Assembly: GCA_944389465.1 (NCBI GenBank)
Contig: CALXML010000005.1
Coordinates: 1 to 64,000, forward strand
Source: an uncultured Alphaproteobacteria bacterium
GTDB taxonomy: Bacteria; Pseudomonadota; Alphaproteobacteria; Rs-D84
DNA length: 64,000 bases
Direction of reading: 5' to 3'
Numbering within the stretch: position 1 is the first letter of the stretch; every line of letters begins with the position of its first letter. The notes beneath the pieces are model-generated. The model saw nothing but the letters and a program-made list of their open reading frames with translations. It made no database searches and had not been told where the DNA came from. Shown here piece after piece: positions 1-64,000 of this stretch. Both the position numbers and the translations under genes were made by a program.

Positions 1-12
1 AGAGAAAGACAC

Positions 13-312
13 ATGAGCAACATTGCAATCTTTCAAACCGGCGGCAAACAATATCGCGTAAAGCAGGGCGATATTATCAAGGTTGAACGCCTGAATGCCG
101 ATGGTACGGTTGAATTTGACCAAGTATTGATGCTGGACGATAAAATCGGTGCGCCTTTTGTTGATGGTGCGCGCGTTATCGCCCAAGTTGTTGAACAAAA
201 ACGTGGTGACAAAGTTTTGGTGTTCAAGAAAAAACGCCGTCAAAACTATCGCCGCACACACGGTCATCGTCAGTACATCACCGTGTTGAAAATCACAGAA
301 ATCAAGGGCTAG
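13..312 (+). CDS. rplU: 50S ribosomal protein L21
   Basis: Structural protein of the large ribosomal subunit that binds 23S rRNA. The 99-residue product has the usual L21 length. Residues 71-87 carry the basic family signature ([17 protein letters not shown]), and the N-terminus has the typical [11 protein letters not shown] strand. The ATG at 13 follows a GAGAAAG ribosome binding site. rpmA follows 46 bases downstream, the near-universal rplU-rpmA pair. The promoter lies before the window. Identification is secure. Confidence 0.98.
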
Positions 313-358
313 TACATTTCTGGTTAAATATTAAATCAGAAATCAAAGGAGTTTAATT

Positions 359-625
359 ATGGCACATAAGAAAGCAGGTTCGGCAACCACCAACGGACGC
401 GATTCTGCGGGACGTCGTTTGGGTGTTAAAAAATCTGGCGGCAGCCGTGTTATCGCCGGCAACATCATTATTCGCCAGCGCGGTACAGCGGTTCATCCCG
501 GTCTGAATGTTGGTATGGGCAAGGACCACACACTGTTTGCAAAAATTGCAGGCATTGTAAAATTTAAAAAGGGTTTGGGCGACAGAAAGACAGTTTCTGT
601 TATTCCAGAATCCGAAGCAAAATAA
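359..625 (+). CDS. rpmA: 50S ribosomal protein L27
   Basis: Large-subunit protein whose N-terminal tail reaches toward the peptidyl-transferase centre. The 88-residue product starts [16 protein letters not shown], the L27 family start, with no N-terminal propeptide of the kind Firmicutes remove. The middle [16 protein letters not shown] and [11 protein letters not shown] segments are also typical. A strong AAGGAG site lies nine bases before the ATG. The gene is cotranscribed with rplU and ends at a strong terminator. Confidence 0.98.
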
Positions 626-628
626 AAA

Positions 629-650
629 ACGCCCCATCGGGGCGTTTTTT
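629..650 (+). terminator. Rho-independent terminator of rplU-rpmA
   Basis: ACGCCCC and GGGGCGT pair around a three-base loop, followed by six T. It lies four bases after the rpmA stop. Confidence 0.93.
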
Positions 651-680
651 ATAGAACAGATAACAGAGAAGATTTGTTTT

Positions 681-710
681 TGTCATTGCGAGCAAAGCGA
701 AGCAATCCAG
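681..710. repeat. REP-like palindromic repeat, copy 1
   Basis: TGTCATTGCGAGC at the left and GCAATCCAG at the right flank a short variable centre. The same two ends recur at 27157, 38991 and 39107. ATTGC and GCAAT form the outer stem. This is a dispersed intergenic palindrome family; this copy has the shortest centre. Confidence 0.8.
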
Positions 711-893
711 TTATTATTATTTCTGCGGGCTGTGCCCGCAGTGCTTTTTTATTTACTTGGATTCCGTGGTCAGGCCACGTGATGACAAGGGTTATGATAT
801 TACAAAAAATACAAGTCACGGGTTACGAGTAACTAGTCCCCAGCAACAACCAGCACAATAACTAATTTTCATCTTTTATGCGGGCGGTTGTTG
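711..893. other. Non-coding stretch with hairpins
   Basis: No credible ORF. CTGCGGGC and GCCCGCAG (723-741) form an 8-bp hairpin followed by a T-run. CGTGG and CCACG near 765-780 form another. These resemble remains of further intergenic palindromes attached to the repeat at 681. Nothing else is recognisable before the promoter at 894. Confidence 0.5.
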
Positions 894-902
894 TGATATA
901 AT
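894..902 (+). promoter_or_regulatory. Extended -10 promoter of the Cys-rich secreted protein gene
   Basis: TGATATAAT is a perfect extended -10 (TGN plus TATAAT at 897-902). The -35 is poor (TTTTAT at 874). The start codon is only 14 bases past the -10 and no Shine-Dalgarno is visible, so the leader is at most about eight bases. Confidence 0.65.
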
Positions 903-916
903 TACATAATAAAATT

Positions 917-3406
917 ATGAGAAGATTGCCGTTGTGCTTTTTCTTAATCGCGTTTTCTGCGCCGTTGGCCTTTGCCGACGGTACAACTGCAACCATTTCG
1001 CGTGTTATTCCATCAACGGGTTCAAATTCATCGGCAAATCATACATCAACCACGCGTGGGGCGACAAATACCGTGTCGCGCGGTGCGTCTGCGTCGCGTA
1101 CGACATCTGTACAATCTGTTGTTCAAACACAAAATGCAACACCTGTTTCAGATGCCACCACTGATACACATGACACGTCGGCACGCAGTGTGGTTAATCG
1201 CGCAACAACAACGCCCGTCGCTGATAAATCTGATGTTGTGCGTGTTGGTTCACGTGTGTTGGATTTGGGCGGCGCATCAACGACATCATCGTCACGTGGG
1301 TCTGGCACGACAATACGTAATACATCAGGTACATCACGTGCGGGAATTTCGCAAACTGGCACGGGCAGTGCGCGTGAAAACTTAACAGCCACGGTTAATA
1401 CAGTTGGCCGTAACGCAAGGGTAGAGGCCGCCAGTGTAAACAACAATCCGGCTGTTCGTCGTGCTGGATTGACATTGCGTCCATCCACGGCCGAGGTTGG
1501 CGGTCGTGCCACAATTGCGGGCACTGATATTCAGACTGGTTCAAACATAGACGAACAGGTTCGTGGTGTGCAATCACGTGCAGCCGCCACCGTCCCCACG
1601 GCAGAATCCATTGCCGAGGCCACCGAACGTATGAATTTAACATCTGATTTAAATACATCATGCCAGCAACAGTATAATGATTGTATGGACCAGTTCTGTA
1701 ATGTAATTGATTCAAATCAGGGACGTTGTTCGTGTTCGGCCAATTTATCTGATTATGTTGATGTAGAAGAGGCCGTAACCGATGCCAACAATCAGTTGAA
1801 CGAGGTTGCCCAACGTATCCGTTATGTCGGCCTGTCTGCGGATGAAATCCGCGCCATTATGGAAGAGACCGAGGCCGAAGAAGCCCTGTCCGGTGCCAAG
1901 GATACATCCGAAACCCGCAATATGTTGGAAGAGATAGAAGAACTTATTCGCGACCCTGTCAGCAGCACATCTTATGCATCCAGTTCAACATCGTTTGGAT
2001 TGGATATGGATTTGGATTTTTCGTCAAATACCGCGGATATATTTAATCTGGATTTCTTGAACACAAATACGACCAGTTTTTCAAATCTGCGCGGCACCAG
2101 TTTATATAACGCGGCCAAAAACCGTTGCAAAACAATTCTGGACAGTTGCGAGGCTGCCGGTGCAAACGTTGACCAAATTACGGCTAATTACGATTTGGCC
2201 GTGGACAAGGATTGCATTGCATACGAAGCCGGATTGAAAAAAATGAATGAAACATTGGTTTCCAATGTACGCAGTGCTAATTTAATGCTGCAAAAGGCTC
2301 GCTTGGCCGTTATGCAGAATAAAAACCAATACGATGCCAAGGGCTGTATTGCTGCGCTGGATGCGTGTATGACGGATGATATGGTGTGTGGCGCGGATTA
2401 TACAAAATGTTTGGACCCGACCAAGCGTTACATTGACGAAAACGGCGATGTGGTTTTGGGTGAAAATATTACCGATATAATTGACTTTATGAAAAACTAC
2501 AATAATTCTTGGATAGACAGCGACTTTTTAAGTAATTCATATAGTATGTCTATTGGGGATAAATGTAAAGATATTGCCGATTCAGCAGATGAAGTCGGTA
2601 ACAACGGTGCATGCATTGTAAAATATCTGTTGCAGAAAATAGGTACCAAGCAAGAGGTCACAGACGAAGGTTTATGCCGTGCTGTTTTGGATAAATGTCA
2701 GGCATACACATATGACGACCGTGGAAACTATTTACCATATAACGATGTTGTCGTAAATTATGTCCAGCGTGCAATGGTAAATATTCAAGCTGAACAACGC
2801 CAGATTATATCTGATTATGCATCTAATTGTATGTTGGATATTGCCAATTGCTATAATCAACAGGTAACCCAAGTGAACGCATGGACAACCAGTGCCAGTG
2901 TGAACAGTATTTATAACGTTATGCGTGGTGCGTGCCGTAATGTTGCATTAACATGTGCATATGCGGTGTTTGATAATGACACGACCAGTTGCCCCGCCGA
3001 TGATGCAGATGCGTGTATTGAAAACATATCACAGATGTTCTATCAATCAATGATGTGTCCAGATAACGCCAGTTTTGTGTCAGATAAGAGTGAAAATAGA
3101 ATTGTGGTGGATGGCGTTACGTATTTGCTCTCATATCTGCCAATTAGTAATGGATGTCAAAGTACTTCGTCGTTAACAGGAAATACAGGTGAATATAAAT
3201 ATTGTATGGTAAGTGATAGATGTTATTGTAATATCGGGTACGAGGTTGTAAATGGCCAGTGTTTGGCGAATTGTCCGGACCATGCAACGCGTGGGACATA
3301 TGGTTCATGTACCTGTACAAACGGATACGAAATGCAAAATGGTGTTTGTGTCTGTCCCACCGGCAAAACAGAACAGGACGACAAATGCGTTGCGGCATCA
3401 TCCTGA
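917..3406 (+). CDS. Large secreted cysteine-rich protein, unknown function
   Basis: I do not recognise this 829-residue protein. Residues 1-20 form a signal peptide (hydrophobic core, cleavage after AFA). Residues 21 to about 240 are a low-complexity Ser/Thr/Ala/Arg stretch. The middle repeats short modules in which two Cys are separated by a helix-sized spacer, for example CKTILDSC, CIAALDAC, CRAVLDKC and CRNVALTC. The last 70 residues are a Cys-dense tail resembling EGF-like or TNFR-like folds (CYCNIGYEVVNGQC, CTCTNGYEMQNGVC). It is presumably disulfide-bonded in the periplasm or on the surface. A surface or type IV secretion accessory role is only a guess. It shares a terminator with dnaQ. 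Confidence 0.85.
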   Translation: MRRLPLCFFLIAFSAPLAFADGTTATISRVIPSTGSNSSANHTSTTRGATNTVSRGASASRTTSVQSVVQTQNATPVSDATTDTHDTSARSVVNRATTTPVADKSDVVRVGSRVLDLGGASTTSSSRGSGTTIRNTSGTSRAGISQTGTGSARENLTATVNTVGRNARVEAASVNNNPAVRRAGLTLRPSTAEVGGRATIAGTDIQTGSNIDEQVRGVQSRAAATVPTAESIAEATERMNLTSDLNTSCQQQYNDCMDQFCNVIDSNQGRCSCSANLSDYVDVEEAVTDANNQLNEVAQRIRYVGLSADEIRAIMEETEAEEALSGAKDTSETRNMLEEIEELIRDPVSSTSYASSSTSFGLDMDLDFSSNTADIFNLDFLNTNTTSFSNLRGTSLYNAAKNRCKTILDSCEAAGANVDQITANYDLAVDKDCIAYEAGLKKMNETLVSNVRSANLMLQKARLAVMQNKNQYDAKGCIAALDACMTDDMVCGADYTKCLDPTKRYIDENGDVVLGENITDIIDFMKNYNNSWIDSDFLSNSYSMSIGDKCKDIADSADEVGNNGACIVKYLLQKIGTKQEVTDEGLCRAVLDKCQAYTYDDRGNYLPYNDVVVNYVQRAMVNIQAEQRQIISDYASNCMLDIANCYNQQVTQVNAWTTSASVNSIYNVMRGACRNVALTCAYAVFDNDTTSCPADDADACIENISQMFYQSMMCPDNASFVSDKSENRIVVDGVTYLLSYLPISNGCQSTSSLTGNTGEYKYCMVSDRCYCNIGYEVVNGQCLANCPDHATRGTYGSCTCTNGYEMQNGVCVCPTGKTEQDDKCVAASS

Positions 3407-3410
3407 TAAC

Positions 3411-3442
3411 AAAAATCCCCACAGAATTGCGGGGATTTTTTT
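3411..3442. terminator. Bidirectional terminator
   Basis: AAATCCCC and GGGGATTT around a ten-base loop, with A-runs on the left and T-runs on the right. It sits between the convergent Cys-rich gene and dnaQ and can serve both. Confidence 0.88.
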
Positions 3443-4118
3443 ATGCCATTAATTTTTCCATAAATTGTTTATGATTTTCCAATTCGTCCGCGTGTGGCTG
3501 AAAATCCCGATGCGGAAAGTTTGCACCAATTTTTGGATGTGCCAGAAATGCCGCATGCTGTTTGTTAATAATTTCAGAAACATCCGGTGCAGGTTCTGTG
3601 TTTTCCAGTTCTTTATATACCTTGGCCAGAATTTCCGCGTCAATTAATGCGCCGTGCGCATCTGCACGTGCGGTTAATGATATGCCATACCATTTTGCCA
3701 ATGCGTCCAAAGAATAACTTTTGGGGCCAAATACACGGTTTCTGGCGATAACAATGGAATCCAGTTGTTGGGTGCGCGGAATTTCAGATAATCCAACCAT
3801 ACGCAATTCATGATTAATAAATGGAAAGTCAAAATCCAGCCCATTATGCGCGACAATTGGGCTGTCGCCAATAAATTCCAGAAATTTTGGTGCAACGGCC
3901 GCCATTTTTGGTTTGTCTTCCAAAAAAGCATTGGAAATTTTATGCACCATATACGAATCGGGTGGAATAATTTTACCGTCTGGGTTTATATATTCATGGA
4001 AAGAATTATCCGTTATATTGCCGTCAATCATTTCAACCGCACCGATTTCAATGCATCTGTCACCACGCATATATTCCAGTCCAGTTGTTTCAATATCAAA
4101 GCATATAACGCGCCCCAT
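3441..4118 (-). CDS. dnaQ: DNA polymerase III epsilon subunit (3'-5' proofreading exonuclease)
   Basis: Proofreading exonuclease of the replicative polymerase (DEDDh superfamily). The 225-residue product has ExoI DIETTGL with Asp8 and Glu10, ExoII HNGLDFDFPF at 91-100, and ExoIII H155...D160 in DAHGALIDAE. Length matches dnaQ. A C-terminal tail from about 175 would hold the alpha-binding region. The gene diverges from uvrD; its upstream G-rich stretch (GGGGGTGGGA) may act as ribosome binding site. A stand-alone DnaQ-like exonuclease is possible but less likely given the full-length DnaQ match. Confidence 0.93.
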   Translation of the reverse strand: MGRVICFDIETTGLEYMRGDRCIEIGAVEMIDGNITDNSFHEYINPDGKIIPPDSYMVHKISNAFLEDKPKMAAVAPKFLEFIGDSPIVAHNGLDFDFPFINHELRMVGLSEIPRTQQLDSIVIARNRVFGPKSYSLDALAKWYGISLTARADAHGALIDAEILAKVYKELENTEPAPDVSEIINKQHAAFLAHPKIGANFPHRDFQPHADELENHKQFMEKLMA

Positions 4119-4146
4119 TTTTTCCCACCCCCGTAAAAATATATTT

Positions 4147-4175
4147 TTGTAAACTATTTTTTTGTGTATTATAAT
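4147..4175 (+). promoter_or_regulatory. Promoter of uvrD
   Basis: TTGTAA (4147-4152), 17-base spacer, TATAAT (4170-4175). Transcription would start near 4182. This rules out the in-frame GTG at 4164 as a start and supports the ATG at 4191. Confidence 0.75.
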
Positions 4176-4190
4176 GAACTGGTGAATTTA

Positions 4191-6308
4191 ATGCTAGAAA
4201 ATCTTAATCCAGAACAAAAAAAAGCAGTAACGTGGGATGACGGTCCGCTTTTAGTGCTTGCCAGTGCTGGCACTGGAAAAACACGTGTGTTAACAACCAG
4301 AATCGCTTATATTTTAAATAATGGGTGGGCATACCCATGGCAGATTTTGGCTTTAACATTTACAAATAAAGCAGCCAATGAAATGAAGAAACGTGTAATC
4401 TCTTTGGCTGAAACGGGGGCTGGTTGGTATGCTGGTGACATATGGTGTGGAACGTTTCATTCAATTTGTTTGCGTATATTGCGTGTTAATGCTTCTCGTG
4501 TTGGATTACGTCGTGATTTTTTGATATATGGCGAAAATGAGCAAAAATCAATTATTAAATCAATATTAGAAGAAACAACCAAAAAAACACCAGCAGAATA
4601 TGTTGAAGAATTTTCAAGAATAAAGGATAAGGGGCTATCTGCATTTGATTGCACAGATAAGTTGTTTCAATTATATAACAACGAATTAAAACGCTTAAAT
4701 GCCGTTGATTTTGGTGACATAATATTAAATGTTTTAAAATTATTTAAAGAAAATCCGGACGTGTTGGAACGTTATCAACATCAATTTACACACGTACTGG
4801 TGGATGAATTTCAAGATATAAACAGTGCACAAATGCAGTTTATAAAGTATATAATGCCACCAGAAAAAATGGAAAACAGATATTTATTTTGTGTTGGGGA
4901 TGAGGACCAATCAATATATTCATGGCGTGGTGCGGAAATTAAGCATATATTAGATTTTGAGAAAAATTATACCAAAGCAAAAATAATCATAGATACAAAT
5001 TATCGTAGCACAGGTAATATATTAGGTGCCGCTAACTCTTTGATTCGTCATAATACAGAAAGATTGAAAGGAAATCACGAATTAAAACCTGCACCCAATG
5101 TTGGTTCCGGTGAACCGGTGTATGTATTAACTGTGCCGTCTGATTTGGACGAAGCGCGTTTGGTATCAGACATCATAATGCGTAAATCGGATACGGAATC
5201 TTATTCTGATTTTGCAATTTTAATACGTGCCGGTTCTTTATCACGTTTATTTGAAGAAGAATTTACCGCCCGTGGCATACCATACCGATTAATTGGCGCG
5301 ACCAAGTTTTATGACCGTGCCGAAATACGTGATACAATTGCATATTTGCAATTACTGGTATATCCGTTTGATGATATATCTTTCCTGCGCATAATCGGCC
5401 GGCCACGGCGTGGATTTGGTCCGTCTGCAATTGCGCGGCTGCGTGCGGCGGGGCAAAATTTAATGGATGGATTGCGTAATGCACAATTGTCTGGCAAACA
5501 GCGCGCCACCGCGGATGCTTTTCTGGCGGCGTTTGATTTTGATTGGCAATCAATGTCACCAATGGATGCAGCGCAAAAATTATTGGATAACGTCGGATAT
5601 ATTCAATTTTGGCGTGAATCCAAGGATGCAGATGCGCCCGACCGATTGGATAATATTCGTGAATTGATAACTAACGTTATCGCGAAATATGATACTTTGC
5701 CTGAATTTTTGGAACATGCGGCGTTAATGACAACTGATGATAATGATTCAGATGATGCCGCCCCCGCCACGGACGCCGTCAGCATAATGACAATTCACGC
5801 GGCCAAGGGACTGGAATTTGACACCGTATTTTTGCCCGCATGGGAAGAGGGCATTTTCCCAAATGACCGTGCTGTTCAATCTGGGGACACAGAAGAAGAA
5901 CGTCGTTTGGCATATGTTGCAATCACCCGTGCCCGTCGCCGTGCAATAATAATAAACGCAATGTCACGAATGCTGTTTGGTAATCGGCAATATAATTCCC
6001 CCAGTCGCTTTATCACTGAAATGGATAATCACTTTTTGGATTTTCAGGGTGGCGCACCGCGTGCATATGGGGCATACAGTTATGGAATGGGAATGAATGC
6101 GTCGCCGCGCCCGCGTGGTGCGTCGTACAGTGCGCCAAAACCGCACCGCGCGCCCGCCGAACATAAAACCGCGGTTGGTCGTCTGATTACGCACCCTGAA
6201 TTGGGCGGTGGCGTTGTCATAGAAGATAACGGTAATATATTAACCATTGCATTTAAAACGCGCGGAATTAAAAAGGTTGCACGTCAATATGTAAAATTTG
6301 CAGATTAA
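4191..6308 (+). CDS. uvrD: UvrD/PcrA-type DNA helicase
   Basis: ATP-dependent 3'-5' DNA helicase (SF1A) used in nucleotide-excision and mismatch repair. The 705-residue product has motif I ASAGTGKT (24-31), motif II VDEFQD, motif III GDEDQSIYSWRGA, motif IV YRS, motif V TIHAAKGLEFD and motif VI YVAITRAR. The C-terminal 45 residues (VGRLITHPELGGGVV...) match the Tudor-like RNA-polymerase-binding tail of PcrA/UvrD. The start at 4191 is chosen because the promoter's -10 covers the upstream GTG. The first 1.2 kb is AT-richer than the rest. UvrD versus PcrA naming is arbitrary here. Confidence 0.95.
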   Translation: MLENLNPEQKKAVTWDDGPLLVLASAGTGKTRVLTTRIAYILNNGWAYPWQILALTFTNKAANEMKKRVISLAETGAGWYAGDIWCGTFHSICLRILRVNASRVGLRRDFLIYGENEQKSIIKSILEETTKKTPAEYVEEFSRIKDKGLSAFDCTDKLFQLYNNELKRLNAVDFGDIILNVLKLFKENPDVLERYQHQFTHVLVDEFQDINSAQMQFIKYIMPPEKMENRYLFCVGDEDQSIYSWRGAEIKHILDFEKNYTKAKIIIDTNYRSTGNILGAANSLIRHNTERLKGNHELKPAPNVGSGEPVYVLTVPSDLDEARLVSDIIMRKSDTESYSDFAILIRAGSLSRLFEEEFTARGIPYRLIGATKFYDRAEIRDTIAYLQLLVYPFDDISFLRIIGRPRRGFGPSAIARLRAAGQNLMDGLRNAQLSGKQRATADAFLAAFDFDWQSMSPMDAAQKLLDNVGYIQFWRESKDADAPDRLDNIRELITNVIAKYDTLPEFLEHAALMTTDDNDSDDAAPATDAVSIMTIHAAKGLEFDTVFLPAWEEGIFPNDRAVQSGDTEEERRLAYVAITRARRRAIIINAMSRMLFGNRQYNSPSRFITEMDNHFLDFQGGAPRAYGAYSYGMGMNASPRPRGASYSAPKPHRAPAEHKTAVGRLITHPELGGGVVIEDNGNILTIAFKTRGIKKVARQYVKFAD

Positions 6309-6337
6309 AAAATCCGCGCACAGCGGATTTTATTTTT
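6309..6337 (+). terminator. Terminator between uvrD and the VirB6-like operon
   Basis: AATCCGC and GCGGATT pair at 6311-6329 with a T-rich 3' side and an A-run on the 5' side. It lies between convergent genes and may serve both. Confidence 0.75.
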
Positions 6338-7628
6338 TACCACGAATTATTTTAATTGCGTTTTTACCCCAATTGGTTGTGTTATTAAATAATTTTTTAA
6401 TATCTTCGCCAAACTTTTTGCCAAAACTGTCGTCTATTTTACCACCTAAATCCTTGGCAATACTGTCGGCGCGGTTGGCCAAATACGCAACCAGTAAACC
6501 AGTCAACAAAGTTATTATAAATCCAGAATTTTCAATGCTGGGGATTTCTGTGGCCAAATTGGCGTCAATCGTACCGGATAGTAATGCCGTGCACAGTGCA
6601 ATTACAATTGACAGCGATACAAAATAAATTGCCGCATTTATAAACCTCATAATTTGATTTTGCAAAGATTCAGGCTTAAACAATCCCAAAAATCCATTAA
6701 ATATATCGCCAATAATACCCTTGTACGAAGTTTTGTTTATTGTTTCGGCAATGGCTGTAAACGGTAACATAAATACGCCCAGAAATAAATCAACAATAAC
6801 CCCAAACGCCATCAGCGCGAATTTGAACGCGTTATATATAAATAATATAATAAACGTTGCACCAACCAGTGTTGTAAATGCGCTGTGTCCAATGCCAGCA
6901 ATCATCCATTTCCAACCGGCCGCAACCGCGGTTATAAAAAATCCAGACAATCGTGTCGGCACACATAATAAATCAGCCGCCGTATTTGCATCCAATATCA
7001 TATTTTCAGAAATATGTTCGGCGGCATATGTGTGAATTGCCGCGCAGGTGTTTGGCAGTTCCGCGCCAACAGTATTTGCAATTGCATTTAATATTAAATC
7101 AGACAGATACGTCCCAACGCTGATAATTGGCCCCATAACCCACATAAATATTTGTGCCGGACCCTGAACCAGTATAATTATCCATATCGCAAGTACTGCG
7201 CCCCGCTTAACCAGATTTACGCCCAAATCCATTGCGCTGGAACCCTTGGCCATCATATTGTATGCTTCAAACATAATCCAGAATACATACGCCAAAATCA
7301 TAAATATAATTGCAAACCGTATCAACGATGAATCCAACACATCCGCAACCAACGACAACCCATTCATTAATGCGATACCGATTTTAGCCTCTATTGGCAC
7401 ATAATCAGCCACCAGTTGTTTTGACTGCAAATCAGATTGAAATTCATTCATATCATCGGTTAACGCAGTATTAAATCCGACCATATTTTCAGGCGTCATC
7501 CAATCGCCATAATCACCAATTTCAGTCATTGGGACATTGGACGCGGCACCAATTGCCACCGGCATAATAAATACCGTTGCGATAATCGCGATAATTAATT
7601 TGGTAAAGATTTTTTTTATACGCCGCAT
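6330..7628 (-). CDS. VirB6/TrbL-like membrane protein 1 (type IV secretion)
   Basis: Polytopic inner-membrane protein, 432 residues, last gene of a four-gene minus-strand operon. It has a signal-peptide-like N-terminus (cleavage near AIGA), then about six hydrophobic segments, a large soluble loop with two Cys (NTCAAIH, LLCVP), and a charged amphipathic tail ending KIIRGKK. The topology and tail match the VirB6/TrbL family, which forms the inner-membrane channel of type IV secretion systems. The start overlaps the stop of the upstream gene by one base (TAATG), implying translational coupling. It lacks the N-terminal C-x-x-C seen in three sister proteins. Family assignment rests on architecture and context. 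Confidence 0.75.
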   Translation of the reverse strand: MRRIKKIFTKLIIAIIATVFIMPVAIGAASNVPMTEIGDYGDWMTPENMVGFNTALTDDMNEFQSDLQSKQLVADYVPIEAKIGIALMNGLSLVADVLDSSLIRFAIIFMILAYVFWIMFEAYNMMAKGSSAMDLGVNLVKRGAVLAIWIIILVQGPAQIFMWVMGPIISVGTYLSDLILNAIANTVGAELPNTCAAIHTYAAEHISENMILDANTAADLLCVPTRLSGFFITAVAAGWKWMIAGIGHSAFTTLVGATFIILFIYNAFKFALMAFGVIVDLFLGVFMLPFTAIAETINKTSYKGIIGDIFNGFLGLFKPESLQNQIMRFINAAIYFVSLSIVIALCTALLSGTIDANLATEIPSIENSGFIITLLTGLLVAYLANRADSIAKDLGGKIDDSFGKKFGEDIKKLFNNTTNWGKNAIKIIRGKK

Positions 7629-9067
7629 TACTTTTTCCCAAATGCCTTTGATACTATGCCAAACAATTGCTTTGGCGTGTTCCAGATTTTAGTACCCAAA
7701 TCCTTGGCCCATGTGCCAAAATCAAATTGTTCCTTGCCACCGGTTGTGATAATTGCGTCAACCTTTGGCTGGATTGCCCAAAAGTACAGAAAGAATATCA
7801 ACGCCATCATCAACAAAAATTCCCAACCGTTGCCCATAAAGTCAAATGCGTTTGGATATTCGTTTTCAACCATATTCTTTTGTGCGGTAAAACAATCACG
7901 GAATTTATCAGCATCCATTTCACCGTCCACCGTTGCAACAGATTCACACGTTGAAAATACATTTATCACAGACATTGTTTGCGCATCTGTATTTTCAATT
8001 TCGCGCCCCATCATTGGTGGCAATATCGCACTGTATCCGTCAACAGGGGCGGGGAAAAATGCGTCTGCTGAATATGCCACAATTGCATACGTGATTAAAA
8101 CCTTTAATGAAATTGCAACTATTTTTACGGCCGCACCAACCAGCATATTAATTGATTTTTTTACCACCCCGCCGGCCAGTGACCATGTTTGTTCAAATGC
8201 CGCCGCCGCCAATATCAGTGGCAGGAATATTATCAAAAACACCAACTGAAATACGACGGATAAAATTTGAAAGACTAAATCAAACCCAATAATCAAAAAC
8301 ATTAATACCAGCGTTAAGCCCGCCAGCCATGTAAACACCCCGCCACCCAAATCCAGCCAAGCATAATTCATTAATGAAAATCCACCCGCCGCACCGGCCA
8401 ACATAACACTGTTGATATTGCCCATAACACACATAAATGGTTGCAGAATTGGATTTAATACGTCGCCTGTATCATTTTCTGTATTTGCCAATGCACCACA
8501 TTGTGCGGCGTCTGTTACACCGGTGGCGGCCATTGATAATTCCGCCCCAACAAACAGAACTGGGGTAATGGTAATATTTGCAACAGTCTTTAACGCGGCG
8601 GTGCCCCCCATACCCAACGCGCCCATTAATGCGCCAACAATTAATACGCGTGCACCCTGACGCCAAACTTTATCCACCCATCCGGCCAGTTCCAGTTTTT
8701 TTTCGCCCGTGTCCAGTTTTGCTGTTTTCTTTGTCGCGTCCCATATATATTGGCCGGTGTATATAACCAGAAATAATCCAAATCCCAACGCCAACAATAT
8801 CCAAATATTATCAACCATTGCGGTCCAAAACAGTTCAGCCGCATCACCAATCACCGCAAACAATTCAGCAATATATTTGCACAGGAAACACCCATTTACA
8901 TTTGCAACATTTCCATCCGTTGCACCAATTGCGGTCATAAAGTTATCCATACTGGTATACGTAATTGCCGCCCCGCCAATGGATGAAGACAAATACCAAA
9001 TGCCGATACCCAACGCAATCGCGCCCATAATAAATTGAATGGCAAACATAATCAGTTTTGCTTTCAA
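7628..9067 (-). CDS. VirB6/TrbL-like membrane protein 2 (type IV secretion)
   Basis: A 479-residue polytopic membrane protein. An N-terminal anchor (about residues 5-33) precedes NGCFLCKYI, a C-x-x-C followed by an amphipathic helix and a long TM. A cluster of hydrophobic helices in the middle (LVFQILSVVFQLVFLIIFLP) is the VirB6/TrbL core. A Cys-containing soluble region (STCESV, RDCFTA) comes before the last TM and a basic tail. The most likely start is TTG at 9067: AAGGAAA lies just upstream, whereas the next ATG, six codons in, has no ribosome binding site. It starts directly after the stop of protein 3. Confidence 0.77.
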   Translation of the reverse strand: MKAKLIMFAIQFIMGAIALGIGIWYLSSSIGGAAITYTSMDNFMTAIGATDGNVANVNGCFLCKYIAELFAVIGDAAELFWTAMVDNIWILLALGFGLFLVIYTGQYIWDATKKTAKLDTGEKKLELAGWVDKVWRQGARVLIVGALMGALGMGGTAALKTVANITITPVLFVGAELSMAATGVTDAAQCGALANTENDTGDVLNPILQPFMCVMGNINSVMLAGAAGGFSLMNYAWLDLGGGVFTWLAGLTLVLMFLIIGFDLVFQILSVVFQLVFLIIFLPLILAAAAFEQTWSLAGGVVKKSINMLVGAAVKIVAISLKVLITYAIVAYSADAFFPAPVDGYSAILPPMMGREIENTDAQTMSVINVFSTCESVATVDGEMDADKFRDCFTAQKNMVENEYPNAFDFMGNGWEFLLMMALIFFLYFWAIQPKVDAIITTGGKEQFDFGTWAKDLGTKIWNTPKQLFGIVSKAFGKK

Positions 9068-10264
9068 TTATTTTCCTTTATCAGTGTCCTTTTTTTCGCC
9101 ACCGCTTAATATGGTTGTGCCAGCTTTTTTAACCGTTTCCACGATACCAGTTGTTAATTTCATTGCGTCATTTGCCAATTGTTCACTTAAATCATTTTTC
9201 TGTGATACGCCAAAAGAATCCAGAACCATTGACGTAACAGTTGGAATTTGCCCGTATATAAAGTTTAACACATAAACCAATATTACGCATCCACCAATTG
9301 TCATCGCGGCCAGATTATCATCTGATAAATCGCCGGCAAAAATTTCACCACTGGTAATCAGTTGCATAATATCTGCTGCGCTTTGGTCCGGTGCGGCAAA
9401 GAATTTTGCAATAATCACCATAATCACAGTATACGTTAAAACCGCCGCCGCCAATGCGATGATTGCATTTATTAATTTTTTGAATTGCCCTGTGCCGACC
9501 TCTTTCCCCAATGCAGATATCCACGATGGTGCATCGCCACCCTTGAACGCGACCAGTATTAATGACAGCGGGAAAAAGAACGCAAAGAAAGTCATCGCAA
9601 CAATAATGTCTGCAAAATAGCAACAAAAACGCCAAAATAGTTTAAAGAAGGCATAAAACAAATACGCACCGATAAAGAATAAAATAATATGCTTAATCAG
9701 TGAACCAATTCCCAACAATGCGTCCAGTGAAAAAGCCCTGTCCATAACAGCAATGCCCAATTTCATATATGATTGAAATTGTGTAATTGTTGTTTTCATC
9801 AGCATAACAATGGAATCGCGCAGTTCGGGCCGATAAAAGCCATCGTCGTCCATTTCCATTGGCTGATAGGTAACCTGTTCATTAACGGTTTCAGGATTGG
9901 TTTGTAACATACTTTGTGTGTATACCAATGCGATATTTGCCACCGGTTCAAAAGTAACGGTTGTTACGAATCGCGGCAACATAACACCCATACTTAAAAA
10001 GGCCAACGATACCAACGAATTAATAAAAACAGGCTTTAAAGATTTTTGATAAAATGGGTCAGTAACGCCACCTTTCATATTTTTCCATACGGCATTCAGC
10101 ACATAAAATGCAAATAATACACAGAATAAAATTATACAAAACAGTACAAATTTATCATAAACAGCCGCCGCCGCATTGGATACAATTTGAAACAGGCGGT
10201 CAAACACCGGACAGCCCCAGCACTGTACAGACGAATCAATCAAAGGATTTAGAATATTGTTCAT
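9068..10264 (-). CDS. VirB6/TrbL-like membrane protein 3 (type IV secretion)
   Basis: A 398-residue polytopic protein with no signal peptide. Residues 15-25 read CWGCPVFDRLF, a C-x-x-C motif followed by an amphipathic helix and a TM at about 38-60. Two Phe-rich TM segments (FFIGAYLFYAFFKLFW, MTFFAFFFPLSLILV) form the core, and the last TM precedes a charged tail ending KKDTDKGK. The ATG overlaps the stop of protein 4 (ATGA). The CWxC-plus-helix start is shared with protein 5, encoded on the other strand, so these are paralogues by my reading. Confidence 0.8.
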   Translation of the reverse strand: MNNILNPLIDSSVQCWGCPVFDRLFQIVSNAAAAVYDKFVLFCIILFCVLFAFYVLNAVWKNMKGGVTDPFYQKSLKPVFINSLVSLAFLSMGVMLPRFVTTVTFEPVANIALVYTQSMLQTNPETVNEQVTYQPMEMDDDGFYRPELRDSIVMLMKTTITQFQSYMKLGIAVMDRAFSLDALLGIGSLIKHIILFFIGAYLFYAFFKLFWRFCCYFADIIVAMTFFAFFFPLSLILVAFKGGDAPSWISALGKEVGTGQFKKLINAIIALAAAVLTYTVIMVIIAKFFAAPDQSAADIMQLITSGEIFAGDLSDDNLAAMTIGGCVILVYVLNFIYGQIPTVTSMVLDSFGVSQKNDLSEQLANDAMKLTTGIVETVKKAGTTILSGGEKKDTDKGK

Positions 10265-11553
10265 TTCTTTTTAATCCATCCAAATGCTTTGCCCAATGTT
10301 GAACCCAAATTTTGTACATTTTTTGCCAGTTTTTTGGAATCGCTGGTAACCTGCTTGTACAAATTATCCATACCCTTGCCAACATAAGAATCCAATTGTT
10401 CGCGTGTCTTATTAAATATGCGGAACATTAAATAGAATGTCAGTATCGCCGACAGCCACAATATAGAATGTTGACCAAATCCCAATGCATTGGTTGCGAC
10501 TGTCGGCACGTTTGATGATGCCATACCACCGGCCGCCACAACAAAAACAGATGTATTCCATTGGAACAGCGATTTTATAATTGCAATGTTTATGCACAAT
10601 ATAAACGCGCATGCAATCATAGTGATGACTATTTTTTGTAATGCTTTGACGATACCACCAAAAGCGGGCCATACATCCATCCATTTATCACTGGGCTTTA
10701 CAACATATGCCAATACCTGAAAAGGATATAAAACCAATGCCATACCAAAATTAAATATCGCCTGAATAATCAGCAACGCCATAAATAAATTGCTGGCCAC
10801 AAACGTAAATACCAGAATAATACCCGTCACCAAATTCAGGAAATTTTCCCCACCGTGCGGAATCAGTGTTATCAGTCCGCGCAGTCCAGAATTTATAAAA
10901 TCAAACCCGCGTTTTATAATTTGATTATTTGCGTGCGAAATGTCGGATACAGGCTGGATTAAAAATTCGCAACTTTCCTGACTTATCCATCCCTGTTGTA
11001 TAACAGATTCCGGACAAGACATTTTGGGTGCAACCAGCCCCGTTTCGTTTATGGTGCTGGTAATACTTTCCGTGTAAATTGCACCAAATTGCAAAAATGG
11101 ATTAATCAGCCATTCTGTTAAATACACCGGCTTTAATTGTAATAAAACAGTAACGGCAATAATTGCACGAATTGCAGGCTTTAACATATTTGTGGCAATG
11201 GTCATTCCATCAATACCGCCCGCCATTTCGCCCCCGCCTGAAAAACCAAAGAAAGATACCCACATCTTTGGAAAATACATTTTCAGCAAATACAACGACA
11301 TTGATACGGCCAAAAATCCCCAAACCAAGATATATATTATGCCGTTCCCACGACCGACAAAAAATTCATATCCGCCCGTTGCAACCAACATTAATGCATC
11401 CAGCACAGTTAGAATAATCGGTGCCAAATTCAATGCATCAACAATGGTTGTGTGCTCTGCTGCGCTGGCGATATTTGGCAAAATCATCAGACATACGGCA
11501 ATACCAAATATGCGCAGTAAATTTGAAAAAAACGTGCGTTTAAATAAAAACAT
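10261..11553 (-). CDS. VirB6/TrbL-like membrane protein 4 (type IV secretion)
   Basis: First gene of the minus-strand operon, 430 residues. It has a signal peptide or anchor (residues 1-31, ending SASA), TMs at about 45-60 and 73-92, a Gly-rich loop (FSGGGEMAGG), a soluble loop with two Cys (MSCPES, ESCEF), then three or four TMs and a basic tail (LGKAFGWIKKK). Architecture matches proteins 1-3. Its promoter is divergent with that of protein 5. It lacks the N-terminal C-x-x-C. Confidence 0.77.
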   Translation of the reverse strand: MFLFKRTFFSNLLRIFGIAVCLMILPNIASAAEHTTIVDALNLAPIILTVLDALMLVATGGYEFFVGRGNGIIYILVWGFLAVSMSLYLLKMYFPKMWVSFFGFSGGGEMAGGIDGMTIATNMLKPAIRAIIAVTVLLQLKPVYLTEWLINPFLQFGAIYTESITSTINETGLVAPKMSCPESVIQQGWISQESCEFLIQPVSDISHANNQIIKRGFDFINSGLRGLITLIPHGGENFLNLVTGIILVFTFVASNLFMALLIIQAIFNFGMALVLYPFQVLAYVVKPSDKWMDVWPAFGGIVKALQKIVITMIACAFILCINIAIIKSLFQWNTSVFVVAAGGMASSNVPTVATNALGFGQHSILWLSAILTFYLMFRIFNKTREQLDSYVGKGMDNLYKQVTSDSKKLAKNVQNLGSTLGKAFGWIKKK

Positions 11554-11581
11554 TCTCTGCTGTAATATATTTATCTTTTCA

Positions 11582-11615
11582 ATTATATCACATTTAATGC
11601 AAAATGTGGTATACT
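11582..11615. promoter_or_regulatory. Divergent extended -10 promoters for the VirB6-like genes
   Basis: Minus strand: TGATATAAT at 11582-11590, 28 bases before the start of protein 4. Plus strand: TGGTATACT at 11607-11615, eight bases before the ATG of protein 5. Both are TGN-extended -10 elements and the two boxes lie 19 bases apart, so the two units may compete for or share regulation. Confidence 0.68.
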
Positions 11616-11623
11616 TAAAAACT

Positions 11624-12913
11624 ATGAACAGATTAAAAAAATTCTGGATAGTTTTTTTATCGTTCCTGCCATTTTCAGCGGGGGCGGTTGCGCCATTTGT
11701 TGTTGGTGCAATCGCGGGCGTGGGTGTAATTGCCGGATTTTCTATTTACAGAACTGCTGCGCCGGTTAATATGGCGGACGCACTGAATTTCTTTTCCAGT
11801 TGCTGGTCTTGCCAAATGTTTGCAGACATTATGGCAACAATGTCAAATTTGATACCGCGTGTGTACAATGCGCTGGGTGGTGTAATTGTTCCATTTGCCG
11901 CCGGCCTGATGGCAATATGGTTTGCATGGAAATTATTTTCAGGATTTATAAATGCAAAAACAGAAGAACCGTGGTCAATCGTTGGTGATTTTGGAACCAA
12001 GTTTATAAAACTGGCATTTGTTGCGGCGTTATTGGCCGTGCCATTGCCACGTATGCTGACCGATATAGTAATTGAACCAATATTTAATGTCGGCCTGTCG
12101 TTAAATCGTGTTATTGCAGGGAATGATGAATTTGCAAAATGCGTTGTTGCCACCGCCGTGGCGGACCCCGTGTCGGTCAGTGCCGATGCCGCAAACGCGG
12201 GCGCGTTTTCACCCCGCCTGCGCCATAATTTGGCGTGCGAGGTTTCAAATGTCCACCAAATGACCGGTCTGGGGATGACAGTTGGTTGGACAATGCTGAA
12301 TATGGCATTTAACGAAGAATATATGCATCATATTTTATGGGATATACCAATTTTCCCAAATATACCAATTTTCTTTGCAGGGCTGTTAATCTTGGCGCTG
12401 TTTTTTGCGGCATTATTGCCCGTGCCCCTGTATTTTTTGGAAGTGTTCATAACATTGGCAATGGATTTAGTAATGTTGCCGTTTATGTTGCTGTCTTGGC
12501 TGTTCAAGGGTTGGGGAATATTCCCAAATGGTGGGCGCAATATAAAATCTATGATAGATGACGTTATAAAATCAACTGCTGGCATTGCTTTAATTGGTGT
12601 TTTTGTAACATTTGCGGTTATGTTTTTGAATGCGGTGTTCGGCCAGTGGCAGGGCGCAGACAGATTGGCCGCCGCATTATCTGAAAACGACGCAACGATT
12701 CTGATGGATGGGTTAATGATGCGCAACGACAGTATTATAACGATTCTGTTAATGGGCATATTCTTTGCAATGTTTATGATAATGATACCGGCGTTAATCA
12801 AAACCCTGTTTGCAAATGTCACAGTGCCGGACAGTTTTTATGAAACAACAAAAAAGAACATAAATATTGTATGGGGAAACCTTAAAAAATGGTACGCCGC
12901 ACTAAAAAAATAA
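11624..12913 (+). CDS. VirB6/TrbL-like membrane protein 5 (type IV secretion)
   Basis: A 429-residue polytopic protein transcribed away from proteins 1-4. The reading frame stays open upstream, but the promoter at 11607-11615 and the signal-like N-terminus (MNRLKKFWIVFLSFLPF) fix the start at 11624. A TM at about 20-35 is followed by SSCWSCQMFADIMATM, the same C-x-x-C plus amphipathic helix as protein 3. Four to five further TMs and a basic tail (WGNLKKWYAALKK) complete the VirB6/TrbL layout. The transcript probably has almost no leader. Confidence 0.8.
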   Translation: MNRLKKFWIVFLSFLPFSAGAVAPFVVGAIAGVGVIAGFSIYRTAAPVNMADALNFFSSCWSCQMFADIMATMSNLIPRVYNALGGVIVPFAAGLMAIWFAWKLFSGFINAKTEEPWSIVGDFGTKFIKLAFVAALLAVPLPRMLTDIVIEPIFNVGLSLNRVIAGNDEFAKCVVATAVADPVSVSADAANAGAFSPRLRHNLACEVSNVHQMTGLGMTVGWTMLNMAFNEEYMHHILWDIPIFPNIPIFFAGLLILALFFAALLPVPLYFLEVFITLAMDLVMLPFMLLSWLFKGWGIFPNGGRNIKSMIDDVIKSTAGIALIGVFVTFAVMFLNAVFGQWQGADRLAAALSENDATILMDGLMMRNDSIITILLMGIFFAMFMIMIPALIKTLFANVTVPDSFYETTKKNINIVWGNLKKWYAALKK

Positions 12914-12964
12914 AAAATCAAGTGCTTTATTTAACGTGCACCCCTTTTTTGTGTGTTCCGAATC

Positions 12965-12973
12965 TGATATAAT
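12965..12973 (+). promoter_or_regulatory. Extended -10 promoter
   Basis: TGATATAAT with the ATG of the next gene only eight bases downstream. Predicted start of transcription is within one or two bases of the start codon, so the mRNA is probably leaderless. Confidence 0.68.
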
Positions 12974-12981
12974 TCATAGCA

Positions 12982-13497
12982 ATGAAGCAGTTTCCGATTC
13001 TTTATTGGCCATGCAAAACGACCGCCGACCCAGAATATCAGTTGGCGCGCAAGGTTATAAATAATTCAACCGGCGTAATGCCTGATATTATTACTGGCGA
13101 TACGGATTTAATTGATATATTGGAAAAAAATCCAAATGCGACAATATATTATCCGGTATTTTGCGAATCAACGGGCTGGTGGGGCGAATTATTGGGCGGT
13201 ACCGCCATTGTAACCGATAAACTGATAATATCACCGGAATGTCAGTTAATGGTCATAGAAAAGGAATCCAACACCCAAAAAACGCGTGGTGGAAAAAATC
13301 AACTGTTGGCGGCGGAGATATATCCGGCCAGCGGTTTTTTCAAGAAAATGAATACAGGTATTGCAACTGTTGCAGATATGTTGGCGACCGATGCCGGCAC
13401 GATATTGGCGTTATTTACTGGGAAAAGTCAATCCCAGTTTATAAATGTGTTGGAATCCACGGGTAATTCATATTTGGGTTGTATTGGCCGGTATTAA
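12982..13497 (+). CDS. Hypothetical soluble protein, unknown
   Basis: A 171-residue protein I do not recognise. It has no signal peptide or TM segment. It is of mixed composition, with three Cys (WPCKT, VFCES, LGCIG) and a hydrophobic stretch around 120-145 (TGIATVADMLATDAGTIL). It sits alone between the VirB6-like gene and rpmE, with its own extended -10 promoter and apparently no leader. Codon use resembles its neighbours, and the length of the open frame plus the promoter support it as real. Confidence 0.75.
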   Translation: MKQFPILYWPCKTTADPEYQLARKVINNSTGVMPDIITGDTDLIDILEKNPNATIYYPVFCESTGWWGELLGGTAIVTDKLIISPECQLMVIEKESNTQKTRGGKNQLLAAEIYPASGFFKKMNTGIATVADMLATDAGTILALFTGKSQSQFINVLESTGNSYLGCIGRY

Positions 13498-13511
13498 AAT
13501 GCTATTATTGC

Positions 13512-13539
13512 TTGATTTCTGTAAAAATACTTGTATAAT
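13512..13539 (+). promoter_or_regulatory. Promoter of rpmE
   Basis: TTGATT (13512-13517), 16-base spacer, TATAAT (13534-13539). The leader of about 27 bases contains AGGG before the ATG. Confidence 0.65.
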
Positions 13540-13572
13540 TTTCAGGCTTTGAAACAATAAAAGGGTAATAAG

Positions 13573-13785
13573 ATGAAAAAAGGGATTCATCCAGAATACT
13601 ATGAAATCAACGTCACAATGACGGATGGTAAAACAGTAAAAATGTATTCTTCGGTAAAGAAAGATTTGGTTTTATCCACGGATAATTTGAACCATTCCGC
13701 ATGGACGGGTCAACGCAGCAACGCCGGTGAAAAGGGCGCACGTGCGGCTGAATTTAAAAGCAAGTTTGCTGGGTTCAATTTTTAA
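13573..13785 (+). CDS. rpmE: 50S ribosomal protein L31
   Basis: Large-subunit surface protein forming part of an intersubunit bridge. The 70-residue product starts MKKGIHPEYYEINVTMTDG, the L31 family start. It has no Cys, so it is the zinc-free form. The end (AAEFKSKFAGF) is also typical. The SuhB-like gene follows after 30 bases and is probably cotranscribed. Confidence 0.96.
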   Translation: MKKGIHPEYYEINVTMTDGKTVKMYSSVKKDLVLSTDNLNHSAWTGQRSNAGEKGARAAEFKSKFAGFNF

Positions 13786-13815
13786 TAATATGCCAAATTT
13801 CTGACGGGGGAAGAA

Positions 13816-14529
13816 ATGGAACTGCTGATAAAGGGTTCAACCGAATTAAACAAAATGTTTATGGCACTGCAGCGCACTGCATCAGGCCTGCGCCACGATT
13901 TCGGAGAGGTTGAAAACCTGCAGCAATCATTACATGGTGCGCGCGATTTTGTTAAAAAGGCCGCCGCCAGAATAGAAGAAAGTATCCTGTCAGATTTATT
14001 ATTGGTTCGTCCGTCGGCCGGATTGTTAACGCCAAACGTAACGCGTGATGGCGATGGTCGGGACGAATTTATTTTGTCATTATCCGGTGCATCAAATTTT
14101 GTGCGCGCCAACCCGCATTTTGCAATATCATTGGCATTGCGTTCTGGGGAACAGACAAAAATTGCTTTGGTTTATTCGCCAATTGATGAACGCCTGTTTT
14201 ATGCAGAATCTGGACGTGGCGCATATGCTTTTTCCGCATACCATTCTGCACGGATAAAGGTTTCTAATTTATCAGAACCGGCCGAATTAACCGTTGCGTA
14301 TAATACGTCTGATGCACGAAAAACAATTGGTGATGCACGTCGTACGGGATGTCCGGCGTTGGATTTGGCATGGGTTGCCGCGGGACGTTTTGATGCATAT
14401 GTATCCGACCCATTGGATTATGCTGAAATTGCGGCCGGCGATTTGATATTACGCGAAGCGGGCGGAAAAATAGAAATGGCCGCGGATTTGATTGCAACAA
14501 ACGGCCACGTGGATACAAGTTTGCTGTAA
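13816..14529 (+). CDS. Inositol-monophosphatase-fold protein (SuhB-like), catalytic residues lost
   Basis: A 237-residue member of the inositol monophosphatase superfamily, matching SuhB along most of its length: PHFAISLALR, IALVYSPIDERLFYAESGRGAY, RRTGCPALDLAWVAAGRFDAY and AAGDLILREAGG. The metal-binding motifs are not intact. The ITEES glutamate region reads LTPNVT, the DPLDGT motif reads LSLSGAS before NF, and the WDFAAG aspartate position reads YAEIAAG. Metal-dependent phosphatase activity is therefore unlikely. In E. coli, SuhB also acts in rRNA antitermination independently of catalysis, and its position behind rpmE would fit such a role (inference). Start follows GGGGGAAGAA. Confidence 0.85.
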   Translation: MELLIKGSTELNKMFMALQRTASGLRHDFGEVENLQQSLHGARDFVKKAAARIEESILSDLLLVRPSAGLLTPNVTRDGDGRDEFILSLSGASNFVRANPHFAISLALRSGEQTKIALVYSPIDERLFYAESGRGAYAFSAYHSARIKVSNLSEPAELTVAYNTSDARKTIGDARRTGCPALDLAWVAAGRFDAYVSDPLDYAEIAAGDLILREAGGKIEMAADLIATNGHVDTSLL

Positions 14530-14538
14530 CAACAATTG

Positions 14539-14558
14539 CCCGCATACAGCGGGTTTTT
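14539..14558 (+). terminator. Terminator of rpmE-suhB-like unit
   Basis: CCCGC and GCGGG around ATACA, followed by five T, ten bases after the stop codon. Confidence 0.85.
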
Positions 14559-14582
14559 CATTTTGAATATTAAAATTATAAA

Positions 14583-14684
14583 AAAGGCGGGAACGCCCGT
14601 TTTGTGGAGATAAGATGGGCATTCCCGTTCAGCCAATACGATAAATTGGTAACAAATTCGCGTTTTTCCCCTAAACGCGTTTTC
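14583..14684 (+). ncRNA. Candidate structured small RNA upstream of mrcA
   Basis: Three stem-loops in a row with no long ORF. CGGGAACGCCC (14588-14598) pairs with GGGCATTCCCG (14617-14627), ten pairs with one C-A mismatch. CCAAT and ATTGG form a small hairpin. CGCGTTT and AAACGCG (14659-14679) precede four T and look like a terminator. The first loop holds GGAG five bases before an ATG that opens a nine-codon frame (MGIPVQPIR, 14615-14644), so a leader peptide is an alternative. I do not recognise a known RNA family. Confidence 0.45.
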
Positions 14685-14755
14685 ATTGTATCACAAGATA
14701 TTTAAAAAGCCAGCAAATAAAATGCAAACACTGTGATACTGCGGGAATACAAAAC

Positions 14756-14784
14756 TTGCAAACATAAAATAAATATTTTAGAAT
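14756..14784 (+). promoter_or_regulatory. Promoter of mrcA
   Basis: TTGCAA (14756-14761), 17-base spacer, TAGAAT (14779-14784). The ATG at 14794 is nine bases past the -10. An 8-bp inverted repeat upstream (GTATCACA at 14688, TGTGATAC at 14732) could be an operator. Confidence 0.62.
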
Positions 14785-14793
14785 TTGAAAATC

Positions 14794-16842
14794 ATGAAAT
14801 TTAAAAAAATATTGCGTATTTTTCTGAATATATTGTTTTGGGGATTTACTGTTGGTATTGCCGCATTGGCGGTGCTGATTTTTATTTATGGAAATGATTT
14901 GCCAGATTATAAAAAATTGGCGACATACGCGCCACCGGTTGCAACGCGCCTGTATGCATCAGATGGCAGTTTGCTAATTGAATACGCCGAAGAACGCCGT
15001 GTATTTATTGACTATGACGATTTACCACCGCAATTGGTAAATGCATTTATCGCAGCCGAAGACCAAAATTTCTGGACCCACCCCGGTATTGATATTCAGG
15101 GTATTACCCGCGCATTGGTAAATAACGGTTTGCGTATGTTGGGCTTTGACGCGCGTTTTTCAGGCGCATCAACCATTACGCAACAGGTTGCAAAAAATTT
15201 CTTTTTAACATCTGAACGTACCATTTCCCGTAAAATAAAAGAGGCGATTTTGGCCCTGCGTCTGGAACGTACTTTTTCCAAGGAACACATTTTAACCCTG
15301 TATATGAATCAGATTTATTTGGGTGCGCGCGCATATGGTGTGGGTTCGGCCGCATTAATGTATTTTAATAAACCGGTGTCTGAATTAACACTGTCGGAAT
15401 GTGCGTTTTTGGCCGCATTGCCAAAAGCACCAAACAATCGTGAAAACGCAATTGAACGCCGTTCTTATGTTTTAAACCGTATGGTGGCCGAGGGATACAT
15501 AACCCAATCCGCCGCCGATGCCGCCGCCGCCGAAGAATTAAATATCAACAGTGGTTTTACCGCGCAAATGGATGCAGATTTCCAATATTTTGCCGAAGAT
15601 GTTCGTCGTCAGTTACTGGAAACACTGGGGCGCGAAACATTGTATAACGAAGGATTATATATCAAAACCACAATTGTGCCGGAATTACAGCATGCCGCCA
15701 GTGCCGCTTTGAACAAGGAATTGGACAGATATAATTCCATACGTGATGAAAATGAACCCAAATTACAGGGTGCTATTATCGCGATGAATCCGCACACTGG
15801 CCGTGTTGTTGCGATGTCCGGCGGGCGGTCATTCAGTGACAGTTCTTTTAACCGTGCAACACAGGCAATGCGCCAGATTGGCAGCACGATAAAGCCCTTT
15901 GTATATTTGGCCGCATTGGAACGTGGCGTTTCGCCCGAGGCTTTAATTCTGGATGCCCCGATTGTCGGTTGGCGCGAAGATAATACGTTATGGAAGCCAG
16001 AAAATTATGATAAAAAGTTTTTGGGTGATATTCCATTGCGCTATGCATTGGAAACATCCCGCAATGTGCCGGCGGTACGTATGGTGCAAAGTTTGGGTGT
16101 TCAAAACGCCATAGAGGTCGCCCAACGTTTCGGTGTATATCCAGAAAACCTGCAGAATATAAATTTGTCAATGGCATTGGGTTCTGGGGAAACAACATTG
16201 GCAAAATTGGTTTCTGGTTATTCTGCGTTTGTAAATGGTGGGTATGTAATTCAACCAAAACTGGTTGATTATATAGAGGACCGATATGGTCGCGTATTAA
16301 ACGGCAATTCAACGGAATTAATTGAATGGCAACCTGATTTATTGCCACCTGAAAAAATATCGGATGCCCAACCATTGTCTGACCCACAAAGTTTATATCA
16401 AATGGTGTCCATATTACAGGGCACTGTTGAACGTGGCACCGGACGTCAGGCGCGTGTTGCGGGGCATACCATTGCTGGGAAAACTGGCACAACAAACGAA
16501 GTCAAAGATATTTGGTTTGTTGGTTTTTCCAAAAATTTAATTGCCGGTGTTTATTTGGGATTTGATATGCCGCGCCCATTGGGACGTGGTGCGGGCAGTC
16601 ATATGGCCGCGCGTGTATTTGCGGATTTTATGAAAACCGCATTGGCAAATGAAACCAACCAGCCATTTTCAGTACCTGATGGATTAACATTTGTACGTGT
16701 AAATCGTATGTCTGGTGCGGCCGCCACAGATGACCCCAACGGCACAATTATTACCGAGGCTTTCAAGGTCGGTCAAAAACCAAACCCTGCACCAAAGAAA
16801 ACGCAAACACAATCAGGCCCCGTTGTTGGTGGTGTGTTTTAA
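14794..16842 (+). CDS. mrcA: Bifunctional penicillin-binding protein 1A
   Basis: Inner-membrane peptidoglycan synthase that polymerises glycan chains and cross-links peptides. The 682-residue product has a TM at about 5-30. The GT51 transglycosylase domain shows EDQNFWTHPGID, STITQQVAKNFFL and KIKEAILALRLE. The transpeptidase domain has the SxxK motif STIKP, the SxN motif SRN and KTGTT. A TTG three codons upstream is rejected because it abuts the -10 box and would lie upstream of the expected transcription start. The gene heads a run of cell-wall genes (lipoprotein, mraY, ftsW, murG). Confidence 0.95.
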   Translation: MKFKKILRIFLNILFWGFTVGIAALAVLIFIYGNDLPDYKKLATYAPPVATRLYASDGSLLIEYAEERRVFIDYDDLPPQLVNAFIAAEDQNFWTHPGIDIQGITRALVNNGLRMLGFDARFSGASTITQQVAKNFFLTSERTISRKIKEAILALRLERTFSKEHILTLYMNQIYLGARAYGVGSAALMYFNKPVSELTLSECAFLAALPKAPNNRENAIERRSYVLNRMVAEGYITQSAADAAAAEELNINSGFTAQMDADFQYFAEDVRRQLLETLGRETLYNEGLYIKTTIVPELQHAASAALNKELDRYNSIRDENEPKLQGAIIAMNPHTGRVVAMSGGRSFSDSSFNRATQAMRQIGSTIKPFVYLAALERGVSPEALILDAPIVGWREDNTLWKPENYDKKFLGDIPLRYALETSRNVPAVRMVQSLGVQNAIEVAQRFGVYPENLQNINLSMALGSGETTLAKLVSGYSAFVNGGYVIQPKLVDYIEDRYGRVLNGNSTELIEWQPDLLPPEKISDAQPLSDPQSLYQMVSILQGTVERGTGRQARVAGHTIAGKTGTTNEVKDIWFVGFSKNLIAGVYLGFDMPRPLGRGAGSHMAARVFADFMKTALANETNQPFSVPDGLTFVRVNRMSGAAATDDPNGTIITEAFKVGQKPNPAPKKTQTQSGPVVGGVF

Positions 16843-16866
16843 TAAGTAACTTTTGTTTTAAAAATA

Positions 16867-16902
16867 TGTTATAATTCCCCCAAAGTGTAACAAAACAGGG
16901 GG
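16867..16902 (+). promoter_or_regulatory. Extended -10 promoter and hairpin leader of the MliC-like gene
   Basis: TGTTATAAT (16867-16875) is an extended -10. CCCCC (16877-16881) pairs with GGGGG (16898-16902). The G-run is also the only Shine-Dalgarno, so the hairpin could hide the ribosome binding site. Confidence 0.55.
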
Positions 16903-16910
16903 ATTTTAAT

Positions 16911-17204
16911 ATGAAAAAATTAATGCTGGTGGGTGTGTTGTGTACTGTGCTGACGGCGTGTGGCCAAAATGAACCAACACTTGTTTGTGGTGGGTATGAT
17001 GTAAATATATCATTATCAGATGATGGCGAAACATTAACCGCCCTGATAAATGGCGATGAAATGACGTTAACACATGCAATATCTGCATCTGGCGCACGTT
17101 ATGTTGGCGAATTAAACGATACAATTGTAACATTATGGAATCAGGGCACTGATTGGACTATGTTTTTAAACGATGGCGCACCAATTGAATGCAGTGCTAA
17201 ATAA
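16911..17204 (+). CDS. MliC-family lysozyme-inhibitor lipoprotein
   Basis: A 97-residue lipoprotein: basic N-terminus, hydrophobic core and lipobox LTAC with the lipidated Cys at 17. The mature part matches the MliC/PliC fold: a first Cys strand (LVCGGYDVNI), the hallmark SASGARYVG, an aromatic strand with W (VTLWNQGTDW) and a closing Cys (APIECSA), which would form the family's disulfide. Such proteins block C-type lysozyme at the cell surface, which would fit life with an animal host (inference). It sits between mrcA and mraY with its own promoter. Confidence 0.82.
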   Translation: MKKLMLVGVLCTVLTACGQNEPTLVCGGYDVNISLSDDGETLTALINGDEMTLTHAISASGARYVGELNDTIVTLWNQGTDWTMFLNDGAPIECSAK

Positions 17205-17259
17205 TTTTTGGCTTTTTATATTTATGTGGTAAAATGTCAGCATAAGAAGGAGATTTTTT

Positions 17260-18348
17260 ATGCTGACATCTTTGTTTTTGGAACATGGCTTTACATTTTT
17301 TGCCAGTGGTTGGACTCAATTTGCGGCCGCATTTGGTTTGGCGTTTTTAATATTTGCTTTATTTGGTCGCCCTTTTATAAAAATGATGCATCGTATTCAA
17401 AAACGTGGTCAGCCAATCAGCGAAAATGTGCCTGATGCGCATCGTAAAAAGGCCGGTACCCCAACAATGGGCGGACTGTTAATCATTACTGCAATAATAA
17501 TCCCCAGTATTTTATTTATGCCGGTATCAAATCCGACGGGCTGGATTGCATTGTTGTCATTAATTATGTTTGGCGCAATTGGTTTTGTTGATGATTATAA
17601 AAAGGTTGCGTCCCAATCGCACAAGGCTGCAAATGGCCTGTCACCGTTAACCAGATTGGGGCTAGAGGCCATATGTGTCATTATACTGGCGTATTTAATT
17701 AACAAAACAATTCCGTTATATATTCCTGAATTGTCGTTGGCATTGCCGTTCGGAATAATTTTGCCGTTGGGTATTTGGTATTATTTATTTGCTTATTTCG
17801 TAATCGCGGGCAGTGCAAACGCCACCAACATAACGGATGGTTTGGATGGTATGTTGGCAAAATTGTATATGCCGGTATTAATTGTATTGGTTGTTGCATT
17901 GTATGGTGCAACACGTATTGGTTTTATGGATACGGTGATGTTCCTGCCAACGGCCAGTGGTTTGTACGCGGTACTGGGGGCGGCATTTGGCGCGGTATTG
18001 GGATTTTTGTGGTATAATGCAAAGCCTGCATCAATATTTATGGGCGACGTTGGTTCATTGGCGTTGGGCGGATTTATGGGTACTGTTGCCATGTTGTTAA
18101 AATCAGAAATAATTATGGCAATTGCTGCATTTATGATGGTTTTGATATTGTTGTCTTCGTTCGTGCAAACAATGTATTTCAAAATCACACGTAAAATTAC
18201 AGGTACTGGTCGCAGGGTATTTTTACGTGCGCCCTTGCATCATCATTTTGAAGAATTGGGATGGCCAGAAACCAAGATTGTGGAAAGATTTTTCATAATG
18301 TCAATTTTGTTTTCTGGATTGGCGTTGGTGTTGTTGAAATTCGCATAA
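17260..18348 (+). CDS. mraY: Phospho-N-acetylmuramoyl-pentapeptide transferase
   Basis: Integral membrane enzyme that transfers phospho-MurNAc-pentapeptide from the UDP-linked precursor to undecaprenyl phosphate, making lipid I. The 362-residue length is typical and about ten TMs are visible. Signatures are GTPTMGGLLI, the aspartate pair in FVDDYKK, NATNITDGLDGM, IFMGDVGSLALGG, and the His-rich LHHHFEELGWPE. A TGG-extended -10 (TAAAAT at 17230) and AAGGAG precede the ATG. ftsW starts six bases after the stop codon. In most bacteria murD lies between mraY and ftsW; here it does not. Confidence 0.97.
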   Translation: MLTSLFLEHGFTFFASGWTQFAAAFGLAFLIFALFGRPFIKMMHRIQKRGQPISENVPDAHRKKAGTPTMGGLLIITAIIIPSILFMPVSNPTGWIALLSLIMFGAIGFVDDYKKVASQSHKAANGLSPLTRLGLEAICVIILAYLINKTIPLYIPELSLALPFGIILPLGIWYYLFAYFVIAGSANATNITDGLDGMLAKLYMPVLIVLVVALYGATRIGFMDTVMFLPTASGLYAVLGAAFGAVLGFLWYNAKPASIFMGDVGSLALGGFMGTVAMLLKSEIIMAIAAFMMVLILLSSFVQTMYFKITRKITGTGRRVFLRAPLHHHFEELGWPETKIVERFFIMSILFSGLALVLLKFA

Positions 18349-18354
18349 AATAAA

Positions 18355-19494
18355 ATGTTAAGAACAGAAGAAAGTAAACTTACCAGTTGGTATTTTGAAA
18401 TAGACCGGAAATTGTTGGTCTATGTATTGGTGTTAATTGGACTCAGTGTAATATGTATGATTTCGGCCGGTTCTGTTGCGGCCGAACGTATTGGCGAATC
18501 TTGGAATTATTATATTGTAAAGGCAATCCCTTTTTACATTTTGGGTATAATTACATTGCTGGGTGCCAGTATGCTGAATACCAAATGGGTATTGCGCATT
18601 TCGTGGTTAAATGTTGCGGTTGGTTTACTGTTACTGCTGGTAACATTAATTGCGCCACATACTATCAAGGGTTCTGACAGATTTGTTTCTTTGTTTGGTT
18701 TTGCCAACATTATGCCCGCTGATATTATGAAACCCGGATTTATAATATTAACAGCGTGGTTTTTGGCAAAAATGCACGATACGTTTGGCGATAATATCTT
18801 TTTAAATCGTGCGGCATGGAAACTGCGCTGGATGTCGTGGTGGCCGTATTTAATAACGTTTCTGATTGCATTGGCGATAATCTTTTCGCATCCTGATTTG
18901 GGAACGTCTATATTATATTTGGCGGTATTGGGCGCAATGTTTTTGATTGCAGGTATGCCGTTGTTTTTTATCCCCGCAATGATAGTTGCCGGATTGGGAT
19001 TATTAACAGTGGCATTTTTTACTATGTCGCACGTACATAATCGTATAATTGCATTTTTTACCGGTACTGGTGATACTTATCAGGTAACACAATCAATTCA
19101 ATCAATACAAAATGGTGGCCTGTTTGGTCAGGGTGACAGTTCTTTTGTAAAACAATCATTGCCCGATGCGCATACTGATTTTATTTTTGCCGCCATTGCC
19201 GAAGATGCCGGTGCAATATTGGCGTGTGGACTGATAGTATTTTTGCTGTTGGTGCTGCGTCGGTTGGTTGTCAATGCAACCAATGCGCGTGATAAGTTTG
19301 TGTTTTATGCAACAGGTGGCGCGGCGGCATTGTTTGGTACACAGGTTTGTATAAATATGATGTCAACATTGAATCTGTTCGCGCCAAAGGGTATGACTTT
19401 GCCGTTTATATCATATGGCGGCAGTTCGTTGTTGTCTTTTTGTTTACTGTTTGGTTTTATTATGGCAATTGTTCGTGAAGATAAATGGAAATAA
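18355..19494 (+). CDS. ftsW: Septal peptidoglycan polymerase FtsW
   Basis: SEDS-family lipid II polymerase of the division septum. The 379-residue product has about ten TMs. Family motifs include KGSDRFVSLFG, MPADIMKPGFI, HPDLGTSILY, the QVTQSIQSIQNGGLFGQG loop, LPDAHTDFIFAAIAEDAG and LPFISYGGSSLL near the C-terminus. FtsW rather than RodA is favoured by its place between mraY and murG. No terminator separates it from mraY or murG, so the three form one operon. Confidence 0.95.
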   Translation: MLRTEESKLTSWYFEIDRKLLVYVLVLIGLSVICMISAGSVAAERIGESWNYYIVKAIPFYILGIITLLGASMLNTKWVLRISWLNVAVGLLLLLVTLIAPHTIKGSDRFVSLFGFANIMPADIMKPGFIILTAWFLAKMHDTFGDNIFLNRAAWKLRWMSWWPYLITFLIALAIIFSHPDLGTSILYLAVLGAMFLIAGMPLFFIPAMIVAGLGLLTVAFFTMSHVHNRIIAFFTGTGDTYQVTQSIQSIQNGGLFGQGDSSFVKQSLPDAHTDFIFAAIAEDAGAILACGLIVFLLLVLRRLVVNATNARDKFVFYATGGAAALFGTQVCINMMSTLNLFAPKGMTLPFISYGGSSLLSFCLLFGFIMAIVREDKWK

Positions 19495-19521
19495 TTGCAA
19501 AATAAAAATTGGGGGTATGTT

Positions 19522-20568
19522 ATGAAAATATGGATTGCAACAGGTGGCACAGGTGGACATGTATTTCCTGCATTAAGTGTTGCAACTGAATTGGTTGCGC
19601 GTGGTCATAATGTTACCATATCGCGTGATGGACGTGTAAAAAAAATGGTTGCAGATGGCGCGCCACGTGGTGCGCATATTGCAGGCATTTGGGCGTCGGG
19701 CGTTGGTGCAAAAAGTCGCGTAAAACAAATTATCGCATTATCAAAAATTGCACTGTCTGCGATGTGGCTGACCGTGCGGTTTGCGTTTTGGCGGCCTGCG
19801 CGTGTGGTTGCGTTTGGTGGATATGCATCTGTACCGGCGGTGTTCGCAGCACACCTGTGGCATATACCAACTTTTTTACATGAACAAAATGCAGCCATTG
19901 GTCGTGCTAATAAATTTGCATTGCGTTGGGTAAAAACATTAATGACCAGTTTTCCAACTGTTGATGGTGTGCCCGCAAATACACAAACGCGAATTGTGTA
20001 TACTGGCCTGCCGGTGCGTCATGAATTTTTGGCTGCTGCCGGTGCGCCATTACCACAGGGTTCAAAGATATTGGTAACGGGTGGTTCACTGGGGGCCCAG
20101 ATTTTGGATGATGTTGTGCCCGCGGCCATAATAGGAATGAAAAATAAAAAGATATTTGTAACGCATCAAACGCGGCCTGAAAACGTGTCACGTCTGCAGC
20201 GTTTATATGCAGATAATAAAATTCGTGCAAATGTTTTATCGTTTATACACGATATGGCCGGCACAATCGTTGATTCTGATTTGGTTATTGGGCGCAGTGG
20301 TGCCAGCACCGTGATTGAATTAGAAACAATTGGCCGTGGTGCGATACTGGTGCCGTTAAATATAAACCCTGACCAAGCGGCAAATGCAAACAGTTTTGCA
20401 CGTCTGGGTGGCGGGTTTGCAGTACCACAGGAACAGTTTACACCAAAATGGTTGGCTGCAACCTTAACAGAATTGTTTGATAATCCATCGCGTTTGGAAA
20501 AAATGGCCAAAAAAGCATTGGTAAAAAATAATGCGGTCCAAACAATTTGTGATGAAGTAATAAAATAA
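19522..20568 (+). CDS. murG: Lipid II synthase (UDP-GlcNAc transferase MurG)
   Basis: Peripheral membrane GT28 glycosyltransferase that adds GlcNAc to lipid I. The 348-residue product starts MKIWIATGGTGGHVFPAL with the Gly-rich loop. It also has FLHEQNAAIGRANK, LVTGGSLGAQ and the UDP-sugar site GRSGASTVIELETIGRGAILVP. A TTG nine codons upstream is rejected in favour of the ATG with a GGGGG site. It completes the mraY-ftsW-murG operon. A weak hairpin (AATGC and GCATT, then T-run) follows the stop. Confidence 0.96.
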   Translation: MKIWIATGGTGGHVFPALSVATELVARGHNVTISRDGRVKKMVADGAPRGAHIAGIWASGVGAKSRVKQIIALSKIALSAMWLTVRFAFWRPARVVAFGGYASVPAVFAAHLWHIPTFLHEQNAAIGRANKFALRWVKTLMTSFPTVDGVPANTQTRIVYTGLPVRHEFLAAAGAPLPQGSKILVTGGSLGAQILDDVVPAAIIGMKNKKIFVTHQTRPENVSRLQRLYADNKIRANVLSFIHDMAGTIVDSDLVIGRSGASTVIELETIGRGAILVPLNINPDQAANANSFARLGGGFAVPQEQFTPKWLAATLTELFDNPSRLEKMAKKALVKNNAVQTICDEVIK

Positions 20569-20640
20569 TGCAATAACGCATTTTTCTGCTTGCGTGCGAT
20601 TCGTCATTTGTTCTATGATGTATTCAGGAAGGAAAGGAAA

Positions 20641-22110
20641 ATGCGACAATTTGCAATCTCTGTAATATCGCTGTTTATTGCGTTGCCGGCGTTTGCTGAT
20701 GTGCGTTTGCCGGTGGTGAATTTGGCGGCGGGTGGCGTGTCTGCGCGTGCCGCTTTTGGGGAAGAGATTGTCCCCACAAAAACAACAACGGTGAATCAGA
20801 CAAAACCAATTGTTACTGTCGCAGAAAACAATCAAACAAAACCAAAGACAGAAAAATCCGAATCAAAAACTGTGGAACGCAGTGTTGCGTCACGCAGTGC
20901 CGTACCACAAAAAACAGTTGCACCAAAATCAACTGATACCGGTGAACAAATTGTTGCTGCGGCGGATGTTCTGGTTCCCCATCGCCCCAGTTCTGATTTA
21001 TGGGCGCGTGCAACAACGGGTGCGAATGTTGCATCTGATGTTGTACCATTACGGTTACCATCGCCAGATGAATTTTCAGTTATTCGTTCGGATTATATGT
21101 TACCAGAAGAAAGTTTGAACACCACATCACGTGAAACACGCGTCGCGTCTGTTGAGCGTGCCGCGCCCGAACGTGTTGCTGCGGTGCAAACCGAACAATA
21201 TCGGGCATCAGAACCATTGTCTGAATTGGATGCGCAAATTGCACGTTTGAATGAATTACAACGTCGTGCAGATGACAGTGTTAATATGGATTTTGCACGT
21301 GCTGATATTGATGCGCGTACAAATGTTGCCACACCACGCGCTGCCACGCGTAATGTTGTTGCACGCCCAACTGTGGCCAGAAATGTCGCGGCAAATTCCG
21401 AACCTGTTGTTGCATATGGTGCGGATGTTGAACAGAAAAATGATTCAGATATAACATTGTCGCGTATGGTTGTGCCAATGGATGATATGGCGGATGATGT
21501 TGTTGTACGTGCGGTCCAGCGTGCGGAATCACCACGTATTGCATCTGTCAGAAATGATATGACAAAAATGACTCCCAGTGAACTGCGCAAGGCGTTCAGA
21601 AAAACATTCTTGTCAGAAAACAAGCATTTATCCACATTTCAAATTGATGACCGTTTTGATGTGGCCAGTGATATGACCGCGAACGCGGCCGGATTTACAT
21701 CGTCCCGCGATTTGTCAGAGGCCGGCGGTATCCGTCCATTGGAAATTAAAATAAAATTCCGTAATGCGGATTCTGCATTGTCGCGTGATAATTATAATTT
21801 GTTAACGGAATATGCTGGAATCGTGTTAAGCAACCCAACGCGTGCGGTTCAGGTGTCAATCCCACAGGATGTAACAACCGATGACGATGAACGTAAATTG
21901 GCCGCGCGGCGTTTGGCAATCATAGAACAGGTTTTGCGCGATAACGGTATTTCAGAACAACGTATATTGCCCGTGTTGGCCCAGCGTGATGATGATGCAC
22001 TGGTACTGCGTATGATTTCATTGGACCAATATGAAACATTGACCAAGCAAAAGCGCGATATATTCGGCGATACGGTCAGTAAAAAAACTTACAGAAGTAT
22101 GTCTTGGTAA
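20641..22110 (+). CDS. Exported protein with OmpA-like C-terminal domain
   Basis: A 489-residue exported protein with signal peptide MRQFAISVISLFIALPAFA. A long low-complexity linker rich in Thr, Val, Lys, Arg and Ala runs to about residue 300. The last 130 residues resemble a peptidoglycan-binding OmpA-like domain (IKFRNADSALSRDNYNLL...DERKLAARRLAIIEQVL...GISEQRI), though the canonical NxxLSxxRA motif is weak. It may bridge outer membrane and cell wall. The start at 20641 follows a purine-rich AGGAAGGAAAGG; the open frame upstream is ignored. No close named family. Confidence 0.8.
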   Translation: MRQFAISVISLFIALPAFADVRLPVVNLAAGGVSARAAFGEEIVPTKTTTVNQTKPIVTVAENNQTKPKTEKSESKTVERSVASRSAVPQKTVAPKSTDTGEQIVAAADVLVPHRPSSDLWARATTGANVASDVVPLRLPSPDEFSVIRSDYMLPEESLNTTSRETRVASVERAAPERVAAVQTEQYRASEPLSELDAQIARLNELQRRADDSVNMDFARADIDARTNVATPRAATRNVVARPTVARNVAANSEPVVAYGADVEQKNDSDITLSRMVVPMDDMADDVVVRAVQRAESPRIASVRNDMTKMTPSELRKAFRKTFLSENKHLSTFQIDDRFDVASDMTANAAGFTSSRDLSEAGGIRPLEIKIKFRNADSALSRDNYNLLTEYAGIVLSNPTRAVQVSIPQDVTTDDDERKLAARRLAIIEQVLRDNGISEQRILPVLAQRDDDALVLRMISLDQYETLTKQKRDIFGDTVSKKTYRSMSW

Positions 22111-22862
22111 AGATAAATATAAATCGCGCGACAAATATAATTTCATCTGTCGCGCGTTTTTCAATAGAATTGTTATTTCCATCAGCGTGCCCGTTATGTG
22201 GTGCGCCTGTTTCAACCGATGGTGAATTATGTGCAGATTGCTGGAACGCATTTGATTGGATTGGTTCGCCACGTTGTGAACGGTGTGGATACCCGTTCCC
22301 AGCCAATTTAGATTTAGGACCACATCCATTATGTCCAAATTGTGCCGCGGGTGAATGTGTTCTGGATTTAGTTCGTTGTGCATGCGCATATGATGCGGCG
22401 TCACGCAGTGCGGTATTACCATTCAAACATTCGGGACGTATACATAATGCAAATTTTATGTCACGTGCAATGATATGGGCACTGCGCGATACTGATATCA
22501 GTCCGGATGTGATTATGCCTGTACCTTTGGCGTGGCGGCGTTTGTTTCATCGTGGATATAATCAGGCGACTTTATTGGCGCGTCCAATTGCAAATGCGTT
22601 TGGTGTTCCAATGGATGTGGCCAGTGTTCGCCGTGCATATCGTCCTGATATGGGGCATAAAAATGCAACCCAGCGCGCTGAAAATATTCATGGCGTGTTT
22701 ACTGTCAAGCATCCTGATAAAATTGCGGGACGTAAAATATTGTTGGTTGATGATGTTATGACAACGGGCGCGACGTTCAAGGAATTGGGGCGGGTTTTAA
22801 AACGTTCGGGCGCATCCGCGGTATACGGTGTGACATTTTGTCGTGTTGTGCGCGCGATATAG
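22104..22862 (+). CDS. comF: ComF-family phosphoribosyltransferase-like protein
   Basis: 252-residue ComF/GntX-type protein, linked to DNA uptake in naturally competent bacteria. Zinc-finger Cys pairs are at the N-terminus (CPLCG, CADC, CERCGYP, CPNC). The phosphoribosyltransferase domain has PVPLAWRRLFHRGYNQATLLARP (split motif) and the PRPP loop LLVDDVMTTGAT. No ATG is available upstream of the zinc finger. TTG at 22104, overlapping the previous stop by seven bases, is the best start. comEC elsewhere in this window (43076) would act in the same process. Confidence 0.88.
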   Translation: MVKININRATNIISSVARFSIELLFPSACPLCGAPVSTDGELCADCWNAFDWIGSPRCERCGYPFPANLDLGPHPLCPNCAAGECVLDLVRCACAYDAASRSAVLPFKHSGRIHNANFMSRAMIWALRDTDISPDVIMPVPLAWRRLFHRGYNQATLLARPIANAFGVPMDVASVRRAYRPDMGHKNATQRAENIHGVFTVKHPDKIAGRKILLVDDVMTTGATFKELGRVLKRSGASAVYGVTFCRVVRAI

Positions 22863-22866
22863 TATA

Positions 22867-23274
22867 TTATTGAATATTTTGATTTCGTAAATTTAGGAAA
22901 GTTTTCAGCATATGTCGCGATTGGCATTCGTATTCCTGTTGAATTAATTTCAGCGAACACAGGCTTATTAATGTTTCCAGTTTATCTGCCAATGAAATAC
23001 TTTTTGTGCGTTTGGAACGTTTGCTTTGTTTTTGTATATTAACCGCCGGCTTTATTGCATATGCGACAAATTCTGTATCAATGTATAATTCTTATGCAAC
23101 ATAACTGTTTTTATTATCGGAATGAGAATAATAACTGTACAGTTCAACATATGTTGTGGCGTCGTCACCATCTGGGATTTCAAAAGAATATATAGATGCC
23201 AATTTGCTGTTTTGAACAGAAATAAAACTGCGCGGTATAATGCCAGATAACAAAAGAAATAATTTATCGTCCAT
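22867..23274 (-). pseudogene. Interrupted ORF of unknown function (one in-frame stop)
   Basis: Reading from the ATG at 23274, 60 codons (MDDKLFLLLSGIIPRSFISV...) run into a TAA at 23092-23094. The same frame then stays open for another 74 codons to a TAA at 22867. Without that single stop this would be a 135-residue protein. The second half is basic (QKQSKRSKRTKSISLADKLETL). I recognise no family. It may be a recent pseudogene, a short 60-residue gene, or a sequencing or assembly error. The region is AT-richer than its neighbours. Confidence 0.5.
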
Positions 23275-23407
23275 AACAGTTGGTCTTTATTTATTTTTTA
23301 CACAATAACACAAAATGCCGTTTTGTCAAATATAATATAACAATGCCTTGAATTTTATTTTTTATCTGGTACGATTTGCAGGGTATCAGATTTATGGGAT
23401 AAAACAT

Positions 23408-25819
23408 ATGAAAATAGAATTGGGTAAAAACGTAAACACGCGTGAAATGGAATCCAAGATTCAGGAATTTTGGGATTCAAATAATTTTTGGGATAATAAT
23501 GTAAATTCAGACCGGCCTGCTTTTTGTGTAATGATGCCGCCACCAAACGTGACCGGTAATTTGCATATGGGCCACGCGTTGGACAATGTTTTAACGGACA
23601 TAATTTGCCGGTATAAACGTATGTGCGGATATGATGTTTTGTGGCAACCGGGGACTGACCATGCATCTATTGCGACCCAGTTATTGGTTGAACGTGATTT
23701 GTCCAAACGTGGTATTAACCCACGCAGTTTGACCAAGGATGAATTATTAAAAATCGCATGGGAATGGAAGGCTGACAAGGGTGGCCAAATTGTTCGTCAG
23801 TTACATACATTGGGCGTAACACCTGTATGGTCACGTGAACGTTTTACCATGGACGATGGTTTGTCCCACGCGGTTACAAAATTATTTGTAAAAATGTATA
23901 ACGCGGGCATTATATACCGTGCCAAACGTTTGGTAAACTGGTGTCCTAAACAGCAAACGTCCGTTTCGGATTTAGAGGTTGAAACCCGCGAAGAACACGG
24001 CAAGTTTTATTATTTTAATTATCCATTGGTTGGCGGTGGTGAAATTGAAATTGCGACCACACGTCCAGAAACTCTGTTTGGTGACCAAGCAATCGCCGTT
24101 CACCCAGAAAACGAAAAATTAAAGCATTTAATTGGGCGTCGTGCGATTATTCCATTAACTAATATTGAAATTCCAATTATTGGTGATGAACATGCCGACC
24201 CAGACAAGGGCACAGGCGCGGTAAAAATCACACCTGCACACGATTTTGATGACTGGGAGGTTGGTGTCCGTCATAATTTAACACCGGTAAATATTTTAAC
24301 GCCGGACGCAAAATTGAATGACAATCCTGTTGTGCCGGAAAAATATCGTGGTATGGACAGATTTGCCGCACGTGACGCGGTTGTTGCAGATATTGATGCG
24401 GCGGGCCTGTTGGTAAAAATAGAAGACAAGGTTATCCCAACACCGTATTCCGAACGTGGCGGTGTGGTTGTTGAACCTTATTTAACAGACCAATGGTTTG
24501 TGGATACATCAAAACTGGCACCTGATGCAATCCGTGTTGTGGAAGATGGCCTGATTAAATTTATGCCGGAACATCGTTATAACCTGTATATGTCATGGAT
24601 GCGTGACATTCGTCAATGGCCAATATCGCGCCAGTTATGGTGGGGACATCGCATTCCCGCATGGTATGATGCGGACGGCAATGTATACGTTGCAGAAAAC
24701 GAAGCGGACGCCGTTAAACAATCCGGCGGCCGTGAATTAACACGTGATAATGATGTGCTGGATACATGGTTTTCTTCTGCGCTGTGGCCATTTTCAACAT
24801 TGGGTTGGCCAAATGAAACACCCGAATTGAAAAGATATTATCCAACAGATTTATTATACACTGGTGCAGATATTATATTTTTCTGGGTTGCGCGTATGAT
24901 AATGATGGGGATGTACGTAATGGGCGATGTTCCATTCAGAACTGTTAATTTCCATGGTCTGGTGCGTGACGCACGTGGCCAAAAAATGTCCAAGACCAAG
25001 GGCAACGGCACAGACCCATTAACAACTGTTGAAAAATTTGGTGCAGACGCACTGCGTTATTGGGTTGCAACCGCACCAATTGGAACAGACCTGCGTTACA
25101 GTGATGACGAGGTTAAGCGTGGTTCAAAACTGTTAACCAAATTGTGGAACGCGGCAAAATACGTGTTGATGAACCTGAACGATTTTGAACCAGATTCTGC
25201 CCCGCATATTGCAACAGAAAATCGGTTCATAGAAGACCGTTGGGTTTTATCCGAATTAAATAAAACAATTGCCACTGTGCGTCGCCATTTGGATAAATAC
25301 GATAATTATAATTCACGTGCCGCCATTGACACATTCTTTTATGAAGTGTTCTGTGACCAATATCTGGAATTTATCAAGGACAGATTCTGGTCACCTGAAA
25401 AATACAGCACTGAATCCAAATTGTCTGCACAATGGACTTTGTTTGAAGTATTGCGTGCGGTAATTGGTTTATACGCGCCATTTATTCCATTCCAAACAGA
25501 AGAATTATGGCAAAAAATTTATAAACCGTACGAATCCGGCGAAACATTACACCTGACCGCATATCCAGATGTGGATGCGGCACGTGATACAGATGTTTCA
25601 CAAATGCAAATTGCACTGGATATATTAAAGACTGTGCGTGGTCTGCGCACAGAACGCAAGGTTGGCAATGGTGCAAAACTGGAAACATTAACAATTCCGT
25701 CTGATACACCGGAAACTTTGCACGGTGTGATAAAATCAGCAGCGCGTGCAAATAAAATCGTTTTGGGCGACGATATTGATTTTGTCGTTGCCGCACAACC
25801 AGTACATCAGGGGGAATAA
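23408..25819 (+). CDS. valS: Valyl-tRNA synthetase
   Basis: Class Ia synthetase charging tRNA-Val. The 804-residue product is far shorter than the 951-residue E. coli enzyme and lacks the long C-terminal coiled coil, as in rickettsial-type ValRS (from memory). It has the HIGH motif as HMGH in NVTGNLHMGHALDN, KMSKTKGNGTDP for KMSKS, and the editing domain with TTRPETLFGDQAIAVHP. The ATG at 23408 begins MKIELGKNVNTREMES; the upstream open frame is not typical. TTTGCA-17-GATAAA just upstream is a possible promoter. The thioesterase gene follows directly. Confidence 0.96.
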   Translation: MKIELGKNVNTREMESKIQEFWDSNNFWDNNVNSDRPAFCVMMPPPNVTGNLHMGHALDNVLTDIICRYKRMCGYDVLWQPGTDHASIATQLLVERDLSKRGINPRSLTKDELLKIAWEWKADKGGQIVRQLHTLGVTPVWSRERFTMDDGLSHAVTKLFVKMYNAGIIYRAKRLVNWCPKQQTSVSDLEVETREEHGKFYYFNYPLVGGGEIEIATTRPETLFGDQAIAVHPENEKLKHLIGRRAIIPLTNIEIPIIGDEHADPDKGTGAVKITPAHDFDDWEVGVRHNLTPVNILTPDAKLNDNPVVPEKYRGMDRFAARDAVVADIDAAGLLVKIEDKVIPTPYSERGGVVVEPYLTDQWFVDTSKLAPDAIRVVEDGLIKFMPEHRYNLYMSWMRDIRQWPISRQLWWGHRIPAWYDADGNVYVAENEADAVKQSGGRELTRDNDVLDTWFSSALWPFSTLGWPNETPELKRYYPTDLLYTGADIIFFWVARMIMMGMYVMGDVPFRTVNFHGLVRDARGQKMSKTKGNGTDPLTTVEKFGADALRYWVATAPIGTDLRYSDDEVKRGSKLLTKLWNAAKYVLMNLNDFEPDSAPHIATENRFIEDRWVLSELNKTIATVRRHLDKYDNYNSRAAIDTFFYEVFCDQYLEFIKDRFWSPEKYSTESKLSAQWTLFEVLRAVIGLYAPFIPFQTEELWQKIYKPYESGETLHLTAYPDVDAARDTDVSQMQIALDILKTVRGLRTERKVGNGAKLETLTIPSDTPETLHGVIKSAARANKIVLGDDIDFVVAAQPVHQGE

Positions 25820-26548
25820 ATGACCGAAAAATTGGTTGAAAAGCGTGTTTTACAGGCGTATCAATGCGACCGCTATGGTTATGTTCGCCCGTTGATTTTA
25901 ATGAATGAATTACAGGGTGTTGCCGACACGCACGCGGAACGTTTGGGCTGTGGCCGTACATATTTGTTGGAACATAATATGGCGTGGGTGGTGACACACT
26001 ATCTGGTGGATATTGTGGAAATCCCGCGCGAGGGTGAAGAGTTATCTTTTATCACATGGCCATCTGCACATGATATGTTGCGTGCAACCCGTGATTTTGA
26101 AGTTCGCGGTTCAGATAATCGTTTACTGGTGCGTGCCACATCACAATGGATTTTGATTGATATGACGCGCCGTCGGCCATTAAAATTGGATGAAAATCTG
26201 CTACATTGGGATATTATTCCACAACGCGCATGGGATGTGCCATTTGAAAAGTTTCCAGATTTTACATCAACCAAAACACATACTATGAAATGCCGCTTTG
26301 ATGATATTGATGTAAACCAGCATATTAACAATGCGGTATATGCGGTATGGGCAACGGAAAGTGTTGGATATGTATATCGCAATCAACATAAATTAAAACG
26401 TATTGAATTAAATTTCAAAAAAGAAATCAGTCCGGACACGCCTGAAATTGCGGTTGATGTCGCAATTGATGGATTGATAACCCGCCATAAAATAAAAACG
26501 GGCGACACTGTGCATGCGGATGTTGTGTGTACGTGGGATGAATTGTAA
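25820..26548 (+). CDS. Acyl-ACP thioesterase family protein
   Basis: A 242-residue double-hotdog thioesterase of the FatA/FatB-like family that hydrolyses acyl-ACP to release fatty acids. The N-terminal hotdog has the long helix region GYVRPLILMNELQGVADTHAERLG. The second hotdog has the catalytic N-x-H-x-N as VNQHINNAVY. It starts at the base after the valS stop with AGGGGGAA in front, so it is translated from the valS mRNA. The physiological substrate is unknown. Confidence 0.9.
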   Translation: MTEKLVEKRVLQAYQCDRYGYVRPLILMNELQGVADTHAERLGCGRTYLLEHNMAWVVTHYLVDIVEIPREGEELSFITWPSAHDMLRATRDFEVRGSDNRLLVRATSQWILIDMTRRRPLKLDENLLHWDIIPQRAWDVPFEKFPDFTSTKTHTMKCRFDDIDVNQHINNAVYAVWATESVGYVYRNQHKLKRIELNFKKEISPDTPEIAVDVAIDGLITRHKIKTGDTVHADVVCTWDEL

Positions 26549-26553
26549 TATGA

Positions 26554-26579
26554 ATGCCCGTGTTGCGGGCATTTTTTTA
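26554..26579 (+). terminator. Terminator of valS-thioesterase
   Basis: ATGCCCG and CGGGCAT around TGTTG, followed by seven T. It lies six bases after the stop. Confidence 0.9.
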
Positions 26580-26801
26580 TTTCTTGCACCGACGTGCAAA
26601 CATCATAATAAACCCGTAATAAAACAGTTTTTCCAATATGTGCGCTGGTATTAATTGTTTACCACATTCATACCGTGCCAATTGTTTTTGTTCAATACCA
26701 AACATTTTTGCAGCATCATAACGTTTTAATTTTGCACTGCGCCGTGCACCACGTAATAAACGTGCAAAATATGCATTGTCCGCCAATATAGTTGCAGGCA
26801 T
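26577..26801 (-). CDS. Small HTH (XRE/Cro-like) DNA-binding protein
   Basis: A 74-residue protein with one helix-turn-helix: DAAKMFGIEQKQLARYECGK (residues 29-48) matches the XRE/Cro pattern, including Q, a small residue at the turn and RYE-G-K. The basic ends (RGARRSAKLKR, FARRCKK) fit DNA binding. A near-perfect AGGAGG lies five bases before the ATG. Upstream, on the same strand, lies a structured leader RNA with its own promoter and terminator (26827-26977). A second copy of the whole unit occurs at 39262-39601, where this gene is frameshifted. Function unknown; it may regulate itself or act on other loci. Confidence 0.8.
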   Translation of the reverse strand: MPATILADNAYFARLLRGARRSAKLKRYDAAKMFGIEQKQLARYECGKQLIPAHILEKLFYYGFIMMFARRCKK

Positions 26802-26826
26802 TTAATCCTCCTTTTTTTTGTTTAAT

Positions 26827-26977
26827 AAAAACACCGCCGTGATGAAGGGCGGTTGGAGGTTAAGAACTATCATATAAGTAGTGTCGTTTATTTAAATATA
26901 TCACGACCCTCCAACCATTGTTGGAGTTCGGGTTATATGAGAGGTTCTTACACCCCGCACTGGTAATCAACCAATGC
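26827..26977 (-). ncRNA. Structured RNA / attenuator-like leader of the HTH gene, copy 1
   Basis: Minus-strand RNA of about 150 nt, starting seven bases after a -10 box. P1 is a hairpin at 26957-26977. P2 pairs TAAGAAC plus an inner 8-bp helix (26933-26950 with 26861-26876). P3 is CTCCAAC/GTTGGAG (26909-26926) and P4 is GTCGT/ACGAC. It ends in a terminator (ACCGCC/GGCGGT, 26833-26853, then five U). GGTTGGAGG on the transcript (26908-26916) can also pair with CCTCCAACC (26851-26859), which overlaps the terminator stem by three bases, an antiterminator layout. The copy at 39453 preserves P2 by compensatory changes. I do not recognise a known riboswitch or sRNA family. Confidence 0.7.
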
Positions 26978-26983
26978 CCATTG

Positions 26984-27011
26984 ATTATAACATACATACA
27001 CCAAATTGCAA
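26984..27011 (-). promoter_or_regulatory. Promoter of the structured RNA, copy 1
   Basis: On the minus strand TTGCAA (27006-27011), 16-base spacer, TATAAT (26984-26989). The predicted start, about 26977, is exactly where similarity to the second copy begins. Confidence 0.75.
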
Positions 27012-27016
27012 ATGGA

Positions 27017-27121
27017 AACCACCTCGGCACTTACGTGCCACCCCTCCGCAGAGGGGAACTTATTCCGCGACAGTATGTGGTCAGTTTCCCTTCATTAGAG
27101 GGGGCGCAGGACGGGGTGGTT
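27017..27121. repeat. Composite palindromic intergenic repeat
   Basis: Outer ends AACCACC and GGTGGTT are inverted. Inside are CGGCAC-TTAC-GTGCC and CCCCTC-CGCA-GAGGGG hairpins. There is no coding potential. It resembles dispersed intergenic palindromes rather than an IS element. Only one copy is seen in this window. Confidence 0.55.
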
Positions 27122-27156
27122 AGAGAGGTCAATATTATATATGTATCTGCCCACCT

Positions 27157-27193
27157 TGTCATTGCGAGCCACGTTAGTGGCGCGGCAATCCAG
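27157..27193. repeat. REP-like palindromic repeat, copy 2
   Basis: TGTCATTGCGAGC and GGCAATCCAG flank a variable tip CCAC-GTTA-GTGG that forms its own hairpin. Confidence 0.85.
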
Positions 27194-27234
27194 TAAATAA
27201 AAAAGTTCCGCGTAAATACGCGGACGCGTGGCAA

Positions 27235-27262
27235 CAAAAAAATCGCCAATCGGCGATTTTTT
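27235..27262 (-). terminator. Terminator of rpmH
   Basis: AATCGCC and GGCGATT around a short loop, with A-run and T-run on the two sides. It abuts the rpmH stop codon. Confidence 0.85.
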
Positions 27263-27413
27263 AGTTTGCTGCATTAACAGCCAATCTTTTACGACCCGCT
27301 GCGCGACGACGATTTAACACTGCGCGTCCGCCCTTGGTCGCCATCCGTTCACGAAAGCCGTGTGTGCGCACGCGGCGTGTTTTGGATGGTTGATATGTAC
27401 GTTTTGTTGCCAT
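27261..27413 (-). CDS. rpmH: 50S ribosomal protein L34
   Basis: A 50-residue, extremely basic ribosomal protein: [20 protein letters not shown], then [20 protein letters not shown]. This is the L34 signature with a two-residue N-terminal extension (usual start MKRTYQPS). Normally rnpA follows rpmH; here palindromic repeats follow instead. Upstream on the same strand are two small ORFs of 31 and 65 codons. Confidence 0.97.
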
Positions 27414-27469
27414 AATAAAATCCTTTTGTGCCCCTATTTAATCACAGGTTTTGTAAAAACGCAACCTTT

Positions 27470-27565
27470 TTATTTAGATTTTATCAATCCTGTCTTTTTT
27501 AACGCTTCCAGTGTCAGGTAATACACAAACAACGCTGCAAATAATCGCCAAAATGGTAAAAACAT
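27470..27565 (-). CDS. Candidate 31-residue membrane microprotein
   Basis: Short ORF reading MFLPFWRLFAALFVYYLTLE then ALKKTGLIKSK: one hydrophobic helix and a basic tail, consistent with a small inner-membrane protein. It starts 17 bases downstream of the stop of the 65-residue ORF, with GGGGCAACAA in front of the ATG, and lies 57 bases upstream of rpmH on the same strand. No family is recognised. It could be chance. Confidence 0.4.
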   Translation of the reverse strand: MFLPFWRLFAALFVYYLTLEALKKTGLIKSK

Positions 27566-27581
27566 TTGTTGCCCCTGTATT

Positions 27582-27779
27582 TTATCTGGTCCGACCAGTG
27601 CGACCACGTTTGCACAACTGTGTTTTTATTCTTTCATGCATTTTCGCCATATTAATCAAGGCATCCAAATTGCATTTCATTATTGTCAGTTCCGCACGCG
27701 TTATAAAATCGCGCTTGTCACAATTAATTAACATCAAATCTACTTCACGATGTGTTTCGTATAAAACTTCTTTAAACAT
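27582..27779 (-). CDS. Small hypothetical protein, probably leaderless
   Basis: About 65 residues (MFKEVLYETHREVDLMLINC...), mainly helical, charged, ending in a very basic tail (KTQLCKRGRTGRTR). The open frame reaches back to an ATG at 27785, but TATAAT at 27789-27794 is only three bases from it. The second ATG at 27779 is nine bases from the -10 and is the likelier start. No known family. Confidence 0.5.
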   Translation of the reverse strand: MFKEVLYETHREVDLMLINCDKRDFITRAELTIMKCNLDALINMAKMHERIKTQLCKRGRTGRTR

Positions 27780-27845
27780 ACTCATAGTATTATACAGATT
27801 ACCACAAAGTTAAAATTTGTCAATATGTTTTTTGGGGTTTATTTC

Positions 27846-27875
27846 TTGACCAAAAGTTAAAAAATTTGCTATTCT
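27846..27875 (+). promoter_or_regulatory. Promoter of gyrA
   Basis: TTGACC (27846-27851), 18-base spacer, TATTCT (27870-27875) with a TGC extension. The leader of about 25 bases contains AAGGGAAA before the ATG. Confidence 0.65.
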
Positions 27876-27905
27876 TTATTTGTTGAAAGCAAGGGAAATC
27901 CAAGT

Positions 27906-30656
27906 ATGTCAGAAATAAATAATATCAATGAAGTAAATGAAATAAAAATTCCGCAATCGTCACTGGAACACGAAATGCGAACCAGTTTTTTGGACTATGC
28001 GATGTCGGTTATTGTTGACCGTGCGTTGCCTGATGTTCGTGACGGTTGTAAACCGGTGCATCGTCGTATTTTATACGTTATGAATGATGTTGCGCCTGCG
28101 ACAAAACCAACGGTTAAATCTGCACGTATTGTTGGTGATGTTATGGGTAAATACCATCCCCACGGCGACAGTTCTATATACGAGGCCATGGTCCGCATGG
28201 GTCAGGATTTTTCCATGGGCGAAATGCTGGTTCAGGGTCAGGGTAACTTTGGTTCGCGCGACGGGGACAAGGCTGCAGCCATGCGTTATACCGAAGCACG
28301 CCTGTCCAAACTGGGCGCATCTATGATGGATGATTTGGACAAAGATACCGTTGATTGGCAACCAAACTTTGACGGCACATTACAGGAACCGGTTGTATTG
28401 CCGACTAAATTTCCGAACTTTTTGGTAAATGGTGGTTCTGGTATCGCGGTTGGTATGGCGACAAATGTTCCGACATATAACTTGGGTGAAATATGTAATG
28501 GTATTTTGGCAATATTGGATAATCCAAAATTATCAGATGATGAATTATTTGGCATTATCCCCGGACCTGATTTTCCAACAGGTGCGGTTATTATGGGTCG
28601 TGCCGGCGCGTACAAGGCACACACAACGGGCCGTGGTTCAATAATTGTCCGTGCTAAAACACATATGGAAACATTCCATGACCATCCTGCAATTGTTGTT
28701 GATGAAATTCCGTATCAGGTGAATAAATCACAACTGATTATGAAAATCGCCGAATTAAGCAAGGATAAACGCATAGAGGGTATCGCCGAAATCCGCGATG
28801 AATCGTCCAAGGAAGGATTACGTATCGTTATTGAATTAAAACGCGACGCAATCCCAGATGTGGTGCTGAATCATTTGTTCCAGTACACAGAAATGCAGAC
28901 TAATTTTCCAGTCAATATGATGGCATTAAATCGCGGCCGGCCAATGCTGTTTAATATTCGTGGTGTATTGGATGCGTTCATTGATTTCAGATGCGAAGTT
29001 ATTCGCCGTCGCACTATATTTGATTTGAACCGTGCACGTAATCGGGCGCATACTTTGCTGGGGCTGTCGGTTGCGGTTGGCAATTTGGACGAGGTTATTG
29101 AACTGATTAAATCCAGTGCCAATCCTGATGCTGCCCGTACTGCATTGATGGCGCGTGGTTGGCGTGCGGCTGATATTGAAAATTATATTCAGTTGATTGA
29201 TGACCCAAATACGGAATATCGCGACGGAATGTTCTTTATGTCCGAAGACCAAGCCCGTGCAATTTTGGAATTGCAATTGCATCGTTTAACCGGATTGGAA
29301 CGCGATAAATTGCATGCTGATTTGGTTGATTTGGGTGCACAAATAAAAGACCTGTTGGACATTTTGGGCAGTCACGAACGCATTATTCAAATCATTCGTG
29401 ATGAAACAACCATGGTGCGTGATAATTGGGCCAGCCCGCGTCGTACTGAAATTTCAGATGCTGAAATAGATATTGATATAGAGGATTTAATTGCACGCGA
29501 AGATATGGTTATCACAGTGTCCAATACTGGTTATATCAAACGTGTGTCTTTGGATACATATCGTGCACAAAAGCGCGGGGGCAAGGGCCGCAACGCCATG
29601 ACGACCAAGGATGATGACTATGTGATTCAGGTGTTTGTTGCAAATACACATACGCCGTTGTTATTCTTCTCGTCCAAGGGATTGTGCTATAAATTAAAAA
29701 CGTACAAATTGCCCGAGGCTGCCGCCGCGGCCAAGGGTCGTCCATTGGTAAATCTGTTGCCATTGGAAAATGGCGAAACAATTACCGCTATTTTACCTGT
29801 CCCCGAAGAGGATGTGGCCGCTGCCGCTGCATCAGGCAAAGAACATTATTTAATGTTCGCAACAGCATCTGGTACAGTGCGCCGCAATCGCACATCTGAT
29901 TTTGATTCAATTCGTGCAAACGGAAAAATCGCAATGAAACTGGATACAGGCGACAGTTTGATTTCAGTCCTGCCATGTACAGAAGACCAAGATGTATTCT
30001 TGGCAACATATCGTGGCCGTTGCATTCGTTTCCCTGTATCAGAAATACGTGTCTTTGCCGGCCGTAATTCAACGGGTGTACGTGGTATGACATTGGGGGC
30101 GGACGATAAAATTATCGGTATGGCAATGTTGAATCATGGTGAATCTGATGCCGCCGTACGTGCTGCATACATTCGCCAGTCACGTGCCGCACGCCGTGCC
30201 GCCACCGGTATAGAGGAAGAAGCCGATGAAGAAGAGGAAACATCAACCCTGACATTGTCAGATGAACAGATGGCAAAAATGGCGGCGGATGAACAGTTTA
30301 TTTTAACCGTGTCTGAAAACGGATTTGGTAAACGTACCAGTTCTTATGAATACCGCACAACGCACCGTGGTGGTGGCGGGTTCGCTAACATAAAACTGGG
30401 CGGTAAAAATACGGCTGTGGCGGGTTCTTTCCCTGTGGCGGATGATAATGATATAATCATGGTAACAGACGGCGGAAAAATTATACGTACGCCTGTACGT
30501 GATGTGCGTATCGCTGGCCGCAGTACCGCGGGTGTAACATTGTTCCGTACTGCTGAAAACGAACGTGTGGTTTCTGCTATATCAATCCTTAGTGACGAAG
30601 GCGAACAGGCCGAAGTAGAAACCGAAGCCGCCCAACAGGAATCAACACAACAATAA
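27906..30656 (+). CDS. gyrA: DNA gyrase subunit A
   Basis: Breakage-reunion subunit of the gyrase A2B2 complex. The 916-residue product has catalytic Tyr128 in [11 protein letters not shown] and the quinolone-pocket segment [12 protein letters not shown], with Ser89 and Glu93 at the positions of E. coli Ser83 and Asp87. The GyrA box reads QKRGGKG in place of QRRGGKG. Blades of the C-terminal pinwheel are visible. An acidic insert (about 773-790, EEEADEEEE) and an acidic Gln-rich tail interrupt or extend the C-terminal domain. The GyrA box supports gyrase over ParC. The MerR-type gene follows 15 bases later. Confidence 0.96.
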
Positions 30657-30671
30657 ACAACAGGTGCCGAT

Positions 30672-31091
30672 ATGGATAATGAATATTTTGCATCAATAAA
30701 TGAAGTGTCAAAGCGTTTGTCTGTACCGGCACATACGTTGCGTTATTGGGAAAAACAATTTCCTGTGGCCATTCGGCCAACAACTGGCGCGGGTGGACGG
30801 CGTTATTATCGTGCGGAAACAGTTGACCGATTAATTGTTATTCGTGATTTACTGTATAAACATGGTTTAACAATCGCGGGCGTAAAAAAATTACTGCGCG
30901 ATGGGAACTTTCCGACGTCCGCGGATGAATTTATGGCGTCCGGCAATGTAATGGATGTACCCGCCCAGCATCAGGCAACACCGCACCCCACGCCGGTTAA
31001 AACAGTGCAGTCAAACATTGATGCCGGTCAAATTGATTTGGCAATATCCATTTTGGAAAGTGCGCGTGATTTATTAAAAACAGCGCAATAA
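30672..31091 (+). CDS. MerR-family transcriptional regulator
   Basis: A 139-residue protein. Residues 8-75 form the winged HTH of MerR type: INEVSKRLSVPAHTLRYWEKQF, then GGRRYYRAETVDRLIVIRDLLYKHGLTIAGVKKLL. A Pro/His-rich linker and a C-terminal helix (DLAISILESARDLL) follow, with no effector-binding Cys. It resembles the MerR-like protein usually found next to ihfA in Alphaproteobacteria, though ihfA is not adjacent here. It is probably cotranscribed with gyrA and followed by a terminator. Confidence 0.9.
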   Translation: MDNEYFASINEVSKRLSVPAHTLRYWEKQFPVAIRPTTGAGGRRYYRAETVDRLIVIRDLLYKHGLTIAGVKKLLRDGNFPTSADEFMASGNVMDVPAQHQATPHPTPVKTVQSNIDAGQIDLAISILESARDLLKTAQ

Positions 31092-31103
31092 AATCGGTAA
31101 AAA

Positions 31104-31133
31104 AAATCGCGTCAATTGACGCGATTTTTATTT
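31104..31133. terminator. Bidirectional terminator
   Basis: AAATCGCGTCAATTGACGCG with ATTT completes a near-perfect palindrome with A- and T-runs. It separates the convergent MerR-type gene and the 193-residue gene. Confidence 0.9.
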
Positions 31134-31709
31134 TTGCTTTTGCTGTAATTTTTGTAATTTATTTTGATGACGTTGTATCATCATATTGTGCCATTCGGTA
31201 CGCATTGCAACCCAATTTGTAGAAAATCTTTGTTTGGTTGGTATGCGCATTATTGAATCACGTACGGTGCTGTCGCGACGCATTTGGTCCAAACGTGCAT
31301 ATGAACATGTTAACCATTCGCCCGCATTGTTTAATTCTGTATTATTGTTAATGTATTCGCTGCGCAAATGTTCCGCAACTGAATCCGCGCGGTCAATCAA
31401 AGAATAATATTCATCAGTATATCCAGCATAATACCCCACAGAATCAATGTTTTGTAACAGTTGTAAATATGCTTTGTCTTGTTTTAATGTATCTTTGCTT
31501 TGCTCAATAACTTTGTCACGCGTGTCAAAATAGTTAACCTCTGCATAATACAGGTTTTCACGCTGTTGATGCAGTTCTTTGTCATTATTTGGTGGTGTTT
31601 GATAGTTTAAAACAGTCCCAAAAAAGCAAAGTACCGGTACGGCGGCAACGCACGCAGTTAATAAAACGTTTTCGCTGATTTTACGTATTTTTGATGCCTG
31701 TTTGGACAT
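31128..31709 (-). CDS. Hypothetical single-pass membrane protein with coiled coil
   Basis: A 193-residue protein. A basic N-terminus is followed by one hydrophobic segment (about 14-34, NVLLTACVAAVPVLCFFGTV). The rest is soluble, Tyr- and Asn-rich helices with a Gln/Lys coiled-coil tail (HQNKLQKLQQKQK). The orientation is probably N-in. AGAGG precedes the ATG. No family is recognised. Confidence 0.75.
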   Translation of the reverse strand: MSKQASKIRKISENVLLTACVAAVPVLCFFGTVLNYQTPPNNDKELHQQRENLYYAEVNYFDTRDKVIEQSKDTLKQDKAYLQLLQNIDSVGYYAGYTDEYYSLIDRADSVAEHLRSEYINNNTELNNAGEWLTCSYARLDQMRRDSTVRDSIMRIPTKQRFSTNWVAMRTEWHNMMIQRHQNKLQKLQQKQK

Positions 31710-31791
31710 AAATAACCTCTTTATAAAACATATAGATTATAGTACAAAAACATAAATTGTCAACTATAAAATAAGGGAATCGCAAAAATCG

Positions 31792-31866
31792 TGGCAGTCC
31801 CAACGGGAATCGAACCCGTGTTACCGGAATGAGAATCCGATGTCCTAACCGCTAGACGATGGGACC
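31792..31866 (-). tRNA. tRNA-Glu (UUC)
   Basis: Cloverleaf read on the minus strand: acceptor GGTCCCA with TGGGACT, D-arm with AGCGGTTAGGA, anticodon loop TTCTCAT inside GGATTCTCATTCC giving UUC, T-arm GGGTTCGATTCCC, and an encoded CCA (31792-31794). Confidence 0.97.
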
Positions 31867-31876
31867 AACGCCGAAT

Positions 31877-31904
31877 ATGTTATCAATTATTTACTATTTT
31901 GCAA
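31877..31904 (-). promoter_or_regulatory. Promoter of tRNA-Glu
   Basis: Minus strand TTGCAA (31899-31904), 16-base spacer, TAACAT (31877-31882), ten bases before the tRNA. Confidence 0.6.
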
Positions 31905-31946
31905 ATGGTAAATACGTTTTTAATACATTTATGTAAATACTCTGTG

Positions 31947-32264
31947 CAATTCGTGCGAATAGCAAATAAAAAATACCCCTGTGGGGTGGTTTTAATATTA
32001 AGTGCGTCTGCCACACTTCGTTAAACCTTCGTGTGGCACTGCTTCGCGTGAACTGTTCCGCTTTGGCTTGCCGGCGCATCGTCACAGACGCGAAGGGTGG
32101 TTGGGGCGCACACGGGGGAATGGGGGTGTTCCCCCATTTCCATTTTGGGAAATCTGTGATTTTCCGAAATGGTTACAAAACATTAATAATGTTTTGCGGT
32201 GCAAATGTGAAACGTATTTGCACAATTCGTGCGAATAGCAAATAAAAAATACCCCTGTGGGGTG
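31947..32264. repeat. Palindrome string bounded by 42-bp direct repeats
   Basis: Two 42-bp direct repeats (31947-31988 and 32223-32264), each holding ATTCG-TG-CGAAT and ACCCC-TGTG-GGGGT hairpins, enclose a chain of unrelated palindromes. These are GCGTCTG/CAGACGC (32004, 32085) around CCACAC/GTGTGG, GGGGGAA/TTCCCCC (32114-32135), CATTT..GAAATC/GATTTTC..AAATG (32141-32170), AAAACATT/AATGTTTT (32177-32195) and TGCAAAT/ATTTGCA (32200-32222). At 32099-32111 it also carries 13 bases identical to the 3' end of the nearby tRNA-Gln. No gene is visible. It fills the gap between tRNA-Glu and tRNA-Gln. Confidence 0.75.
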
Positions 32265-32270
32265 TTTTTT
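32249..32270 (-). terminator. Terminator of tRNA-Gln
   Basis: ACCCC and GGGGT around TGTG, with T-rich sequence following on the minus strand, just downstream of the tRNA. It is part of the right 42-bp repeat. Confidence 0.7.
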
Positions 32271-32273
32271 ATT

Positions 32274-32347
32274 TGGTTGGGGCGCACGGATTCGAACCAT
32301 GATAAAGAGAACCAAAATCTCTTGTCCTACCATTAGACGACACCCCA
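32274..32347 (-). tRNA. tRNA-Gln (UUG)
   Basis: Minus-strand cloverleaf: acceptor TGGGGTG with CGCCCCA, U at position 1 as usual for tRNA-Gln, D-arm with TAATGGTAGGA, anticodon loop TTTTGGT (UUG) in AGAGA/TCTCT, T-arm with GGTTCGAATCC, discriminator A and encoded CCA. Confidence 0.96.
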
Positions 32348-32359
32348 AAAGCAACACTG

Positions 32360-32387
32360 ATTATAAATATCTTTTGGATTTTTGCAA
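32360..32387 (-). promoter_or_regulatory. Promoter of tRNA-Gln
   Basis: Minus strand TTGCAA (32382-32387), 16-base spacer, TATAAT (32360-32365), about 12 bases before the tRNA. Confidence 0.72.
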
Positions 32388-32447
32388 TAACATTTTTTTA
32401 TTATCTTTTTGCTTGAAAAATTTTTTAAAAAAAATACCATTTTTCAC

Positions 32448-32475
32448 TTGAATTTTATTTGTTAAAACATATAAT
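32448..32475 (+). promoter_or_regulatory. Promoter of the marR-tolC-RND operon
   Basis: TTGAAT (32448-32453), 16-base spacer, TATAAT (32470-32475). The leader of about 45 bases ends with AAGGA before the marR ATG. Confidence 0.7.
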
Positions 32476-32525
32476 CATTAAAGTTTTTAATAATTAACAA
32501 GCCCTGCTGTCAAAAAGGATAAAAT

Positions 32526-32975
32526 ATGGCACGCAAAGAATTTGTAAAACTGTTTGAATCAAATATTTTATTGTTTGATAAATTGGCCGATAAGTTAAAA
32601 CGTTCGCCCACTGTGTTGGCCGGTTTCCCGCGCCAGCAATTAAGTGTTCTGGTGCGTTTGCATATTGGCGGTCCCGCGTTACTAAAGGATATTGCGCGTC
32701 GCGAAATGTTGACCACACCGAACCTGTGCGCGGTGTTTCGCAAATTGGAACGTGATGGACTGGTTTTGCGTCGTATTGATGAACACGACCGACGCAACAC
32801 GTGGTATTCAGTTACCAAGGCCGGCGAACAAATTGCAACCAATGCGATGGATGCAATGCGTAACGCGATTGAAAAATTATTTTCTGGTATTTCGCGTGAT
32901 GATGAAATTGCCCTGACATCCGCAATGAAAACTATAAACAAGATTCTGGAAAAGATGGAGTTAACAAATGCATAA
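32526..32975 (+). CDS. MarR-family transcriptional regulator
   Basis: A 149-residue winged-HTH regulator. A dimerisation helix lies at the N-terminus, and residues 52-100 give the MarR core: LLKDIARREMLTTPNLCAVF as HTH, then RKLERDGLVLRRIDEHDRR and NTWYSVTKAGEQI as wing. It heads the efflux-like operon, and its stop overlaps the tolC-like ATG by eight bases. The usual role of such a regulator is to repress its own operon until a ligand binds (inference from context). Confidence 0.92.
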   Translation: MARKEFVKLFESNILLFDKLADKLKRSPTVLAGFPRQQLSVLVRLHIGGPALLKDIARREMLTTPNLCAVFRKLERDGLVLRRIDEHDRRNTWYSVTKAGEQIATNAMDAMRNAIEKLFSGISRDDEIALTSAMKTINKILEKMELTNA

Positions 32976-34302
32976 TCTGAAACTGGCCGCGGTTGTAATG
33001 TGCGCGGTTGTTGCCACATCAAATGCATACGCAATGGATTTATCATTAAATGATGCAGTTGATATGATTTTGGCTGAATCACAGGATTTGAAAAAGGCTG
33101 ATGCCAACCTGAAACAGGCCGAGGCTTCATTAGACGCCGCCAATGCAAACCGTTGGTTTAAACTGGAAGGTACGGCCACATATATGAATTTGGTTGATGT
33201 GAAAAATCCGACCAAGTCATATTCTGTGGATATTCCACCTGAATTGGGTGGCGTGCTGTCACAAATAGCGGGCAAACAGGTTAATTTGCCGGCCAGTTTG
33301 GATATTCCAGATAATATGTTTATGGCGGGTGTTTCTTTTACCCAGCCTATTTATACATTTGGTAAGATTGGCAACGCGGTAAAATCGGTCAAGGCCGCCA
33401 TTAAAATGGCGGATGCGTCGCGTGAAATGACCGCGCGCGAGGTTCGTTACAGTGCGGTTGATATGTATTGGACCGCCAAAATGACAGATGAAATTGTAAA
33501 AATTTCACAGGCTGATTTACAGGCCGCCCGTGACGCACGTAAAAGTTTAACGTCCAAGGGTCGCGCCAACCGCAGTAATTTGGTGAAAATAGAATCTGAT
33601 ATCGCGACCAAGGAAATTAATTTATCAAATGCTGAATTTAATCGTGATACTGCGCACAGAATGTTAAAAATTTTGGCTGGTATTGATATTAACACAGAAT
33701 TAAATTTAACGGATGAATTTCCAAAAACATTTCCTGATTTAAATGCCGGTGAATTAACATCCACACCACAATGGGACGCATTAAATGAACAGATTGTAAT
33801 GTATGAACGCAATGCTAAATCTAAACGTGATGGCGCATTACCAACATTGGCGGCGACGGCATCGTATAATTACATTGCATATGGTCCAAATATGTCCAAT
33901 ATGTTTGGGCGTGATAATATGCAGTCTGCATATTGGGGATTGGCATTACAGGTGCCTATTTTCAGTGGTGGTGCAAATATGGCAAATGCCACCATAGAGG
34001 CCATGAATGCCGAAGCAGCCCGTCAAGATTTAGACAAATCAAAAAAGTTAACAACCGAAGAATACAATCGTGCCATTGACCAATATAATCATTTGCGTGG
34101 CAATTTGGCTAAATTGGAAAACGCGCGTGATTTGGCGGCCAAGGCATATGATTTTTCCAGTGGGCGTTTTGCATCTGGGCAAACATCTGCCGTTGAACTG
34201 GCCGAGGTTTCCGCCGGTCTGTATCAATTGGATATAGCATTGCTGAATGCGAAATATAATATATTAATGTCTGCTGAATCTGTAAAAAAATTGGGTGAAT
34301 AA
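32968..34302 (+). CDS. TolC-family outer-membrane channel protein
   Basis: 444-residue outer-membrane efflux protein with signal peptide (cleavage after NAYA at about 22). Two TolC-type repeats are visible: the start LSLNDAVDMILAESQDLKKADANLKQAEASLDAA and a second one after about 245. FTQPIYTFGKIGNAVKS and LQVPIFSGGANMANATIEAM are the paired strand-to-helix motifs. It would form the exit duct for the RND protein encoded two genes later. It is translationally coupled to marR. A protease- or toxin-exporting role cannot be excluded. Confidence 0.92.
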   Translation: MHNLKLAAVVMCAVVATSNAYAMDLSLNDAVDMILAESQDLKKADANLKQAEASLDAANANRWFKLEGTATYMNLVDVKNPTKSYSVDIPPELGGVLSQIAGKQVNLPASLDIPDNMFMAGVSFTQPIYTFGKIGNAVKSVKAAIKMADASREMTAREVRYSAVDMYWTAKMTDEIVKISQADLQAARDARKSLTSKGRANRSNLVKIESDIATKEINLSNAEFNRDTAHRMLKILAGIDINTELNLTDEFPKTFPDLNAGELTSTPQWDALNEQIVMYERNAKSKRDGALPTLAATASYNYIAYGPNMSNMFGRDNMQSAYWGLALQVPIFSGGANMANATIEAMNAEAARQDLDKSKKLTTEEYNRAIDQYNHLRGNLAKLENARDLAAKAYDFSSGRFASGQTSAVELAEVSAGLYQLDIALLNAKYNILMSAESVKKLGE

Positions 34303-34304
34303 AG

Positions 34305-34898
34305 ATGGAAAAAATAACTGAAAAAATAAAAACAAAAAAAATTAAAAATCTGATATACGGCATATGCGCGGTCGTACTGGTGGGTTGGGTTGTGTTCCGC
34401 TTTGCTGCGATTGGTGCAGAAAACGCACGTGCGGTATTTAACACATCGCGCAATGCGGCGGATGTTGGTGCGCCGGTATATGCGGTAACAGTTGAACGTG
34501 AAACAGGTACATTACGTGAACCAATCGCGGTAAAAGATAACCGTGCATTGGTATCTGGGGCGCGGGTGGATAAATTGGCACGTGGTCAAAAAATAGGTGA
34601 TGGTGAAATAGTATCTGTTGCAAATAACATAGATTTAAATACAGGAATGTACATTGTTCGTACCCGCAATGTTGCAGATGGGCTGCAGTATGCAATATTT
34701 CAAACAGACGGATATTTTATCCCATTATCTGCAATCAGCAATGGCACGGTTATGTTGAATGTGGACGGCGTTGCCACACCACGCGCAGTAACAGTTCTGC
34801 GCCAAGATGACCAAAATGCACAGGTTGACGGATTAAATGATGGCGATGTTGTTATTCTGTCCAGTGTTAATGCCGGCGATAAAGTACAAGTAAAATAA
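34305..34898 (+). CDS. Truncated-type periplasmic adaptor (MFP-like)
   Basis: A 197-residue protein lying where an RND membrane-fusion protein is expected. It has one N-terminal TM (about 16-34) and then only about 160 periplasmic residues. These look like the beta-barrel and membrane-proximal domains of an adaptor: GTLREPIAVKDNRALVSGARVDKLARGQKIGDGEIVSV, and a C-terminal ATPRAVTVL...GLNDGDVVILSS...GDKVQV resembling the usual MFP ending. The coiled-coil hairpin and the lipoyl halves are missing; normal adaptors have 350-400 residues. Start and stop sit tightly between neighbours, so this is not a sequencing truncation of one end only. Confidence 0.7.
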   Translation: MEKITEKIKTKKIKNLIYGICAVVLVGWVVFRFAAIGAENARAVFNTSRNAADVGAPVYAVTVERETGTLREPIAVKDNRALVSGARVDKLARGQKIGDGEIVSVANNIDLNTGMYIVRTRNVADGLQYAIFQTDGYFIPLSAISNGTVMLNVDGVATPRAVTVLRQDDQNAQVDGLNDGDVVILSSVNAGDKVQVK

Positions 34899-34935
34899 AA
34901 AATATATATTTCGTTACTAACAAGGGGATTTCATA

Positions 34936-37900
34936 ATGTTAAAATTTTTTGTTCGCAGACCTGTTACAACTGTTATGTTTGTATTGTTCTGGGTTGTGTT
35001 GGGATTTGTATCTTTTCCAAAAATGAATATAGAACGTACGCCGTCGGTTGATTTTCCAATGGTGACAGCAACATTTATTTACCCCGGTGCTGCGCCATCT
35101 GAAATAGAATCACAGGTTGTAAAACGTGCCGAAGACGCAATTTCCGAAGTATCTGAATTAAAAAAGTTAACCTCGCAGGCGTTTGAAAATGGCGGCTTTG
35201 TTATGGCTGAATTTAATTTGGGTGTTGATGTTAACGACAAAGCGACCGAGGTTAAAACAAAACTGGATTCATTAATATCCGAATTTCCACAGGATATGGA
35301 ACAGCCAATTGTTGAAAAGTTAAATCCATTGGAACAATCTGTTGTTGATATTGCAATCAGTGGTTCAAATCTGCGTGACCTGCAGGAATATGCAGATGAC
35401 ACATTATCCAACAGAATTACTGGGATTGCGGGCGTGGCCAGTGTTGATATATTTGGTGGCGAAACACGTGCAATTCGTATTGAAATGAATCCAGAATTAT
35501 TGGCTGCACGTGGTGCAACGGTAATGGATGTGGTATCTGCATTGGGTGCACATAATTTAAATGTTCCGGGGGGCAAGATTGAATTTGGTGCAAATTCGTC
35601 CAATGTTCGTTTTGTCGGTGAATTTGCCAGTGTTGATGAAATCAAGAATTTGCAATTAACAACAATAGAGGGCCAAACATTTAAATTAAGCGATGTCGCA
35701 ACGGTCACAGATTCTGCGCGTGAATTGGAAAATGGCGCACGCTATAACGGTCAGGATGTTATTATCGCATCAGTTGTAAAATCATCAGACGGTAATGCAA
35801 TCAACGTTGCACGTGCGTTGCGTGAACAATTGCCAGAATTGCAATCTGAATTACAAACCCAATTCCCAGATGCAACAATGGAAATTATTGCGGATTCATC
35901 CATTGCAGTTGCCGATGAAACATACAGCACAATTTGGGGCATTGTTCTGGGGGTTATTTTTACAGTATTGGTATTACTGGCATTTACACGTAATTGGCGT
36001 TCAACAATTATTGCGGGTGTTGTGATACCTGCGTCATTGATTGCTGGGTTCTTCTTTATGGATGCCAGTAACTTTACAATCAATGCAATGACATTATTGG
36101 CGTATTCATCTGCGCTGGGTACGTTGGTGTCAAATGCGATTATTTTAATTGAATCCGCCCTGCAGGAAATGCGGGCCGGCAAAGACCCTGAAACCGCCGC
36201 TGTTGACGGAACCAAGAAAGTTGCGGTATCTGTGTTGGCGGGTGTTGGAACAAATGTTGTGGTGTTCCTGCCGTTGGCGTTTATGAGTGGTATTGCCGGA
36301 CAATTTATGAATCAGTTCGGATTAACAGTTGTGTATTTAACATTGTTGTCATTGTTGTTCTCGTTTACGTTGACGCCAATGATGATTGCTAAAATTTTGC
36401 GTTTGGGTGGCAGTAAACAATCCAAAAAGGCAAAAAATGCAAAAACAGTCCGTGCCACAGTTGTCACAGATAAAAAATCAGAACCGGTAAAAAAAGAATC
36501 AAAACTGCGTCGTTGGTATAATTATCAATTCGCACATCCGTGGCGCGTGGTGGTAATGGCGGTTGCAGTGTTGATTGGTTCTGGGATGTTAATGGGCTTT
36601 GTTGGGAATGAATTTGCACCATCAACAGACGCAAATGAAATCAACATTACTGCACGTGCGCCAATGGGTGCGACATATGAAAAATCATCTGAAATCGCGG
36701 CCCAGATTGAACAACGCCTGCAACAGTTTGATGATGTAACGGCCGTATCGGTCAAGATTGGTGACCGTGGGTTACAAAACATTGCTGTTAAATTAACATT
36801 AACCGATGTTTCAGAACGTAATAAATCAGACAAAGAAATTGCACGTGAAATTTTGCCGGCATTATCTGATATCCCAGATGTTGAATTGCAAATTCGTGCA
36901 GGTCAGGCAATTTCCACGGGTGGCACTTCTGCAGATATCGTACTGAATGTATACGGTGCGGATGATACCAAACGTAATGCATATGCAAAACAGATTTTGG
37001 ATATGATAAACGAAATGCCCGAGGTTCAATCTGCTGTTCTGGCCCAGCAAGAACCGGGGGATGAAACACGTTTTGTCCCAGACCAAGATAAAATGAATTT
37101 CTGGGGTGTTCAAAATTCTTATGCTGGTGCGACATTGCGTACCGCACTGTACGGAAATGACGATTATAAATACAAAGAAAACGGTGAAGAATATCCAATT
37201 ATTTTGGAATTTGCCAAACCATTTAAAACAATGGCGTTGTTTGACAATGTATTTGTAAATTCGCAAAAGGGTATGGTTCCATTGTCTGAATTGGGCAGTG
37301 TGCAAACCGTTCCTGCAACCCCAGATATCAGCCGTATTAACAAAAACCGTATTACGGAAATAGACGTTAATATTGGCAAATCAACAATGGGCCCCGTTCA
37401 GACAAAAATACAGGCGGCACTGGCCAAAATTGATTGGGAATCCGGTTATGGTGCTGAATTTGGTGGCATGTCTGAAATTCAGGGTGAAACAACAACAGAA
37501 ATTGGAAACGCATTTATGTTGGCAATTATTCTGACATATATGTTGTTGGCCGCGATATTAAATTCATTGGCACATCCGTTTACGATTGCAACATCAATTG
37601 TAACCAGTTTTGCGGGCGTGTTTGCACTGATGTTCTTGTCCGGTGCATCAATGAATGTTGGTGCAATGTTGGCATGCGTTATGTTGGTTGGGTTGGTGGT
37701 TAATAATAACATTTTGGTATTGGAACCCACTGTTGGCCGAATTGCAAACGGTGAAAAACCATATGATGCATTATGGACGGAATTAAAGGATAAACAGGGT
37801 ATGATTCTGATGACATCAATCGCTGTTATGACCGGTATGGTGCCGCAATTATGGGCAACAGACGGTATGAAGGTCGCAATGGCCGCGGTTATGATTGGTG

Positions 37901-37998
37901 GAATGTTCGCCAGTATGATATTCACGTTTGTTTTGACGCCTGCATTGTTCTTTTTGGTGGAACGTGGTCGGGCGCGCCTGAAACGTGGCCGGAAATAA
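34936..37998 (+). CDS. RND-family transporter lacking the proton-relay residues
   Basis: 1020-residue AcrB/MexB-type inner-membrane protein: TM1 after MLKFFVRRPVTTVMFV, porter domains, TM2-6, a second periplasmic half and TM8-12. The fold signatures are intact (FPKMNIERTPSVDFPMV, SGIAGQFMNQFG, ILMTSIAVMTGMVP). In TM4 the usual LVDDAIVVVE reads LVSNAIILIE, with Ser399 and Asn400 at the AcrB Asp407/Asp408 positions. In TM10, GLSAKNAIL reads GLVVNNNIL, with Asn923 at Lys940. These residues carry the proton relay in AcrB, so coupling must differ or be lost. AAGGGGA precedes the ATG. Last gene of the operon. Confidence 0.93.
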   Translation: MLKFFVRRPVTTVMFVLFWVVLGFVSFPKMNIERTPSVDFPMVTATFIYPGAAPSEIESQVVKRAEDAISEVSELKKLTSQAFENGGFVMAEFNLGVDVNDKATEVKTKLDSLISEFPQDMEQPIVEKLNPLEQSVVDIAISGSNLRDLQEYADDTLSNRITGIAGVASVDIFGGETRAIRIEMNPELLAARGATVMDVVSALGAHNLNVPGGKIEFGANSSNVRFVGEFASVDEIKNLQLTTIEGQTFKLSDVATVTDSARELENGARYNGQDVIIASVVKSSDGNAINVARALREQLPELQSELQTQFPDATMEIIADSSIAVADETYSTIWGIVLGVIFTVLVLLAFTRNWRSTIIAGVVIPASLIAGFFFMDASNFTINAMTLLAYSSALGTLVSNAIILIESALQEMRAGKDPETAAVDGTKKVAVSVLAGVGTNVVVFLPLAFMSGIAGQFMNQFGLTVVYLTLLSLLFSFTLTPMMIAKILRLGGSKQSKKAKNAKTVRATVVTDKKSEPVKKESKLRRWYNYQFAHPWRVVVMAVAVLIGSGMLMGFVGNEFAPSTDANEINITARAPMGATYEKSSEIAAQIEQRLQQFDDVTAVSVKIGDRGLQNIAVKLTLTDVSERNKSDKEIAREILPALSDIPDVELQIRAGQAISTGGTSADIVLNVYGADDTKRNAYAKQILDMINEMPEVQSAVLAQQEPGDETRFVPDQDKMNFWGVQNSYAGATLRTALYGNDDYKYKENGEEYPIILEFAKPFKTMALFDNVFVNSQKGMVPLSELGSVQTVPATPDISRINKNRITEIDVNIGKSTMGPVQTKIQAALAKIDWESGYGAEFGGMSEIQGETTTEIGNAFMLAIILTYMLLAAILNSLAHPFTIATSIVTSFAGVFALMFLSGASMNVGAMLACVMLVGLVVNNNILVLEPTVGRIANGEKPYDALWTELKDKQGMILMTSIAVMTGMVPQLWATDGMKVAMAAVMIGGMFASMIFTFVLTPALFFLVERGRARLKRGRK

Positions 37999-38000
37999 TA

Positions 38001-38026
38001 AATGGGGCATTTGCCCCATTTTTTTA
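38001..38026 (+). terminator. Terminator of the RND operon
   Basis: AATGGGGCA and TGCCCCATT form a near-perfect hairpin followed by seven T. Confidence 0.92.
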
Positions 38027-38081
38027 TGCAAATATAAAAAAACATTGCTATAATTCCCGCAGATTTATCAAAGGATTATAA

Positions 38082-38684
38082 ATGTTAAAGAAAGAAGATG
38101 TTGTTGTTTTTGATTTTGATGGAACGTTATCGGCACATGATTCCAGTGTTGAATTTGCGAAATATTGTTTTCGTCACTCGTTTCGTCCATGGCCATTTTT
38201 GCCATTAATTGGTGTGGCTGCAATTGTGCGTTTGTTTAATCCGGCCGGCCTGTGGTGGCGTTGGGCGATGCGTCGCTTTTTAACACCGGAAATGGTGAAA
38301 CGCTTTGCACCCGCATTTATAAAGCAGCACCGCCGCGAACGTTTTGGCTGGGCCAAAGAGCAGGTGGCCAAGGAACGCGCCGACGGTCGCAGTGTTATTT
38401 TAATTTCTGCCAGTCCGGATTATTTACTGCCACAATTGGTGCGTGATATGAAATTTGATGCAGTATTGTGTTCACGTATGGATGAAAGTAAACCTTGGAA
38501 ATATGAATTTTTGTGTTGGGGTAAAAACAAAGTCATCGCAATGGACGAATGGGCCAAAAAAAATCATATGATTCCACGCGTTGTGCGTTCTTATTCAGAC
38601 AGTAAATCAGATATGCCATTAATGGAAATCGCAGACGAACAGGTTTGGGTTGATAAAAAAACAGGATTAAGAAAATCAGCCTAG
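38082..38684 (+). CDS. HAD-IB family phosphatase
   Basis: A 200-residue HAD-superfamily hydrolase of the SerB/PgpC-like IB subfamily. Motif I is FDFDGTLS with the nucleophile Asp. Motif II is ISASPDYLL. The helical cap lies between (about 25-95, very Trp/Arg-rich). Motif III/IV is SYSDSKSDMPLME with a preceding Lys-rich segment. A membrane-lipid phosphate substrate, as for PgpC, is possible but not shown. TGCTATAAT about 30 bases upstream is an extended -10; AAAGGA precedes the ATG. Confidence 0.88.
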   Translation: MLKKEDVVVFDFDGTLSAHDSSVEFAKYCFRHSFRPWPFLPLIGVAAIVRLFNPAGLWWRWAMRRFLTPEMVKRFAPAFIKQHRRERFGWAKEQVAKERADGRSVILISASPDYLLPQLVRDMKFDAVLCSRMDESKPWKYEFLCWGKNKVIAMDEWAKKNHMIPRVVRSYSDSKSDMPLMEIADEQVWVDKKTGLRKSA

Positions 38685-38706
38685 TGTAATTAAAATAATA
38701 ATCCGT

Positions 38707-38712
38707 TATAAT
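38707..38712 (+). promoter_or_regulatory. -10 box six bases before a start codon
   Basis: TATAAT with the ATG of the next gene at 38719. There is no room for a leader or Shine-Dalgarno, so a leaderless transcript is expected. Confidence 0.55.
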
Positions 38713-38718
38713 CGCAAT

Positions 38719-38958
38719 ATGGTTATAACGGATGTTTTATATGATTTAACTGTTGGTGTTGCGGGTGCGGTAATTGGCGCACTGATAATGCTGGTTTTAA
38801 CAGGCAAAAAGAACCGCCGCCTGTCGGATGAAATATTGGTAAATCATCGTGATTTAGAAAAATTACGTCTGGAAAATAATCAGTTAATAGAAACAATAAA
38901 AGACCGTGAAAATCAAATATTATCTCTGCAACGCAAAATTTTGAACAAGAAAAAATAG
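38719..38958 (+). CDS. Small membrane-anchored coiled-coil protein
   Basis: A 79-residue protein with one TM (about 8-28, LTVGVAGAVIGALIMLVLTG) followed by a charged coiled coil (LEKLRLENNQLIETIKDREN). It probably sits in the inner membrane with a cytoplasmic helical tail. No family is recognised. It is followed by a repeat-rich gap. Confidence 0.7.
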   Translation: MVITDVLYDLTVGVAGAVIGALIMLVLTGKKNRRLSDEILVNHRDLEKLRLENNQLIETIKDRENQILSLQRKILNKKK

Positions 38959-38990
38959 TCACTGATTAAGATGTATGTTTGTACTCTTCT

Positions 38991-39028
38991 TGTCATTGCG
39001 AGCCATCGCAGATGGCGTGGCAATCCAG
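38991..39028. repeat. REP-like palindromic repeat, copy 3
   Basis: Same ends as the copies at 681 and 27157; variable tip CCATC-GCA-GATGG. Confidence 0.87.
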
Positions 39029-39106
39029 TAAATACAACAAAACCGCACTCCATCTTTGTCATTCCCGCATGACAAGAAAAGAATACCAGTTACCAGCAAC
39101 ATCCCT
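39029..39106. other. Spacer between two repeats
   Basis: Non-coding. It contains GTCAT-TCCCGC-ATGAC, a short hairpin that looks like half of another element of the same family. Confidence 0.4.
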
Positions 39107-39147
39107 TGTCATTGCGAGCCGTGCATACGCACGGCGTGGCAATCCAG
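39107..39147. repeat. REP-like palindromic repeat, copy 4
   Basis: Same ends; variable tip GTGC-ATAC-GCAC. It is followed by CGCAATGACAGG, possibly the inverted end of a neighbouring partial copy. Confidence 0.87.
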
Positions 39148-39261
39148 TAAATTAAGAACACCGCGCATCTTTGCCCGCAATGACAGGGGGCGCACTTTAT
39201 CTGCGTTTTATGGTGTTTTTACGCGTATTTAATAAAACAAACCCATAATAAAACAGTTTTT

Positions 39262-39429
39262 CTAATATGTACGCTGTATTAATTGTTTACCACATTCATA
39301 CCGCGCCAATTGTTTTTGTTCAATACCAAACAGTTTTGCGGCATCATAACGCCGCAGTTTTGCGCTGCGCCGTGCGCCCCGTAACAAACGTGCAAAATAT
39401 GCATTGTCCGCCAATATAGTTGCAGGCAT
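39262..39429 (-). pseudogene. Frameshifted copy of the small HTH gene
   Basis: Nearly identical to the HTH gene at 26577-26801 for its first 51 codons, including the HTH (DAAKLFGIEQKQLARYECGK) and the AGGAGG site. Loss of one G (CGCTGTATT here, CGCTGGTATT in copy 1) shifts the frame, giving IQRTY and a TAG instead of IPAHILEKLF. The remaining nucleotide similarity continues to about 39240, so this is a recent decay. The 55-residue product may still fold as a bare HTH. Confidence 0.8.
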
Positions 39430-39452
39430 TTAATCCTCCTTTTTTGTTTAAT

Positions 39453-39601
39453 AAAAACACCGCCGTGATTAAGGGCGGTTGGAGGTTAAGAACTATTCAA
39501 ACGATAGTGCCGTTTATTCAATATATTCACGAGCCCTCCAACCCTTGTTGGAGTTTTGTTTGAAGAGGTTCTTACACCCCGCACTGGTAATCAACCAATG
39601 C
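39453..39601 (-). ncRNA. Structured RNA / attenuator-like leader, copy 2
   Basis: Second copy of the RNA at 26827-26977. Identical segments are the 5' hairpin, TAAGAAC/GTTCTTA, CTCCAAC/GTTGGAG, GGTTGGAGG/CCTCCAACC and the terminator stem with five U. The inner P2 helix has changed on both sides (TTCAAAC with GTTTGAA here, TCATATAA with TTATATGA in copy 1), so pairing is kept while sequence is not. It precedes the frameshifted HTH copy. Confidence 0.7.
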
Positions 39602-39603
39602 GC

Positions 39604-39631
39604 TTTATATGTTATCACAGTGGCCCGACAA
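39604..39631 (-). promoter_or_regulatory. Promoter of the structured RNA, copy 2
   Basis: Minus strand TTGTCG (39626-39631), 16-base spacer, TATAAA (39604-39609). Weaker than the promoter of copy 1. Confidence 0.5.
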
Positions 39632-39658
39632 ATCAAGGTTAAAAGTTATGTGTTTTGA

Positions 39659-40540
39659 TTAATCTGTATCTGTGCCAAAATCCATATCACGCAATTTTTC
39701 GGCACGCGGACCAATTTTCCCAATGGATGTTTGCAATTGTTCTATGTCGGTCACCGCCAGATTAAAGTGTTGCTGTACCTTGGTCGCGCGGTCAGACAGT
39801 CGTGACAAATCGGTCAGCAATAAATCCAGTTCGCGTTTTATTTTATCCGCCACGCGTTTAATTTTTATATCGGACAATACCGCACGTATTGTGTTTAATG
39901 TTGCCCACAATGTTGATGGCGATACGATAAAAACCTTTCTGTGGGCGGCATAATCAATGACATTTGGAAATTCACGATGCAGCGTTTCAAATATAGATTC
40001 CGATGCAATAAACATCATTGCAGATTCAGCAGTTTTGCCCGCAATTATATATTTTTCAGCAATGGCATCAATGTGTTTACGCACGTCCAGTTCAAATTGC
40101 TTGCGTGCGCCATCATCATTTTGTTCAGTCATACGGTTGTAACTTTCCAATGGAAATTTACTGTCAATAATCATATCCCCCGGCGGATATGGCAAGCGAA
40201 TTATACAGTCTGGACGCACGCCCGTATCCAATACTGTCTGAAAAGCATATGATTCAGGTGGCATTATATCCATAACCAAATCCGCCAATTGACGTTCGCC
40301 AAATGTGCCACGCGCCTGTTTATTACCCATTAAAATGTTTTTAAAGTTGGCAATGTCTGCACTGATGTTTTTTAATTCAATTGCATTTTGACTTAACGCA
40401 CCCAACCGTTCGGCCAATCGTTCACGCAGGCGGGCATTATCTTCACGCAGGGCCGATATATCCACCGTTGGCCGCCGCATCAGTATTGCAATTAATAAAA
40501 CAATGATTATAAATAATAATACAAAAATAAACGTTGTCAT
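39659..40540 (-). CDS. rmuC: RmuC-domain DNA recombination protein
   Basis: A 293-residue RmuC family protein, linked to limiting recombination at inverted repeats. It has an N-terminal TM (TFIFVLLFIIIVLLIAILM), a coiled coil (about 35-65), and the nuclease-like core GTFGERQLADLVMDIMPPE, RPDCIIRLPYP and MIIDSKFPLESY (the PD-(D/E)xK-like D...SK). The end has paired coiled-coil helices. The ATG at 40540 follows AAGGAATGG; an upstream TTG is rejected. It diverges from def. Confidence 0.92.
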   Translation of the reverse strand: MTTFIFVLLFIIIVLLIAILMRRPTVDISALREDNARLRERLAERLGALSQNAIELKNISADIANFKNILMGNKQARGTFGERQLADLVMDIMPPESYAFQTVLDTGVRPDCIIRLPYPPGDMIIDSKFPLESYNRMTEQNDDGARKQFELDVRKHIDAIAEKYIIAGKTAESAMMFIASESIFETLHREFPNVIDYAAHRKVFIVSPSTLWATLNTIRAVLSDIKIKRVADKIKRELDLLLTDLSRLSDRATKVQQHFNLAVTDIEQLQTSIGKIGPRAEKLRDMDFGTDTD

Positions 40541-40582
40541 TTCCCATTCCTTTGCTACAATCAATTATAAAGGGAATTATAT

Positions 40583-41083
40583 ATGTTGCAAATGAAACTT
40601 TGTGGGGATTTAGTTTTACGGGAAAAATGCGAACCTGTAACTGAAATTACCCCTGAAATATTGGATATATTGGATGAAATGGTTGGTATGATGCGTGACC
40701 AAAGTGGCGTTGGTCTGGCCGCGCCACAGGTGGGGCAACTGAAACGCTTTTTGGTAATGATGAATCCGGATGATGAACAGATATTCAAAATGATAAATCC
40801 AAAAATTATAACACGCAGTGCTGATACCTGTATGATGGAGGAAGGATGCCTGTCCGTTTTGGGGCCTGATAATTTACCGGTATATGCCAATGTTACGCGC
40901 CCTGCATCTGTGGATGTTGAATGGACGGATGAAAATGGGCAACAATTGCGTGCGCAAATGTCGGGGCTGCCCGCCCGAATTGTTCAGCACGAAACAGACC
41001 ATCTGGACGGAATTTTGTTCATAGACTATCTGTCGCCGGTGCGTCGTGAAATGGTTATGCGTAAGGTTCGGAAACACAAATGA
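40583..41083 (+). CDS. def: Peptide deformylase
   Basis: Metalloenzyme removing the formyl group from nascent N-terminal Met. The 166-residue product has all three motifs: GVGLAAPQVG, EEGCLSV with the metal-binding Cys, and QHETDHLDG (HExxH). An extended -10 TGCTACAAT is about 24 bases upstream, and AAAGGG lies before the ATG. Its stop overlaps the fmt start (ATGA), the common def-fmt coupling: one adds and the other removes the formyl group. Confidence 0.97.
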   Translation: MLQMKLCGDLVLREKCEPVTEITPEILDILDEMVGMMRDQSGVGLAAPQVGQLKRFLVMMNPDDEQIFKMINPKIITRSADTCMMEEGCLSVLGPDNLPVYANVTRPASVDVEWTDENGQQLRAQMSGLPARIVQHETDHLDGILFIDYLSPVRREMVMRKVRKHK

Positions 41084-41901
41084 AAATTGTTTTAATGGGC
41101 ACAAATGATTTTGTTGTGCCAATCTTTGACGCGGTATTAAATGCAGGTCACGAAATTATGGCCGTGTTTACGCGTGCACCAAAACCTGTTGGTCGTAAAC
41201 ATGTTTTAACCCCATCGCCGGTGCATATTTGGGCGCAATCGCATAATTTACCCGTGTATACAAATATACGTGATTATAATTTTTCGCCTGATATGATTGT
41301 GGTTGTGTCATATGGTGTGATATTGCGTGAAAATGTTTTATCATCCGCGCCATGTGTAAACATTCACCCCAGTGATTTACCAAAATATCGCGGACCGTCA
41401 CCAATACGTACGGCTATTTATAATGGCGATACATCGTCTGCCGTGTGTTTAATGCAGATAACCGCTGAAATGGATGCTGGGGATATTTATATGCGTCGTG
41501 CGTTTGATATCGGTGAAAATGAAACCAACGCTGATATAGAAAATAAAGTTTCCATAATTGGTGCGCAAATGCTGACTGAATATTTATCAAATCCGTCTGC
41601 ATATGCCCCAACGCCCCAGATTGGCGTACCAACATATACGCGTAAATTTACTGGCACAGATGAAATAATTGATTGGTCAAAATCGGCGCGTGAAATACAT
41701 AATCAAATTCGTGCAATTGGCGCGGGTCGTACAAAAATAAACGGTATGGATGTCAAGATTTTGGAAACGCGCGTTGAAAACAATGAATTAAAAATATTAC
41801 GGATTCAGCCCGCTGGTAAACGTCCAATGGATTGGAAAAGTTTCCTAAACGGTTTGCGGGGCAATGATATAAAATTTGGTGATTCAGATGTATATAAATA
41901 A
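41080..41901 (+). CDS. fmt: Methionyl-tRNA formyltransferase
   Basis: Transfers formyl from 10-formyl-THF to initiator Met-tRNA. At 273 residues it is about 40 shorter than E. coli Fmt, chiefly in the C-terminal domain. It has the Rossmann start MKIVLMGTNDFVVPIF, the catalytic loop VNIHPSDLPKYRGPSPI and MDAGDIY. The C-terminal OB-like domain is reduced but present (TKINGMDVKIL...NGLRGNDIKF). The ATGA overlap with def supports cotranslation. Confidence 0.95.
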   Translation: MKIVLMGTNDFVVPIFDAVLNAGHEIMAVFTRAPKPVGRKHVLTPSPVHIWAQSHNLPVYTNIRDYNFSPDMIVVVSYGVILRENVLSSAPCVNIHPSDLPKYRGPSPIRTAIYNGDTSSAVCLMQITAEMDAGDIYMRRAFDIGENETNADIENKVSIIGAQMLTEYLSNPSAYAPTPQIGVPTYTRKFTGTDEIIDWSKSAREIHNQIRAIGAGRTKINGMDVKILETRVENNELKILRIQPAGKRPMDWKSFLNGLRGNDIKFGDSDVYK

Positions 41902-42133
41902 ATATTGTAAATATAAAAAACAAAATGTTTCAATAAATGAAAACAGTGCAATGTGCGTTTGCGCAAATTGTGAAAATGATGCATGCGTTGCACGTCGTGA
42001 TGATGGTGTTCGTTATACTTATTCCACATGTCAGGAATATTTGATGTCAAAACTGGACAATGAATACAATCGTATAAAGGAACGCCAATGTCGCATATGT
42101 TTGGAAATCAGTAAACGCGCAAATCAAAAGTAA
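41888..42133 (+). CDS. Small Cys-rich protein A
   Basis: An 81-residue protein with Cys arranged CVCANC...C early and CRIC late, plus two further Cys, suggesting a metal-binding knot. The ATG at 41888 overlaps the fmt end by 14 bases. No family is recognised. Together with the next gene it sits between fmt and truA. Confidence 0.65.
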   Translation: MYINKYCKYKKQNVSINENSAMCVCANCENDACVARRDDGVRYTYSTCQEYLMSKLDNEYNRIKERQCRICLEISKRANQK

Positions 42134-42144
42134 GGATTCTTGTT

Positions 42145-42360
42145 ATGTCAGATATACCACAATTCCAGAAATTGGATGAACAGGATTATCAACCACAGTG
42201 GTGCAAATATTGTCGTTATTTTGGATATGATAAAAATTGGAATGCGTGCTATTACGGATTTTTCAATATATTATTATACGGTCCACGTGTGGTCAGTTTT
42301 GACGGATATTGCCCGCATTTTAAGTATGCGAAAAAATATAAAAATCAAAAAACCAGATAA
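42145..42360 (+). CDS. Small Cys-rich protein B
   Basis: A 71-residue aromatic-rich protein with WCKYCRYFGYD, NACYYGF and GYCPHF: four or five Cys that could bind one zinc. It starts MSDIPQFQKLDEQDYQPQ, with AAGGATT upstream. It lies 11 bases after protein A and three before truA, so it is cotranscribed. Unknown function. Confidence 0.7.
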   Translation: MSDIPQFQKLDEQDYQPQWCKYCRYFGYDKNWNACYYGFFNILLYGPRVVSFDGYCPHFKYAKKYKNQKTR

Positions 42361-42363
42361 TAA

Positions 42364-43122
42364 ATGACACGATATAAAATAACAGTTGAATACGATGGAA
42401 CAAATTTAATTGGCTGGCAACAAAACCGCCAAGGCCCATCCGTACAATCACTGTTACGTGACGCAATTGAAAAATTTTGTGGTGCACGTCCAGATATTAT
42501 TGCCGCCGGTCGTACGGATGCGGGCGTGCATGCAATTGCAATGGTTGCGCATTTTGATTTACCGTCTGCGCCGGATGCAAATACTGTTATGCGTGCAATG
42601 AATTTTTATTTGGTGGATTCGCCGGTATCTGTATTAAGTTGTGAAATCGTGTCTGATGATTTTAATGCGCGCTTTTCATGCATTGGACGGCATTATAAAT
42701 ATATTGTATTAAATCGTGGTGCGCATCCGGTATTGGAAAAAAATCGTGTATGGTGGGTGCCACGACGGCTGAATATTTCTGCTATGCGGCGCGCGGCGGC
42801 TAAATTAATTGGCAATCATGATTTTACCAGTTTTCGTGCCACACAGTGTCAGGCCAAAAGTCCAATAAAAACATTGGATGAATGCAAAATTACACGTCGT
42901 GGCGATATAATTACATTTGAATTTTCTGCACGTTCCTTTCTGCATCATCAGGTGCGTAATATGGTGGGCACACTGGTTGAAATTGGTTTGGGCAAACCAT
43001 ATGATATTGATGATGTTTTTGCCGCACGTAATCGTTCCGCGGCCGGCCCGACCGCACCGGCGGCGGGATTGTATTTTATTCGTGCGGATTATGCCACGGG
43101 CGCAAATGATAAACATATTTAA
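42364..43122 (+). CDS. truA: tRNA pseudouridine(38-40) synthase
   Basis: Modifies U38-U40 in the anticodon arm of many tRNAs. The 252-residue product has YDGTNLIGWQ at the start, the catalytic loop AAGRTDAGVHA with the nucleophilic Asp, FNARFSCIGRHYKYIV, and SFLHHQVRNMVGTLVEIG near the end. Its last 47 bases overlap the 3' end of comEC on the opposite strand. Confidence 0.97.
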   Translation: MTRYKITVEYDGTNLIGWQQNRQGPSVQSLLRDAIEKFCGARPDIIAAGRTDAGVHAIAMVAHFDLPSAPDANTVMRAMNFYLVDSPVSVLSCEIVSDDFNARFSCIGRHYKYIVLNRGAHPVLEKNRVWWVPRRLNISAMRRAAAKLIGNHDFTSFRATQCQAKSPIKTLDECKITRRGDIITFEFSARSFLHHQVRNMVGTLVEIGLGKPYDIDDVFAARNRSAAGPTAPAAGLYFIRADYATGANDKHI

Positions 43123-45019
43123 CAGTCCCAGATGGGTAAATTACAAACCCGCCACGTAAAATTTTATGATTACATTTTGGCGCATTAATATCAAAATAAG
43201 AAACTATGTAATCTATGTTTTCATTTGCACACAGCGAATTTATGTTTTTCATCACAGGTACAAATTTTTGAATATATGCCAATGTGAAATTTTGCGTTTC
43301 ATAAATCCATACGCCGTCAATTGGTTTTCGCCGGATGTTTTTTGTTTCAACCGCATCCCCGTTTATTTGTTTCCATGTATCAAAAGTAAAATAGTGGTTT
43401 GACGCACGTGATTTGCTAAATTCCAATGTGCCTGTGTTTTGATTTACGAATGCAACCAATTCATGGTCCGCCGTTGCATAAAATATTGGTTTGGGATATG
43501 TTGCAATAACTGTAATTCCACCACATATAAAAACGCCACCCAGAATGTAATTAATTTTCATTTTTATTGGACGAATAAACATTATGCACAAGAATCCAAT
43601 TATAATTAATACCAACGCAATATTTGGAATATGGGGCAGGGTTAATATTGCACTGGGGATATTTGCGATGGATTCACCGATGTTTAAACAGAAATTATAA
43701 ATACTGTGCGCGGCGTCAATTGGCCACGTCCACCCAACCCCAGCGGTTACAACCCCAACGCAAATCAGTGGCATAATGGCAACTGAAAATATCGGCAATA
43801 AAACCAAATTCCCAATTAAACTGTATATTGGCAGATTATAAAAATGTGCCACCACAAATGGTGCGGTAAATATCGTCGCCACCAGTGATGTCAAAATCGC
43901 CGTATAAATAATTTTTAAAATTTTATTATGTGGCATTTTGGGGCGCAAATCATTCCATAACCATACCAATCCAAAAATAGCAGCAAATGATAATTGAAAA
44001 CCCGCCTGCATAACAAAATGCGGATTCATTAGGAATAAAATCAAAAACGCAATACATACGTTACGCATTGAAATTGCATTGCGCCCAAATATAAATGCCA
44101 CAAATATCAATGTTGCCATAATAAAGGCGCGAATTGTTGCAACATCACTGCCGGACAATATCACATAAAACAGCAATCCCACCCACGCGCAAATCAATGC
44201 TGGGATTCGTGCAGGCGTACGTTTTGTAATTTGTGGTATGGACCGAAATATTAAATAAAATATTGCCAACAGCCATGCAGAAACCAGTGTAATATGAAAT
44301 CCGCTGATTGACCAAATGTGACCGATTCCGGTTGCAGTCCATATTTCTGCATCTGATTTTGGCACAGCGTTTTTGTACCCTAATACCAGTGTGTCGGCCA
44401 AAAATGAATTAGTATACCGATGAATATAGTCCCGCAGCCCAGAAATGCCGCCACTGTTTGCCGCCTCAATTACATTAAATTTGTTAATATAACCAGTTGC
44501 AGTTATTTTGTTAAAATATGCCCAACGTGCATAATCAAAAGTTTCCGGTGCGTCCGCACCATCCGGCCGAAATAAACCAATGGTTGCACTGATTTTATCG
44601 CCAATGTTTGGTGTGGGATGTTTTGCGTCTGATGAAACGCGGACAATTGCCGCACCATCACCTGCACCAATTTGATTTGCATCTGTTTTTATATACAGGC
44701 GTGATTTTTCATCTGTGTAATCTGTGCGTTGAACAGTGCCGGTGATTTCAATGTTATGTATGCTGTGCGAAATTTGCGGCGTATTTAACATATGGGTAAA
44801 TACAGACGCATAACAAAAACCAAAAATAAACAACACAATTCCACGCACCAGTTTCGGAATTTTTACACATATCAGTATGACTGAAATAATCAATCCAATT
44901 ATGCAGGAAATAAAATCAGGCTCGTGCGATAAATTAAAATACAGGCCTGCGCCAAACGCCATCAAAAAAGGCGTCCAGAAAAACAAATTGCCCAATTGAT
45001 TTTGCCATAAATCCCGCAT
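43076..45019 (-). CDS. comEC: ComEC/Rec2-family competence membrane protein
   Basis: 647-residue membrane protein that forms the inner-membrane channel for transforming DNA. Two or three N-terminal TMs come first, then the OB-like DUF4131 region (ITGTVQRTDYTDEKSRLYIK...). The Competence domain follows with the hallmark GIGHIWSISGFHITLVSAWL and many TMs. The C-terminal 150 residues are soluble, but I see no full metallo-beta-lactamase HxHxDH motif, as in many alphaproteobacterial ComEC. It diverges from pyrG. With comF (22104) it suggests, but does not prove, a DNA-uptake system. Confidence 0.9.
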   Translation of the reverse strand: MRDLWQNQLGNLFFWTPFLMAFGAGLYFNLSHEPDFISCIIGLIISVILICVKIPKLVRGIVLFIFGFCYASVFTHMLNTPQISHSIHNIEITGTVQRTDYTDEKSRLYIKTDANQIGAGDGAAIVRVSSDAKHPTPNIGDKISATIGLFRPDGADAPETFDYARWAYFNKITATGYINKFNVIEAANSGGISGLRDYIHRYTNSFLADTLVLGYKNAVPKSDAEIWTATGIGHIWSISGFHITLVSAWLLAIFYLIFRSIPQITKRTPARIPALICAWVGLLFYVILSGSDVATIRAFIMATLIFVAFIFGRNAISMRNVCIAFLILFLMNPHFVMQAGFQLSFAAIFGLVWLWNDLRPKMPHNKILKIIYTAILTSLVATIFTAPFVVAHFYNLPIYSLIGNLVLLPIFSVAIMPLICVGVVTAGVGWTWPIDAAHSIYNFCLNIGESIANIPSAILTLPHIPNIALVLIIIGFLCIMFIRPIKMKINYILGGVFICGGITVIATYPKPIFYATADHELVAFVNQNTGTLEFSKSRASNHYFTFDTWKQINGDAVETKNIRRKPIDGVWIYETQNFTLAYIQKFVPVMKNINSLCANENIDYIVSYFDINAPKCNHKILRGGFVIYPSGTVKYVYHLRPWHNPHE

Positions 45020-45097
45020 ATAAAAAGTATAGGAATTTATTTAATTGCGTCGCAATGAAAAATTTCGTATGATGAAAGTCCATAAGGAGGCATTCTT

Positions 45098-46675
45098 ATG
45101 GCAAAGTATATTTTCATTACCGGTGGTGTTGTTTCCAGTTTGGGCAAGGGCGTCGCAGCGGCAAGTTGTGGCGCCCTTCTTCAATCGCGCGGGTACAGTG
45201 TTCACGCGCGTAAATTTGACCCTTATTTAAATATTGACCCCGGAACAATGTCGCCGTTTCAGCATGGCGAAGTTTATGTTACCAACGACGGATATGAAAC
45301 AGATTTAGATTTGGGGTATTACGAACGTTTTCTGGGGATTCATCTGTCGCGCAACGATTCTGTATCTGGCGGGCGAATATATTGGGATGTATTAAATGCG
45401 GAACGTCATGGTGATTATTTGGGTGCAACAGTTCAAATGATTCCACACGTCAGTAATAAATTAAAGGAATACATTGCCGCCCCAACAAATACTGATTTTG
45501 TTGTTTGTGAAATTGGTGGCACAGTTGGTGACATAGAGGGCAAAATTTTTCTGGAATCCATACGTCAATTTGCAAATGATGTTGGTCGTAAAAATGTAAT
45601 GTTTGTGCATTTGACTTTGGCACCATATTTGGAAAAAAGTGGCGAATTAAAAACCAAGCCAACACAAATGTCTGTGCGTGAATTATTGGAAAATGGTATC
45701 CAGGCAGATATGCTGATTGTTCGCACACCACGAATGTTAACCGCGGACGAACGTGCCAAGATTGGAATGTTTTGTAATCTGCCGGCGAAAAATGTAATCA
45801 GTGGAATTGATGTTGATAACATTTATAAAATTCCATTGGCATATGACGCGCAACACGTGTTTGATATAATCGCAGACCATTTTGATTTACCAAATGCGGC
45901 CGGTAATACGGAAAAATTTCAAAAAATTGAACACTATTTATCTGCCGACCTGCCACATGTAAAAATAGGTATTGTTGGAAAATATTTTGATGTGCCCGAC
46001 GCATACAAATCTTTGAACGAGGCTCTGTTCCACGCCGGTATTCAAAATAATGTGCACGTTGAAGTGAAAAAAATAAATGCCGAAGAATTTACCCCCGCCG
46101 CGGCCGCCGGATGCGACGGAATTTTGGTCCCCGGTGGTTTTGGCACGCGTGGCATTGCGGGAAAAATTGCGGCGGCGGGCTATGCCCGTGAAAGTGGTAC
46201 AGCATATATGGGAATATGTTTGGGAATGCAGGTTGCAGTTATTGAATTTGCACGTAACGTATTGGGAATTGCCGACGCAGATTCAACGGAATTTGCCAAA
46301 AATTGTACACCCGTTATAAATATTATGCCCGACCATAATTCAGAAAATATGGGCGGCACATTGCGATTGGGTGCATATCCGTGTGTTATAACGCCGGATA
46401 CATTGGCGCATAAAATATATGGCAAAACACAAATTTCAGAACGTCATCGCCACAGATACGAAATGGATATTTCGTTCGCTGATAAATTTGCCGATGCAGG
46501 AATGATAATATCAGGGCACAGTCCTGATGGCAGATTACCTGAAATAGTGGAATTAAAAAATCATCCGTTTTTCATTGCTGGTCAATTTCATCCGGAATTT
46601 CAATCCAGTCCATATACCGGCCATCCAATGTTTAATGCATTCATTGCGGCGGCCGCGCGCCACGTTGCAAAATAA
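45098..46675 (+). CDS. pyrG: CTP synthase
   Basis: Glutamine-dependent amination of UTP to CTP. The 525-residue product has an N-terminal synthetase domain with FITGGVVSSLGKGVAAAS (P-loop) and DPYLNIDPGTMSPFQHGEV, and a C-terminal class I glutamine amidotransferase with nucleophile Cys in YMGICLGMQ, plus GGFGTRG and FHPEFQSSP. AAGGAGG precedes the ATG. TATGAT at 45067 is a possible -10. Confidence 0.98.
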   Translation: MAKYIFITGGVVSSLGKGVAAASCGALLQSRGYSVHARKFDPYLNIDPGTMSPFQHGEVYVTNDGYETDLDLGYYERFLGIHLSRNDSVSGGRIYWDVLNAERHGDYLGATVQMIPHVSNKLKEYIAAPTNTDFVVCEIGGTVGDIEGKIFLESIRQFANDVGRKNVMFVHLTLAPYLEKSGELKTKPTQMSVRELLENGIQADMLIVRTPRMLTADERAKIGMFCNLPAKNVISGIDVDNIYKIPLAYDAQHVFDIIADHFDLPNAAGNTEKFQKIEHYLSADLPHVKIGIVGKYFDVPDAYKSLNEALFHAGIQNNVHVEVKKINAEEFTPAAAAGCDGILVPGGFGTRGIAGKIAAAGYARESGTAYMGICLGMQVAVIEFARNVLGIADADSTEFAKNCTPVINIMPDHNSENMGGTLRLGAYPCVITPDTLAHKIYGKTQISERHRHRYEMDISFADKFADAGMIISGHSPDGRLPEIVELKNHPFFIAGQFHPEFQSSPYTGHPMFNAFIAAAARHVAK

Positions 46676-46676
46676 A

Positions 46677-46706
46677 AAAATGGTCGCATAAATTTTTATG
46701 CGGCCA
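46677..46706. terminator. Bidirectional terminator
   Basis: TGGTCGCATAA and TTATGCGGCCA pair with a short loop, with A-run and T-rich flanks. It lies between convergent pyrG and the 183-residue gene, and overlaps the end of the latter. Confidence 0.75.
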
Positions 46707-47247
46707 TACCACCATTTTGATTTTGACGCATTTGCATTAAAATCATCATCTGCATTTTTTGCGCGGCGATTTTAATCGCATCAGATTGTGGAACAGTTGT
46801 GCTTTTGTTATTTTGCTGTTGCAATGCATATGCGGTGATTGTGGAATTTAATACCTGTAATGCGGCCGCGGTATTTTGTGCCGCGCGCGTGTTCCATTTT
46901 TGTTTTATGTCCGCTGTTGCGGTTATAACATCATCGCGATGCGGGTTTGTCATCATAACCTGTGCCCAGCGCGCATTATGTGCCGCATAAATTTGACGCA
47001 AATACATTGCCGCGGGGTTGGCCGGATTTTTAGTTCCAACAAATTGTTTTATTTGTGACAACGCCTTGTACCACGCGGTTCCCAAATTACCCCCACGCAA
47101 CCAATTTGTAAAAGTTAAATTAAAAAACATTTTGAAATACGCGTCTGAAATTTTCTTTTTATCAGCCGCAGATAATTGAACCGCATTGCGTTTTTGCACA
47201 TCTGCGCCACTGATTATTTGCATATTTTTGTCAAAATCATCATTCAT
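46696..47247 (-). CDS. Hypothetical helical protein
   Basis: A 183-residue protein without TM or signal peptide, rich in Ala, Gln and Met, predicted largely helical. The middle reads NLTFTNWLRGGNLGTAWYKAL and the tail is Met/Gln-rich (KMQMMILMQMRQNQNGGMAA). GGGGGTATG lies upstream of the ATG. No family is recognised. It may be cytoplasmic. Confidence 0.72.
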   Translation of the reverse strand: MNDDFDKNMQIISGADVQKRNAVQLSAADKKKISDAYFKMFFNLTFTNWLRGGNLGTAWYKALSQIKQFVGTKNPANPAAMYLRQIYAAHNARWAQVMMTNPHRDDVITATADIKQKWNTRAAQNTAAALQVLNSTITAYALQQQNNKSTTVPQSDAIKIAAQKMQMMILMQMRQNQNGGMAA

Positions 47248-47372
47248 ATCATACCCCCAAAGTTAATGAATGCCTTGGTTCATATTAATATAGTGCGATA
47301 TGAAAACATTACAAGTTTTGTCAACAGTATTTTTGTTTTGACTTTATTCACATAATATAGCACCCTGAAAGC

Positions 47373-47476
47373 GTTCATATCAGAACAACGTGCTGTTGCC
47401 AATAATGGGCGGTGCGGATATGAACCCCAGTCTTGCCAATAATGGGGGCTGTGGTCACTTCATCACAATACAAGGA
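47373..47476 (+). promoter_or_regulatory. Structured 5' leader of the porin-like gene
   Basis: GTTCATATC (47373-47381) and GATATGAAC (47417-47425) are perfect 9-bp inverted repeats. CCCCA (47425-47429) and TGGGG (47443-47447) form a second stem. Each stem-loop displays the same 14-base word TTGCCAATAATGGG (47396 and 47433). AAGGAG follows before the ATG. The arrangement suggests post-transcriptional control of an abundant outer-membrane protein; a protein or small-RNA site is possible. Confidence 0.5.
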
Positions 47477-47481
47477 GTTAA

Positions 47482-48483
47482 ATGATGAAAAAAAGTTTAA
47501 AATTAGCAGTTGCGGCGTCAGTATTGGCGACACCTGCGATGGCTGCTAATTTGGAAAATCCGTTATATATGCCGACAGCCGGTGAATTTTATTCAAAAAC
47601 ATCTGGCGGATTGATGTTAAAGGTTGCCGACGATTCTGATGCACATAAAATGAAGAACCATGATGGGGAAACAGAATTTCCAATCTGGCGTATTCAGGAA
47701 GATTTAGGTATCGGTATCACCGACCGCATTGCAATTCGTGGTGCGTTCGCATACACACACGATGCCGACATTGACCGCAAGGGTATGAATCACGGCCGTT
47801 TGGGTCTGATTTGGCGTGCGGTTGAAACATCTGATGATATCGTATTGGATGTTTATGCCGATGCTCACTTGGGCGGTATTAACAAAATGCGTGGTGCATA
47901 TACGGCAACTGGTTTCCAGTATGACAATTATTCCAACGGTCGTTGGGGTGTTGATGCCGGTGTTCGTTTCGGTAAAACATGGAACGAAAAATTAACAACC
48001 AGTGCATTTGTGGAAGTTTTGAAAACATTCGGTAACAGCAACAATGTTATTGATATTGCTGGTTTGAATGCGGAAATGGGCGGAATGTTGGCATTGGCGG
48101 GCATTCCATCTGAAATTTCTGTTAATTTGAAATCCACAACAGAAATTAACTTTGGCCTGAACGCGTTTTATCAGTTCAATGACACTTGGTCAATGGGCGC
48201 GGGATTTAAATACAATCATCATGCTGATAATGGTGTAAAAAGTCTGGCAACAGAAGTTCCTGCTGCTGCTAATCCAATTGTACAGAGAATTGTTGGCCCA
48301 TTATCCGATATGAACGATGGGTTTGATGAATACATCGTTACATTGTCTGTTGCAAATCAGTTGACAGATAATGTTCAGGTTGCCCTGTACGGCGAATATA
48401 CGTTTGATGATGCGCATGCCAATTCCCAAAACGGCACTGATGTCAAGGCCGAAGTGGGTGTTCGTTTGAATTTGGCATTCTAA
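47482..48483 (+). CDS. Outer-membrane beta-barrel protein (porin-like)
   Basis: A 333-residue protein with signal peptide (cleavage after AMAA, about 22). The mature part shows alternating amphipathic strands (IAIRGAFAYTHD, LGLIWRAVET, WGVDAGVRFGK, VALYGEYTFDDA) and ends in Phe (EVGVRLNLAF), the outer-membrane insertion signal. About 12-14 strands fit the length. Two in-frame ATGs (47482 and 47485) are possible; the second has the better distance to AAGGAG. The exact family is not clear. Confidence 0.82.
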   Translation: MMKKSLKLAVAASVLATPAMAANLENPLYMPTAGEFYSKTSGGLMLKVADDSDAHKMKNHDGETEFPIWRIQEDLGIGITDRIAIRGAFAYTHDADIDRKGMNHGRLGLIWRAVETSDDIVLDVYADAHLGGINKMRGAYTATGFQYDNYSNGRWGVDAGVRFGKTWNEKLTTSAFVEVLKTFGNSNNVIDIAGLNAEMGGMLALAGIPSEISVNLKSTTEINFGLNAFYQFNDTWSMGAGFKYNHHADNGVKSLATEVPAAANPIVQRIVGPLSDMNDGFDEYIVTLSVANQLTDNVQVALYGEYTFDDAHANSQNGTDVKAEVGVRLNLAF

Positions 48484-48520
48484 AATATCAAACACAGCAA
48501 ATTAACATATATTGGACAAT

Positions 48521-48546
48521 TACCCCGCGCCTGCGGGGTATTTTTA
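48521..48546 (+). terminator. Terminator of the porin-like gene
   Basis: TACCCCGC and GCGGGGTA around a four-base loop, followed by TTTTTAT. Confidence 0.92.
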
Positions 48547-48626
48547 TTCATATTTATGGATGAACTAAATACTTTTATCATGACTATTTTTATGATATAA
48601 TGGGTTAAAAGGAAAATGGAAAGGCT

Positions 48627-49706
48627 ATGAAAAAAGTCGGCTTTCTTGCGGCGTTGACGGGCGTTTTGTTTGGCGTGTCCCACGGGGCGGATGCGACTGT
48701 TTATCCCGTATACACTGGTTATCAGGGCACAAATGCCGCGGGTCAGGTGGTTATGCTGCCGACCAATACCGGCACTGTTATTCAAACAACAAATCAAAAT
48801 GTGGCCAGTAATAATACACGCGTAACTGGTGCTTTGCCACGTGTTGGTTCAAATGCCACAACGGCGGGCCGGCAATATTATCAGGCGTCTGATTTTGACC
48901 GTTTGGCGGACAGTGGTTTGTATGTTGGGTTGTCTGTTGGCTATTCGGCCAGTGTCAGTGGTTCAATATTATCCGATTATATGAACGAAGAATTGGGCCA
49001 GTTTGTCCCCGGTGCTTTCCAAGAGGCTGACTTTGACACCGACACTGTCATACCATTACAGTTGTCTGTTGGTGCATCAATTAATAATGATTTACGCATA
49101 GATTTTGGATATTTGCGCTACTCCGGCATCGCATACCCCAGTGTTGTCCAATCTGCGGACGGTGTTGGCGGATATGTAGAGGCCACAGTTGACGGTGGTG
49201 CAATTACATCAAACGCAACAATGTTGAATTTGTATTATAACATTGATTCTTATACCGGCTATCTGGCGGGCGGAATGTTGCGTCCATATGTTGGTGTTGG
49301 TGTTGGTATCGCGTTAAATACAATTGCTGATTACGTTGTATACGATAATACTTTTTATTCTGAAATGGAACCCAGTGTTGCGGGCCCCGGTGATTTGACT
49401 GGTATTTCCGACGTTTATGCATATCACAATGGCGGCACATCCGAAGAGTTTGCCTTTATGTTTGAAGGTGGTCTGACCACTGAAATGGATGGCGGGATAA
49501 AAATAGATTTCTTTGTCAGATACACAAATCTGGGCACGGTCAGAACATCGGGCAGTATCATTGTTTCCCAAACAGAATGGTTGGGCGATGGCGCGGGTGG
49601 TGAATATCCTGCACCATACGACAGTGTGTATCACTATACTAACTGGTACGAAAGTGGCCGTTTAAGTATGATTGATTTGGGTCTGCGTTTAAGATTGCAG
49701 TTCTAA
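48627..49706 (+). CDS. Outer-membrane beta-barrel protein, OmpW/opacity-like
   Basis: A 359-residue exported protein with a signal peptide (cleavage near GADA, about 23). A Thr/Asn-rich spacer runs to about 85. An eight-strand-type barrel follows (GLYVGLSVGYSASVSG, DLRIDFGYLRYSG, MLRPYVGVGVGIALN, FAFMFEGGLTTEMDG, IKIDFFVRYTNLG) and ends LGLRLRLQF with terminal Phe. An extended -10 (TGATATAAT) lies about 26 bases upstream with AAAGG before the ATG. The next exported protein follows after a short gap. Confidence 0.82.
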   Translation: MKKVGFLAALTGVLFGVSHGADATVYPVYTGYQGTNAAGQVVMLPTNTGTVIQTTNQNVASNNTRVTGALPRVGSNATTAGRQYYQASDFDRLADSGLYVGLSVGYSASVSGSILSDYMNEELGQFVPGAFQEADFDTDTVIPLQLSVGASINNDLRIDFGYLRYSGIAYPSVVQSADGVGGYVEATVDGGAITSNATMLNLYYNIDSYTGYLAGGMLRPYVGVGVGIALNTIADYVVYDNTFYSEMEPSVAGPGDLTGISDVYAYHNGGTSEEFAFMFEGGLTTEMDGGIKIDFFVRYTNLGTVRTSGSIIVSQTEWLGDGAGGEYPAPYDSVYHYTNWYESGRLSMIDLGLRLRLQF

Positions 49707-49769
49707 AAAAATATTAAGAAATTGGGGATAATGCGTCATTTTTTGTGGCGCAAAAGCGGGACAGAATCA

Positions 49770-51479
49770 ATGAAATCAAAACGTACAATAATTCATTATT
49801 CTTTATTTGCATCAATATTGGCCGCAATGCCGATTGCATCCAATGCTGCAATGCGCGTTGGCAACCATTCCCGCAGTTATGCCGAGGCTTATCAACAAGT
49901 AAACGCCATGCGTAATGCTGCGCCAACGGATGTCCAGCAAACACAAACAATTGTTACAACCCCATCAACAGATACTGAAAATAATTTGCCTGTTCGCGTT
50001 GCAGATGATGATTTGGCACAACAAATCGCAACCAGTGGCACAGACAGTGTGGCATTCAACCAATTGGAACAATGTTCTATGATTTATCCAAATGGTGAAT
50101 TTGCGTGGGATAATCCAACATTGGGCAATGGCGCGGGCGGTGCGGATACGTGTGTTGCGGTTGTTGAATTGCGTGGCTATCAGGCGGCCCCCGATGGCAG
50201 TGACCTTGTTTTGGCACGTGCAACATTGGCGGCGGGCGATGTAATGAATTGCAATATCTCTGAATTTCCCGAGGCTACCATGAACGTATCTGCGGTGGAA
50301 AGTTTTGTTTTTCCGGCTGATTCCGCGCCAACAATGGATGATGTTGTTGCCCAAATGAATCAGGAACAAAAACAAAATGCGGGCTTAAAAATTGCTGCTG
50401 GCGCATTAATTGGTGGGCTGGGCGGTAATATGGCCGGCGCAAATGACCGTGGTAATGACAGTTTGTTGGGCACGGACAAGGGCAAGGTTCAAGGTACTGT
50501 TATCGGTGCATTATCTGGTGCGGCATTAATGGCGGGCAATTCATACGCGGGCAAGGTTGCCGGTGATACCATTTTATCCACCGGTGTGAATGCCGCCGCA
50601 GGCAGTATAATTGGCAATATGTCTGGTACTGGTGATTCCGTCCTGCGCATAGAAGATTGTGAACTGGACGGCAAACAGGAATCATGCTTGTGGGGGGCAT
50701 TGGTTATCGGACAGGCGTTCACCGGAACCGCATTTTATGAAATTCGTACTGGCGCAACGTATGTTTGTGATAACAATATGCAGAACTGTAAACAAACGGA
50801 TTTGGTATCAATTAAACTGCGTGCGTACCCAAATAACAATGTGGACGATATTGATGCCAGTGATTTACAACAAACGGTATTAAATGATGCATCATTGCAG
50901 TATTATATTGCGTCATCTGGGGGCAATGACAGTTTTGTTTCCGCCAGTGGGGCAAACACAGATTCTGATGTTGCCATTGATGCAGACAGGGGGCTATTTA
51001 CACCGGTTGCATCGGCCAAAACAATTGACAGACAAATTCCTGCAATGATTAAAATGCGTGACAAGGCATTCGGTATGAGCAGTGCTGATTGGCGCGAATG
51101 GAAACGTAATAATAATTCAGGCATTACAATTTATGGGCGTACCAGCAGTGGTGATGCATATCCATTGCCCGATGGCACAGATGCCGATGTTCAAAACTTT
51201 TATCCAATGAAGGTTAATGCAGAAGATGGCAGCCTGATTGATTTTGGGAACAAAGCCCGCCTGAAAAGCACATTAATTGGTGCGGGTGTTGGTGGTGCGC
51301 TGGGCGGATTTGCCGGATACCAAGGGGCCCAGACAGATATTCAAAATCGTTGGGTTACGGCCGTTCGTGAATACGAAGATTCATTGACCAAGGTATATTG
51401 TGCCACCGGTAACAGATATTTAAGTGGATATAATGACACTGTCTTTATTCCGGCGATGACGGTCACAACAACAGAATAA
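49770..51479 (+). CDS. Exported protein with glycine-zipper segments, unknown
   Basis: A 570-residue exported protein with signal peptide MKSKRTIIHYSLFASILAA...SNA. An earlier ATG at 49731 would add 13 residues and cannot be excluded. Two glycine-zipper segments are visible, AAGALIGGLGGNMAGA with GTVIGALSGAALMAG (about 210-260) and LIGAGVGGALGGFAGYQGA near the end. Such segments insert in or gather at membranes. Paired Cys occur through the middle (LEQCSM, ADTCVA, MNCNIS). No named family. It follows an outer-membrane protein in the same orientation and ends at a strong terminator. Confidence 0.78.
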   Translation: MKSKRTIIHYSLFASILAAMPIASNAAMRVGNHSRSYAEAYQQVNAMRNAAPTDVQQTQTIVTTPSTDTENNLPVRVADDDLAQQIATSGTDSVAFNQLEQCSMIYPNGEFAWDNPTLGNGAGGADTCVAVVELRGYQAAPDGSDLVLARATLAAGDVMNCNISEFPEATMNVSAVESFVFPADSAPTMDDVVAQMNQEQKQNAGLKIAAGALIGGLGGNMAGANDRGNDSLLGTDKGKVQGTVIGALSGAALMAGNSYAGKVAGDTILSTGVNAAAGSIIGNMSGTGDSVLRIEDCELDGKQESCLWGALVIGQAFTGTAFYEIRTGATYVCDNNMQNCKQTDLVSIKLRAYPNNNVDDIDASDLQQTVLNDASLQYYIASSGGNDSFVSASGANTDSDVAIDADRGLFTPVASAKTIDRQIPAMIKMRDKAFGMSSADWREWKRNNNSGITIYGRTSSGDAYPLPDGTDADVQNFYPMKVNAEDGSLIDFGNKARLKSTLIGAGVGGALGGFAGYQGAQTDIQNRWVTAVREYEDSLTKVYCATGNRYLSGYNDTVFIPAMTVTTTE

Positions 51480-51485
51480 TAAAAA

Positions 51486-51508
51486 AAACGCCCACTGGGC
51501 GTTTTTTT
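51486..51508. terminator. Bidirectional terminator
   Basis: AACGCCC and GGGCGTT around a short loop, flanked by A8 and T7. Confidence 0.9.
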
Positions 51509-51515
51509 ATGATAA

Positions 51516-51830
51516 TTAATTACCAAAAATAAAAGAATTATTTACGGACAATCGTATTATTTCATCCATATTATCGGCGTCAATGGTGTGTTGGCGTATT
51601 GTTTTGCCACATTTTTCACACTGGTGTGTAATAATAAATCCATCGCCTGATTTTTCGGCGGCAATTGGCCGCATCATACCGCCACATGTGGCCGCCCTGT
51701 CACCGGGGGTATTATCCACATGGCGCGACCATAAACAATTTGGGCAATGGTTCGTATACCCATTGCCCGTGACAGATGCGCCGCAGTGTGCACAAATAAA
51801 ATTTTCCAGCCTGCGGGTGAATTTTTTCAT
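51516..51830 (-). CDS. RNHCP-domain zinc-ribbon protein
   Basis: A 104-residue protein of the RNHCP family: FICAHCGASV, then NHCPNCLWSRHVDNTPGDRA and TCGGMMRPI, with a second Cys pair in CEKCGK. The four Cys pairs indicate two zinc ribbons. The molecular function of the family is not known to me. The ATG overlaps the gapR stop by one base (TAATG), so it is translationally coupled to gapR. Confidence 0.88.
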   Translation of the reverse strand: MKKFTRRLENFICAHCGASVTGNGYTNHCPNCLWSRHVDNTPGDRAATCGGMMRPIAAEKSGDGFIITHQCEKCGKTIRQHTIDADNMDEIIRLSVNNSFIFGN

Positions 51831-52078
51831 TACAGTCCCAATGCGTTTCTGTACATTTGTGTTAATTCGTCTGCTTCGTCCAATTCATCTGGGTCCAGTT
51901 TGCGCAGGCGTATCATTTGGCGGATATATTTTGGGTCAAATCCGGCGGATTTCGCCTCGCTATAAATTTCTTTGATATCGGCGGCGATTGCGGCCGTTTC
52001 CTCGTTTAATTTTTCAATACGTTCAATAATGCTTAACAACTGTTGGTTGTCAATAGCACCGTGATTTGCGTTTTTCAT
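51830..52078 (-). CDS. gapR: GapR-family nucleoid protein (DUF2312)
   Basis: An 82-residue DUF2312 protein. The family signature IERIEKLNEETAAIAADIKE, then IYSEAKSAGFDPKYIRQMIRLRKLD, is intact and ends MYRNALGL. In Caulobacter GapR clamps overtwisted AT-rich DNA and helps topoisomerases during replication. The family is characteristic of Alphaproteobacteria, which is a main reason for placing the organism there. It is divergent from pyk across a 14-bp palindrome. Confidence 0.95.
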   Translation of the reverse strand: MKNANHGAIDNQQLLSIIERIEKLNEETAAIAADIKEIYSEAKSAGFDPKYIRQMIRLRKLDPDELDEADELTQMYRNALGL

Positions 52079-52109
52079 TGCAGATTTCCCCTTGTTTTTT
52101 TATAAACTA

Positions 52110-52123
52110 TATGATATATCATA
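52110..52123. promoter_or_regulatory. 14-bp palindrome between gapR and pyk
   Basis: TATGATATATCATA is a perfect palindrome in the 91-bp divergent intergenic region. It may be an operator or simply overlapping -10 elements on both strands. Confidence 0.4.
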
Positions 52124-52169
52124 AATCGCAAAAATCAAGGAAAACGAAGTATAAAAAGTGGATTAAAAT

Positions 52170-53540
52170 ATGAACAGATTTACAAAAATAACTGCGTCCA
52201 TCGGACCAAAATGTGAAGATAAAGAAACCCTGACAAAAATGATTGCGGCCGGTGTTAATATGTGCCGTTTGAATTTCAGCCATGATACCGGCGATGTTCA
52301 GGGACGTAAAATTGATTTAATTCGTGAAATTTCTGCTGAATTAAATACGCCTGTGGCGGTAATGATTGATATTCAGGGCCCAAAACATCGTATTGGGAAT
52401 TTTGAAACCGAAGATAAATATCCATTAACAATCGGCCAAAAATTTACATTTGATTCAGACCCCACGCCCGGTAATTCTTCACGTGTTCAGTTGCCTGATG
52501 CGGACGTTATGAAATCGTTACGGGTTGGTGACAGAATTTTATTAAACGACGGTAAAATAGAAATGGTTGTTGACAGTGTTGCACCCGATAAGATAGAAAC
52601 AACTGTGGTACGTGGCACTGAAATCTGGTCGCGTCGTGGGTTTAATTTGCCCGATACCGAAATTGCAACATCCGTATTAACAGCCAAGGACCGTGCCGAT
52701 TTGGATTACGCGATTACAAAAAATCCTGATTGGGTGGCAATTTCTTTTGTGCAAAAACCCGAAGATGTTTTGGAGGTTCGCGATTTCATCACCGCGCGTA
52801 CATCGCACCCAATAAAAATTATCGCAAAGATAGAACGCCCCAACGCAGTGGCCAGAATTACTGAAATTGCGTCTGTTGCGGACGGAATAATGATTGCCCG
52901 TGGTGATTTGGCCGTAGAAGTCCCATTTGAAGAAGTCCCAGCCATTTCACGCCATATCATTCGTGAATGCCGCAAAATGAACAAGCCTGTTATTATGGCA
53001 ACACAAATGTTGGGTACAATGGTAAACAGTGAATTTCCAACCCGCGCGGAAATTACCGACGTTGCAAATACCGCATATTTGCGCGCTGATTCAACCATGA
53101 CATCCGAAGAAACAACCATTGGTATTAATCCGGTAAATGTTATTAATACAATGGATAAAATCTTGTCATATGCGGACGGCGACGCAATTGCAAATCCGTA
53201 TGATTGGTCGCGTGTGGAAAATATTCCTGAAAATGATTGGTCGCGCAGTGTGGCATCTATGGCGTATTTAAACCGTGCATCTGCAATTGTTGTGTTTGCA
53301 CGTGATGCGTCCGCCACAATGCAGATTTCATGTCGCAAACCAGATATTCCAATTGTTGCTGTTTGCAATGAACAGGTTATCGCAAATCAATTATGTATGT
53401 TGCGTGGCGTATTTCCGGTGTACAGTAATGAATTATTTGCCCAACGTGATGCATTTAATGCGGCGCGTAAATTTGGTGTAACCGCGGGCAAATTGGTTAT
53501 CGTGGACGAAGAAAAAATCAGCCTGCGTACATTGGATTAA
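52170..53540 (+). CDS. pyk: Pyruvate kinase
   Basis: Converts phosphoenolpyruvate and ADP to pyruvate and ATP. The 456-residue product has TKITASIGPKC at the start, NMCRLNFSHD, the catalytic-Lys signature IIAKIERPNAV and IMIARGDLAVEVP. MATQMLGTMVNSEFPTRAE is present, but the following usual ADAVMLSAET reads ADSTMTSEET. The C-terminal domain is complete. No clear Shine-Dalgarno lies before the ATG. Confidence 0.97.
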   Translation: MNRFTKITASIGPKCEDKETLTKMIAAGVNMCRLNFSHDTGDVQGRKIDLIREISAELNTPVAVMIDIQGPKHRIGNFETEDKYPLTIGQKFTFDSDPTPGNSSRVQLPDADVMKSLRVGDRILLNDGKIEMVVDSVAPDKIETTVVRGTEIWSRRGFNLPDTEIATSVLTAKDRADLDYAITKNPDWVAISFVQKPEDVLEVRDFITARTSHPIKIIAKIERPNAVARITEIASVADGIMIARGDLAVEVPFEEVPAISRHIIRECRKMNKPVIMATQMLGTMVNSEFPTRAEITDVANTAYLRADSTMTSEETTIGINPVNVINTMDKILSYADGDAIANPYDWSRVENIPENDWSRSVASMAYLNRASAIVVFARDASATMQISCRKPDIPIVAVCNEQVIANQLCMLRGVFPVYSNELFAQRDAFNAARKFGVTAGKLVIVDEEKISLRTLD

Positions 53541-53544
53541 ACCG

Positions 53545-53608
53545 AAAAAGATAATTATCTTTTTGTGTGGTGGCGGTAAATTGTATTGACCGCCACTGTG
53601 TTTTTTTA
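53545..53608 (+). terminator. Double terminator of pyk
   Basis: AAAAAGATAATTATCTTTTT is a perfect palindrome (53545-53564). GTGGCGGT and ACCGCCAC (53570-53596) form a second, stronger hairpin followed by a T-run. Confidence 0.85.
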
Positions 53609-53615
53609 CTATCAT
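53586..53615 (+). promoter_or_regulatory. Promoter of the D,D-carboxypeptidase gene
   Basis: TTGACC (53586-53591), 18-base spacer, TATCAT (53610-53615), with the ATG ten bases further. The -35 lies inside the preceding terminator stem. Confidence 0.55.
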
Positions 53616-53625
53616 TAATTTTGAT

Positions 53626-54816
53626 ATGAAGGGAATACTGGGGATTATTCTTATACTGTTTACATTTATTACGCCGGTATGTGCCGCACAGTATCGGGCC
53701 GCTTTGGTGGCTGATATGGACACCGGCCGCGTGTTGTATCAGGAAAACGCCACCGTTCAAAACTATCCGGCCAGTTTAACGAAAATAATGACCCTGTATT
53801 TAACGTTTGATGCGCTGGAACATGGGCGTTTGCATTTGGATGATTATCTGATTGTATCAAAATCCGCCGCCGCTGCATCGCCGGTAAAATTGGGACTGGC
53901 CGCCGGCAGCAAAATAAAGGTAGAAGACGCGATAAAGGCTTTAACTGTATTAAGTGCAAATGATGTTGCACGTGTTTTGGCCGAAAATCTAAAGGGCGGG
54001 ATGGAGGGCAACTTTGCCGACCTGATGACCCGCGTGGCGCGTGAAATTGGTTTGTCTGGGACTAATTTTGAAAATTCATCTGGCCTGCCGGATGATGACC
54101 ATATGTCAACCGCGCGTGATATTGCGCTGTTGTCAATGGCTGTGTACAAGCATTTTCCACAATATTGGAAATATTTTTCAATTAAAACGTGGACATATAA
54201 TGGAAAAACATATACCAATGGTAACCGTTTGTTGCGTACTTATGCGGGCTGTGACGGGATGAAGACCGGATACACAAATAAATCACGTTATTCATTGGTG
54301 GCAACGGCACAGCGTGATAATCACCACTTAATTGCGGTTGTGTTGGGCGCGGAAAATAAAGATGTTCGTGCAAACGTTGCAACAAATATGTTGGACAGGG
54401 GATTTGAAAAGGTTGGCGCGTCCCCTGTAAACAGTGCGCCTGCGCAAACTGTTACATATACTGCGCCCGCGTCACAACCCGTTGCAACATATACACCGCA
54501 GCCAATAACATATGATACACCAACGCCAACATTTGCGGGCGCATATAATGCGGCCACGGCACAGGGCTCACCTGTGGCTGATGTGTCAAATACTGCGTCC
54601 GGCACGGCGGGGGTACAATTCGGGGCTTTTTCATCACGGGGCGCGGCGGAAAGTCAGGTTGCAAATGTTCGTAATTCCGTGGGTGTTACGGCGGTCATAG
54701 AAAGTGCACCAAACGGAATGTTCCGTGTGCGTGCAAATAATTTGTCTGAATCCGCCGCCCAGAATATAAAAAATCGCGCACAAAATGCTGGAATTGATTG
54801 CTATATTTTTCATTAA
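53626..54816 (+). CDS. D-alanyl-D-alanine carboxypeptidase with SPOR domain
   Basis: 396-residue low-molecular-weight PBP (peptidase S11). The signal peptide ends PVCAA (about 20). Active-site motifs are SLTK in NYPASLTKIM, SAN in LSANDVAR and KTG in GMKTGYTNKS. After about 265, a Pro/Thr-rich linker leads to a C-terminal SPOR domain (VQFGAFSSRGAAESQVANV...), which binds denuded septal glycan. It would trim pentapeptides at division sites. No Shine-Dalgarno is visible and the leader is very short. Confidence 0.94.
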   Translation: MKGILGIILILFTFITPVCAAQYRAALVADMDTGRVLYQENATVQNYPASLTKIMTLYLTFDALEHGRLHLDDYLIVSKSAAAASPVKLGLAAGSKIKVEDAIKALTVLSANDVARVLAENLKGGMEGNFADLMTRVAREIGLSGTNFENSSGLPDDDHMSTARDIALLSMAVYKHFPQYWKYFSIKTWTYNGKTYTNGNRLLRTYAGCDGMKTGYTNKSRYSLVATAQRDNHHLIAVVLGAENKDVRANVATNMLDRGFEKVGASPVNSAPAQTVTYTAPASQPVATYTPQPITYDTPTPTFAGAYNAATAQGSPVADVSNTASGTAGVQFGAFSSRGAAESQVANVRNSVGVTAVIESAPNGMFRVRANNLSESAAQNIKNRAQNAGIDCYIFH

Positions 54817-54834
54817 TGATATGTTGTTGTTAAA

Positions 54835-55434
54835 ATGAATCCAAAAATAGAAAAACTTGTAAAACAATTTGCAAAATTGCCGCGTCTGGGGTCACGCGCG
54901 GCGGGGCGTATAGTATTGGCACTGTTACAGGATAAAACCGGACGTGCGGAAAGTTTGGCAAATGCATTGCTGGACGCGGCCACAACAATTCGGCCATGTC
55001 CGATATGTGGCGTTTTGACGGATGCGACATCGCAGTCATGTGAATTTTGTCGTGATGTGTCGCGTGCAAATGGCCAATTGTGCATAGTGCGCGACCTGTC
55101 TGATGTTTGGACATTGGAAAAATCAGCGGTATTTCATGGCCGGTATCATATCTTGGGGGGCTTGATTTTCGGTGCGGCGGGCACTATGCCGGATGATTTG
55201 AATATTTCATTCCTGCCACAACGCATAAAAAATGAAAACATTGCCGAGGTTATATTCGCACTGCCCAACACAGTAGAGGGCAAAACAACCCAGCATTATG
55301 TAATGTCCGTTATTGGTACTGATTCCGGTGCGCGTTTTTCAGAATTGGCGTCTGGCGTGCCATTGGGCGGTGATTTGGATTATTTGGATGATGGCACATT
55401 GTCATTGGCATTTGGTGGACGACGGGAATTATAA
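54835..55434 (+). CDS. recR: Recombination protein RecR
   Basis: RecFOR pathway protein forming a DNA clamp with RecO. The 199-residue product has an N-terminal HhH (LPRLGSRAAGRIVLAL), a Cys4 zinc finger (CPICGVLTDATSQSCEFC), and a Toprim domain (CIVRDLSDVWTLEKS, YHILGG). VPLGGDLDYLDDGTL matches the usual VP.GGELEYLD.GTL ending. rsmA starts at the next base after its stop. Confidence 0.97.
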   Translation: MNPKIEKLVKQFAKLPRLGSRAAGRIVLALLQDKTGRAESLANALLDAATTIRPCPICGVLTDATSQSCEFCRDVSRANGQLCIVRDLSDVWTLEKSAVFHGRYHILGGLIFGAAGTMPDDLNISFLPQRIKNENIAEVIFALPNTVEGKTTQHYVMSVIGTDSGARFSELASGVPLGGDLDYLDDGTLSLAFGGRREL

Positions 55435-56265
55435 ATGATTGCGACTGAAAAAATAAAATCTTTGCCACCGGTATCAGAAATGATGCGCGATGCGGGACTG
55501 GAACCTAAAAAACAGTTCGGCCAAAATTTTTTATTTGATTTGAATTTGACCGGTCGTATTGCGCGCAGTGTACCGAACCTAGATTCTGTACCGGTCATAG
55601 AGGTTGGCCCCGGTCCCGCTGGATTGACGCGTGCATTATTATTGGCCGGTGCAACGCGTGTTATTGCAATTGAAAAAGATAAAACAACCAAACCAATATT
55701 GGATAGGGTTATTTCCGCATCAGATGGCAGATTGACGGTAATATATGATGATGCATTACGGGTTGATTTTGCCGCATTGGGAATTGATGAATATGCAATT
55801 TGTTCTAATTTGCCGTATAACGTTGGTACTGAATTATTAACCAGATGGTTGGTGCGTATGGCGAATGGTGCACCGATAAAATCTATGACGCTGATGTTTC
55901 AACGCGAAGTGGCCCAACGTATCGTTGCCCATGTTGGTGATGAACAATATGGACGCTTGGCAGTATTAACATCATTGGTTGCAGATGCGCGAATTTTGTT
56001 TGATGTGCCGAATACCGCTTTTGTTCCACGCCCGCGTGTGCAAAGTGCGGTTGTGCAAATAATTCCAAATGCTGATAAAATAAAATCAGTTGGTGATATA
56101 TCGCGCGTTGAAAAAATAACGGCCAAATTATTTGGTATGCGTCGCAAAATGATACGCGGAATTATTTCTGGGGTGGATTGGGAAAAATATGGTTTAACAG
56201 GCACCGAACGTGCCGAAGAATTGCATCCGGAAATATTTGCGTTGCTGGCGCGTGATTTGGTATAA
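55435..56265 (+). CDS. rsmA: 16S rRNA dimethyladenosine transferase
   Basis: KsgA/RsmA methyltransferase that dimethylates two adjacent adenines at the 3' end of 16S rRNA. The 276-residue product has KKQFGQNFLFD, the SAM motif VIEVGPGPAGLTRALL, the catalytic motif SNLPYNVGTELL, and FVPRPRVQSAVV. The C-terminal helical domain is complete. It is contiguous with recR. Confidence 0.96.
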   Translation: MIATEKIKSLPPVSEMMRDAGLEPKKQFGQNFLFDLNLTGRIARSVPNLDSVPVIEVGPGPAGLTRALLLAGATRVIAIEKDKTTKPILDRVISASDGRLTVIYDDALRVDFAALGIDEYAICSNLPYNVGTELLTRWLVRMANGAPIKSMTLMFQREVAQRIVAHVGDEQYGRLAVLTSLVADARILFDVPNTAFVPRPRVQSAVVQIIPNADKIKSVGDISRVEKITAKLFGMRRKMIRGIISGVDWEKYGLTGTERAEELHPEIFALLARDLV

Positions 56266-56303
56266 TATTTTTGTTGGGATTTAAAAGCCGAGAGAGAGAA
56301 AAC

Positions 56304-58007
56304 ATGACACTGCCCATTTTAATATTTTTTGTAATACTGTTCATATTGGTCTGTGTATTACGTGTGGCACGGATTGGCGCGTTGGTTGCATTTTTATTGG
56401 CCGGTGTTTTATCAGGACCATATGTTTTTGATTTGTTCAAATTGACAGATACATGGATGTTTTTGGGTGATTTGGGCATAATGTTTTTATGGTTTACGTT
56501 GGGATTGGAAATAAATATGCGTCGCCTGTGGGATATGCGGCGTACTATTTTTGGCTTTGGCGCGGCACAGGTTTTAATGGTTGCAATAATGTTGCTGCCG
56601 ATTTTAATGGGCATAACACCGTGGACAATATTGGGGTGTATAATGGTGTCGTTATTACTGGCGATGTCCAGCACTTCCGAAGATATGCAATTATTAACCG
56701 ACAGAAATCAGTTAAATACAAATATGGGCCGACAAACATTTTCCATCTTGTTATTCCAAGATTTATTGTCCATTCCATTACTGGCAATGTTACCGGTATT
56801 TGCCGGCAAAAGTTTTAATTTGGGTGCAACCGCAATTGATATATTGGTACTGTCAGTTGCACTGATTGTTGGCGTTGTGGTTGTTGGACGCTTTGTTTTA
56901 AATCCATTAATGCGATTGGTTGCGCGATTAAAATCCAAAGAGGCTTTTTTACTAACCATAATGCTGAATATAATTATTTGGGCATTGGTTATGGATTGGA
57001 TGGGCCTGCCGGCTGGTTTGGGCGCGTTTTTGGCGGGTATGCTGTTATCTGAAACAATATATCGTCATCAAATCAGTGCGGAAATATCGCCATATTCAAT
57101 GCTGTTTTTGGCATTTTTCTTTGTTGCGCTGGGGATGGGATTGAATTTACCGCTGTTACAGGAAAATTGGTATATTGTTTTGGCCGGTGTTGTTGGGCTG
57201 GTTGTGATAAAGTTTATTGCAATATTTATTGTTGCGCGTGTACGCCATGTGTCTGTGCCGGATGCTGCCGGAATTGCATTAATATTATCACAGGGTGGCG
57301 AGTTTGGTTTGTTAATGTTACAGACAATGAAAACTGCTGGCATAGACGCGTTACCAGATGCGCATCAGGAAATTTTAACTGCTATAATCATTGTATCAAT
57401 AATGTTAACACCAATATTAATGGCGGTGTTTGATTATCTGCGTCGTCGTGGCAAGATTTTATCAGCATATCCATTGCGCACATTGGACGATATTGATAAA
57501 AGTGCAAAGCCTGTTGTTATAATTTGTGGTTTTGGACGTGTTGGTCAAATTGTCGCACAAATGTTAAGGGCTGAAAATATCCCATACGTTGCCATAGATT
57601 TGGATGTAAACGCCGTTATGTTGGGACGTGAATATGGTTTTAACGTTATGTATGGAAACACGTGCAGTGATGCGGTATTGCGTGATTTGGGACTGACCCG
57701 TCGTACGCGTGCGGTGGTGGTTGCGCTGGATAATGTTGCAACCGCAAAAAACACGATATTAACAGTACGAAACATTAATCCACGTGTAAAAATATTCGCC
57801 CGTGCCCGCAATTTGGCCGACACCCGTGAATTGTTAAAAGAGGGCGCAGTTCAGGCCCTGCCTGAAACCATTGAATCATCATTTTTCTTGGGGTACGATG
57901 TGCTGTCGCATTTGGGTGTGTCGGACAAAAAAATAAATAATTTATTGGAACAAATGCGTGCAGATAATTATGCAGGTGTTGAACAAACAATAGCAGATAA
58001 ACACTAG
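56304..58007 (+). CDS. Kef-type monovalent cation/H+ antiporter (CPA2) with TrkA-N domain
   Basis: 567-residue protein with about 12-13 TMs typical of CPA2 exchangers (FTLGLEINMRRLWDMRR, FSILLFQDLLSIPLLAML, GLGAFLAGMLLSE, LSQGGEFGLLM). A cytosolic TrkA-N/RCK domain follows (VVIICGFGRVGQIVAQML...AIDLDV). Such proteins exchange K+ or Na+ for H+ under nucleotide control. No C-terminal TrkA-C domain is seen. The ATG at 56304 follows GAGAGAGAA; the upstream open frame lacks a signal. YbaL/KefB-like, but the ion is not assigned. Confidence 0.92.
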   Translation: MTLPILIFFVILFILVCVLRVARIGALVAFLLAGVLSGPYVFDLFKLTDTWMFLGDLGIMFLWFTLGLEINMRRLWDMRRTIFGFGAAQVLMVAIMLLPILMGITPWTILGCIMVSLLLAMSSTSEDMQLLTDRNQLNTNMGRQTFSILLFQDLLSIPLLAMLPVFAGKSFNLGATAIDILVLSVALIVGVVVVGRFVLNPLMRLVARLKSKEAFLLTIMLNIIIWALVMDWMGLPAGLGAFLAGMLLSETIYRHQISAEISPYSMLFLAFFFVALGMGLNLPLLQENWYIVLAGVVGLVVIKFIAIFIVARVRHVSVPDAAGIALILSQGGEFGLLMLQTMKTAGIDALPDAHQEILTAIIIVSIMLTPILMAVFDYLRRRGKILSAYPLRTLDDIDKSAKPVVIICGFGRVGQIVAQMLRAENIPYVAIDLDVNAVMLGREYGFNVMYGNTCSDAVLRDLGLTRRTRAVVVALDNVATAKNTILTVRNINPRVKIFARARNLADTRELLKEGAVQALPETIESSFFLGYDVLSHLGVSDKKINNLLEQMRADNYAGVEQTIADKH

Positions 58008-58028
58008 GCTATCGTTAATATGTGATAT

Positions 58029-58050
58029 AAATGTCCCGTTTGGGACATTT
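58029..58050 (+). terminator. Terminator of the antiporter gene
   Basis: AAATGTCCC and GGGACATTT around GTTT, followed by a T-rich stretch. Confidence 0.85.
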
Positions 58051-58102
58051 ATATTTGATTTTATATGCGTGGACTGTTATATTTCGGAATATGGTGAATT
58101 TA

Positions 58103-58651
58103 ATGAAAAACAAAATTTGGAAATATATTGCAATAATTGTTGCGGCAATATTTGCCGACCAATTGACCAAGGGGATATTATTATACTTGATAACTGGTTC
58201 TGTGCCACTGTTTGGGGCGGCGTGGGATTTGGTGCCAGTGCCCTATATAATGGCACAGGTGTGCAACTTCTTTAACATAATATTTACGTGGAATCCGGGG
58301 GCGTCATTTTCAATGTTGCGCACACTGGGCGAAGCGGCCCCGATAATCATTATAATTGCAACTGGGTTTATAATTGGATTTATTGCGTATTATTTATTTG
58401 CGCGTGCACCAAAATATGAACGTGCGCCGTTGGCTTTAATTGTTGGTGGTGCGGTTGGCAATTTGATTGACCGTGTTCGTTTTGGCGCGGTAATTGACTT
58501 TTTGGATTTTCATATTGGCGGCTGGCATTATCCTGCATTTAATGTTGCGGATATGTGCATTGTAATTGGTGTTGCATGGCTGATATTAAACTTTATATTG
58601 GCGCGCCGTCGTTGTGTACGTGCTGATAAATCAGATAACAATGGGAAATAG
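58103..58651 (+). CDS. lspA: Prolipoprotein signal peptidase (signal peptidase II)
   Basis: Aspartyl membrane protease that cleaves lipoprotein signal peptides after lipidation. The 182-residue product has four TMs and conserved FADQLTK, NPGASFSML, the catalytic Asp in GNLIDRVRFGAVIDFLD, and FNVADMCIVIG with the second Asp. An in-frame ATG at 58031 lies inside the preceding terminator and is rejected. GGTGAATTTAATG at the chosen start is identical to the uvrD start context. yidC follows two bases after the stop. Confidence 0.94.
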   Translation: MKNKIWKYIAIIVAAIFADQLTKGILLYLITGSVPLFGAAWDLVPVPYIMAQVCNFFNIIFTWNPGASFSMLRTLGEAAPIIIIIATGFIIGFIAYYLFARAPKYERAPLALIVGGAVGNLIDRVRFGAVIDFLDFHIGGWHYPAFNVADMCIVIGVAWLILNFILARRRCVRADKSDNNGK

Positions 58652-58653
58652 TT

Positions 58654-60225
58654 ATGGTTAAATATATAAATAATAATTCTGGGTTTCAACAGTGGAATGC
58701 CGCGCGTGACGCGAATACTAAAAAATCAAGATTGGGCGGAATTTTATGGTGGTTTATTTTATTCTTGGCCGCGTGGTGGTTGCTGTCATGGTGGATGGCA
58801 CCAAATAATACCAGCACGGTTTCAGATACGACAAAAACAGAAATGGTTAATGTATCCGCGGTGCCTGTGTCTGAAATATCATCTGAAAATTTAACTGCAA
58901 ATGTTCAGGGTTTGCGTATATCTGATGTACGGTTGTTGAAATATGCCGCCGACGCATCAGATGATAATTCGGCCCCTGTTGAATTACTGGGGGCGGAAAA
59001 CACATATGCGTTGGTTGGTATGATTGCAAACGGCACAGACGTACCGACCCAAACAACCATATGGAAGCAAAACGGTGACACATACACATGGCGTAATTCT
59101 GATGGTATTGAATTTACACGTACAATAACAATTGATGGCTATGTAATATCCGTGGCGGACACCATTAAAAACACAACTGGTTCAGACATTGCCATTGCGC
59201 CATATGCAGAAATCATTCGCGCAAATGATATGGAATCATCCGCCGGCGTGTATACAGGTTCTGTTGCATATGTAAATTCAGACATGGAACACGAAGATTG
59301 GCCACGCATTGCGGATAAATCTTTTGCATATTCCACAACCAATGGTTACGTTGGATTTGTTGACCAGTATTGGGAAACAGTGTTATCCGTTGCCAGTCCT
59401 GACCAAACAATGCGTGTGCGTCCATTGGGCGATTTGTTCAGTGCCGATGCCGCCGCCGCACCTGTTAACATTGCAGCGGGTGAAACCAAAACAATAACAA
59501 CCAATCTGTATATGGGCCCACGTGACCATCGCATTTTGCAATCAGCGGATACATATATTGCGGGCATAGATGAAACAGTTGATTATGGGTGGTTCTGGTT
59601 CTTTGTGCGTCCGATATTATGGTTGCTGCATATATTAAATTCATTTGTAATGAATTATGGTGTGGCGATTATATTAATGACATTGTTGCTGCGTTTGGCG
59701 ATGTGGCCGCTGACGCGTAAATCATACGTTTCAATGATGGCAATGCAAAAAATGCAGCCTGAAATGGCCCGTATTCAGAAACTATACGCCAATGACAAGG
59801 CACGTATGCAAATGGAAATAATGCGCCTGTATCAAACGCATAAAACATCACCAATGTCGGGCTGTCTGCCGATGTTGATTCAGATTCCAATTTTCTTTGC
59901 ATTGTACAAGGCTTTGTTAATATCAGTTCAAATGCGCAGTGCACATTTTCTGTGGATATCTGATTTGGCATCAATGGACCCATACTTTATTTTGCCGATA
60001 TTAATGGGTGCGACAATGTGGCTGCAACAGCATTTACAAACCGCGTCCACCACCGCGCAGGCAAATGATACGGTTGCCCAAACGCAAAAGATGATGAAGT
60101 GGATGCCATTGCTGTTTACTGTAATGTTTGCATGGATGCCGGCTGGATTGGTTTTATATTGGACCGTGTCAAATATATTCGGTATCGGCCAAATGTATTA
60201 TATTAAAAAGATAACCCGCAAATAA
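58654..60225 (+). CDS. yidC: Membrane protein insertase YidC
   Basis: Inserts and folds inner-membrane proteins with or without SecYEG. The 523-residue product has an N-terminal TM (about 28-48), a periplasmic beta domain and five C-terminal TMs. NYGVAIILMTLLLRLAMWPLTRKS, the cytoplasmic loop KMQPEMARIQKLYANDK and MSGCLPMLIQIPIFFALYK are diagnostic. The usual rnpA-yidC neighbourhood is absent; it is coupled to lspA instead. The last 28 bases overlap the gene on the opposite strand. Confidence 0.97.
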   Translation: MVKYINNNSGFQQWNAARDANTKKSRLGGILWWFILFLAAWWLLSWWMAPNNTSTVSDTTKTEMVNVSAVPVSEISSENLTANVQGLRISDVRLLKYAADASDDNSAPVELLGAENTYALVGMIANGTDVPTQTTIWKQNGDTYTWRNSDGIEFTRTITIDGYVISVADTIKNTTGSDIAIAPYAEIIRANDMESSAGVYTGSVAYVNSDMEHEDWPRIADKSFAYSTTNGYVGFVDQYWETVLSVASPDQTMRVRPLGDLFSADAAAAPVNIAAGETKTITTNLYMGPRDHRILQSADTYIAGIDETVDYGWFWFFVRPILWLLHILNSFVMNYGVAIILMTLLLRLAMWPLTRKSYVSMMAMQKMQPEMARIQKLYANDKARMQMEIMRLYQTHKTSPMSGCLPMLIQIPIFFALYKALLISVQMRSAHFLWISDLASMDPYFILPILMGATMWLQQHLQTASTTAQANDTVAQTQKMMKWMPLLFTVMFAWMPAGLVLYWTVSNIFGIGQMYYIKKITRK

Positions 60226-60575
60226 GCAATACGATTAACCAGTTTATATAACGCACGTGGTGTTTGTATAAATGGTGCACGCAGGCCGATGGCGCATTTG
60301 CATACCGCAACACAGGAATGCAAATGCGCCATCCGCCACATAAAATCATGGGGCAGGGTGGCATTTAATAAAATAAAACGCCATCCATTTGTCCCCAGTA
60401 ATTTAATGGCGCGATTGTTTAACGCAATTGGCGTAATATGCCCGCACCGTACAAATTGATACATCAGATATTTTCCACCGCCACGATAAATAATCGGCGC
60501 ACAATGCAGTGGCGCACGACAAAATATACGTGGCAGTTTTTTTGTGGTATTTGGTGCAAATCCAATTATTAACAT
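60198..60575 (-). CDS. Hypothetical protein, basic and Cys-containing
   Basis: A 125-residue ORF with ACAGGA six bases before the ATG. Composition is basic and hydrophobic (LPRIFCRAPLHCAPIIYRGG, LYKLVNRIAYLRVIFLI), with five or six Cys in C-x-n-C spacing. It overlaps the yidC 3' end by 28 bases. No family is recognised. The length and ribosome binding site support it, but chance is possible. Confidence 0.55.
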   Translation of the reverse strand: MLIIGFAPNTTKKLPRIFCRAPLHCAPIIYRGGGKYLMYQFVRCGHITPIALNNRAIKLLGTNGWRFILLNATLPHDFMWRMAHLHSCVAVCKCAIGLRAPFIQTPRALYKLVNRIAYLRVIFLI

Positions 60576-60630
60576 TTTTGTTCCTGTATGTTTTTATGTG
60601 TGCATCAGTTGTTGCGCAATTCTGTTGCGG

Positions 60631-60659
60631 CCACACGAAAGTAATTTTTCGTGTGGCTG
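60631..60659. other. Strong hairpin between two unknown genes
   Basis: GCCACACGAAA and TTTCGTGTGGC pair over 11 bp with a short AT loop and no T-run on either strand. A related word (CCACAC..CGTGTGG) occurs in the palindrome string at 32011. It may end or stabilise the transcript of the 114-residue gene. Confidence 0.6.
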
Positions 60660-60669
60660 GCATGGTGTT

Positions 60670-61014
60670 TTATTCAATCCAGCCACGTTCTGTGGCGGCC
60701 TGTTCAATTATACCCATTGCATCATTCCATAATTTTGCCGCATAATTTTCAGCCCAATTATATTGATGTGGTGCACGCCGCCGGTCGCCAAATTTTTTCA
60801 TAATATCCAATTGCTGGTTGGATAATTGACCCGCCAAATACAGTTTGGTTATCAGTGTTTCTACATCCAGAACCTCGCAAACGCGTTTGGAATTTCCGCG
60901 ATTTCGTGCAAATCCATTTTGCAGCGATTTTGAATACAGAAACCAGAACCACAATTGTTCTGCGTTTTGGAATTTTTCTGTTTGATATACGTTTTGGTGT
61001 TTTTGTGTTTTCAT
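60670..61014 (-). CDS. Hypothetical protein, unknown
   Basis: A 114-residue soluble protein (MKTQKHQNVYQTEKFQNAEQ...). It is Trp/Tyr-rich early (LWFWFLYSKSLQNGF) and charged in the middle (MKKFGDRRRAPHQYNWAEN). It ends IEQAATERGWIE. AAGGAG and GGAG lie just before the ATG. No family is named with confidence. It lies upstream of the 125-residue gene on the same strand. Confidence 0.72.
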   Translation of the reverse strand: MKTQKHQNVYQTEKFQNAEQLWFWFLYSKSLQNGFARNRGNSKRVCEVLDVETLITKLYLAGQLSNQQLDIMKKFGDRRRAPHQYNWAENYAAKLWNDAMGIIEQAATERGWIE

Positions 61015-61023
61015 TTTCTCCAC

Positions 61024-61336
61024 TCCTTGTTATAAGGTTGATATGCTATGGATGTATAATCAAATAATTGTATTCTGTAAAAGATTACAACCGATGGTTG
61101 AACAACGAATCAGAAAATATATTCATTGCTGGATTTTTTGTTTTAAGAACGAATCGCGAAAAAATCCATTTATTAAATTCAGCAAATAAAAAATGCGCAC
61201 GAACGTGCGCATAAAAATAAAGTTGAATTATTTATAGTTCATATTTGATACATTTCAAGTCCCCTAATACTTAACCCGTTATTGCGCCCCGCGCATCCGC
61301 GCGGACAACATCTGTTCTCTGTACTCTGTTCTCTAA
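61024..61336. other. Intergenic region without a gene
   Basis: No credible ORF. ATGCGCAC-GAAC? style palindrome ATGCGCACGAACGTGCGCAT (about 61193-61212) has A- and T-rich flanks and may terminate transcription. CGCGCATCCGCGCG (about 61289-61302) is a short palindrome. The rest is AT-rich, and the promoter of the 114-residue gene should lie near 61030-61060. Confidence 0.45.
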
Positions 61337-61362
61337 CAAAAACGGGGCATTGCCCCGTTTTT
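61337..61362 (-). terminator. Terminator of the VirB10-like gene
   Basis: AAAAACGGGGCA and TGCCCCGTTTTT form a long palindrome immediately downstream of the stop codon. Confidence 0.9.
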
Positions 61363-63889
61363 ACTGTATTGGTGGGAAACAGTCGCCACCGGCCTCGGGG
61401 CAACAGTTGAATCCCTGTTCACCCATATCAGTATAAATTTCCCCCGGACAGCAACCATATTCATCGGGCAGTGCGCCACCCTCGCACGTGATGACGGTTT
61501 CTGTTGTTGCTTCTTCGGCAGGTGCATCAACAAAAGGATTTTGTATCGCATCACCATCATACGTCAGTCCCAATATACCCTCGTTATAATCCTGATTGCC
61601 ACTGATACCGGTTAATGAACCGTTGTTAAAACCACCATATTGGCTGTTGATATCGGCAGATGAGACCGTACCATAATTGGATTGGAATTGGTCTTTTTGG
61701 TTTTGATACAACGCATCCTGTTGGGCATTATTAATTGCCTGATAGTTCAGTGATTGACAATATGCCAACACCGTTCTGTAATCATAACCAGATTCTGCAA
61801 TAACCTGTGCGGTCAGGGTTGGGTCTATGTCCCACATACCATCATCCGTTTTATTAGTGCAATACTGGTCCAAATTGAACGAGCGCACCTGACCTGTCCA
61901 CGAACCGTCTGAATAATCAATTTTGGGTATCGCACTTTTACGCCAATCGTCTTGACGTATGTTGCGGGTGTCTGGGGCCTTCCCAGAAGCCGCAGTAACC
62001 GTTTCAACAGAACATTCCTTGCTGTTACCAGTACCACACGTGATAACCAAATCTTGTGGTGAATATACTGTTATACGTGTACCCGCGGCAATTGAAAACG
62101 GTGGAACGGTATTATCCAATGCATCAACAATTAATTTTTGTGCAACCTGATTCCATGCGGAAATAACCTCTTGCTTGGCCAATTCAGATGAACGAACCGT
62201 GCCACTTTGTACAACGGTGTTATTATCCAAATCAATTTGGTTTACAAATGTATCGGCAATTGGTGCAATCAAATTCACCGCCGCCGGCACAATGGCCGTC
62301 AGCATTGGCATAACCAATTGTTCAACGTAATCGGTACTGCCATGCCCCGGAACACCGGCACGTCCCTGTGAATCACCAGAAAACGGTGCATTTGCAGTAC
62401 TGAAATTAAATTCCACACCACTGGGCAATATAAATTGATACCAATTTATTTGCATACGACCAATTGATTTATATGGTCCGGGTAATTCACCGGTGACATA
62501 ACCCAACATTAATGTACCGGTTGGTATCACAACAGTGCGACCATCGTCCGAATAAACATTGCGGTCAACGGTGGCGCGCACAGGCAATGTTTGGCCAGAA
62601 CATACACCTGCGCTGTTGCAACCATACAATGATGGATCGGCACGCACTTCGGATACAATTGTTGCCGGAATTGGCTTATATTGGCGCAGAACAAATTTTC
62701 TGTCAAACGGGTTAGATGAAAATACCGCCGTACCACTGGTGCCGATTATAACATCTGTTTGTTCTTTCGTTTTTAACTCAATACGTCCCGGAAAACTGGC
62801 ACCTGTTTGGCCATTGGTTGATTGTGGCAACGGCAACGCATTTATTTCCGCGGCGGTTAATTGTGTCGCCTTGTTAACTGTTTTTGTTGTTGCCGGATTG
62901 GACAATTGCGGTAACGTGCCATTTTGAATTGTAACATATCCAATATGTTCGGCATCAGTTCCAATTTTTTGTGCAGGATTATCTATATCAGTAATCAAAC
63001 CATTGTCTGGATTATAAATGCCTGTTGGATTTTCGCATTCTGTATCATCAAATGGGTGAAAATAGTACGAACCACCACTGGGGCGAATCCAACCACTTTG
63101 CACGCCGGATAAATTATATGCAGGCATGGCAAAGTCAGAACAGGCCTCGGGCGGGCGAACATATTCGGGTTCTGTTTCAATCACTGTTTTTGAAACGGTT
63201 GCAGGTTCATCAAATGCAAATGAATTTGATGGTGCAATTGATTCCACGTCATTGATAATTTCCTGTTTGTATGTTGGGGCAACCGGTTCTGGGTCTGGCA
63301 TTACAACGGGTTCGGGTTCTGGCAACGGTTCTGGGTCCGATACTGGTTTCGGCACAGATACCTGTACAGGTTCTGGTTCTGGCAATTCTGGTTCTTTTGC
63401 GCCCAAAACCAAAACAACCTTGTCCGTGTTTTTCATAATATCAGGGTCACTGACCTTGCGCCAATCAATGTATAATTCCACGGCCCGTGCATCCGCCCCA
63501 GAGGTTGGTTTATATGTCAAAACCACAGAACAAGATATTTCTGAATCAATTTGTCCCATATTGGTACATGTTTGTTGTGGCTGTTCCAACCCATCAACAT
63601 CAGAAGCCAACCGCACATCCATAATTTTGGCCGGCGCACTGGCTGAAATTTTAACGGTTTCAGTTTCAGATTCCCCAACCAAAACATTGGCCCAATCAAT
63701 TGTATCCGGCGCAATTGTTAATACAGTTGCAATTTCATCTGTATTTTCCAGTTTTTCTTCTTCGTGGCGTGTCAACAACAATGTTAACAAAATCAGCACC
63801 ACAACAAATGCAGCCGCCAACAACAGCCATTGAATATGCTTTGGTGTATTTTTACGTAAATCAGAAAATTGCTTTTTTAACTTGTTCAT
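61361..63889 (-). CDS. VirB10/TrbI-like type IV secretion protein
   Basis: An 842-residue protein spanning inner to outer membrane. It has one TM (about 18-38), then an immunoglobulin-like beta domain with a Cys pair (about 55-155, TIDWANVLVGES...SCSVVLTYKP), and a Pro/Glu repeat linker (about 165-205, EPELPEPEPV). The TrbI domain follows (about 385-620): IPATIVSEV, VVIPTGTLMLGYV, MQINWYQFILPSG, then the hydrophobic antenna-like helix LTAIVPAAVNLIAPIAD. The C-terminal tail after 640 is unusual and ends Cys-rich (CCPGEI, NCCPEAGGDC). The ATG at 63889 is preferred over an upstream TTG. It belongs with the VirB6-like genes functionally. Confidence 0.87.
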   Translation of the reverse strand: MNKLKKQFSDLRKNTPKHIQWLLLAAAFVVVLILLTLLLTRHEEEKLENTDEIATVLTIAPDTIDWANVLVGESETETVKISASAPAKIMDVRLASDVDGLEQPQQTCTNMGQIDSEISCSVVLTYKPTSGADARAVELYIDWRKVSDPDIMKNTDKVVLVLGAKEPELPEPEPVQVSVPKPVSDPEPLPEPEPVVMPDPEPVAPTYKQEIINDVESIAPSNSFAFDEPATVSKTVIETEPEYVRPPEACSDFAMPAYNLSGVQSGWIRPSGGSYYFHPFDDTECENPTGIYNPDNGLITDIDNPAQKIGTDAEHIGYVTIQNGTLPQLSNPATTKTVNKATQLTAAEINALPLPQSTNGQTGASFPGRIELKTKEQTDVIIGTSGTAVFSSNPFDRKFVLRQYKPIPATIVSEVRADPSLYGCNSAGVCSGQTLPVRATVDRNVYSDDGRTVVIPTGTLMLGYVTGELPGPYKSIGRMQINWYQFILPSGVEFNFSTANAPFSGDSQGRAGVPGHGSTDYVEQLVMPMLTAIVPAAVNLIAPIADTFVNQIDLDNNTVVQSGTVRSSELAKQEVISAWNQVAQKLIVDALDNTVPPFSIAAGTRITVYSPQDLVITCGTGNSKECSVETVTAASGKAPDTRNIRQDDWRKSAIPKIDYSDGSWTGQVRSFNLDQYCTNKTDDGMWDIDPTLTAQVIAESGYDYRTVLAYCQSLNYQAINNAQQDALYQNQKDQFQSNYGTVSSADINSQYGGFNNGSLTGISGNQDYNEGILGLTYDGDAIQNPFVDAPAEEATTETVITCEGGALPDEYGCCPGEIYTDMGEQGFNCCPEAGGDCFPPIQ

Positions 63890-63918
63890 TCCGTATCCAC
63901 AATTACGCAATCATTACT

Positions 63919-64000
63919 TTATTGTACCCGTACCACACTGCAACTGGTGCCACTGAATTGTAACAGTTTATTGCACAGTTCCTGTGCGGATGTTACATCA
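63919..64000 (-). CDS. 3' end of a gene upstream of virB10-like (partial)
   Basis: The last 26 codons of an ORF entering from the window edge: SAQELCNKLLQFSGTSCSVV, ending RVQ and TAA. It is close upstream of the VirB10-like gene on the same strand, so it probably belongs to the same operon. Two Cys are present. Too little is visible to name it. Confidence 0.6.
   Translation of the reverse strand, partial: DVTSAQELCNKLLQFSGTSCSVVRVQ

Follow-up and report, generated by a model that had tools for sequence, protein, structure and literature searches.

A C4/sRNA-Xcc1-like leader RNA with two exclusive folds in the alphaproteobacterial order Rs-D84: a candidate locus-specific antisense attenuator

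On the minus strand of the 64,000-nucleotide stretch of DNA analyzed here (the window), a structured RNA lies between a promoter and the gene of a small DNA-binding protein. The question raised by this locus was whether the RNA controls the gene behind it or is itself the product. The initial annotation had described, in this order, a promoter, an RNA with several helices, a terminator, AGGAGG, and a 74-residue XRE-like gene, and all of these elements were recovered where it had placed them. The RNA has two alternative folds, A and B. Its arms are labeled as in phage C4 RNA, where the target arms are called a1/b1 and a2/b2. The following features were assigned:

27011-26984, minus strand: promoter TTGCAA-16-TATAAT (TTGCAA 27011-27006, TATAAT 26989-26984)
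about 26977-26827, minus strand: structured RNA of ~150 nt
26957-26977, minus strand: 5′ hairpin P0; sister copies have variants of it
26944-26956, minus strand: P1 5′ strand GGGGTGTAAGAAC, arm a1; pairs with 26867-26856 and covaries
26933-26940, minus strand: P2 5′ strand TCATATAA, arm b1; private to the window copy
26909-26926, minus strand: P3 hairpin CTCCAAC-AATG-GTTGGAG, whose 3′ strand joins stem B in fold B
26908-26916, minus strand: stem B 5′ strand GGTTGGAGG, the P3 3′ arm; pairs with 26859-26851
26883-26907, minus strand: P4 hairpin with a conserved A/U-rich loop, in both folds; RF02221 has an equivalent hairpin
26866-26882, minus strand: P5 hairpin of fold B (ACTAC...ATAGT) with the P2 3′ strand in its loop
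26877-26870, minus strand: P2 3′ strand TTATATGA, arm b′, inside the P5 loop
26861-26867, minus strand: P1 3′ strand GTTCTTA, arm a′, from alignment pairing and covariation
26851-26859, minus strand: stem B 3′ strand CCTCCAACC, overlapping the base of the terminator stem
26827-26853, minus strand: intrinsic terminator ACCGCC/GGCGGT plus T run, from sequence, fold, and covariation
26807-26812, minus strand: ribosome binding site AGGAGG, from sequence
26577-26801, minus strand: ORF of the 74-aa XRE-like HTH protein (HTH_31, E 6.5e-5)
39456-39580, minus strand: second leader copy (112.8 bits with covariance model R1) with a different P2 code, TTCAAAC
39235-39429, minus strand: broken HTH gene 3′ of the second leader, 78% identical to the first HTH, with an internal stop

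The window RNA is predicted to fold at -55.4 kcal/mol, compared with a mean of -32.8 kcal/mol for shuffled sequences (z = -5.5; none of 200 shuffles equaled it). The protein behind it is only weakly XRE-like, its HTH_31 match lying below the Pfam cut-off. The Rfam check proposed in the initial annotation was performed on the window at gathering and relaxed thresholds and returned no credible family for the RNA. The second leader is intact although its HTH gene is broken, a case of gene decay following duplication. Similar palindromic stretches, GGATTGCC...GGCTCGCAATGACAAG, occur near both leaders (about 27150-27200 and 39010-39150) and look like a dispersed repeat.

The fold was analyzed in an alignment of 18 copies from the window genome, from which the variable linker between P2 and P3 was removed for model building only; 21 copies were compared by eye. 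Fold A consists of P1 (GGGGT plus an AAGAAC-type arm), P2, P3 (CTCCAAC/GTTGGAG), P4, and the terminator. Standard pairs fill 95.4% of its cells, and 15 of its 34 pairs have changed on both sides. The covariation score was 0.358 versus 0.125 after shuffling, with 0 of 500 shuffles as good, and pairing dropped to 46-50% when the partners were slid by one column. In fold B, stem B forms between the 3′ arm of P3 and CCTCCAACC, spans the terminator base, and encloses P4 and P5. The latter, a hairpin of the ACTAT/ATAGT type that is new relative to fold A, carries the 3′ arm of P2 in its loop. The two folds are incompatible at three places: P1 competes with P5, and stem B competes with P3 and with the terminator. 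An alternative pairing of the P3 3′ arm that overlaps the terminator stem had been suggested from the window copy, and it proved to be above chance: the 9-bp stem B is complete in 18 of 18 aligned copies, including some whose three segments all carry CTCCTGA in place of CTCCAAC. A parser that needs P1 resolved 128 of 192 copies, with a P2 of 5 bp or longer; 97% of these had a stem B of 8 bp or more, versus 6% for shuffled third segments, and P5 was found in 127. Folds A and B are both conserved and mutually exclusive. The predicted stability is -55.4 kcal/mol for fold A versus -46.8 kcal/mol for fold B. The RNA has the exclusive terminator and antiterminator folds of a riboswitch-type expression platform, with an overlap restricted to the terminator base.

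The window genome (G000) comprises 953,858 bases in 22 contigs and is 99% complete. A DNA search detected about 20 further copies similar to the window RNA, and the covariance model R1, built from the 18-copy alignment, detected 33 convincing ones. The Rfam model RF02221 (sRNA-Xcc1) added two copies of a second subtype missed by R1, which gives a total of at least 35. Among relatives, 44 of 59 genomes had R1 matches, with up to 43 copies per genome. The initial annotation had called for a covariance model and a search of related genomes; covariation was strong, and matches were obtained in 18 of 23 genera of the order Rs-D84 (176 of its 201 genomes), where copy numbers are lower bounds, the best candidates per genome having been scored. 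Outside the order, 13 genomes in a class sample of 385 had matches at E ≤ 1e-4, R1 E-values being rough; the copies in other alphaproteobacterial orders have the same layout and differ greatly in sequence. When named genomes were scanned by pattern, matches came from Candidatus Enterousia and from gut or "Rickettsiales" Alphaproteobacteria MAGs. Enterousia belongs to the GTDB order Rs-D84 and has a reduced genome (PMC12306168); to judge from the scan and from its size, the window genome is probably an Enterousia as well. A pattern match in Paludibacteraceae (L164) had no covariance-model match and was taken as chance, and the pattern search of IMG/VR found no leader copies. Some leaders stand in tandem with one terminator each (L145, L128, L138, L158, and L165). 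Two distant leaders, L220 and L221, have no ORF directly after the terminator, L221 with two successive copies; they are possibly free sRNAs.

All 27 P2 helices parsed in G000 differ from one another. Where G000 paralogs resemble each other in their downstream DNA, their terminator tails are 75-100% identical (mean 88%), but their P2 helices are only ~35% identical on average. In the HTH paralogs, 4-fold sites differ by 6-23% and P2 is unrecognizable. Some cross-species pairs retain an identical P2. Selection for orthogonality beyond chance was not seen among the P2 codes. With separate arms at every locus, control would be locus-specific.

The reading of the locus as a self-contained RNA-plus-HTH cassette was not supported by the analysis of its copies, as the same leader precedes mostly signal-peptide proteins along with HTH genes. 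By a strict signal-peptide rule, a home-made heuristic, 97 of 159 non-redundant downstream ORFs qualified, compared with 61 of 369 background genes from the neighborhood and 9 of the 47 genes in the window. The secreted proteins mostly belong to no recognized family, and some are cysteine-rich or trypsin-like; in distant lineages, outer-membrane-barrel-like and pilin-like proteins were recognized by eye. HTH_31 matches were obtained for 31 of the 51 non-secreted downstream ORFs, and in G000 HTH paralogs sit after several other leader copies. Unrelated gene families share one leader type, the distance from leader to ribosome binding site is consistently short for both classes of genes, and some leaders have no gene directly downstream. 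A -10-like box is most frequent at 30-34 nt upstream of P1 (89 of 165 leaders of the order), and window-type leaders carry a predicted promoter of their own. A secreted family starting with MKKHLLIAGL... follows G000 leaders L041-L044, L047-L050, L052-L054, and L056-L058; its start is near-identical and its later part hypervariable, so that it looks diversified. A diversity-generating retroelement was considered as the source of this hypervariability and rejected, since no reverse transcriptase was found in G000.

The window RNA had been described as not belonging to any known family. This stands for the window copy, which gave no Rfam match, but not for the family as a whole: RF02221 matches sister copies, and its published structure, in the alignments an outer stem, a hairpin with a conserved loop, and a second hairpin, equals fold B. 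With the RF02221 gathering threshold at 53 bits, the window copy was not matched and the G000 sister copies scored 49.6 and 38.6 bits; two distant relatives reached 44.8 and 44.1 bits, also under the cut-off. Across the order, 80 of 190 genomes had RF02221 matches at E ≤ 1e-4, mostly sub-threshold, with three genomes above the cut-off. In some genomes the matches fall at R1 places (G142 twice, G003, and G179). The stem B and P5 frequencies given above show the RF02221 consensus structure in the parsed copies. The matched copies of the order have upstream arms pairing with a′/b′, mostly a terminator, and mostly signal-peptide proteins behind them, including a PAP2 phosphatase. Classical sRNA-Xcc1 loci gave no match to R1. 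The relation of R1-type leaders to sRNA-Xcc1 therefore runs through intermediate copies, with convergence as an alternative.

Classical RF02221 loci of other Proteobacteria were analyzed for arms as well. Upstream arms of at least 8 nt Watson-Crick were found in 77% versus 8% of permuted controls, and a further arm copy of at least 7 nt at the start of the downstream gene in 62% versus 9%. The downstream genes are of the antirepressor type or encode SymE, and include Bro-N, KilA-N, P22_AR_N, Phage_pRha (Rha), and SymE; at the SymE loci L233 and L253, the arms are repeated ahead of the gene. At L233-L262, the upstream and gene-start arms lie outside the Rfam model and are unannotated. In these pairings, classical sRNA-Xcc1 loci follow the C4 arrangement of phages P1 and P7, with arms upstream and at the gene start. 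This suggests that Rfam's sRNA-Xcc1 represents the 3′ half of a unit that is longer and C4-like, and the family as a whole looks C4-like.

C4 RNA is processed by RNase P and represses an antirepressor gene by antisense pairing. The leaders share with it upstream arms a1/b1 complementary to a′/b′, and P1 and P2 covary. Rs-D84-type leaders do not repeat the arms as a2/b2 where the controlled gene begins (6.9% versus 4.8% in the control). One locus within the order, L268, consists of a Rha gene with an arm copy at the gene start, and therefore the phage form is present in the Rs-D84 lineage. The distant relative L224 has a weak match to the c4-a1b1 motif in its 5′ half (E 6e-4). A search with RF01695 (C4) was negative in all 114 genomes of the order, a weak negative given that the controls were silent too.

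These results can be combined into a mechanism that we put forward tentatively, as one that could well be right. Gut Alphaproteobacteria of the order Rs-D84 would have multiplied a domesticated C4/sRNA-Xcc1-type leader ahead of surface-protein and HTH genes, where it would act as a locus-specific antisense attenuator. In the nascent transcript, a1/b1 would pair with a′/b′, P3 and the terminator would form, and termination would be the default (OFF). If a1/b1 were occupied, most plausibly by an antisense RNA of the same code, the 3′ half would adopt the C4-like fold with stem B, P4, and P5, and stem B would invade the terminator and allow read-through. The architecture, that is the two folds, copy-specific arms, promoter, terminator, target classes, and relation to sRNA-Xcc1, is well supported at the sequence level. 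That a trans RNA, and not a ligand or protein, occupies a1/b1, and that the switch runs from OFF to ON, we infer. With a1/b1 blocked in silico, transcripts ending before the terminator showed 76% stem B instead of 7%, and occupation of a1/b1 is therefore a plausible trigger of read-through, provided that stem B forms before the terminator. In the full-length RNA, the same block raised stem B from 1% to 26% and lowered the terminator from 83% to 68%; in this model, antitermination may therefore be incomplete. No free antisense RNA was identified.

The same structures could be read in other ways. Fold B equals the sRNA-Xcc1 fold, and sRNA-Xcc1 was observed in Xanthomonas as an 88-nt RNA (PMC2996969). 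The C4-like RNAs of A. baumannii appear to be abundant and processed at a GGW site (PMC5320573), and certain leaders have no gene right behind them. By analogy with the Acinetobacter proposal, the terminated RNA might thus be the product, a C4-like trans antisense sRNA released by termination and perhaps by RNase P cutting at the GG with which stem B begins, with the downstream gene reached only by leaky termination. The consistently short distance to the ribosome binding site of two gene classes does not fit this reading, and in the predicted fold of the full-length terminated RNA a′/b′ are tied up in cis; we regard it as unlikely, though the strongest competitor. A riboswitch or protein-sensing attenuator, in which a ligand or RNA-binding protein at the P4 loop or the junction selects the fold for a whole regulon, would account for the two-state terminator architecture, the conserved unpaired residues of P4, and the unrelated genes behind one leader type. 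However, sRNA-Xcc1 contains a counterpart of the P4 motif, so that this motif need not be a ligand pocket, Rfam gave no riboswitch match, and a common signal leaves the complete change of P2 between recent paralogs unexplained. The copy-specific P2 arms and the link to C4/sRNA-Xcc1 favor antisense pairing over ligand sensing, and a sensor of this kind seems rather improbable to us.

It is very improbable that the leaders are passive, promoter-plus-terminator repeats that spread with duplicated genes and regulate little. Many copies do lie in recently duplicated gene families, but compensatory changes keep two exclusive folds across Rs-D84 and other alphaproteobacterial orders, and unrelated gene families have the leader in common. 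The antisense attenuator has a more far-reaching version, which we consider doubtful: each of the at least 35 leaders might be a private, self-reinforcing switch. A C4-like RNA produced by read-through or processing would bind a1/b1 only on new transcripts of the locus it came from and hold that locus on, so that on/off states would be heritable and independent. If so, dozens of surface proteins would undergo phase variation with no change in the DNA, and a code of phage immunity would have turned into one of cell-surface identity.

The fold is of a known kind (C4/sRNA-Xcc1), and the window copy is formally outside RF02221 and RF01695. What is new is the terminator-coupled leader form with private arms, its expansion across the order, and the set of surface-protein and HTH targets; no published report of such a leader system was found in the open-access literature. 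If the antisense attenuator is correct, an uncultured, genome-reduced order would possess an apparently order-wide control of surface proteins, with as many as 43 copies in a genome of about 1 Mb, and an RNA known from phages and integrons would have been converted to gene-by-gene control in the host. The arms at sRNA-Xcc1 loci also open the targets of this poorly understood sRNA family to direct testing.

Among known systems, C4 (RF01695) with c4-a1b1 (RF03163) shares with the Rs-D84 leaders the upstream a1/b1, the a′/b′ within the folded RNA, and a copy-specific code. The c4-a1b1 motif has been described (PMC2864571), a′ and b′ of the processed C4 RNA pair with the target mRNA, and the immunity RNAs of P1 and P7 are separated by a 4-nt change (both summarized in PMC5320573). 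Unlike C4, the Rs-D84 leaders lack a2/b2 at the downstream gene, have an added terminator, and precede mostly non-phage genes. With sRNA-Xcc1 they share the outer stem, a P4-like hairpin with a matching conserved loop, and a P5-like hairpin. RF02221 covers the 3′ half only, whereas the Rs-D84 unit adds upstream arms, P3, and the terminator, and its targets are mostly surface or HTH genes. The closest published facts are the C4-like sRNAs of A. baumannii (PMC5320573) and the sRNA-Xcc1/symE cassette of Xanthomonas (PMC12444791). In the latter the RNA also lies directly upstream of the gene, but the cassette is integron-borne and the gene encodes SymE. Like Group 1 of the Acinetobacter baumannii RNAs, the Rs-D84 leaders are multi-copy, phage-derived C4-type RNAs with variable specificity arms; Group 1 is described as sRNAs, whereas the Rs-D84 RNAs are terminator-bearing leaders ahead of genes, in another class and with an order-wide distribution.
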